Part shown: positions 1-30,421 of the stretch, piece after piece | Position numbering within the stretch: position 1 is the stretch's first letter | How the letters are laid out: every line of letters begins with the position of its first letter | IMG/VR virus record: IMGVR_UViG_3300012920_000162 | Span: 1 to 30,421 of that record | Reading direction: 5' to 3' (one strand) | Source of the DNA: a virus | DNA length: 30,421 bases | Position numbers and translations under genes: made by a program | Notes under the pieces: generated by a model | What the model saw: only the letters and a program-made list of their open reading frames with translations | Database searches by the model: none | Told to the model about the DNA's origin: nothing

Positions 1-303
1 AAAACAGTAGAAGAAGTAAATACTGATGAAGGTGTTATAGAGTTAGAATGGGAAGAGGTAAAAGAAATTTTCCAAATCAGAGCATCTCTGGTGGAAGTAG
101 AGTCCACTCTATCAGCATTTATGTTAAATTTTGAGAAAAGAAAAGCTGCTTTTCTTCATAGAGCTAGAGAGCTTGAAACAGCCATGTATTCGGCTGGCAA
201 TGCTCTCAGGAGTGAAAAAGAAGTAGACCCTAATAGCACTTACGAACTTAGACTTCCAGAAGCTTCTGGACAAAAAGCATATTTTGTCAGGAAAGATGAC
301 TAA
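1..303 (+). CDS. Hypothetical protein, 5' end cut by window edge
   Basis: The reading frame is open from base 1 to the TAA at 301-303, so the visible 100 codons are the C-terminal part of a gene that starts outside the window. A GTG at 91 lies inside the frame, but codons 1-30 are also open and protein-like (rich in Glu/Val, with a Trp), so I do not take 91 as the start. The visible part is charged and mostly helical, with a Leu/Met/Glu-rich stretch around codons 28-60, and ends in a Tyr/Leu/Arg segment that could be a beta strand. I recognise no domain. Its place ahead of the tail genes suggests a small phage protein of unknown role. Confidence 0.7.
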   Translation, partial: KTVEEVNTDEGVIELEWEEVKEIFQIRASLVEVESTLSAFMLNFEKRKAAFLHRARELETAMYSAGNALRSEKEVDPNSTYELRLPEASGQKAYFVRKDD

Positions 304-373
304 GTTATATGTTTGCCTTACTATTTATTTATACCTCGTCGTGACGTTATTATGATAGGGAGAGAGATAGGTA

Positions 374-586
374 ATGTATACTACAAGTGATATTGGAATT
401 GCAGCTTACTTACAGTTAAAAAAGTTTAAGCTGGTGGAATGTAAAAGATTGGACAGCGGAAAATTTCATTTCGTATTTGAAGACCCAGAATCTAGATGCT
501 CTTCGATATCCTTAGAATTTTTAGATTCTGAGTTTTGTAGTTTTGATAATAATGTTAGAAATTTAAAAAAGATATTATTCTCTTAG
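374..586 (+). CDS. Small DUF5659-like protein (70 aa)
   Basis: This 70-residue protein has the pattern I associate with DUF5659: an N-terminal Thr-Ser-Asp-Ile, an 'AAYLQLKKFKLV' helix, a Lys/Phe-rich strand ending 'FVFED', then a short C-terminal helix. DUF5659 proteins are small, common in environmental phages, and of unknown function. The ATG at 374 follows a purine-rich GGGAGAGAGATAG stretch that can serve as ribosome binding site. A weak promoter-like pair (TTTATA at 328-333, 17 bp, TATGAT at 351-356) lies upstream and overlaps a TATTTATT motif. The family name rests on pattern memory only. Confidence 0.6.
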   Translation: MYTTSDIGIAAYLQLKKFKLVECKRLDSGKFHFVFEDPESRCSSISLEFLDSEFCSFDNNVRNLKKILFS

Positions 587-732
587 GTCTTTACATATCT
601 ATTTATTACATACGTTCGTTATATTCATTTAATTGCTAATTTGATAATATTAATTTTTTCAAAAGTTTTATAATATATAATTTATTTTTATTTTCTTGTA
701 AATCTAAAACATATTATAGGAGGAAAATTAAT
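587..732 (+). promoter_or_regulatory. AT-rich leader and possible late promoter of the tail fibre gene
   Basis: This 146-base gap is very AT-rich and holds no convincing ORF. It contains TATTTATT at 600-607, a TATAAT at 669-674 with no -35 element at 17 bp, and a strong AGGAGG Shine-Dalgarno at 718-723 before the ATG at 733. T4 late promoters need only a TATAAATA-type -10 box, so the TATAATATA stretch could act that way. The leader may be about 50 bases long. The exact promoter is not fixed by the sequence. Confidence 0.35.
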
Positions 733-2601
733 ATGGCTAGAACAACAATTAACCCTACACAAATTAGTATTACAGGGTCTAATGCAAGTGCAATTGCGGA
801 AGGTAGCCTCTCGGCAACTCACGTCTTTATCGCACAGGCAGCAAGCACTTCAGCTGTACAGACAATTACAGCTGATGCTATGCAGAAGTACTTTTCTCAA
901 AATGACCTTTCAGCAGCAGGTGATGCATCACACAGAGTGATCTTGACTGCAGTCGGTGACGGCGATGATGACGTCGATCTTAAATTCGACTCTGGCATTT
1001 TGTATGACCCAACAGGTGATGGTACACTAACATTAACTGGTGACCTTGCAGTAGGTGACGATGTCACCTTAAGTTCAGAATCAGCAGTTCTTACACTTGG
1101 ATCTAGTGCTGGTGGCGCACAATCATCACTCACTCACATATCTGGTGCCTTCGGCGCGCACGGTGTTCGATTGAATAGCTCAAGACAACTACAGTTCGGT
1201 GATGCCGGAACATATGTCCATCAGTCTTCAGACGCAGCACTCGCTGTTGTTTCAGATGGAACAGTAACAGTTGATGCAGCTACCGATATCATTCTCGATG
1301 CTGGTGGCGCAAACGTCACAATAAAAGACGATTCCACAACTACATTAGATATTGTTTCTAATGGTGCAACATCCGTTACATTAGATGCTCCTGGTGACAT
1401 TATTCTTGATGCTGACGGCGCAAACGTTACAATAAAAGATGATGGTACAACCACATTAGATATTGTTTCTAATGGTACAACTGATGTACTTTTCGATGCA
1501 CCTGGTGACATTCGTCTCGACGCAGGTGGTTTTGACATTAAGCTTGAAGCTGCCGGAACAGAGTTCGGTCGTCTTTCAGATGATACTTCTAGTAACTTTG
1601 CCATTTTCTCAGCAGTGCAAGATAAGGACATGGTATTCAAGGGTAACGACGGTGGTTCAACCATCACAGCGCTTACACTTGATATGTCTAACGCTGGTCG
1701 TGCAACATTTAATGAAAATGTAGTAGTAACCGGTGACCTTACTGTTAATGGTACCACCACAACAGTAAACAGCACAACTTTGACAGTAGACGATACTATT
1801 ATCGTTCTCGGTCAGGGTAATGATATTGGAGCAGGCTCCACAAAGGACTTGGGTATACTTCTTGAAAGATCAAGTTCTGTAGGTGACAAGAATGTTGCAT
1901 TTTTCTGGGATGAATCAGAAGATTACTTCCAGCTTATGCAGGATATTAGTGAAATGGGTGGAGGCGACAACATTGATGTTTCTTCTGCTGCTTACGCTGA
2001 GCTTCGACTTGGTGCTCAGGTAAACTCTGGTTCCATTCTGCCGATTGCTGATGACTCACATGACCTTGGTTCATCTTCTAAGCAGTGGAAGGACCTTTAC
2101 GTCGATGGTAAGGCTTACATCGATGCTATCGAATTCGACGGTACAGATATTACATCGACTGCTGCAGAGATCAACGTTCTTGATGGTTATGCAGAAGAAG
2201 TATTCGTACAGACAGCTGACTTCATTGTTTTCGCTGACGCCGACGCAAGCACTGGTAACCACGACTTACGACGTGAGTCGACATCTGACTTCCTTACAGC
2301 TGTAGCTGGTGATGGTTTGTCTGTAGTTGCAAGTCAGCTTAAGGTAGACTTGCAGGCTTATGAGCAAATTTTTAACTCTGCTTCACTAACAAGTGGTAAA
2401 ATTGGCACAACAACGATCGGAGCTGGTTCTATGCTTGCGAACTCATTTGAAGTATATCTCAATGGTATGCTCCAGATCGCTTCTGGCTCTTTGAGCGGCG
2501 CTGTTCAAGGTGGTGACTATAAGCTTGAGGACTCTACACTCACCATGACAGACGCTTTAGATTCTGACGACGTTCTTGTTGTTAAGTATCTACAGAAATA
2601 A
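733..2601 (+). CDS. Repeat-containing tail fibre / virion structural protein
   Basis: The 622-residue protein is low in Cys and rich in Gly, Asp, Thr and Ser, like the fibre proteins of marine T4-like phages. After an N-terminal segment (residues 1-60) come beta-rich repeats. Residues 185-221 and 222-258 are near-identical 37-residue units ('DIILDA', 'NVTIKDD', 'TTTLDIVSNG'), followed by a partial third. A 'VVVTGDLTVNGTTTTVNS' stretch near residue 330, a 'DLGSSSKQWKDLYVDG' motif, a 'STAAEINVLDG' motif and a C-terminal 'VYLNGMLQ' to 'DSDDVLVVKY' segment are all recurrent in phage fibre proteins of this type. It probably forms a trimeric beta fibre that contacts the host. A strong AGGAGG precedes the start and an intrinsic terminator follows, making it a single-gene unit likely to be highly expressed. 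Confidence 0.8.
   Translation: MARTTINPTQISITGSNASAIAEGSLSATHVFIAQAASTSAVQTITADAMQKYFSQNDLSAAGDASHRVILTAVGDGDDDVDLKFDSGILYDPTGDGTLTLTGDLAVGDDVTLSSESAVLTLGSSAGGAQSSLTHISGAFGAHGVRLNSSRQLQFGDAGTYVHQSSDAALAVVSDGTVTVDAATDIILDAGGANVTIKDDSTTTLDIVSNGATSVTLDAPGDIILDADGANVTIKDDGTTTLDIVSNGTTDVLFDAPGDIRLDAGGFDIKLEAAGTEFGRLSDDTSSNFAIFSAVQDKDMVFKGNDGGSTITALTLDMSNAGRATFNENVVVTGDLTVNGTTTTVNSTTLTVDDTIIVLGQGNDIGAGSTKDLGILLERSSSVGDKNVAFFWDESEDYFQLMQDISEMGGGDNIDVSSAAYAELRLGAQVNSGSILPIADDSHDLGSSSKQWKDLYVDGKAYIDAIEFDGTDITSTAAEINVLDGYAEEVFVQTADFIVFADADASTGNHDLRRESTSDFLTAVAGDGLSVVASQLKVDLQAYEQIFNSASLTSGKIGTTTIGAGSMLANSFEVYLNGMLQIASGSLSGAVQGGDYKLEDSTLTMTDALDSDDVLVVKYLQK
1285..1542 (+). repeat. 37-residue (111-nt) tandem repeat in the fibre gene
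   Basis: Unit 1 spans 1285-1395, unit 2 spans 1396-1506, and a partial third begins at 1507. The protein repeats are almost identical ('NVTIKDD', 'TTTLDIVSNG', 'DAPGDI'), while the DNA differs mainly at third codon positions (for example GTCACA versus GTTACA). The repeat is therefore kept by protein selection and is not a recent DNA duplication. Confidence 0.85.
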
Positions 2602-2626
2602 TATAGCCTACCCATAACATCCTACC

Positions 2627-2655
2627 AAAAGCCCAGTTTTTACTGGGCTTTTTCT
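2627..2655 (+). terminator. Intrinsic terminator after the fibre gene
   Basis: GCCCAGT (2631-2637) pairs perfectly with ACTGGGC (2642-2648) around a TTTT loop. The stem is flanked by AAAA before and a T-run after. This is a classic Rho-independent terminator 25 bases past the fibre stop codon. The flanking A/T runs could extend the stem to about 11 bp. Confidence 0.93.
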
Positions 2656-2748
2656 TTTGTGCAGTTTTCTTTATTCCTTTGGAAACCGGAAAAACTAGTT
2701 ATTAAAGTAAAATAATATTTATTTTTGTTTCTTCAAGGAGAATTTAAC

Positions 2749-5595
2749 ATGGCAGCAAGAAAATTTAAGTTTGTATCACCCGGAGTGTTCTTAAAAGAGA
2801 TTGACAACTCTCAGCTCCCCAAACTACCTGGTCCCATAGGTCCAGTAATAATTGGTAGAACCCGTAAGGGCCCTGCACTTAACCCAGTAAAGGTCGACTC
2901 TTACGCAGATTTTGTGGAAATGTTTGGTGAGGCAATTCCGGGCAATGAGGGTGAAGATGTTTGGAGAGACGGCAACGGCCTTCTAGCGCCAGCATACGCA
3001 AATTATGCAGCAAAGGCTTATTTTGCAGCAGATATAGAATCTCCAGTTACTATGATTCGATTACTCGGGGCTAAGGGCGATAACGCCTCCTCCGCGGATA
3101 CCGCAGTCCCAGGGTGGGCTACAAATAAAGCATTTGCACTTGTTGTGTACCCAAAAGGCACAATTGACGCTGCCCAACACCAAGTTGCGGGCATTTTTTA
3201 TTTTCCAGGATCGTCTACAAACATTCACCTTGCCGGCAAGAATCCATCTGGTGGAGATGTCGCAGAATCCGCCGCAGGAGAAGTTGTGGTAACAGATGCC
3301 GATGGTAATTTTAACATAATAATTAAAGACTCTGGTGCTTCTGAATCTGTCCTTGTTAACTTTGTAAAGGGAAGCAAGAGTTATATTCGTGATGTTGTAA
3401 ACACTAACCCAGTTGCAACAAATGCCGGCACAGATGGCATCGCGTACACTACCGCTGGTAGTTTGTCAGACAAGTATTGGCTCGGAGAGACATTCGATGA
3501 ACTAGTTCCTACATTTACTGGAGCTAATCTTAATGGCTATCTTTTACAATTGACAGATAGTACAACTTACGGCTTTTCTGACAGGACACATGAAGCAACA
3601 GCGGCCCGATCTGGCTGGGTAATTCACCAACGTCAAGGCGCTGTAGAAAATTATGACACCAAAAAGCTAGAAAAGCTATTTAGAGTCATTGCCTTAACAG
3701 AAGGAGAATATGCATCAAAGAACATAGTAGTCTCAGTGGAAGATATAAGGATCCCACAAGAAGGCGCGACGGACCCATATGGATCCTTCTCTGTGGTAGT
3801 TAGAAAAGTATATGGTACAGACCTAGAGGTAGTAGAATCATTTACAGGCTGTAACTTAAACCCCAACTCAGAGAATTATGTTGCAAGACAGGTTGGTGAT
3901 CAATATTTTAAGTGGTCAAAAACTGAAAAGAGAAATAAAGTTTATGGAAATTATGTAAATAGATCTCGCTACATTAGAGTAGAAATGCACTCTAATGTTG
4001 ATAACGGTAGTGTAGATCCTTCAAAGGTGCCATTTGGATTCCTCGGCCCCATTGTGCCCATCGATGTGACCACCGGAGCAGCTAATACATCAGGAAATGG
4101 AGCAACTATCGGTAGTGATTCTAAGTTTATTAAATCAGGGCAATCTATTAAAACAACCGAAGCAGGAAATAGTACTAAAACTGCCACTGTCGCCTGGCCG
4201 AAGCTAAAAACAACAATTTCAGGCTCAATTAAGGGTGACGATTACTTTGGCGCAGCGGTGTACAAGGTTACTGATGGTGGAGATCTTACCAGCGAGTTAG
4301 ATAGAGGCATGATAGATTATATCCGCGCTCTACCCAGTGGTTATAGCAACGCATCTTATAAAGCCGGTGAAACAGGTAACGACACTAATTATGCTTTTAC
4401 GTTTAGTTTAGATGAAATAGTTGTTCAAGGAGAAAACTTAGACACGCCAAGAACCGCAAATGTACAAAAGGTGTTCTTTAAGTCCGGGTCGGGCGCTCAG
4501 AAGACCGGTGATGAAGCTAGTTACACGGGCGCAGTATCCTCAGCCTCAAATCTTTTAGAATTGGGTTTTGATAAGTTTCAAATGCCACTAGTGGGAGGTT
4601 TTGATGGCGTAGACATAACGGAAGCAGATCCTTTTGCAAATAGAGTTCTTAAGGCAGAGAAAAGCACAGCAGGTAACTATGCTTTTGCAACTGTCGACAG
4701 AGCAATTGAGTTGATTAGAGATCCAGAAGCAATAGAACACAATATTGCTACAATACCCGGTCTTACAGAAAGAACCTTAATTCGAAAACTGATTGAGACA
4801 TGTGAATCAAGAGCTGATTCTTTGGCCATTGTGGATCTGCCAGATATTTATCTACCACCGCATGAGAAGAAATGTAAGTATTTCGACGAACGTTTAGGCA
4901 CAAACCCCGATGAAGCAGCGAAAGAACTTAAGAAAGAGCAGCTTAACTCTTCTTACGGAGCCGCTTATTATCCGTGGGTAAAGATTAGAGATACAGAAAA
5001 TTCTAGAGACCTTTGGGTGCCGCCTTCTGTTGTTGCATTGGGCGTAATGGCTTACACAGAGCAGAGAGATGAAGTTTGGTTTGCGCCAGCAGGATTTAAC
5101 CGCGGTGGTCTTAATGAAGGCAACGCTGGGGTGCCGGTCTTGCAGGTTTCTGAGCAACTTCTTTCTAAGCAGAGAGATACTCTATATGAAGCAAACATTA
5201 ACCCAATTGCTTCATTCGTAACAGAAGGGTTGGTTATTTTCGGCCAGAAGACACTCCAGTCAACACCTTCTGCTTTGGATAGAATTAATGTACGTAGATT
5301 GCTTATTTTTGTAAAGAAGGAGATTTCTAGAATCGCTTCAGGTCTTCTTTTTGATCAGAATATTCCAGCTACGTGGAACAGATTTTTGGGTCAGGTTAAC
5401 CCATTCTTGCAAAGTGTTCAAACACGTCTTGGTCTTTCTGACTTCAAGGTAATTCTGGATAATACTACAACTACTCCAGACCTTGTAGACAGAAACGTTA
5501 TGTATGCTAAGATCTTCTTGAAGCCAGCAAGAGCGATTGAGTTTATTGCAGTTGATTTTGTTATAACAAATACAGGTGCTTCTTTTGACGATTAG
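2749..5595 (+). CDS. 18: Tail sheath protein (T4 gp18-like), enlarged
   Basis: This is the contractile tail sheath subunit. The N-terminus ('FVSPGVFLKEID' then 'GPVIIGRTRKGP') and the C-terminus ('RINVRRLLIFVKKEI', 'NRFLGQVNPFLQSV', then a 'FLKPARAIEFIAVDFVI' ending) are the conserved ends of the gp18/phage sheath family; the C-terminal part makes the inner contractile core. I chose ATG 2749 because AAGGAG sits 8 bases upstream; an in-frame start at 2725 would bypass it. The product is 948 residues against 659 for T4 gp18. The extra length lies in the middle (about residues 130-620), which corresponds to the surface-exposed domains. The gene is followed after 48 bases by the tail tube gene, the usual 18-19 order. 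Confidence 0.95.
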   Translation: MAARKFKFVSPGVFLKEIDNSQLPKLPGPIGPVIIGRTRKGPALNPVKVDSYADFVEMFGEAIPGNEGEDVWRDGNGLLAPAYANYAAKAYFAADIESPVTMIRLLGAKGDNASSADTAVPGWATNKAFALVVYPKGTIDAAQHQVAGIFYFPGSSTNIHLAGKNPSGGDVAESAAGEVVVTDADGNFNIIIKDSGASESVLVNFVKGSKSYIRDVVNTNPVATNAGTDGIAYTTAGSLSDKYWLGETFDELVPTFTGANLNGYLLQLTDSTTYGFSDRTHEATAARSGWVIHQRQGAVENYDTKKLEKLFRVIALTEGEYASKNIVVSVEDIRIPQEGATDPYGSFSVVVRKVYGTDLEVVESFTGCNLNPNSENYVARQVGDQYFKWSKTEKRNKVYGNYVNRSRYIRVEMHSNVDNGSVDPSKVPFGFLGPIVPIDVTTGAANTSGNGATIGSDSKFIKSGQSIKTTEAGNSTKTATVAWPKLKTTISGSIKGDDYFGAAVYKVTDGGDLTSELDRGMIDYIRALPSGYSNASYKAGETGNDTNYAFTFSLDEIVVQGENLDTPRTANVQKVFFKSGSGAQKTGDEASYTGAVSSASNLLELGFDKFQMPLVGGFDGVDITEADPFANRVLKAEKSTAGNYAFATVDRAIELIRDPEAIEHNIATIPGLTERTLIRKLIETCESRADSLAIVDLPDIYLPPHEKKCKYFDERLGTNPDEAAKELKKEQLNSSYGAAYYPWVKIRDTENSRDLWVPPSVVALGVMAYTEQRDEVWFAPAGFNRGGLNEGNAGVPVLQVSEQLLSKQRDTLYEANINPIASFVTEGLVIFGQKTLQSTPSALDRINVRRLLIFVKKEISRIASGLLFDQNIPATWNRFLGQVNPFLQSVQTRLGLSDFKVILDNTTTTPDLVDRNVMYAKIFLKPARAIEFIAVDFVITNTGASFDD

Positions 5596-5602
5596 GTTAA
5601 AA

Positions 5603-5626
5603 AAGTATAAAAGATGATATATACTT
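5603..5626 (+). other. AT-rich hairpin between sheath and tube genes
   Basis: AAGTATA (5603-5609) pairs with TATACTT (5620-5626) around a 10-base loop, just before the AGGAG of the tube gene. It has too little GC and no T-run for an intrinsic terminator. It could be an RNA-processing or translation-modulating hairpin, or chance in AT-rich DNA. Confidence 0.3.
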
Positions 5627-5643
5627 ATAGGAGATATTAAATA

Positions 5644-6225
5644 ATGAGTTTTTGGAACCAAGCAAGTGTAGAGCCTAAACGACAGTTTCGTTGGCTACTT
5701 TATATAGCGGGTATGCCGCAATGGATTGTGAAGGATGTTAAAAAGCCTAGCTTTAATGTAACAAATACTTCACATGATTTTTTGAACTACAAGTTTCACT
5801 ATCCGGGCCGAGTTGATTGGCAAGATATTTCAGTGACAATTGTAGACCCAGTTCAGCCCGACTCTGCTGCAAGCTTGGTTGCGATACTTGAGAGCGCTGG
5901 TTATGTGTTGCCAAATGAATACACATCACAAGCAAATAAGCCTAGGACAATTTCTAAGAAAGCTATGGTTGAATCCCTTGGAGGTCAAATTCACCTTGAG
6001 ATGTTCAGTGCTAACACTGGAGCAACAGTAGAAAATGTGCTAGAAAGATGGACCATAAATAATCCTATAATTACTAGTGTAGATTTTGGTCAGCTTTCCT
6101 ACAGCAACGACGAATTAGTTAATATCAGTATAGGACTTAAATATGACTGGGCCACTTTGGAATTACCAGAGCGGGTACCCGGTAAAGTCTGGACTCTTAA
6201 TCCGAGTACAGAAACAGTAGAATAA
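5644..6225 (+). CDS. 19: Tail tube protein (T4 gp19-like)
   Basis: The 193-residue product is the inner tail tube subunit, through which DNA passes and around which the sheath packs. Its size (T4 gp19 is 163 residues), the 'QFRWLLYIAG' N-terminal strand, the 'KFHYPGRVDWQDISVTIVDP' strand pair and the 'ERWTINNPIITSVDFGQLSYSNDELVNISIGLKYDWA' C-terminal half, quoted here only as landmarks spread over residues 15-175, fit the gp19 family well. ATG 5644 has AGGAG 10 bases upstream. Position directly after the sheath gene supports the call. Confidence 0.94.
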   Translation: MSFWNQASVEPKRQFRWLLYIAGMPQWIVKDVKKPSFNVTNTSHDFLNYKFHYPGRVDWQDISVTIVDPVQPDSAASLVAILESAGYVLPNEYTSQANKPRTISKKAMVESLGGQIHLEMFSANTGATVENVLERWTINNPIITSVDFGQLSYSNDELVNISIGLKYDWATLELPERVPGKVWTLNPSTETVE

Positions 6226-6240
6226 AGAAAAGAGGAATAA

Positions 6241-7098
6241 ATGTCAAGAAATTCTAGAAGAAGAACTTCTACTAGTCAAGAAGTGGTGGCACCTCAAACC
6301 ACCGCACCAAAAACACTCAACCGTGAAAACCCTTTTGGTATCAGCTTTGTGGTGCCAACTGAGGTTGTCCGCCTGCCTTCTGGCGGATCTTTTTACGAAG
6401 AAAGCAGTACGATATTTGGAAAAGAAACTTTAGAAATAAAGCAAATGACTGCGAAAGAAGAAGAGATATTAGCTAATTTATCTTTTATTGAAGATGGATC
6501 AATGTTGGACCGACTCCTGTCAAGTATTCTTGTGGACACTAGTATCAACCCAGAAGAATTATTACAAGGTGACAGAGAGGCCTTAATATATACAGCACGA
6601 AGAATATCTTATGGTCCTGAATATGGTGTAAAGCAATTCTGTCAAAATTGCGAAACAGAGGCTATTTTTGTTTACGATCTATCAAAGTGTTCTATTAAAG
6701 ATGAAGAACTAGAGGGCGTTACAAGAGATGATGATGGTTTATATAGCTTTGTATTACCGCAATCATCGATTAGAGTAACAATAAGACCCCTTTCAAAAGA
6801 GGATCAAGCTTATCTCGACGATCAAGAGGAAAGAGCAAAGAAGCTAAATATTAAAAATTCAAAAACTATAAACTTTCTTAAAAGTGCAGTTGTTCAAGCA
6901 AATGGCATTAGTGATCAAGAAATGTTAAACAAGCTTTTTGACGTTTTACCAATATTAGATATCAGAAAAATAAAGAAAATTAGTAACTCTATCATACCCA
7001 CTGTTGATACAAAACAAGAGGTGGCGTGTGGCAACTGTGGTCATGTTGCCGAAAGAGAGGTGCCCTTCTCGTTGGGCTTCTTTTGGCCTGAACTCTGA
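6241..7098 (+). CDS. 26: Baseplate protein, T4 gp26-like
   Basis: The 285-residue protein matches the T4 baseplate family represented by gp26: 'LPSGGSFY' near residue 45, 'EIKQMTAKEEEIL' around 65-77, 'MLDRLLSSI', 'DREALIYTARRISYGPEYG' around 111-129, and a C-terminal 'FFWPEL'. Two CxxC pairs, C134/C137 and C263/C266, look like a split four-Cys zinc site. It is expected to act in baseplate hub assembly. The start at 6241 follows AAAGAGG. The frame ends at a TGA directly after a CTC codon, and a continuation in the +1 frame looks like the natural C-terminus (see the 7043-7273 entry), so the mature product may be 343 residues. Confidence 0.8.
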   Translation: MSRNSRRRTSTSQEVVAPQTTAPKTLNRENPFGISFVVPTEVVRLPSGGSFYEESSTIFGKETLEIKQMTAKEEEILANLSFIEDGSMLDRLLSSILVDTSINPEELLQGDREALIYTARRISYGPEYGVKQFCQNCETEAIFVYDLSKCSIKDEELEGVTRDDDGLYSFVLPQSSIRVTIRPLSKEDQAYLDDQEERAKKLNIKNSKTINFLKSAVVQANGISDQEMLNKLFDVLPILDIRKIKKISNSIIPTVDTKQEVACGNCGHVAEREVPFSLGFFWPEL

Positions 7099-7273
7099 AT
7101 ATATAAAAGAAGTTACATACGAAGAAATTATTTTTTTGCAACACTATGGTAAATTTACCTTCACTGAGGCATATAACCTACCAATTGGCCTCAGATCATG
7201 GTTTGTTAAGAAAAATTTTGATATCATTGAACAAAGAAAAGAACAACAATCCAAAGAAAATAAAAGTCGCTAA
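7043..7273 (+). CDS. +1-frame extension of the gp26-like gene, or small tail-assembly ORF
   Basis: Frame +1 relative to the gp26-like gene stays open across its stop and encodes 'EYIKEVTYEEIIFLQHYGKF', then 'TEAYNLPIGLRSWFVKKNFD' and a charged tail. The Tyr-Gly...EAYNLP..LR.WF pattern resembles tail-assembly chaperone-type segments. I see no good independent start: ATG 7043 lacks a Shine-Dalgarno and would add about 18 codons that just overlap the gp26-like gene, and the TTG at 7004 is no better. A +1 slip at CTC-TGA (7093-7098) would join the frames seamlessly into a 343-residue protein. Alternatives are termination-reinitiation, a real inactivating frameshift, or a sequencing error. The coordinates follow the first ATG; the part I trust as protein is 7097-7273. 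Confidence 0.55.
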   Translation: MLPKERCPSRWASFGLNSEYIKEVTYEEIIFLQHYGKFTFTEAYNLPIGLRSWFVKKNFDIIEQRKEQQSKENKSR

Positions 7274-7316
7274 TATTTACTAGTAGTATTTATTCTATTC
7301 ATAGAGAGGTTTTCAA

Positions 7317-8951
7317 ATGGCTAAGCAAGAAGTCACCATGGAAAATATTCAAAAAGCGATAGACCGGTCCCTAGGTGACAAACTTGGCTTAGGTGCTGAA
7401 CGAATTCGTATGTTGGGTGGCTTTATGGACATCTTCTCTGAAGGTGAAGCCATATACAAATCAAAGATAGAAGCAATCAGAAATACTGGACTCTTGCTTG
7501 ATGAGATAACTGATCAAGAAGGTGGTCTCATTGGAAGATTGTCAAAAATAACAGAAGACTCATTTAGATTTTTTGGTAGAATAGATGAAGGTATTGATGC
7601 AGTTGGAGACCTGACTAAAGGACTAAGGTCTTTTTCCATGACCAGCCAGAATGCTCAAAGTGAGCTTGTTGCTCAGGCAGCAATATTCAAAAAGCTTGGA
7701 GTAGAGATGTCAGACTTCACAGCAGTCATAGATTCAGCTAGATTGGGCTTTGATATGTCTGCTAAATCTGCAGCTCAATTATCAAGGGATATAGCTTCGA
7801 TTGGTAATGCAACTGGTGTTGGTATGCGTGAAGCAATGGCAAACTTTAGCAAAGCTCAGAGCAGTATGGCATATGATTCAGGAAAGTTGATGGAAAACTT
7901 TAAGAAATTGCAGTTAACTTCAGCACAAACTGGCGTTAGTTTTGATAAGTTAACTAGTTCTTTTGGAGATTCAATGGATAGTTTTGAAGGGTCTGCGAAC
8001 AAGGCTGGGTCATTAAATGCAATATTGGGACGTTCTGTTTTCAATTCTATTGACTTATTAGGCAAAACAGAAGCAGAAAGAGTAGAAACCATAATACAAG
8101 GAATAAAAAAGAATGTCGATGTTCGTGCATTAGGAAAGAATAAGTTTCAATTGAAAGCCATTTCACAGGGCCTTGGATTAACACCTGATGAAACTAGAAG
8201 ACTATTGACCGGTCAAATGACCGTGAAGGAGGCCTTAGCACAACAAACTAAAGATGATCCAAGAGCTATAGCAACAAAGAGAATGGTTCAGGAAATGGAC
8301 AAGGCAAGTAAAGGCTTAGAGAACTTTGCTGATATTTTAGACGGACTAAGGACTGCCCAAGGATCAGGTACAGTAGCTTTTAATACTATGATGCGAGGAA
8401 TTGCAAAAACTGCGGCTAGCAACGTTGGCCTCAATGTAGACTCACCGGCACAGATTTTTGAATTAATGCAGCAGCAAATAAAAGCTTTAGCAGAAGCAGG
8501 ACAATTAGGAGAATTCGGCACTAATATTGAAACGCTAAAGCTAAATCTCAAGAAAGATTATGAAGCACTTACAAAAGCTAAGGGAAAAGATGAGAGGCTA
8601 GCGGCCGCCCAGAAACTATTCACGAACTTAACTACTGAAGTCGCTATTTTGCAAGAATCAGTCCCAAGCACTCCGCGGAAAGCTCGAACAGCTGGACCAG
8701 AGTCTGCATCAACAGGAGGGAACTTGGTCACAAGAGCAACTCAAGCAGACCCAACGCTTTCATTGGTTCAATTGATGGGAGACTTAGCTCCTATAATGTC
8801 AAACCTTACATCCCTCACGGCCAAAAAACTAGGTGGCGATGATGTAAACTTTTTTGCAGATACAAAAAAAGTAATTTTAATGGTAGGTGATCGAAAGTTT
8901 GATGCACAGCTCATATCGACAAAAATAAAGAAGCCGGCGGGGTCACCGTAG
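7317..8951 (+). CDS. Tail tape measure protein (gp29-like role)
   Basis: The 544-residue protein is nearly all helical and rich in Ala, Lys, Gly and Ser, with the 'LTSSFGDSMDSFEGSANKAG' type of segment (around residues 205-225) common in phage tail tape measure proteins. T4's tail-length determinator gp29 is 590 residues, so size and position between tube/gp26 and the gp48/gp53 baseplate genes both fit. It should run through the tube lumen and set tail length. The start at ATG 7317 follows AGAGAGG. A TATTTATT motif lies 22 bases upstream. No membrane segment is evident. The call rests on composition, size and order more than on a catalytic motif. Confidence 0.75.
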   Translation: MAKQEVTMENIQKAIDRSLGDKLGLGAERIRMLGGFMDIFSEGEAIYKSKIEAIRNTGLLLDEITDQEGGLIGRLSKITEDSFRFFGRIDEGIDAVGDLTKGLRSFSMTSQNAQSELVAQAAIFKKLGVEMSDFTAVIDSARLGFDMSAKSAAQLSRDIASIGNATGVGMREAMANFSKAQSSMAYDSGKLMENFKKLQLTSAQTGVSFDKLTSSFGDSMDSFEGSANKAGSLNAILGRSVFNSIDLLGKTEAERVETIIQGIKKNVDVRALGKNKFQLKAISQGLGLTPDETRRLLTGQMTVKEALAQQTKDDPRAIATKRMVQEMDKASKGLENFADILDGLRTAQGSGTVAFNTMMRGIAKTAASNVGLNVDSPAQIFELMQQQIKALAEAGQLGEFGTNIETLKLNLKKDYEALTKAKGKDERLAAAQKLFTNLTTEVAILQESVPSTPRKARTAGPESASTGGNLVTRATQADPTLSLVQLMGDLAPIMSNLTSLTAKKLGGDDVNFFADTKKVILMVGDRKFDAQLISTKIKKPAGSP

Positions 8952-8952
8952 C

Positions 8953-9633
8953 ATGATATCATTTAAAGACATAGCAGTGGGAAGTGATCATGTGATAAGA
9001 TTTCTACATGTGGCAACAGGCATAAGAGTTGAGTTTCCTGCTTTTATAACACAGTTTAGTGATAGTTATCAAGTAAATTGGGGAACTGAACAAATCTTTG
9101 GCAGAATGGATCCAATAAAGCCTTATCAGGGGACTAGCAGAAACATCAGTCTTGCTTTTGACGTTTTGTCTCGAAGCTTATCGGACTCCAGAGAAAACAT
9201 GGATAACTATAGCAAGCTAATACAAATGCTTTATCCGGTTTATAACACTCCGTTGTCTGGTGGTAACAAAGGATTTGGAAGAACATTGAAGGCACCACCA
9301 ATAATGAGACTTCAGTTTATGAATTTGATAAAAAGTAATTCAGATAATTCGCCTGAAGATGGCCTTTTGGGCTGTATCAGTGGCTTGTCCTTTGACCCTA
9401 ATAGAGAAGCAGGTTTCTTTTCTCAAAGTAATGAGATACTTCCAAAAGTTTTTAATGTATCTTTTCAATTCACTCCTCAGCACGAATCGACACTGGGGTT
9501 TGAAGAGGATAAGTTTATAAATACAGGCTTTCCATACGGCCGGCCAGCAGCAACTCCGCAAACAGGCGAAGGCCAGGGCACAGCAGAAGTATCAGCTTTT
9601 AATCAAAATAAAATTACAGGTGGTAACAGTTAA
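8953..9633 (+). CDS. Baseplate tail-tube cap protein (gp48/gp54-like)
   Basis: The 226-residue protein contains 'FPAFITQFSDSYQVNWGTEQ' around residues 28-47, 'GRMDPIKPYQGTSRNISLAF' around 50-69, and a 'YSKLIQMLYPVY' segment. This pattern is seen in marine T4-like proteins occupying the gp48/gp54 baseplate slot, which close the baseplate and start tube polymerisation. It begins one base after the tape measure stop codon, implying coupled translation. The last 40 residues are Gly/Thr/Gln-rich and probably flexible. I cannot distinguish gp48 from gp54. Confidence 0.65.
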   Translation: MISFKDIAVGSDHVIRFLHVATGIRVEFPAFITQFSDSYQVNWGTEQIFGRMDPIKPYQGTSRNISLAFDVLSRSLSDSRENMDNYSKLIQMLYPVYNTPLSGGNKGFGRTLKAPPIMRLQFMNLIKSNSDNSPEDGLLGCISGLSFDPNREAGFFSQSNEILPKVFNVSFQFTPQHESTLGFEEDKFINTGFPYGRPAATPQTGEGQGTAEVSAFNQNKITGGNS

Positions 9634-9634
9634 A

Positions 9635-9979
9635 ATGCTTGACAGAAATGAAAAAAGAGATATAATAATAAATGATCACCCTTTGTACAAGAAGATGATA
9701 AAAGACAGGGGAATTGAGTTCATAAGGCATTTTTCAAAAATGAAAATTTCTAACGTTCCACCAGAATCAATGACCAATCTAACTATAATCGACCACGTTT
9801 ATTCAACTGGTGATTCTTTGATGAAGTTGGCCCATAAGTACTATGGGGATGTAAGATATTGGTGGATTTTGGCGGCCTTTAATAAGAAACCGATAGATAA
9901 TTTAATTAAACTTGGAGATATTGTACACATACCTTTCCCCCTGGAAGAAGCGTCGTACTTATTAGATAAAGATGGCTAA
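9635..9979 (+). CDS. 53: Baseplate wedge protein with LysM domain (gp53-like)
   Basis: The 114-residue protein has a C-terminal LysM-like fold (about residues 50-105): 'DHVYSTGDSLMKLAHKYYGD' followed by 'YWWILAAFNKK', an Asn/Leu pair and 'LGDIVHIPFP'. T4 gp53, a wedge protein that makes wedges associate into the baseplate, also has this domain and is longer (196 residues). I chose ATG 9635, directly after the previous stop, over the in-frame GTG at 9620, which only adds five codons overlapping the upstream gene. It overlaps the next gene by 8 bases. Confidence 0.82.
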   Translation: MLDRNEKRDIIINDHPLYKKMIKDRGIEFIRHFSKMKISNVPPESMTNLTIIDHVYSTGDSLMKLAHKYYGDVRYWWILAAFNKKPIDNLIKLGDIVHIPFPLEEASYLLDKDG

Positions 9980-12251
9980 AAAAGACAACTCATTTAATGA
10001 GCAGGCTTATTTAATGTGGGACCACTATATCCAAAAGCGATCCGGAGCCGCGAAGAAACTAAGCAGACTAAGTACAAAGTCGGAAAAGACAGGACTTTCC
10101 TTTCACAAGGTCACTGGTAACTATCAGCCTGGTGATTTTATTTCAAAAGTAATGAGTGATGGAAATAAGTTTAGAAGATATCAGCATCTGTTAGATCTAG
10201 AATCATATAAACTATCTTCTTTGCTTCCAGAGGTGAAACTTTTTAGAGTTTCTGGGAATAAGTATATACCATTTTATTTTCCAGAGGGGACAGAAAGAAC
10301 AACAATGGGTACTATCTTGCAACCTGGGTCATCTCTAGGGGCAGTTGGTATTAAAAGTTTTGATGCTAGTTTTGTAGGAAAAGATTTTTTTACCAGAGAC
10401 AAGTTAATAGAATGTTCTCTATCGTTGTATACAGATTCTATGGAAAATATTTTCAAAGACCCGCCTGCAGGTTTTGCACAGTTGAGTGAGCTTTTTACAA
10501 TTTCTTCAGGCCAAAACGGCCTAAAAACTCAAATAAGAGAAGGCTTCTCGAAAGAAGTATCAACAGATAGTATAAACAGGCCTTTTTCCCATGAAATCGG
10601 AGCCGTTCTGGGTTATGCTGTACCTTCTGAAGATGGTGTGTTTTCTTCAGAAGAAAGACAAGCAATTCAAAATACTAGTCTCCTACTCAGGCTAACCTAT
10701 ACAGGCCACAATATAAATGTTTCTCAGGATGGGCAAACCACAATTGACATAACTTACGTTGGAAGAATGGATGGATCTTTAAATAATTCAGCATATAATA
10801 TTTTGGCCGACAGCGCAGATTTATTAAACTTAACGAAAATTCAATCAGATATTAATTTCTTTAAAGGCGCAAGTTCACTGAGCGATGCTCAAAGAAAGGA
10901 AAAAATTCAAAAATTAGAATCCACAATTAGAAAAACGATCAGAAATAAACTGAGCCAAATCACACACATTTTAGAGGATTCAAAAAAAGTCTATTACACT
11001 GTGGTTTCTCCAAAATCTATTCGAGAATTTAAAAATTTTACAAATCAAATTACTGAAACAAAAGAAGATAATCCCCCAAAAGAGTCTGCTGAAGCTGCCA
11101 AACCATCTACGAAGTCTGGTGCACCGGATAAAAAACTGACCGGTAATTCTAAAATACCGCATAATAGTACATCGATACAATATTTTTACTTGGGAGATTT
11201 CATGGAAGCTGTACTGCAAATGTACATTATAGAGACAAAGAAAGCCTTAAAAAAATCTGAAACAGAGAGTTCGACAAGCGAGGAAAAGAGAAAAACACAA
11301 AAACAACTAACTAAATTCTTAGAAAATTTACGAAGTTATAGAATATTATTTGGCAATACTCCAATATACACAGGTAGAGATCAAGTAACAATAGCGAACT
11401 TATCAGACATTCCTGTGTCTGCAAAATTAGCAGCACAGATACTATTTGAAGATTTAATACAGACACAAACTCTTAAATTTACTGTATCCAATTTTGTAGA
11501 TAAAGTGGTAGGAAAACTGTTACCTTCTTGTTTGAATGATCACTTATATAAAGACGCTGCAAACTTACACGACCCAATAAATATACGATCTTCTACGGTC
11601 TCAGGCGCAGATATAAAATCCTTATCCTCTGAAGTTAAGATAGAACAACTAAAAGGTCTTTTAAATCGTAAAAATATCAATCGTACTTTTTCCGATGACA
11701 AAGAGTATTATTTTATTTATTCAGAGATGACAACAAAGGAAGTTGTTGCTCGCAATGGCAATAGAGAGGAAGACCTAAAAAGCGGTGTTTACCACTTTAG
11801 CCTATCAAAAGATAGGGGCATGGTAAAGTCTATAGATTTTTCACAAGCCACTGTTCAATTCAGAAAAGAAGCTCTAATGTTAGAGTCAGTATCACTATTC
11901 GATGAACTTAAGATGCCATACAATGTTTCAATCTCTATGTATGGAAATTGTTTGTTTTTTCCAGGATCCATGATTTATGTAAATCCTTCTAGTATCGGAT
12001 TTGGAGACCCTAGAAACGCGAGATCCGCCGCCGCTCGACTGGGCATCGGTGGATATTATATTATAGTTTCAGTTAAGACAAATTTTAATCAGGGTATGAT
12101 GAGCACTACCTTGGATGCTAGACACCAAGATTGGGCCTCTGATGGTAATGCGATATCAACACTGCAAGAGATGGAGCAGCTGGGTATAACAGCAGAAGCA
12201 CGTAGGAACGTTGCTGCAAATAAGAATCCTTTTAGAGCGGAGATAGGATAA
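9972..12251 (+). CDS. Large baseplate/hub-region structural protein, family unassigned
   Basis: The 759-residue protein is not one I can assign by motif. Residues 1-330 are mixed alpha/beta with an early 'FRVSGNKYIPFYFPEGT' stretch. Around residues 355-390 is a Lys/Pro/Ser-rich linker, and around 415-450 another charged helix. The C-terminal third ends with a beta-rich region ('PYNVSISMYGNCLFFPGSMI', then 'GYYIIVSVKTNF' and 'STTLDARHQDW') reminiscent of tail hub proteins of the gp27/gpD kind, where a small beta domain seats the spike. Its position inside the baseplate cluster, overlapping gp53, supports a virion role. The hub idea is inference. Confidence 0.55.
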   Translation: MAKKDNSFNEQAYLMWDHYIQKRSGAAKKLSRLSTKSEKTGLSFHKVTGNYQPGDFISKVMSDGNKFRRYQHLLDLESYKLSSLLPEVKLFRVSGNKYIPFYFPEGTERTTMGTILQPGSSLGAVGIKSFDASFVGKDFFTRDKLIECSLSLYTDSMENIFKDPPAGFAQLSELFTISSGQNGLKTQIREGFSKEVSTDSINRPFSHEIGAVLGYAVPSEDGVFSSEERQAIQNTSLLLRLTYTGHNINVSQDGQTTIDITYVGRMDGSLNNSAYNILADSADLLNLTKIQSDINFFKGASSLSDAQRKEKIQKLESTIRKTIRNKLSQITHILEDSKKVYYTVVSPKSIREFKNFTNQITETKEDNPPKESAEAAKPSTKSGAPDKKLTGNSKIPHNSTSIQYFYLGDFMEAVLQMYIIETKKALKKSETESSTSEEKRKTQKQLTKFLENLRSYRILFGNTPIYTGRDQVTIANLSDIPVSAKLAAQILFEDLIQTQTLKFTVSNFVDKVVGKLLPSCLNDHLYKDAANLHDPINIRSSTVSGADIKSLSSEVKIEQLKGLLNRKNINRTFSDDKEYYFIYSEMTTKEVVARNGNREEDLKSGVYHFSLSKDRGMVKSIDFSQATVQFRKEALMLESVSLFDELKMPYNVSISMYGNCLFFPGSMIYVNPSSIGFGDPRNARSAAARLGIGGYYIIVSVKTNFNQGMMSTTLDARHQDWASDGNAISTLQEMEQLGITAEARRNVAANKNPFRAEIG

Positions 12252-13396
12252 TGAAAGATAAGTTTGATTTTAAAGGAGGAACAGGCTCAACAGTAAAAGA
12301 ATCTTTTGATAATAGAAAAGAGTACAAAGAGCAAGCAAAAATAAAAAATGTAGACTTACTTGATACTCTATATCAAAATTGTAATTATGGACTTCTAAAT
12401 CAAAACTACGAACCAGTTTGCCTAAACACAGATGAAAATTTAACCAACTTATCAAAATTTTCAGAAAGCACCTCTGGTCTTTTTGCAATTAATTTTGTAG
12501 TGAGAGCTTTCGAGAGCTTTAGAAGATACTACGTAGCAACAACCCTTGAAAGAGGGTTAGAGTTTCCACCAATAATTGGCCAACCTACTCCGAAACGCGC
12601 CTTTGCGAATTTAGATTCGACTTGGAGCAGATATATCCTGACACAAATTAACAATTATGGGTTACTTTTGGCAGAAACCTTAGATGATGTTAATAATCAC
12701 AAACATATAATTTTTGATTTAATTAAGAAAAATATTGAGGAGTTTCCAATAACTAAAAGCGGATTTTTGTTGTCTAATAAGTGTCCCATTTCTGTATCAG
12801 GTCTAGTGATAGAATTAACGGAGTTAAAATACGATAAAGATTCCGAAAAAAATCAATTTTTCAATTCCTATGAGTATGGATGTTTTGCGGAAGTAGTCAC
12901 TGAAATGGGATTTCATATAGATAAAAATGTACCCTGGCGTATAATAGCTAATTTAGATTCTCCTATCATGAAGCAGCAAATTCAGCGTTATTTCCCCGGT
13001 CCTTACTCTTCAGAAGATATTTTAAACAAAACATATAGGAAGAAGACTCATTTTGAAGACATATCTTCTGTATACTTTTTTTATGCAAGGACACTTCAAA
13101 GGGCTTTAGAGAAATTTGGTATAACACATCGACCAGCATATTCACAAGAATTTTTAATTGAAGAAACACTAAAAATCAGGATGCTGGAAACTGGTATGAG
13201 TATGGATAATTTTAGTCACATGAGAAATCAAGTTTTAAATTCACACAGATCTTATTCCTCTATGTACCCCAACGACCCTTTAAAGCCTGCCGCGGCAAAG
13301 ATTGGCAAATTTTGTTCAGAAAAAATAAAAGAAATTTATCTTGCAAAAAAGCAAAAAAGCAGTTATAGTATTAGCACAATAAAGGATCTAATGTGA
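12251..13396 (+). CDS. Orphan 381-aa protein at the tail/replication boundary
   Basis: No domain is recognised. The protein is rich in Tyr, Phe, Asn and Lys, soluble, without signal peptide or membrane segment. Landmarks are 'VVRAFESFRRYYVATTLERG' around residues 84-103, 'NVPWRIIANLDSPIM' around 225-240, and a basic Lys/Ser C-terminus. The ATG overlaps the stop of the upstream baseplate gene by one base, and its own stop overlaps the start of the polymerase gene (GTGA), so the three are translated as a chain. The upstream neighbour suggests a virion part, the downstream neighbour a replication factor; the sequence does not decide. Confidence 0.6.
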   Translation: MKDKFDFKGGTGSTVKESFDNRKEYKEQAKIKNVDLLDTLYQNCNYGLLNQNYEPVCLNTDENLTNLSKFSESTSGLFAINFVVRAFESFRRYYVATTLERGLEFPPIIGQPTPKRAFANLDSTWSRYILTQINNYGLLLAETLDDVNNHKHIIFDLIKKNIEEFPITKSGFLLSNKCPISVSGLVIELTELKYDKDSEKNQFFNSYEYGCFAEVVTEMGFHIDKNVPWRIIANLDSPIMKQQIQRYFPGPYSSEDILNKTYRKKTHFEDISSVYFFYARTLQRALEKFGITHRPAYSQEFLIEETLKIRMLETGMSMDNFSHMRNQVLNSHRSYSSMYPNDPLKPAAAKIGKFCSEKIKEIYLAKKQKSSYSISTIKDLM

Positions 13397-14523
13397 TACT
13401 ACAGACTCTGGATATAAGAAATAATTGCAAAGGAATATTTCACCAAGGTGATTTCTTGCTTGAAAACGCAAAACAGGTATCTGAACAGTATAAAGTAGCC
13501 TGGAAACACTCACCACTGCTTGACGATACTAAATTTCGATATTTATTTTTATCCTCCAGGGGAGATGACCTTTCTCCATACTGTAACAATCCAGAGCTAT
13601 TTTCTATTTATAAGAAAAAAATAGAATCACATCTGAAAGCGGCACTGTCAGCAAAAGTAAGCTTAGAAGATGAGTGTTTTTTTGATTTGTTACCTCGACA
13701 TCAATTGTTGAAATGGTTTCAGATAAAACAACAGGCATTGCAAGCAATTAAAGACAACATAGAAAAAGAAGACGATTATGATATTTTACATAAAATACAT
13801 GTGCTGACTTCAATCATTGCCCGCCAAGATATTCAATTCGGTACCAAAGTTGGCCAGGTTATTTATGATATTTTTGGATCAGCTACTGGTAGGCTGACAA
13901 CTAAGAAGGGTTCTGTGCCTGTGCTGACATTAAAGAAAGAACAGAGAGATTTGTTAAGGCCTCAGAATGATTTATACCTAGAGCTGGATTTAAACGCTGC
14001 AGAGATTAGAATGTTAATGGCCTTGTCAGGAAGAGAGCAGCCACAAGGAGACATTCATGAGTGGGTGGTGAAGAACGTGTTTGATAATAACATTAAGAGA
14101 TCACAGGCCAAAATAGAACTATTCGCTTGGCTGTATAATCCTTCGAACTCGAAAAGTCGATTCGACCAAATTTTTTCGCGGCAAATTTTTCGAGATTTTT
14201 ACTTTTGTGATAAACAGCTACTTACGACTCCTTTTGGAAGAAAACTAAGGGTAGATGAAAGAAGGGCTCAAAATTACTTGCTCCAATCGACAACATCTGA
14301 TCAGGTATTGGAAAATGCTTACGTAATTCAAAAGATGCTCGATGGTAAAAAATCTAAAATAGCTTTTACACTCCATGATTCGATTATACTTGACATGGCC
14401 AAAGAAGATGCTATAATGATAAGAGATATAAAGAATCAATTTGAAAATACTCGGTGGGGAAAGTTCACGAGCACATGCAAAGTAGGAAAAACTTTCGGCC
14501 AACTAAAGGATTTAAAGGTTTGA
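13393..14523 (+). CDS. Stand-alone family A DNA polymerase core (no exonuclease domain)
   Basis: The 376-residue protein carries the three polymerase motifs of the DNA polymerase I family in the right order and spacing. 'TGR' at 165-167 leads into motif A with D199 and E204 ('LDLNAAEIR'). 'GDIHEW' at 219-224 matches the Pol I 'KDIH' element. Motif B is R236-x3-K240-x3-F244-x3-Y248, exactly the O-helix pattern. Q298/S299/D303 echo the 'QGTAAD' element, and motif C is H328-D329-S330. Pol I has HDE at motif C, so the last acidic residue is Ser here; the catalytic Asp pair is kept. Typical Pol I cores are 400-600 residues and phage enzymes usually add a 3'-5' exonuclease; here the roughly 160 N-terminal residues match neither it nor a full thumb. 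The GTG start overlaps the previous stop (GTGA), preceded by AAAGGA. Confidence 0.82.
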   Translation: MILQTLDIRNNCKGIFHQGDFLLENAKQVSEQYKVAWKHSPLLDDTKFRYLFLSSRGDDLSPYCNNPELFSIYKKKIESHLKAALSAKVSLEDECFFDLLPRHQLLKWFQIKQQALQAIKDNIEKEDDYDILHKIHVLTSIIARQDIQFGTKVGQVIYDIFGSATGRLTTKKGSVPVLTLKKEQRDLLRPQNDLYLELDLNAAEIRMLMALSGREQPQGDIHEWVVKNVFDNNIKRSQAKIELFAWLYNPSNSKSRFDQIFSRQIFRDFYFCDKQLLTTPFGRKLRVDERRAQNYLLQSTTSDQVLENAYVIQKMLDGKKSKIAFTLHDSIILDMAKEDAIMIRDIKNQFENTRWGKFTSTCKVGKTFGQLKDLKV

Positions 14524-15377
14524 AGAATATTTTAGGAATTGGAACAGCCGGCTGTAACATAGTGGAACAACTGTCGCAGTACCCAGTATATAATTGTTTT
14601 TACATTTCAAACGAAATCAAAAAAACATCAAAATACAAATTTGCGCTAATCGAGCAACAAGGCCCTGAAGCTTATGAATCTATGGAAATGTCTAAAATTC
14701 ACAAATGGCTTGACAAAATTGAAGAACAATGTACAATAATACTGTGTGGAGCATCAGATTCTACGGGGATTACGTTACGTGCCCTAGAAAATCTTCACAT
14801 GCAAAAGGTAAAAATGGAAATAGTTTACATTATGCCGGAATTAGAAGTATTATCAGAAACAAAACAAATGCATGAACGTGCCGTCAGAGGTATTTTGCAA
14901 AACTTCACTAGATCTGGACTTTTTGAAAAAATTTGTCTCGTATCCAACTTACAATTGGAGAAAATGGCCGGTTCCACCAATGTGTTTGATTACTACAATC
15001 AGATAAATAACGTTTTTACTGGAATGTATTATATGATGGACGTCTTCAAAAATACAAAACCTGTAACTTCTACATTTAAGAGGCCAAAAGAGTCATGTAG
15101 GGTCACGACTATAGGAGTTTCTTCACTAGAGGGTCAAGACAACTTACTTTTTCCTTTTAATCAAGAAGTGGATGTGGTATACTATTATGGTATCAACGAA
15201 GAAAAACTAAAGACAGAAGAAAATTTGTTTAGAACGATTACAAATAAAGTAAAATCACGAATTACCGAAGAAACAAAAGTATCATTTGGGATATATCCAA
15301 CACAATACGAAGATGACTACATTTATGTAGAATATTTTTCTCCAAAAATTCAACAATTAGTTGTTGACAAAGAATAA
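14520..15377 (+). CDS. Diverged tubulin/FtsZ-superfamily protein
   Basis: The 285-residue protein shows the FtsZ/tubulin outline. An N-terminal beta strand and loop 'ILGIGTAGCN' (residues 4-13) sits like the FtsZ GVGGxGxN loop. 'IILCGASDSTGITLRALENL' (73-92) sits like the GGGTGTG signature loop. 'KICLVSNLQLEKM' (137-149) sits like 'LIVIPNDKLL', and 'YYNQINNVFTGMYYMMDVF' (158-176) like the helix that follows. The signature loop is degenerate and I see no clear catalytic T7-loop acidic motif, so GTPase activity may be lost. I prefer the TTG at 14520, which forms a TTGA overlap with the polymerase stop, has AAAGGA upstream and starts right at the first strand. Phage relatives of the fold (PhuZ, about 315 residues) position phage DNA. 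Function here is unknown. Confidence 0.55.
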   Translation: MKNILGIGTAGCNIVEQLSQYPVYNCFYISNEIKKTSKYKFALIEQQGPEAYESMEMSKIHKWLDKIEEQCTIILCGASDSTGITLRALENLHMQKVKMEIVYIMPELEVLSETKQMHERAVRGILQNFTRSGLFEKICLVSNLQLEKMAGSTNVFDYYNQINNVFTGMYYMMDVFKNTKPVTSTFKRPKESCRVTTIGVSSLEGQDNLLFPFNQEVDVVYYYGINEEKLKTEENLFRTITNKVKSRITEETKVSFGIYPTQYEDDYIYVEYFSPKIQQLVVDKE

Positions 15378-15392
15378 TAAATAAGATATTAT
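15364..15392 (+). promoter_or_regulatory. Sigma70-type promoter for gp32 block
   Basis: TTGACA (15364-15369, a perfect -35) and TATTAT (15387-15392) are separated by exactly 17 bp. The -35 lies in the last codons of the tubulin-like gene. Transcription would start near 15399 and read into gp32, UvsX and the terminator at 17370. Confidence 0.75.
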
Positions 15393-15402
15393 ATAAACAG
15401 TT

Positions 15403-15422
15403 GGTCAGGATATTTGCTGACC
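15403..15422 (+). promoter_or_regulatory. Leader hairpin upstream of gp32, possible translational operator
   Basis: GGTCAG (15403-15408) pairs with CTGACC (15417-15422) around an 8-base loop GATATTTG, at the very 5' end of the predicted gp32 mRNA. The loop TTTG can pair with CAAA in the A-rich stretch downstream (near 15440). T4 gene 32 mRNA is autoregulated through a 5' pseudoknot that nucleates gp32 binding on an unstructured A-rich leader. The arrangement here is similar, but the resemblance is inference. Confidence 0.4.
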
Positions 15423-15475
15423 TGCTATAGCCTAGAGTGTGCAAAAAAACAACAAACCAATAGGAGGTATTAATT

Positions 15476-16228
15476 ATGGCACTTAATTTAGATGCAATGA
15501 AAGCGAAGTTAGATAAACTAAACGGAAAGGGTGAAGGAGGCAAGAAAAATTTCTGGAGACCAGAGGATGGTGAAAGCAATATTCGTATTGTTTCCACGCC
15601 AGATGGTGACCCGTTCAAAGAACGCTTTTTCCACTATGGTATCGGAGGACAGTCGTTTCTCTGTCCAAAGCGAAATTTTGGTGATGATTGCCCTGTGTGC
15701 AACTTTGCAAATAAGCTTTGGAACGAAGGTACTGAAGAGAGTAAGAAGCAAGCAAAGGAAATGTTTGCAAAGCAACGCTTCTTCTCGCCTGTCCTTGTCC
15801 GAGGTGAAGAGCAAGAGGGTATCCGAGTTTGGGGGTACGGTAAGATGGCCTATGAAAAGCTTCTTACAATCGTCCTTGATCCTGATTATGGAGACATTAC
15901 GGATCCAGAGACAGGGAACGATTTGAAGTTAATGTATGGTAAGCTTCCCGGCGCTAGCTTCCCCCGCACGGATATCCGACCACGCCCTCGAAAGACTGTT
16001 CTTTGTGATGAGGCAGTTGGTGGCGATGACCGATGCGCCGAGCTTTTGGAGACAATTCCAAATTTTGATGAAATCTTCGAGCGAAAAACAACCGAAGAGG
16101 TGCAATCAATCCTTGATCAGTTCATGGCTGGTGATACTGGTAATCAAGAGGTTGAAAAGTTTGGCAACAACACCGGCACCGAAACAGACTCAGTTGAGGC
16201 CGCATTCAGCGACCTGTTGAATCAGTAG
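15476..16228 (+). CDS. 32: Single-stranded DNA-binding protein (T4 gp32-like)
   Basis: The 250-residue protein coats single-stranded DNA during replication and recombination. It starts with a basic segment (residues 1-25, Lys-rich) like the cooperative-binding domain of gp32. A zinc motif follows: 'FFHYG' supplies a His near residue 53, then 'FLCPK', 'DDCPVC' give Cys-x7-Cys-x2-Cys around residues 62-73. A core with 'VWGYGKMAYEKLLTIVLD' follows, and an acidic C-terminus ends 'SVEAAFSDLLNQ', matching the gp32 tail that recruits partner proteins. T4 gp32 is 301 residues. GGAGG precedes the start and the gene has its own promoter and hairpin leader. Codons are visibly richer in C/G at third positions than in the preceding 3 kb, as expected for an abundant protein. 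Confidence 0.92.
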   Translation: MALNLDAMKAKLDKLNGKGEGGKKNFWRPEDGESNIRIVSTPDGDPFKERFFHYGIGGQSFLCPKRNFGDDCPVCNFANKLWNEGTEESKKQAKEMFAKQRFFSPVLVRGEEQEGIRVWGYGKMAYEKLLTIVLDPDYGDITDPETGNDLKLMYGKLPGASFPRTDIRPRPRKTVLCDEAVGGDDRCAELLETIPNFDEIFERKTTEEVQSILDQFMAGDTGNQEVEKFGNNTGTETDSVEAAFSDLLNQ

Positions 16229-16235
16229 GTAGAAT

Positions 16236-17363
16236 ATGGCTAAAGTGACCAAACTAAAAAAGGGTGCCCTTGATATTTCAGCAATCAAGGGTATCATTAA
16301 CAAGAAAGCGGGCAGAGAAGTTGCTCATTCGCTTCAGGACAATAATCCAACTGAAGTTAATGAGTGGATTCCTACTGGCTCTCGATGGTTAGATTCTATT
16401 GTTTGCAAGGGCAAATTAGCGGGAATCCCAGTTGGTAAAGTTTCTGAAATCGCAGGCCTTGAGGCAACTGGTAAGTCATTTATGGCAGCTAAGATTGCAG
16501 CAAACGCTCAAAAGATGGGGATCGACGTTGTTTATTTCGATTCAGAGTCAGCTATTGATCCTTCTTTTTTAGAACGTGCTGATTGCGATCTTGAAAAGCT
16601 TTTGTATGTTCAAGCAGAGTCTGTAGAGTTTGTTCTAGAAACCATCGAAGAATTATTAGCAACAGGCAACAAGTGGTTGTTCATTTGGGATTCACTAGCT
16701 TTGACACCTTCAATATCTGATATTGAAGGAGATTTTAACCCTCAGTCATCAATGGCTGTAAAGCCTAGAATATTGGCGAAAGGTATGTCAAAGCTAATTG
16801 TACCGATTGCAGATGCTAATGCAACACTACTAGTCTTGAATCAGCTTAAGACTAATTTGGGAGCGAGAACACCAGCTCAGGCAATGACAACTCCGTATGT
16901 TACACCTGGAGGTAAAGCTTTGCCCTACTCGTACTCGCTTCGCATCTGGCTAACAGCTAGAAAGGCAAAGGCCAGCTTTATTGTTGATGATAATGGTTAC
17001 CGCATTGGCTCTGAAGTGAAGGTAAAGCTTGAGAAGTCTCGTTTTGGAACCGCAGGCCGAACTTGTAACTTCAAGATCCTTTGGGGTGACGATGCAGTGG
17101 GAGTTCAGGATGAGGAGAGTTGGTTCGATGCTATCCAGATCTCTGAGCGCCTAAAGCAGTCCGGAGCCTGGTTTGCTATTGTTCATGATGATGGATCTGA
17201 AACAAAGTTCCAGCGCAAGCAATGGCTCGAAAAGCTTCAGGATGAAAATTTCAGAAAAACTGTCTTGACAATTATGGACGAAGATGTTATTATGAAGTTC
17301 AGTAATAGAGAAGGCAATGCTTCTGATTTCTACGAGTTAGACGATTCCCCGTCTGATGAGTAA
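16236..17363 (+). CDS. uvsX: UvsX RecA-like recombinase
   Basis: The 375-residue protein is the phage strand-exchange ATPase. Walker A is 'GLEATGKS' (residues 74-81); Walker B is in 'KWLFIWDSLA' (about 146-155). A RecA-type 'VLNQLKTNLG' segment and a 'TPGGKALPYSYSLRIWLTA' stretch around 225-245 match the UvsX family, including the conserved Gly-Gly before the C-terminal core strands. T4 UvsX is 391 residues. It starts 7 bases after the gp32 stop and ends just before an intrinsic terminator, so gp32-uvsX is one transcription unit. Partners gp32 and the gp41-like helicase are encoded nearby; no UvsY gene is recognisable in the window. Confidence 0.95.
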   Translation: MAKVTKLKKGALDISAIKGIINKKAGREVAHSLQDNNPTEVNEWIPTGSRWLDSIVCKGKLAGIPVGKVSEIAGLEATGKSFMAAKIAANAQKMGIDVVYFDSESAIDPSFLERADCDLEKLLYVQAESVEFVLETIEELLATGNKWLFIWDSLALTPSISDIEGDFNPQSSMAVKPRILAKGMSKLIVPIADANATLLVLNQLKTNLGARTPAQAMTTPYVTPGGKALPYSYSLRIWLTARKAKASFIVDDNGYRIGSEVKVKLEKSRFGTAGRTCNFKILWGDDAVGVQDEESWFDAIQISERLKQSGAWFAIVHDDGSETKFQRKQWLEKLQDENFRKTVLTIMDEDVIMKFSNREGNASDFYELDDSPSDE

Positions 17364-17369
17364 TCTTAC

Positions 17370-17397
17370 AGCCCGGCTCTATGCCGGGCTTTTTTTT
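17370..17397 (+). terminator. Intrinsic terminator after uvsX
   Basis: AGCCCGGC (17370-17377) pairs perfectly with GCCGGGCT (17383-17390) around a TCTAT loop, followed by seven T's. It is a strong Rho-independent terminator six bases after the uvsX stop codon. Confidence 0.95.
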
Positions 17398-17416
17398 AAC
17401 TTAAGGAGGAAAGAAT

Positions 17417-17512
17417 ATGTTTGAAGGAATACTAAGTGATTCTGAATTTATCTATACCGCTATCGGTATGTTGATTATTGGCCTAGCCCTACATAAATGG
17501 AAGAGAAAATAA
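17417..17512 (+). CDS. 31-residue single-span membrane peptide
   Basis: A 31-codon ORF starts at ATG 17417 behind a near-perfect AAGGAGG (17403-17409) and stops one base before the 5' nuclease gene. The product has an acidic/aromatic N-terminus (MFEGILSDSEF), a hydrophobic helix (IYTAIGMLIIGLALH) and a basic end (KWKRK). That is the pattern of a single transmembrane helix with a positive cytoplasmic tail. Function is unknown; small holin-like, inhibitor or membrane-anchor roles are possible. The strong ribosome binding site and clean spacing are the main support for it being real. Confidence 0.65.
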   Translation: MFEGILSDSEFIYTAIGMLIIGLALHKWKRK

Positions 17513-17513
17513 A

Positions 17514-18476
17514 ATGAAAAGAATGATGATAGTAGACGCGTACAATCAGTTTATCCGCGGATACATAGTAGACCCTAGCAAAAACCCGAACGGATCCCCT
17601 ATCGGCGGTATTCGCACGTTTATCAACATCCTTAACAAACTAACAAGAGAGGTTAAACCTGACCTTCTTGTTCTTGTGTGGGATGGTAAGGGTGGCAGCA
17701 AGAAGCGCAGAGCTATGAACAAGTCGTACAAGGGCGGCCGCAAACCACCAAGAACTAACTGGTCTCAGGTTGGTATGGCTGATGAAGAGATTATGGACAA
17801 CAAAGTTTGGCAGCAGATGCGAGTTATTGAATATTTTAACCAGACCCCAGTTATTCAATTCATGGAGCCGCTTGTAGAGGCTGACGATGTTATTTCTTAT
17901 ATCAAGAATAGCCCAATGTTCTCTGAGTGGCAGAAGGTCATTGTGTCAGCTGACAAAGATTTTATTCAGCTACTCGATGATAAGACTATTCTGCATAGGC
18001 CAATTCAGAAAGAATATCTAAATAAGAATAATGTAGTAGAAAAATTTGGTATCCATCCGCTTAATTTTGCGCTTGCCAGAGCAATTGTTGGAGACGCTTC
18101 GGACAACCTTCCAGGTGTGCCTCGTGTGGGTATGGAGACTGTTGCAAAAAGATTTTCTTTTCTGAAAGAAGAGATTACATACTACTTATCTGATGTTATC
18201 ACTGAATGTGAAAAATGCGAGAACAAACAGAAAGTATACACAAACATCTTAGACAATGAGGAGTTAATAGAAAACAATTATGATATTATGCAGTTATCTT
18301 CGCCCATGCTATCTATTCAAGCCAAACAAGGGATTGACGATACGTTTGAGCAATATAAGCCCCACTACAATCAAACGGAAATAAGAAAACTGATGCTCCA
18401 AGATGGAGTGTTGACTGTGACCACCACAGATTTGGAACAAAGATTTAACAATATTATCACTTCCTTTTCTGGATGA
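17514..18476 (+). CDS. rnh: 5'-3' exonuclease / RNase H (FEN family, T4 rnh-like)
   Basis: The 320-residue protein belongs to the FEN/PIN 5' nuclease family, which removes RNA primers and flaps from lagging strands. N-terminal 'MMIVDAYNQFIRG' gives the first metal-binding Asp (D8). 'LVWDG' (around 54-58) is a second acidic site. 'VEADDVISYI' (about 121-130) and 'VSADKDFIQLL' (about 143-153) are the central acidic motifs. 'VGDASDNLPGVPRVG' (about 194-208) gives the last Asp pair leading into the helix-three-turn-helix DNA clamp. T4 RNase H is 305 residues. The gene begins one base after the 31-residue peptide and precedes the helicase. Confidence 0.93.
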   Translation: MKRMMIVDAYNQFIRGYIVDPSKNPNGSPIGGIRTFINILNKLTREVKPDLLVLVWDGKGGSKKRRAMNKSYKGGRKPPRTNWSQVGMADEEIMDNKVWQQMRVIEYFNQTPVIQFMEPLVEADDVISYIKNSPMFSEWQKVIVSADKDFIQLLDDKTILHRPIQKEYLNKNNVVEKFGIHPLNFALARAIVGDASDNLPGVPRVGMETVAKRFSFLKEEITYYLSDVITECEKCENKQKVYTNILDNEELIENNYDIMQLSSPMLSIQAKQGIDDTFEQYKPHYNQTEIRKLMLQDGVLTVTTTDLEQRFNNIITSFSG

Positions 18477-18491
18477 TTTGTGATATAGTCA

Positions 18492-18499
18492 TATAAATA
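18492..18499 (+). promoter_or_regulatory. TATAAATA late-promoter-like box before the helicase
   Basis: TATAAATA, the T4 late promoter consensus, lies 14 bases before the helicase ATG. No -35 element fits. The implied leader would be only about 9 bases and would hold the AAGGAAG ribosome binding site. A helicase is not normally a late gene, so this may be chance in an AT-rich gap. Confidence 0.25.
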
Positions 18500-18513
18500 T
18501 AAAAGGAAGTTTA

Positions 18514-19893
18514 ATGGAGCAAGAAAAGAAAAGCTTCTCCAAGTTTGGAAAATCATTTCAAGAAGATTTGTGTCATCTTGTTCTGAACGATAGAACATTT
18601 GCAGATCAAATGTTTGAAGTGCTGGATCTAAACTTTTTGGAGTTAAAGCATTTACGAATCTTTATAAGAAAGATTAAGGAGTATAGAGAAAAATATGGAG
18701 TCCATCCCACATCTAACATTATGTTGTCCATCATACGAACGGGTTTGGAAGGAGAAGCCGAATCTGTCAAAACGAGAATCAGAGACTACTATGCTAGAGT
18801 GCTGGCCAACGGTGAACTTCCGGACGGCTCTGACTTCATTAAAGACACTGCTCTTGACTTCTGTAAAAAACAAAAACTCAAAGAAGCTCTGATTAAATCT
18901 GTTGAACTTATTAAATCATCTTCTTTTGATGAAGTATCAAAAGTAATAGATAACGCTCTTAAATTGGGCTCAGATAACACACTGGGATATGATTACCTTG
19001 CAGACTTTGAAGCACGCTTTATTAAAAAGGCTCGCGACCCCATTTCAACGGGCTGGCAGGACATTGATGACATTTCTAAGGGAGGTCTTGGGAAAGGGGA
19101 GCTTGGTGTTGTTGTTGCTCCTACTGGTGCTGGCAAATCAATGGTACTTGTACATCTCGGGGCAGCGGCACTCAAAGCCGGGAAAAATGTATTACACTAC
19201 ACATTGGAACTTGCTGATACTGTTGTTGGTGGCCGCTATGATGCTGCCATTACTGGTGTGGAACTTAAAAATCTAACTGTATTTAAAGAAAAAATTTATG
19301 ATGAGATAAGAGAAATTAATGGTAAGCTAATCATCAAAGAGTATCCCACAAGAAGCGCTAGTATCCAAACAATCAAAAATCACGTTGAGAAGCTAAAAAG
19401 GCGTAATTTCAACCCAGATATGATCATTGTTGACTACGGAGACTTAATTCGACCAGAAAATAGCAGAAAAGATGAGAAAAGGCACCAACTGGAAACTATT
19501 TACGAAGAGCTTAGAGGAATAGCTCAAATTTGCGAGTGTCCACTCTGGACAGCATCACAAACTAACAGATCTGGGTTGAACGCAGAAGTGATCACAATGG
19601 AGTCAATCTCCGAGGCGTTTAACAAATGTTTTGTAGCTGATTTTATCTTCACGGTGTCGAGAACCGTGGAGGACAAAAACACAAACCAAGGCCGAATCTT
19701 TGTTGCAAAAAACAGAAACGGCCCAGATGGATTAGTGTATCCAATTTTCATGGACACAAGCAATGTAAAAATAAAAGTTTTGCCTAAGACAGGCGAAACA
19801 GCAAACGATATAATCCAAAAATCTTCTGCTGAAAGGTTGGCTAACCTGAAAGAGAAGTACAAAGTTTTCAAGAAAGAAGGAGGAAAAAATTAA
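18514..19893 (+). CDS. 41: Replicative DNA helicase (DnaB/T4 gp41-like)
   Basis: The 459-residue protein is a ring-forming 5'-3' helicase. Residues 1-155 form a helical N-terminal domain; a linker leads to the RecA-like core. Walker A is 'APTGAGKS' (202-209), Walker B lies in 'MIIVDYGDLIRP', followed by 'WTASQTNRSG' and a late 'FVAKNRNGPDG' with the arginine-rich element typical of DnaB-type helicases. T4 gp41 is 475 residues. A 4-base-scale junction (stop at 19893 shares its last base with the ATG of nrdJ) shows coupling to the nucleotide-metabolism gene. No separate primase gene (gp61-like) is visible in this window. Confidence 0.93.
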   Translation: MEQEKKSFSKFGKSFQEDLCHLVLNDRTFADQMFEVLDLNFLELKHLRIFIRKIKEYREKYGVHPTSNIMLSIIRTGLEGEAESVKTRIRDYYARVLANGELPDGSDFIKDTALDFCKKQKLKEALIKSVELIKSSSFDEVSKVIDNALKLGSDNTLGYDYLADFEARFIKKARDPISTGWQDIDDISKGGLGKGELGVVVAPTGAGKSMVLVHLGAAALKAGKNVLHYTLELADTVVGGRYDAAITGVELKNLTVFKEKIYDEIREINGKLIIKEYPTRSASIQTIKNHVEKLKRRNFNPDMIIVDYGDLIRPENSRKDEKRHQLETIYEELRGIAQICECPLWTASQTNRSGLNAEVITMESISEAFNKCFVADFIFTVSRTVEDKNTNQGRIFVAKNRNGPDGLVYPIFMDTSNVKIKVLPKTGETANDIIQKSSAERLANLKEKYKVFKKEGGKN

Positions 19894-21755
19894 TGGAATT
19901 ATCAAATCAAATCTTATCAGAAATAACAGTACACATGAAGTACGCAAGATACTTAGAGCATGAAAAAAGAAGGGAAACTTGGGAAGAGCTTGTAACAAGA
20001 AATATGAATATGCATCTCAAAAAGTTTCCGGAACTAGAATTACAAATTCGAAAAGCGTATAAACAAGTTTTTGATAAGAAGGTGTTGCCATCAATGCGCT
20101 CAATGCAGTTTGGTGGCAAGCCAATTGAGGTAGCTCCAAATAGAATTTTTAACTGCGCTTTTATGCCGGCCGATGACTGGCGATGTTTTGGCGAGGCCAT
20201 GTTCCTTCTTCTTGGTGGAACTGGAGTAGGCTACTCAGTGCAAAAACATCACGTTGAGAAATTGCCAGAAGTCACACGACCTAATATGAATAGAACTAGG
20301 CGATTTCTTGTCAATGATTCTATTGAAGGTTGGGCCGACGCGATACAGGCTCTAGTAAAGTCTTATTTTTATGGAGGATCAAGACTCCGATTTGATTATT
20401 CAGATATTCGCCCGAAGGGTGCTGCTCTCATTACTTCTGGAGGCAAGGCCCCAGGTCCTCAACCCCTGCGTGAGTGCCTGGTGAAACTTGAAGGAATGCT
20501 CTCACAGAAGGAAAATGGAGATAAGCTAACGCCAATCGAAGTACACGATATGATTTGTCATATAGCAGACGCTGTGCTGGCAGGTGGTATTCGTCGGGCT
20601 GCTCTTATTTCTTTGTTCTCGGCTGATGACGAGGACATGATCGCTGCAAAGACAGGTAATTGGTGGGAAACCAATCCACAACGAGGACGCGCAAATAATT
20701 CTGTTGTTTTGCTTCGTCACAAGATTAATAAGGAGTATTTTATGAATCTTTGGGACAGAGTAAAAGCATCAGGAGCAGGTGAGCCCGGCTTCTACTTCTC
20801 AAACGATAAGGACTGGGGCACTAACCCTTGTTGTGAGATTGGTTTACGACCATATCAGTTTTGCAACCTAACAGAAGTAAATGTATCAAATGTTGAGAGC
20901 CAAGAAGATTTGAATGATCGTGTTAAGGCAGCAACGTTCATTGGAACATTACAGGCCAGTTATACAGACTTTCATTATCTTCGAGATATCTGGCGCAGAA
21001 CTACTGAAAAGGACGCTTTAATTGGAGTATCAATGACGGGCATTGCTTCCGGCGCGGTGTTGGATCTTAATATGAAAGAGGCAGCCGGCTGCGTCAAAGA
21101 AGAGAATGCTCGGGTAGCCGATCTGCTGGGTATCAAGCCCGCAGCGAGAACAACTTGTGTAAAACCAGCGGGCACTACATCTTTAACTCTTGGCACTTCT
21201 TCTGGTATTCACGCTTGGCACAATGATTATTATATCCGCCGCGTTAGGGTTGGTAAGAATGAGCCAATTTATGCATACTTGGTTCAAAACCATCCAGAAC
21301 TGATTGAGGATGAGTATTTCAGCCCGCATACAACTGCTGTTATTTCCATCCCGCAAAAAGCCCCAGAGGGTTCTATCTTGAGAACAGAATCAGCACTACA
21401 ACTTCTTAAGAGAGTTAAGCACGTAACAGATGAGTGGGTGAAGCCTGGTTTTCGCAAGGGCCAAAACACTCACAATATCTCTGCGACCATTTCAATAAAA
21501 GATGCAGAATGGGTTGACGTGGGTGAATGGATGTGGGATAATAGAAGTAGTTACAACGGCTTGTCAGTGCTTCCATTCTCAGATCACACTTATAAGCAGG
21601 CTCCCTTTGAGGACTGTTCGAAAGAGACATACGAAGCGCTCTTAGGCTCTTTGACATCCATAGACCTTACTAAGGTAACGGAAGAAGAGGACAACACAGA
21701 CCTTAAAGGCGAAGTTGCTTGCGCTGGAGGTGCATGCGAAGTGAAGTTTGTATGA
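19893..21755 (+). CDS. nrdJ: Adenosylcobalamin-dependent (class II) ribonucleotide reductase, monomeric type
   Basis: The 620-residue enzyme reduces ribonucleotides to deoxyribonucleotides with coenzyme B12, so it works with or without oxygen. Key residues can be placed: the 'FNCAFM' Cys (C88), then 'NPCCE' with C313 as the radical-bearing Cys and E315, and 'QFCNLTEVN' with C324. These correspond to the C119/C408/E410/C419 set of the Lactobacillus leichmannii RTPR. 'KAPGPQPLR' and 'VKPAGTTSLTLGTSSGIHA' are further class II signatures. The C-terminal Cys-x4-Cys ('CAGGAC') is the thioredoxin-type reduction tail. At 620 residues it is shorter than the 739 of L. leichmannii RTPR, as often in phage versions. 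It overlaps both neighbours. Confidence 0.94.
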   Translation: MELSNQILSEITVHMKYARYLEHEKRRETWEELVTRNMNMHLKKFPELELQIRKAYKQVFDKKVLPSMRSMQFGGKPIEVAPNRIFNCAFMPADDWRCFGEAMFLLLGGTGVGYSVQKHHVEKLPEVTRPNMNRTRRFLVNDSIEGWADAIQALVKSYFYGGSRLRFDYSDIRPKGAALITSGGKAPGPQPLRECLVKLEGMLSQKENGDKLTPIEVHDMICHIADAVLAGGIRRAALISLFSADDEDMIAAKTGNWWETNPQRGRANNSVVLLRHKINKEYFMNLWDRVKASGAGEPGFYFSNDKDWGTNPCCEIGLRPYQFCNLTEVNVSNVESQEDLNDRVKAATFIGTLQASYTDFHYLRDIWRRTTEKDALIGVSMTGIASGAVLDLNMKEAAGCVKEENARVADLLGIKPAARTTCVKPAGTTSLTLGTSSGIHAWHNDYYIRRVRVGKNEPIYAYLVQNHPELIEDEYFSPHTTAVISIPQKAPEGSILRTESALQLLKRVKHVTDEWVKPGFRKGQNTHNISATISIKDAEWVDVGEWMWDNRSSYNGLSVLPFSDHTYKQAPFEDCSKETYEALLGSLTSIDLTKVTEEEDNTDLKGEVACAGGACEVKFV

Positions 21756-22066
21756 TTACATTAACTGAATCTGCAGCCAACAAAATGAAAACGTTACTTT
21801 TAGAAAAAGAGGAAACAGGGGTACGCGCCGCCGTCCAAGGCGGCGGCTGTTCCGGCTTTACTTACAAGCTATTGTTCGATAATAAAAAAGATGGAGATAG
21901 AGTTATTGTTGATAGAGATGTAGAAATTTATCTTGATTCAAAAAGTTTTTTATATCTCATGGGAACAGAGATTGACTTTGTGGACGAACTAAACCAGTCG
22001 GGATTTAAATTCGTAAACCCCAACGCCAAAAGAACTTGTGGCTGCGGAGAAAGTTTTTCAATATAA
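21752..22066 (+). CDS. A-type Fe-S cluster carrier (IscA/HesB-like)
   Basis: The 104-residue protein has all three ligand cysteines of A-type carriers: C33 in 'GGGCSGF', and C96 and C98 in 'CGCGESF' at the C-terminus, with the family's usual length of about 105-110. It should carry or deliver an Fe-S cluster. I chose ATG 21752, which forms an ATGA overlap with the nrdJ stop and begins at the family's normal N-terminus ('ITLTESAANKMKTLL'); the in-frame ATG at 21719 only extends into nrdJ codons. HesB/IscA-like genes are known in cyanophages and other marine T4-like phages. The target here is unknown. Confidence 0.92.
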   Translation: MITLTESAANKMKTLLLEKEETGVRAAVQGGGCSGFTYKLLFDNKKDGDRVIVDRDVEIYLDSKSFLYLMGTEIDFVDELNQSGFKFVNPNAKRTCGCGESFSI

Positions 22067-22083
22067 ATTTTTCAAAAAAATAC

Positions 22084-22112
22084 TTTACAAATACAACAAT
22101 GTTTGATATATT
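22084..22112 (+). promoter_or_regulatory. Sigma70-type promoter with extended -10, before the 394-aa orphan
   Basis: TTTACA (22084-22089) and TATATT (22107-22112) are 17 bp apart, and a TG one base upstream of the -10 (22104-22105) makes it an extended -10 promoter. The start would be near 22119, giving a 20-base leader with AAAGGAAA before ATG 22140. Confidence 0.75.
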
Positions 22113-22139
22113 AAGATTAACTTAAAGAAAGGAAATAAA

Positions 22140-23324
22140 ATGTCAAAAACACAAACCAAAATTAACAACATAGAAAAACAAAGAATCATCAACTGCCTTA
22201 CAAATAAGAAATATAATAATCCATGGAAGGATGCTGATCCTCGTCAACAGACAATCTTTGATCACATTCTTGCCCTTTTACAAAAGGGATACACTTGGAG
22301 ATTTGATACATCGATGACTCTTGGCAATTTAGCTAAAAACACTGCAGTCACAGAGTATATTTTCTCAATTTTGCAACCTAGAAATGAAAAGGCTGGAGAT
22401 AGAGAAGGTATAAGCCAGTATGCTCACGAATTTTACGTGCTAGGCCATCGTTTAAAGCGCGTTATCGTGATGGCTGAAATTCAGTCACTGCTTTTTACTC
22501 TTGCAGGAGGAAAAAGAACTGCAGGACACTTGCTTGGCATCAAGAGCGGTCACACTTCATTATGTGATGCAATTGTTCTTATTCCTCCAAGTAACCTTGA
22601 AGAGTACGAAATTCTTGATGATCTTAAGTTCATTTCCGACGCTAGTAACGCAGAGAATACTGATGCTACACGAGACATGGACATGGCGAGTTACGCAAAC
22701 GCACTTCGGGCAAAGTGGGATTTACTTTGCCGAAACCCCAATCACTGGGCTTCTGCAAATATGGGAAACATTCAGGAGCTTAAAATCAGACAATGGGCAA
22801 AAAGCTTTCTGAAGAGCGTATACTCTTACGAGCCAGTAGAGAGTGTATTTGGAAATATTTTTAACCAGGTCTTTTCACAAGACCGAGGCCAGGTTTACGA
22901 AGAACTAAGCACTGATGATATCAAGAGGCTGTGGTCTAGCACGTTCCCTAATCAGGAATGGGTAGAAGAGCCAGTAAACGGTCAATGCTGTCAGGTAGTA
23001 GCTTACTCTCGCTTGGAGAGACAAGCCTTTATCCCTATTAATAAGGAATGGCTAAAGAGAGAATCATTCTCAACCCAGCGCGATGAAGTAGGAGTAGTCT
23101 TGAAATTGGACCCTCGCGCCGATTCGATCTCAACCGTTCTAGAGCACAAAGAGAAAGCCCGTCAGTTTTTAACCGAATATAACAATTGTTCAAATTATGA
23201 AGAAGCGGGTGCCGCATTAGTCACCCGGGTCTTATTTCCATCTCACATAAACCATGGTGACGATAAGTTGACCGCCTTCGAGTGGGTGAAGTCTAAGCAG
23301 GGCTTCTTTCCAGTAAAGGTATAG
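22140..23324 (+). CDS. Orphan 394-aa protein under its own promoter
   Basis: I do not recognise this protein. It is soluble with no signal peptide or membrane span, and is Trp- and Asn-rich. Landmarks are a basic N-terminus (residues 1-30), 'GYTWRFDTSMTLGNLAKNT' around 50-68, 'RLKRVIVMAEIQSLLFTLAG' around 103-122, 'DMDMASYANALRAKWDLL' around 180-197, and a C-terminal domain with 'VVLKLDPRADS' and 'EWVKSKQGFFPVKV'. The N-terminal 130 residues look helical, the C-terminal third mixed. It is transcribed from its own sigma70-type promoter, suggesting early or middle expression, and sits between nucleotide-metabolism genes and the tRNA-like gene. No function is proposed. Confidence 0.7.
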   Translation: MSKTQTKINNIEKQRIINCLTNKKYNNPWKDADPRQQTIFDHILALLQKGYTWRFDTSMTLGNLAKNTAVTEYIFSILQPRNEKAGDREGISQYAHEFYVLGHRLKRVIVMAEIQSLLFTLAGGKRTAGHLLGIKSGHTSLCDAIVLIPPSNLEEYEILDDLKFISDASNAENTDATRDMDMASYANALRAKWDLLCRNPNHWASANMGNIQELKIRQWAKSFLKSVYSYEPVESVFGNIFNQVFSQDRGQVYEELSTDDIKRLWSSTFPNQEWVEEPVNGQCCQVVAYSRLERQAFIPINKEWLKRESFSTQRDEVGVVLKLDPRADSISTVLEHKEKARQFLTEYNNCSNYEEAGAALVTRVLFPSHINHGDDKLTAFEWVKSKQGFFPVKV

Positions 23325-23330
23325 AATTGA

Positions 23331-23351
23331 GACCGCCTGTCCTGGGTGGTC
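23331..23351 (+). other. 7-bp hairpin between the orphan gene and the tRNA-like gene
   Basis: GACCGCC (23331-23337) pairs with GGTGGTC (23345-23351), one G-T pair, around a 7-base loop. It lies six bases after the stop codon and five before the tRNA-shaped element. There is no T-run, so it is not a normal intrinsic terminator. It may protect the mRNA 3' end or mark the site for tRNA 5' processing. Confidence 0.5.
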
Positions 23352-23355
23352 CTAA

Positions 23356-23429
23356 GCCCAAGTGACCCAAGGGTAAGGGTGCCTCACAATCCAGTGAGGA
23401 AATTGTAGGTTCGAATCCTGCCTTGGGCT
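23356..23429 (+). tRNA. tRNA-shaped gene with abnormal anticodon loop, isotype unassigned
   Basis: A cloverleaf can be drawn by eye. Acceptor GCCCAAG/CTTGGGC (23356-23362/23422-23428) has 7 perfect pairs. T8 and G9 follow, then D stem ACCC/GGGT with an 8-base loop containing GGG, a 5-bp anticodon stem CCTCA/TGAGG (23382-23386/23395-23399), a 5-base variable loop, and a T arm GTAGG/CCTGC with the canonical TTCGAAT loop. The discriminator is T; no CCA is encoded. The anticodon loop is 8 bases (CAATCCAG, 23387-23394) or 6 if C and G pair, and neither form places a U before a readable triplet. I therefore do not name an amino acid. It may be a diverged tRNA, a frameshift-type tRNA or a decoy. Confidence 0.7.
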
Positions 23430-23441
23430 TACCCTTTTCTC

Positions 23442-23470
23442 TTTACACTACTTTTAAAATATTGTATAAT
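23442..23470 (+). promoter_or_regulatory. Sigma70-type promoter before the Mom-like gene
   Basis: TTTACA (23442-23447), a 17-bp spacer, and a perfect TATAAT (23465-23470) lie directly after the tRNA-shaped gene. The start would be near 23477, giving a leader of about 20 bases that contains AAAGGAAG before the TTG at 23498. Confidence 0.8.
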
Positions 23471-23497
23471 ATACAAAGTAACAAGAAAGGAAGAAAC

Positions 23498-24400
23498 TTG
23501 TCCAAAAAATATGAAATCAAAAAAATAGATAGAAAAGAAGCAACAGAACTTGTCCAAGCAAACCATTACTCTCCAGTAATGCCAAAACTAACAAAACATT
23601 GGCTAGGTGTCTACAAGCAGGAGGATCTAGTTGGCGTAATTACCTTAGGTTGGGGTACAAGACCAGTGCACACAATACAAAAGATTCTAGGACCAGAGTT
23701 TGAGTCAAAGGATTACTATGAAATAGGCAAGATGTGTATGTTGGATTCCGAACCCAAAAACTCAGAAACTCAAATGATCTCCCAAGTTGTTCGTTGGATT
23801 AAAGATAATTGTCCTGACGTCAAATTTTTGTATACCTTAGCTGACGGTATTATGGGCAAGTGTGGGTATGTGTATCAAGCAGCTAACTTTTATTACGGTG
23901 GTGAATATTGGACAGATAGCTATATGTCTCGCGATGGGGAAAAGGTGCACCCTAGAACAACTAGAAAACTATGTAAGGACAATTGGCTTTGGCACTACGA
24001 CGAAAGATTGAGCGGCTTTGATCAAGAATTTAAAGATAAACACGATGAAAAAGTAAGACTAGCAAAAGAAAACAACACAAAGCCTCCAAAAGAGCAAGTG
24101 TTTTGGTTGACACCGGAATACATGAAATATATAGGAATGAGAAAGATTAAAGGAAAAATGTTCAGATATATTTATCCTCTAAATAAAAAAGCCAAGAAGC
24201 TGCTCAAAAACAGCACAAAAATTGACTGGAAAATAGGTTCGGGCGTATATCCGAAAGCAGATAACGGTGCTTTGCAATGGAAAGAGATGACAGCAAGAAA
24301 AAAGTATGAGTTCCTACCTAATATGCCCGAGTGGAATCTTCACTTTGTTCATCATAACGAAAAAAATGTAAATGCACATAAAAAACTACAAAACACTTGA
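23498..24400 (+). CDS. Mom-like DNA-modification protein (GNAT fold)
   Basis: The 300-residue protein matches the family of phage Mu Mom, a GNAT-fold enzyme that modifies adenines in phage DNA and blocks restriction. Landmarks from the TTG start: 'ANHYSPVMPK' near residue 22, 'WLGVYKQEDLVGVITLGWG' around 35-53, 'YYEIGKMCMLDSEPKNSET' around 73-91 followed by 'ISQVVRWI', then 'LYTLADGIMGKCGYVYQAANFYYGGEYW' region around 107-134. These are the substrate/cofactor core elements of the family. Residues 170-300 are Lys-rich and longer than in Mu Mom (241 residues). TTG 23498 is chosen because it follows AAAGGAAG and the promoter; the open frame upstream to 23423 runs into the tRNA-like gene. ATG 23511 is out of frame. 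Confidence 0.72.
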   Translation: MSKKYEIKKIDRKEATELVQANHYSPVMPKLTKHWLGVYKQEDLVGVITLGWGTRPVHTIQKILGPEFESKDYYEIGKMCMLDSEPKNSETQMISQVVRWIKDNCPDVKFLYTLADGIMGKCGYVYQAANFYYGGEYWTDSYMSRDGEKVHPRTTRKLCKDNWLWHYDERLSGFDQEFKDKHDEKVRLAKENNTKPPKEQVFWLTPEYMKYIGMRKIKGKMFRYIYPLNKKAKKLLKNSTKIDWKIGSGVYPKADNGALQWKEMTARKKYEFLPNMPEWNLHFVHHNEKNVNAHKKLQNT

Positions 24401-24425
24401 CTTTTACTAAAATATGTATTAAAAT
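24397..24425 (+). promoter_or_regulatory. Sigma70-type promoter before the 90-aa gene
   Basis: TTGACT (24397-24402), a 17-bp spacer and TAAAAT (24420-24425) overlap the stop of the Mom-like gene. The start would be near 24432, giving a leader with AAAGGAG before ATG 24455. The unit read from here could run through ThyX and the lipoprotein, since no terminator is seen. Confidence 0.7.
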
Positions 24426-24454
24426 AATTAAAGGAAACAATAAAGGAGTAAACA

Positions 24455-24727
24455 ATGAGTTCCAACAACGATAAACTACTAACCAAAGAAGAACATCTTG
24501 CAAATTACATTAAAACATTTGTCGCCATTGAGGATGCAATGGAACCATTCAAGGAACAGCGTAAAGATTTGCGTGAATCTTACAATGAAAATGGGTGGCT
24601 AACAAAAGAAGAAATGAGACTGGCCGTAAAAGCATATAGACTTTACAAGTCAGAAACTGACATGGAAATCTTAACTGATTATGTTAACAAGTGTCAAAGG
24701 TCTGTGGGGAGGATCAATGGCCTCTAA
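24455..24727 (+). CDS. Small helical protein, weakly GapR/DUF2312-like
   Basis: The 90-residue protein is almost all helical and charged: 'HLANYIKTFVAIEDAMEPFK', 'EQRKDLRESYNENGWLTKEE', then a Lys/Tyr-rich helix. The layout of a coiled N-terminal helix, a short 'NGW' turn and an 'RLAVKAYRL' helix recalls GapR/DUF2312 DNA-binding proteins, but the match is loose and the length similar only by coincidence of small size. It may equally be an unrelated small phage protein. It has its own promoter and AAAGGAG, and overlaps the next gene by 11 bases. Confidence 0.6.
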   Translation: MSSNNDKLLTKEEHLANYIKTFVAIEDAMEPFKEQRKDLRESYNENGWLTKEEMRLAVKAYRLYKSETDMEILTDYVNKCQRSVGRINGL

Positions 24728-25040
24728 TATAGAAATGCTAAAGCCTGTTAACAGGCACCTTTTAATTATTCCTCATGTTCAAAAAAACGAAACAAATGCA
24801 GGAGTATTGTTGCCCGAAGATTACCAGCCAGAAGAAAATCAATATGTAGAAGCAAGCGTTATTGATATTGCAGAGGATTGTGATAAACAATTTCGACATT
24901 TGAAATATGGTACTATTGATAACAATAGAATCGTTGTAGACCGATCAATGATTCAAGAAGTTACTCTTAAGGATAAAACTCACTTCATGATTTTAGAAAA
25001 TTATGTTGTAGGAGTTTATAGGAGGCCAAGTGAAAATTGA
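24717..25040 (+). CDS. 31: GroES-like co-chaperonin (T4 gp31-like)
   Basis: The 107-residue protein has the GroES outline: 'LKPVNRHLLIIP' at the N-terminus (first barrel strand), a mobile-loop-like 'KNETNAGVLLPEDY' (about 20-33), 'YVEASVIDIAEDC' and a final 'ENYVVGVYRRP' strand. T4 gp31 is 111 residues and replaces GroES so that GroEL can fold the major capsid protein. ATG 24717 follows GGGGAGG with good spacing; the in-frame ATG at 24681 lies inside the upstream gene and lacks that support. Similarity to gp31 is by fold pattern, so the exact partner is inference. Confidence 0.7.
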   Translation: MASNIEMLKPVNRHLLIIPHVQKNETNAGVLLPEDYQPEENQYVEASVIDIAEDCDKQFRHLKYGTIDNNRIVVDRSMIQEVTLKDKTHFMILENYVVGVYRRPSEN

Positions 25041-25734
25041 ACTGTTTGGAGATAAAATAGGTGCGGTTGAATACGTTTCACATATGGGTACAGATTTGTC
25101 GGTTGTTAATGCGGCCAGGGTTTCGTTCGGTGCGGAAAAGGAAGAAGTAGATGAAAAAGATATTAAACTTATCAACTATCTCATGGCTCATAACCATAGT
25201 TCTCCTTTTGAGCATTGTGCACTTACTTTTAAATTCACTGTGCCTTTATTTATACGTTCCCAGCATCATAGACATCGTACTTGGGCCTATAACGAAATTA
25301 GTAGACGTTATACCTCAGTAGATATTCAGTTTTACGAACCAAGTGAATTTAGGACTCAACACAAAAGCAATAGGCAGGCGAGTACAGACAGCTTGATTGA
25401 CCCATTTCTTGAATCAAACAGAGACGGCTCCCCTACCATGTCAAAGGCTTCTACTCAGGTTAGAAGCCATCACAGAGAATCTACAAGATTGTTTGAAGAA
25501 TTGTTAGAGTCAGGAGTATGTAGAGAACAGGCTAGGGGAGTTTTGCCCCAAAATCTTTATACACAATATTTTGGTACTGTTAATTTACATAACTTACTAA
25601 AATTCGTTTCTTTGCGAGTCCATGAGGGAGCCCAATGGGAAATACAGCAAGTTGCAAAGGCTTGCCTTGAAATCGCAAAGCAACACTTCCCTCACTCTGT
25701 AGAATCTTACATGAAACATAAAATGGAGCACTGA
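25030..25734 (+). CDS. thyX: FAD-dependent thymidylate synthase ThyX
   Basis: The 234-residue enzyme makes dTMP from dUMP with methylenetetrahydrofolate and FAD. The signature is RHRTWAYNEISRRY at residues 81-94, matching RHRxxSxNxxSxRY with the first Ser replaced by Ala (A86); S91 of the SxRY end, the important Ser, is kept. 'NHSSPFEHCALTFKFTVPLF' around residues 55-74 and 'GVCREQARGVLPQNLYTQYF' near 157-176 are further family landmarks. The GTG start follows GGAGG and overlaps the gp31-like gene by 11 bases. With NrdJ it supplies dNTP precursors. Confidence 0.95.
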   Translation: MKIELFGDKIGAVEYVSHMGTDLSVVNAARVSFGAEKEEVDEKDIKLINYLMAHNHSSPFEHCALTFKFTVPLFIRSQHHRHRTWAYNEISRRYTSVDIQFYEPSEFRTQHKSNRQASTDSLIDPFLESNRDGSPTMSKASTQVRSHHRESTRLFEELLESGVCREQARGVLPQNLYTQYFGTVNLHNLLKFVSLRVHEGAQWEIQQVAKACLEIAKQHFPHSVESYMKHKMEH

Positions 25735-27779
25735 TGAAAAAACTAGCACTTCTAATATTCTTAATTGCATGCTCAGACAGTAGTATCACCGGAAGCAACC
25801 TTGACGCCGAACGAACAAGAAGTCTCGTACCAGATGCGAGAGTAAATGATATTCAGGTGGTTCGCATCCCGGACATAACTGTTGATGCTTGGGTTGACCC
25901 CTGCGCCGACTTACCAAACACGCATCCTAGGTTTTGTGCCTGCAACCCAAATTGCTGCCAGGAACAAACTTGGTACTGCCCACCAAGAGGTGTAGAAATT
26001 CAAGCAAAATACGCTATTTTAGATATCTGCGATGAAAATTTAGAGCCTTGCGATAGAAATAGAGACCCTAATTGCCCACCTGCAGAGATCATCGAAGAAA
26101 CCGGATGTCAACATGCATTTGACTGCCCTCCTGGTATTAACGAGGACTTCACTCTTACATATGACTGTGAAATAAACGGAACAGCAGGAACACAACAGGT
26201 TCGATGTGATAAGGGTCGTTTGTATTATGGAGAGTGTGTAACTTGTTTTGAGGAAGAAGAAGTGTGTGATGGTAATGACAATGATTGTGATGGGAATATA
26301 GATGAGAATCAATTAAACGCCTGCGACGGTTGTGGCCAGGTGCCAGAAGATATCTGTGATGGCCTAGACAACGATTGTGACGGCACTATTGATGAAGATC
26401 TACTAAGAGAGTGTACAACTATATGCAACTCAGGTTTAGAGATTTGTGGCAACGGAGATTGGATTGGGTGCACAGCACAGCGCCCTGTAGGTGAAGAGTG
26501 CGACGGTGAAGATAACGATTGCGATGGCCTAGTTGACGAAGGCCTTAATTGTCAATGTCCACCTGAGCAAGTAGGGGCCCTGATACCATGCTCAGAACCA
26601 CCATTAAGCTGTGGCATGGGTTTCAAGACATGCGAGTGTGTGAACGACGATTGCCAAGTAACACAAATGACAGAGTGTTTCGCACTGTGCCATTGGGTAC
26701 CAGAATTAGAAGCACAAGGTGCACCATGCGACCAATTTGCCGGCATACCAACAAACCCTGAACTGTGTAATAACTTTGACGAAGACTGTGATTCTTTAAT
26801 TGATGAACAGTTAACCAGACAGTGTTATACAGGGCCAGAAGACACTTTAAACGTAGGTGTTTGCGCACCCGGACTCCAAGCATGTAACGCTGGCCAATGG
26901 TACGGACGTAGTTCTCAAGGTCGACAAGTCGTTGATCTATGCGGAGATGAAGTAGTACCCAGCCAGGAGATCTGCGATGGAGCCGACAACGACTGTGACG
27001 GTATAGTTGACTTCGGAGAAGAGATACCAGAAACGGATATCTTGTTCTTGGTAGACTGGTCAGGATCTATGGAAAACTACATTAACGCGGTTCGTATGGC
27101 GATGAATCGATTTGCTCAGGATTTCGAAGCAGAGGATAAGCTTAAGTGGAGCCTTATTGTTGGCCCAAAGGCAGCCCCCGGTCCTGGAGGTACACAGGAA
27201 ATGCTTATACTACAGTCTGATATCGCAGATTTTGAAGACTTCTTGACAGCCTTTGCAAATGTTGGTCAATTTGATAATCAAACAGGTAATGAGCAATTTA
27301 AAGATGCAATCATTCTGGCGCTGCAAAACATTTCAGGCAATGTGCAATACAACGTTGCCAATGCAACCTGGGCCAATAGGATGGGTTCGTTCCCCGAGTT
27401 AAAGTTTTTCAAGGTAAATTGGAGGCCAAATGCAGATAGAATTATCATATTGTTTAGTGATGAGTTTGCTCAGTCTTTTCTAGTACCCCGGGTCACCACT
27501 GATCAGGTCTGGGATGCTTTGGAAGCCACTCCAAACTTAAAGTTCTACGCATTCGCTGAGAGGAATTCAAGAGTCTGGGATAATTATGCCGACCATGGAA
27601 ACGGATCAGTATTTCAATTATCTAGAAACCAGCAACAGATGTATGACGATCTAATGTCTATCTTGGATGAAATATGTCTTTCATCTTCAGGGCAAGAAGC
27701 TAGAAGTACACTGCCTTCTGGATTCTTTCCGGCCTCACTAGGTGTTAGGTATGATCATAAGATAGGGATATGTTACTGA
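25734..27779 (+). CDS. Lipoprotein with MopE-type Cys/Asp repeats and a VWA domain
   Basis: The 681-residue protein begins MKKLALLIFLIAC, a short lipoprotein signal with lipobox L-I-A-C13, so it should be lipid-anchored outside the cytoplasm. Residues 50-150 are Cys-rich. Five copies of the CDGxDNDCDGxxDE-type motif follow, at about residues 176, 206, 254, 343 and 412; this is the putative metal-binding motif of MopE-like proteins, common in delta-proteobacteria and relatives. A von Willebrand factor A domain starts near residue 433 with a MIDAS 'DWSGS' (D441, S443, S445), a later Thr in 'NQTGNEQF' and Asp in 'LFSDEF'. About 36 other Cys suggest disulphides. Its ATG shares a base with the thyX stop and its stop overlaps the next ATG, so it is integral to the phage operon. 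The function is unknown. Confidence 0.88.
   Translation: MKKLALLIFLIACSDSSITGSNLDAERTRSLVPDARVNDIQVVRIPDITVDAWVDPCADLPNTHPRFCACNPNCCQEQTWYCPPRGVEIQAKYAILDICDENLEPCDRNRDPNCPPAEIIEETGCQHAFDCPPGINEDFTLTYDCEINGTAGTQQVRCDKGRLYYGECVTCFEEEEVCDGNDNDCDGNIDENQLNACDGCGQVPEDICDGLDNDCDGTIDEDLLRECTTICNSGLEICGNGDWIGCTAQRPVGEECDGEDNDCDGLVDEGLNCQCPPEQVGALIPCSEPPLSCGMGFKTCECVNDDCQVTQMTECFALCHWVPELEAQGAPCDQFAGIPTNPELCNNFDEDCDSLIDEQLTRQCYTGPEDTLNVGVCAPGLQACNAGQWYGRSSQGRQVVDLCGDEVVPSQEICDGADNDCDGIVDFGEEIPETDILFLVDWSGSMENYINAVRMAMNRFAQDFEAEDKLKWSLIVGPKAAPGPGGTQEMLILQSDIADFEDFLTAFANVGQFDNQTGNEQFKDAIILALQNISGNVQYNVANATWANRMGSFPELKFFKVNWRPNADRIIILFSDEFAQSFLVPRVTTDQVWDALEATPNLKFYAFAERNSRVWDNYADHGNGSVFQLSRNQQQMYDDLMSILDEICLSSSGQEARSTLPSGFFPASLGVRYDHKIGICY
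26262..27015 (+). repeat. Five dispersed MopE-type CDGxDNDCDG repeats
   Basis: Units lie at about 26262-26309, 26349-26397, 26494-26541, 26760-26810 and 26968-27015. Four keep CDGxDNDCDG; the fourth is degenerate (CNNFDEDCDS). The spacing is uneven (about 85-270 bases) and codon use differs between copies, so these are old protein repeats and not a DNA array. Confidence 0.85.
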
Positions 27780-28552
27780 ACGGTGTTGTACTGGGCTCTT
27801 GTGTAGAGTCCGCATATTTCGCCCTGGTCAATGAATTGCACTTCATCCCAACCAGGAAGACACCATACCTGTTTTATGAGTTATCGGATATTAAAATATT
27901 TGGATTATCCAAAAAATCAGAAATATGGGATAAACTAAATCTAATGATAGGGCTCCTTTCAAAGCGAATTGCCATTGAAGAGACTTCGAATATAAGAGTA
28001 TCAGAAGACATAATCAGAATAGCAACGGGCAACATTACTTTCAAATACCAATTCGATAATATTTATATTTTTGACCCAACTGGTATTGAACTAGAAAACG
28101 AGATTGAGTACGCAAGGCCAAAAACTTATCGAGTTCTCGATGATTTTGAATTATCAGTTTTAGGTCCTCGAAAGTATGAACTTACACCTTTAATTAACGA
28201 TGATAATTTTGCAAAGGAGTTGCACTTTTATTGCTCAGATAGGGTCGATGGAGCAGATTATATTACAGATTGTGTAGTAGAATCAGAACTAACTCAAGAA
28301 CAGTTAAATTCTTTTGATTACTCTGACTCTATGGTAAGATTTGTTGTAGAGAGACACTTGAGTTCTATAGGGGTTTATGGTAGACTAATGAAGTATTATG
28401 TAAGTGGCAAACCAAAGTATCGCAAGCCAAAAGTAATACATGTTAAAAGAATAGTGGAAGAAAAAGATAACAACTTATATAAGAAGACCAAAAATATAAA
28501 ATTTTTATCTTTATCATTGAGAGAAATAATTGAAAAAAGCACCAAAAGGTAG
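27770..28552 (+). CDS. Orphan 260-aa protein, possibly nucleotide-binding at N-terminus
   Basis: No family is recognised. The N-terminus 'MLLNGVVLGSCVESAYFALV' has a strand-Gly-x-x-helix feel similar to a Rossmann start, followed by 'LHFIPTRKTPYLFYE'. The middle is beta-rich ('IIRIATGNITFKYQFDNIYI', about residues 85-104), and the C-terminus is basic (Lys-rich, with an 'IVEEKDNNLYKKTKN' helix). No membrane span is clear. The ATG overlaps the lipoprotein stop by 10 bases and the gene overlaps the next by 23 bases, so it is translated with both neighbours. A shared pathway with the nucleotidyltransferase-like neighbour is possible but unproven. Confidence 0.6.
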   Translation: MLLNGVVLGSCVESAYFALVNELHFIPTRKTPYLFYELSDIKIFGLSKKSEIWDKLNLMIGLLSKRIAIEETSNIRVSEDIIRIATGNITFKYQFDNIYIFDPTGIELENEIEYARPKTYRVLDDFELSVLGPRKYELTPLINDDNFAKELHFYCSDRVDGADYITDCVVESELTQEQLNSFDYSDSMVRFVVERHLSSIGVYGRLMKYYVSGKPKYRKPKVIHVKRIVEEKDNNLYKKTKNIKFLSLSLREIIEKSTKR

Positions 28553-29390
28553 GAATGTAGCCGGCATAATACCATTAACAGGCTGGAAAGACTCTTTTGA
28601 TTTCCCGTGGCCAGATTATTTGCAGCCTTTGCGAGAGGGATTTTTGGCTGTGGAAAGATCGGTGTACGAATGTGCATATGCAGGTTGTGATAGTATATGG
28701 GTTGTTTGTGGAGATGACGTAGCACCTTTAGTAAAACAAAGAATAGGTGACTACGTAATGTCACCGTTGTATTTTGACCAAAAAGACTTTGTCAAGTCAA
28801 AACATTACCATGAAAAGTGGATTCCAATATTTTATACACCAATGACTCAGAAAGATATAGACAGGAGAGACAGCCTTGGGTGGTCAGCACTACACGGTGC
28901 CCTGATGGCCTTTCAGATATCTGACAAGATGAGTCAATGGGCTCGACCTACTAAATATTTTGTATCCTTTCCTTATGGCATATATCATCCGGGAGTAGTA
29001 AAGCAAAATAGAGATATCATTAGAGGTAAACAGTCTTTCTATCTATCGTATCAGGGAAAAACTGTTCGAGATGGAGCGTATCTTGGGTTTACTTTTTTCC
29101 CAGAAGACTGGCCTAAATTCAAGCACCATATTAAAAATCAATGTACTGGAGGATCTAGATCTATACCTGCGGCAGAAAGGTGGTCTAGTAGAAATTTTTC
29201 TCTTGACAAAATATTCAATTTAGATGTAATATCAGTAGATGAGAAATGCGAGGTATCAGAGTATTACAGCTTAGATAGTTGGAGTGAATTACAGCAATAT
29301 TACGCTTCTGACTTAAAGATACCTCGCCCGACGAGACAGTTCATGAAACCATATTACCATAGGAGAATGATAGAAGATGAAGAATCTTGA
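28530..29390 (+). CDS. Nucleotidyltransferase-like (GT-A fold) protein
   Basis: The 286-residue protein begins with a pattern like sugar-phosphate nucleotidyltransferases: 'GIIPLTG' (strand and loop), 'FPWPDYLQP', 'AVERSVYECAYAGCDSIWVV' (helix then strand) and 'VAPLVKQRIGD'. Those are the first alpha/beta units of a GT-A fold, which binds an NTP. Later landmarks are 'GWSALHGALMAFQISDKMSQ' and 'KYFVSFPYGIYHPG', but the canonical Lys/Asp catalytic set is not clear to me. The start is taken as TTG 28530, preceded by a GAGAG stretch; no ATG lies near. A role in surface-sugar or DNA-base modification would fit a phage, but is inference. Confidence 0.5.
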   Translation: MKKAPKGRNVAGIIPLTGWKDSFDFPWPDYLQPLREGFLAVERSVYECAYAGCDSIWVVCGDDVAPLVKQRIGDYVMSPLYFDQKDFVKSKHYHEKWIPIFYTPMTQKDIDRRDSLGWSALHGALMAFQISDKMSQWARPTKYFVSFPYGIYHPGVVKQNRDIIRGKQSFYLSYQGKTVRDGAYLGFTFFPEDWPKFKHHIKNQCTGGSRSIPAAERWSSRNFSLDKIFNLDVISVDEKCEVSEYYSLDSWSELQQYYASDLKIPRPTRQFMKPYYHRRMIEDEES

Positions 29391-29574
29391 AGAAACTTAC
29401 AACATGATGCCAACAATAGTAAAACAACATGCAGGCATGCCCGACAACTTTATAAACTTGACATCTGACCAGAAAAGGTTTATAATAGAGATGTTCGATA
29501 TTGATAGGGAAGCAGTAAAAGCAACCCTAATGGAAACATTAGAAGAAATGAAAGGTTTAGTTAATGAACTCTAG
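29377..29574 (+). CDS. Small 65-aa hypothetical protein
   Basis: A short acidic, helical protein: 'ETYNMMPTIVKQHAGMPDNF' then 'LTSDQKRFIIEMFDIDREAV' and a Glu/Met-rich C-terminal helix. No domain is recognised. ATG 29377 follows AGGAGA at about 13 bases and overlaps the upstream gene by 14 bases; the stop lies inside the start of dnaE. Its tight packing suggests it is expressed with the polymerase, perhaps as a small accessory protein. Confidence 0.6.
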   Translation: MKNLEETYNMMPTIVKQHAGMPDNFINLTSDQKRFIIEMFDIDREAVKATLMETLEEMKGLVNEL

Positions 29575-30421
29575 AACAGAAAGTTCTATCCCATTTGTAG
29601 GTCTGCATGCACATTCAGTTGCAGGCTCGCCATTTGATGCTCTAGGGTACCCACCAGAGCACATGGACTTTGCTTATGAAAACGGCATGGATGCACTAGC
29701 GCTCACAGATCATGGCAATATGAACGGCCTTGCATGGCAAGTTCTTCACGCTAAGAAGATGCAGAAGGCAGGTAAAGAATTCAAACCTATTTTTGGTTGT
29801 GAAGCTTACTTTATTCCGTCCGTTGCAAAATGGAAGGAAGAATACGAAGAGATTAAGAATGCTGCAAAGAAAAAGTCTGACTACGAGGCAGACAATTCAG
29901 GTACCACAGTAGAGGACGAAGGCGCTTCTAAGAAGAAGATTAAGTCTGTCCTCAACCGTCGTCGTCATCTTATTTTGCTGGCCATGAATCAGACAGGCCT
30001 CCAGAATATCTTCAAGATGATTTCGCGCTCTTATAGTGGCGATAACTTTTATCGCTACCCCCGTGTTGATTATGCCCTCCTCAAGAAACACAACGAAGGT
30101 GTTATTGCTGCCTCGGCTTGTCTCGGTGGTGTATATGCTGGCAACTACTGGGAGAACCGCGACATTGGCCCTGATGCCATTCTCGGAGCCATGCGCCAAA
30201 CCACACAGAAGATGCAAGATATTTTTGGTGACCGCTGGTACGGTGAACTTCAGTGGAATAATATTCCAGAACAACATGAACTCAACCGTTACATTATTCA
30301 GATGCATCAAGAGTTTGGTATTGATCTTATCTCAACTGCTGACTCACACTACTATAATGCAGACGTGTGGAAAGACCGAGAACTTTACAAGCGATTAGGT
30401 TGGTTGGGTAAGGGCAAGCCA
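29564..30421 (+). CDS. dnaE: DNA polymerase III alpha-like (C family) DnaE, 3' end cut by window
   Basis: From ATG 29564 the frame is open through the last base (286 codons), so this is the N-terminal part of a larger gene. It is the PHP domain of bacterial replicase alpha subunits: 'VGLHAHSVAGSPFDA' with H15 and H17 as metal ligands, 'ALALTDHGNMNGL' with D49 and H50, 'KPIFGCEAYFIP' with a Glu ligand, and a late 'STADSHYY' Asp-x-His. The ligand set looks complete, so it could be a proofreading-type PHP. Around residues 88-130 is a Lys/Glu-rich insert. Codons are richer in C/G at third positions than in the genes just upstream. The polymerase domain itself lies outside the window. Confidence 0.93.
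   Translation, partial: MNSRTESSIPFVGLHAHSVAGSPFDALGYPPEHMDFAYENGMDALALTDHGNMNGLAWQVLHAKKMQKAGKEFKPIFGCEAYFIPSVAKWKEEYEEIKNAAKKKSDYEADNSGTTVEDEGASKKKIKSVLNRRRHLILLAMNQTGLQNIFKMISRSYSGDNFYRYPRVDYALLKKHNEGVIAASACLGGVYAGNYWENRDIGPDAILGAMRQTTQKMQDIFGDRWYGELQWNNIPEQHELNRYIIQMHQEFGIDLISTADSHYYNADVWKDRELYKRLGWLGKGKP

What the first reader, a model, noticed from the sequence alone, without database searches (positions are those of the whole stretch)
25734..27779. Phage-encoded lipoprotein joining MopE-type metal repeats to a VWA domain
Lipobox, five CDGxDNDCDG-type repeats and a VWA domain with an apparently complete MIDAS occur in one 681-aa protein, locked into the phage operon by base-sharing overlaps at both ends (ATG on the thyX stop; its own stop over the next ATG). 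MopE-like repeats are known from delta-proteobacteria and relatives, so this points to host range and to a surface-exposed protein made during infection. It could block superinfection, remodel the envelope or bind metal. I know of no described phage system built on this architecture.
Basis: partly seen in the sequence, partly recalled or inferred. Interest (0 to 1): 0.8.

Follow-up and report, generated by a model that had tools for sequence, protein, structure and literature searches.

The report
Phage lipoprotein with an integrin-like head
Many uncultured phages, probably marine, share a large fat-anchored envelope protein that joins a disulphide-rich metal-repeat stalk to an integrin-like binding domain; no bacterium searched has it and its role is untested, but it often sits beside a gene for dissolving the cell wall.

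Summary
In detail: ORF 25734-27779 (681 aa) has a lipobox (Cys13), five MopE-type repeats (the fourth degenerate) and a C-terminal VWA domain, and overlaps thyX and the next gene. It is neither chance nor a chimera. At least 104 relatives occur in viral contigs, none in 50,697 isolated-phage records; apart from one chimeric contig, the full architecture is in none of about 85,000 prokaryote genomes. All 48 cysteines and the MIDAS (D441/S443/S445, E520, D576) are conserved. Closest folds and weak profile matches are integrin-beta I-like domains. The cysteine-rich half resembles no solved structure. The gene lies in dnaB-nrdJ-cpn10-thyX-X-D1-D2-dnaE and has moved between phage backbones. In 18 of 67 unique loci an exported lytic transglycosylase lies just upstream, once with an Rz-like spanin between. 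LIPO-less sister phages use the same slot for an amidase endolysin or a putative transglycosylase. Best reading: a phage-specific, probably outer-membrane lipoprotein acting in the envelope, most likely with lysis (about 0.4); superinfection exclusion is the main rival (0.25). It is not a canonical spanin, Llp or MopE. Host and timing are unknown; a candidate late-promoter motif is absent upstream, which weakens the lysis reading.

The parts
25734..27779 (+). LIPO: 681-aa phage lipoprotein, MopE-type repeats plus VWA
   Evidence: full-length relatives in viral contigs
25734..25772 (+). signal peptide and lipobox LIAC, lipidated Cys13
   Evidence: Cys invariant 40/40; Asp at +2 in only 1/40
25773..25898 (+). 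variable, unstructured D/P-rich tether (residues 14-55)
   Evidence: pLDDT below 50 at 9-51; mean entropy 2.53 bits
25899..26249 (+). N-terminal cysteine-rich beta domain (56-172)
   Evidence: no solved-structure relative
26265..26306 (+). MopE-type repeat 1 (178-191) CDGNDNDCDGNIDE
26355..26396 (+). MopE-type repeat 2 (208-221) CDGLDNDCDGTIDE
26499..26540 (+). MopE-type repeat 3 (256-269) CDGEDNDCDGLVDE
26547..26768 (+). family-specific cysteine domain (272-345) with PPLxCGxGFKxCxC
   Evidence: at least 104 viral loci; 0 in genome contigs
26766..26807 (+). degenerate repeat 4 (345-358) CNNFDEDCDSLIDE
   Evidence: invariant CN.FDEDCD
26973..27014 (+). repeat 5 (414-427) CDGADNDCDGIVDF
27021..27683 (+). 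VWA / integrin-beta I-like domain (430-650)
   Evidence: pLDDT about 90; Foldseek integrin beta-3 E 1e-6; PF00092 in 10/10 members
27054..27068 (+). MIDAS loop 1 D441-W-S443-G-S445
   Evidence: D, S, G, S invariant
27291..27293 (+). E520, probable MIDAS loop 2
   Evidence: invariant; 4 residues before DA, as in integrin beta (alignment inferred)
27459..27461 (+). D576, MIDAS loop 3 (FSDE)
   Evidence: invariant; aligned with integrin beta-8 MTD
27771..27773 (+). C-terminal Cys680
   Evidence: at least 90% conserved, kept also where D1 does not overlap
25030..25734 (+). thyX, upstream operon neighbour
27770..28552 (+). D1, unknown gene overlapping the LIPO stop
   Evidence: also in LIPO-less phages
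28530..29390 (+). D2, unknown gene conserved with D1

Best explanation
LIPO is a phage-specific lipoprotein made during infection. The host Sec and lipoprotein pathways export it and, by the +2 rule, place it in the outer membrane (inferred). From the lipid anchor a flexible tether leads to a disulphide-braced stalk of cysteine domains and five Ca/metal-type loops, which carries an integrin-beta-like VWA head; the head would grip a conserved acidic ligand through a MIDAS metal. The most likely job is to help breach the envelope at lysis, working beside the phage's cell-wall-degrading enzyme: it would tie or pull on an outer-membrane, peptidoglycan or phage partner once the wall is cut, taking an o-spanin-like role. 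Shown: family, architecture, conservation, lipobox, phage restriction, gene linkage. Inferred: outer-membrane location, metal loading, ligand binding. The lysis role is a hypothesis from gene context. The stated confidence is for the lysis role; that it is a phage-specific exported lipoprotein I hold at about 0.95.
For: Lipobox Cys invariant and +2 Asp in 1/40. All 48 Cys at least 90% conserved; mature Cys count odd (47 or 53 in most) in 38/40, leaving one unpaired, as expected for an intermolecular disulphide; such bonds are proposed as general for two-component spanins (PMC6139136). MIDAS residues invariant across backbones, suggesting a conserved ligand. PF01464 transglycosylase directly upstream, often overlapping the LIPO start by 46-55 nt, in 18/67 unique loci; LIPO lies next to it in two different backbones. 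L007/L008: transglycosylase - TM/coiled-coil protein matching two Rz-like spanin PHROGs (E 2e-4 to 6e-3) - LIPO. In LIPO-less sister phages the slot holds an Amidase_2 + PG_binding endolysin (L313) or an exported transglycosylase-like ORF (11 loci, motif only).
Against: Most loci, including the window, have no lysis gene next to LIPO; in lineage-B genomes the transglycosylase is about 11-55 kb away. LIPO lies among replication genes and a candidate late-promoter motif is absent from the 150 nt upstream in all 75 loci, which suggests early or middle expression. It is far larger than known spanins (both genes together average not above 250 residues, PMC6139136), with no coiled coil and no C-terminal TM. 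The transglycosylase-like ORF of the LIPO-less clade was not confirmed by profile comparison. Enrichment of small membrane proteins next to LIPO is weak (9/79 against 17/449, p 0.009, loci not independent). The slot may simply tolerate insertions.
Confidence: 0.4

Rival explanations
1. Superinfection exclusion: LIPO is an early outer-membrane lipoprotein that occupies or closes the phage receptor, protecting the infected cell and keeping progeny off debris, as T5 Llp does on FhuA.
For: Lipoprotein in a replication operon with no late-promoter motif; ligand-binding VWA domain; LIPO is exchanged between phage backbones, as expected of a shared exclusion factor; Llp precedent (PMC9586334).
Against: The MIDAS residues and surrounding motifs are near-invariant across phage backbones, whereas receptors differ between hosts; it is not next to a receptor-binding gene; known exclusion lipoproteins are small; it is linked to cell-wall enzymes instead.
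Confidence: 0.25
2. Surface adhesin or matrix protein of the infected cell: the integrin-like head is displayed outward and binds other cells, surfaces or virions, changing aggregation or sinking of infected cells.
For: VWA/MIDAS domains are typical adhesion modules and the closest folds are integrins; MopE itself is surface-associated (PMC4257694).
Against: No evidence of surface display; neighbours are cell-wall and nucleotide genes; lipoproteins face the periplasm by default.
Confidence: 0.15
3. Trans-envelope scaffold or maturation factor unrelated to lysis, for instance anchoring a periplasmic phage complex, in the way the VWA lipoprotein TssR does in the Bacteroidota type VI membrane complex.
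For: 2 of 10 VWA segments match TssR_VWA at up to E 1e-3; TssR is a VWA lipoprotein of a membrane complex (PMC10781749).
Against: No conserved multi-protein membrane partner set was found next to LIPO.
Confidence: 0.1
4. Virion protein, such as a tail adhesin.
For: Phages carry VWA proteins, and a tail module lies in the same window.
Against: Lipobox in all aligned relatives, no tail gene adjacent, no late-promoter motif, no PHROG match.
Confidence: 0.05
5. Chimeric assembly or a recently captured host gene.
For: MopE repeats are common in Myxococcota.
Against: More than 100 viral contigs with conserved synteny; no full-length cellular relative. The only genome hit, L157, is itself a likely chimera (GC 0.69 to 0.43).
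Confidence: 0.02

Closest known systems
Phage o-spanins and u-spanins (Rz1, T4 spanin, T1 gp11)
   Same: phage-encoded lipoprotein, cysteines, sometimes beside an endolysin and an Rz-like protein
   Different: LIPO is several times larger, with MopE repeats and a VWA domain; no coiled coil, Pro-rich region or C-terminal TM
T5 Llp superinfection-exclusion lipoprotein
   Same: phage lipoprotein predicted for the outer membrane
   Different: Llp is small, without VWA or MopE repeats, and acts on one receptor
MopE / PF11617 repeat proteins (Methylococcus MopE, Myxococcota surface proteins)
   Same: C-D-G-x-D-N-D-C-D-G repeats, exported
   Different: no homology found outside the repeats; LIPO is lipidated, carries a VWA, and is found only in phages
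Integrin beta I-like domain / bacterial VWA adhesins
   Same: VWA fold, DxSxS + E + D metal site, W-R...(V/F)xxD motif
   Different: sequence similarity only marginal (E 0.017); no hybrid, PSI or EGF domains found
TssR of Bacteroidota type VI secretion
   Same: VWA-bearing envelope lipoprotein
   Different: TssR is not described with a cysteine/MopE stalk; only weak VWA profile matches

Membership tests
Phage o-spanin | N-terminal lipobox lipoprotein encoded by a phage | tested here: met
   Cys13 invariant
Phage o-spanin | short protein (spanin pair averages not above 250 aa) | tested here: not met
   681-782 aa in most relatives; PMC6139136
Phage o-spanin | adjacent or embedded i-spanin (type II membrane protein) | tested here: inconclusive
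   Rz-like protein adjacent in L007/L008 only; weak enrichment elsewhere
Phage o-spanin | disrupts the outer membrane at lysis | not testable with these tools
   needs complementation of lambda Rz/Rz1
T5 Llp-type exclusion lipoprotein | blocks a receptor; early expression | not testable with these tools
   only indirect: no late-promoter motif upstream
MopE (Methylococcus copper protein) | PF11617 repeats | tested here: met
   42.5 bits against cut-off 27
MopE (Methylococcus copper protein) | homology outside the repeats and copper binding | tested here: inconclusive
   cellular matches to repeats only; not compared with MopE itself; copper binding not testable
VWA domain superfamily | VWA fold with DxSxS MIDAS | tested here: met
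Integrin beta I-like domain | significant sequence homology to integrin beta | tested here: inconclusive
   best PDB sequence hits, but E 0.017
Bacterial MopE-VWA protein captured by phage | full-length cellular homologue | tested here: not met
   0 with the family-specific region; VWA and middle profiles hit strongly only the likely chimera L157

The most novel reading that the evidence does not exclude
A new outer-membrane-breaching system used by large uncultured phages in place of ordinary spanins: an integrin-like lipoprotein that grips a conserved envelope or phage partner through a MIDAS metal once the transglycosylase has cut the wall.
Probability: 0.22. Interest if true: 0.85.

Novelty: new variant of a known kind. 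Interest (0 to 1): 0.62.

Why it matters
A core gene of a widespread uncultured phage lineage encodes an envelope protein of a kind not described in phages, with an integrin-beta-like metal site. About 13% of phage genomes surveyed had no recognisable spanin, many of them marine, and whether another route through the outer membrane exists is an open question (PMC6139136). If LIPO acts there, the question becomes directly testable. If it acts in superinfection exclusion instead, it would be a very large exclusion lipoprotein with a metal-dependent binding head.

Tried and rejected
Chimeric assembly: rejected by synteny in independent contigs. Host gene captured from a bacterium: rejected, no full-length cellular relative; the one apparent genome hit (L157, Halieaceae MAG) shows a GC break into the LIPO fragment. 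Host from repeat similarity: rejected, repeats only. Host from the nearest isolated phage (Microcystis phage Mel-JY01 by NrdJ and sheath): not used, too distant and it lacks LIPO. T4-type late promoter TATAAATA: only 6 matches in the window on both strands (2.1 expected), and none upstream of genes in two related genomes. The LIPO-less clade's 192-aa ORF as a confirmed transglycosylase: not confirmed, kept as motif-only. Small-membrane-protein neighbour enrichment: weak. Literature searches for a described phage system: none found (two queries were malformed). PDB and BFVD fold searches: VWA only; the cysteine half matched nothing.

Full report
The observation. The ORF at 25734-27779 encodes 681 aa. 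It starts on the last base of the thyX stop and overlaps the next ORF, D1, by 10 nt; 37 of 46 measured relatives keep the same overlap. The N-terminus is a lipoprotein signal ending LIAC. Five C-x-x-x-D-x-D-C repeats start at residues 178, 208, 256, 345 and 414. PF11617 is above its curated cut-off; VWA is below cut-off for the single protein but matched by all 10 family segments tested. The window is a 30,421-bp IMG/VR record.

The family. A viral-contig scan with the protein gave 76 distinct loci at 41-92% identity. A scan with a family-specific 74-residue segment found at least 104 viral relatives, none in 85,000 prokaryote genomes. No isolated phage has it. In an alignment of 40 diverse members the lipobox Cys, DxSxS, E520 and D576 are invariant; all 48 cysteines of the window protein are at least 90% conserved, and the mature cysteine count is odd in 38 of 40, usually 47 or 53. 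Only 1 of 40 has Asp at +2, which by the enterobacterial rule favours the outer membrane (inference). Each of 16 related records searched carries one LIPO (one record carries a tandem pair) and no other MopE-repeat protein.

Structure. The AlphaFold2 model has mean pLDDT 79; the VWA domain (430-650) is mostly near 90; residues 9-51 are unstructured. Top Foldseek matches are integrin beta subunits and VWA domains, and the VWA profile's best PDB sequence matches are integrin beta-8, though only at E 0.017. The alignment shares D-x-S-x-S, the W-R...T/S-D motif, and, by spacing to the following DA, the loop-2 glutamate; this last point is inference. The cysteine-rich part (54-432) was modelled on its own (pLDDT 82, pTM 0.45) and resembles no solved structure. 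In the viral library only one match is clearly stronger than generic VWA hits (A0A516KYY5, 25% identity, E 2e-18).

Genome setting. Most loci show dnaB-nrdJ-(erpA/mom)-cpn10-thyX-LIPO-D1-D2-dnaE. D1 and D2 also occur in a sister clade (35-40% identity in D2) that keeps the block but lacks LIPO. LIPO also occurs in other phage backbones; the tree needs at least 6 changes of context on well-supported branches, so the gene has been exchanged. It diverges faster than the replication genes (median 49% against 75-90%) and about as fast as cpn10 and D2.

Link to cell-wall genes. In 18 of 67 unique loci with enough upstream sequence, an exported SLT transglycosylase (PF01464; closest solved relatives MltC and MltE) lies within 1.5 kb upstream of LIPO, often overlapping its start by 46-55 nt. 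Among them, L021 and L030 share a different backbone and a distinct SLT subtype, while their LIPOs group with different lineage-A members; so LIPO sits beside an SLT in two backbones. In L007/L008 a 102-aa TM/coiled-coil protein with weak Rz-like spanin matches lies between SLT and LIPO. In the LIPO-less sister clade the slot holds an amidase/PG-binding endolysin in L313 and, in 11 loci, an exported ORF with a transglycosylase-like motif that profile comparison did not confirm. Against this, in lineage-B genomes the SLT is about 11-55 kb from LIPO, and several genomes show no SLT.

Timing. In one 190-kb relative the motif ACTATTTA occurs 25 times on the coding strand and 3 times on the other, often 12-64 nt before structural genes including the tail sheath; it is a candidate late promoter. 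It is absent from the 150 nt upstream of LIPO in 75 unique loci (one locus has only the 7-mer CTATTTA), and nearly absent before the replication genes. LIPO is therefore probably expressed with early or middle genes in lineage A, which is a point for exclusion and against a purely late lysis protein; the SLT in the same operon would be in the same position.

Mechanism. Shown: export signal, lipobox, domain order, conservation, phage restriction, gene linkage. Inferred: outer-membrane anchoring, metal-loaded loops, MIDAS-dependent binding of a conserved acidic ligand, one intermolecular disulphide. Hypothesis: action at envelope breaching beside the cell-wall enzyme (0.4), with superinfection exclusion next (0.25).

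Comparison. LIPO fails the size criterion for spanins (PMC6139136), shares only a lipid anchor with T5 Llp (PMC9586334), shares only repeats with MopE, and reaches integrin beta only by fold and marginal sequence score. No paper describing it was found, within an open-licence library that misses subscription journals and preprints. The host is unknown, and 'marine' rests on my reading of contig origins and phage kinship, not on a test.

Noticed in passing
G007 (190,698-bp record of L073), read as L237-L246: ACTATTTA occurs 25 times on the coding strand against 3 on the other, often 12-64 nt before structural genes; candidate late promoter of this lineage.
   Followed up: partly
window 23423-24400: Mom-like DNA modification protein (PF25680, E 3e-56).
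   Followed up: no
window 19893-25040: B12-type ribonucleotide reductase, Fe-S assembly protein (PF01521) and a Cpn10-like protein (PF00166, E 3e-5) beside thyX.
   Followed up: no
window 23355-23430: ARAGORN reports a tRNA of unassigned type with a four-base anticodon.
   Followed up: no
L039:8282-10585: Tandem paralogue of LIPO, about 26% identical, also with lipobox, repeats and VWA.
   Followed up: partly
L020:5601-5894, L071:5701-5985, L111:4873-5181, G007:21301-21603: A second small cysteine-rich lipoprotein of 95-103 aa, directly upstream of LIPO in three loci.
   Followed up: no
L123:7434-7967, L156:7407-8009, L039:10547-11143: Exported or lipoprotein HExxH proteins near LIPO; the L039 one is a weak SprT-like match.
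   Followed up: partly
L131, L133, L135, L146, L150, downstream of LIPO: Adenylosuccinate-synthetase-like gene of about 331 aa (PF00709 in L131 and L135); the PurZ model is below its cut-off in L135.
   Followed up: partly
window 28530-29390: D2 reads like a nucleotidyltransferase-type fold by eye; no Pfam, PHROG or NCBIfam match.
   Followed up: no
L157: Halieaceae MAG contig with a LIPO fragment at its end and a GC break from 0.69 to 0.43; likely chimeric.
   Followed up: yes
records G002-G005 (L018, L019, L039, L047): Two tail-sheath-like genes per genome in lineage-B phages.
   Followed up: no
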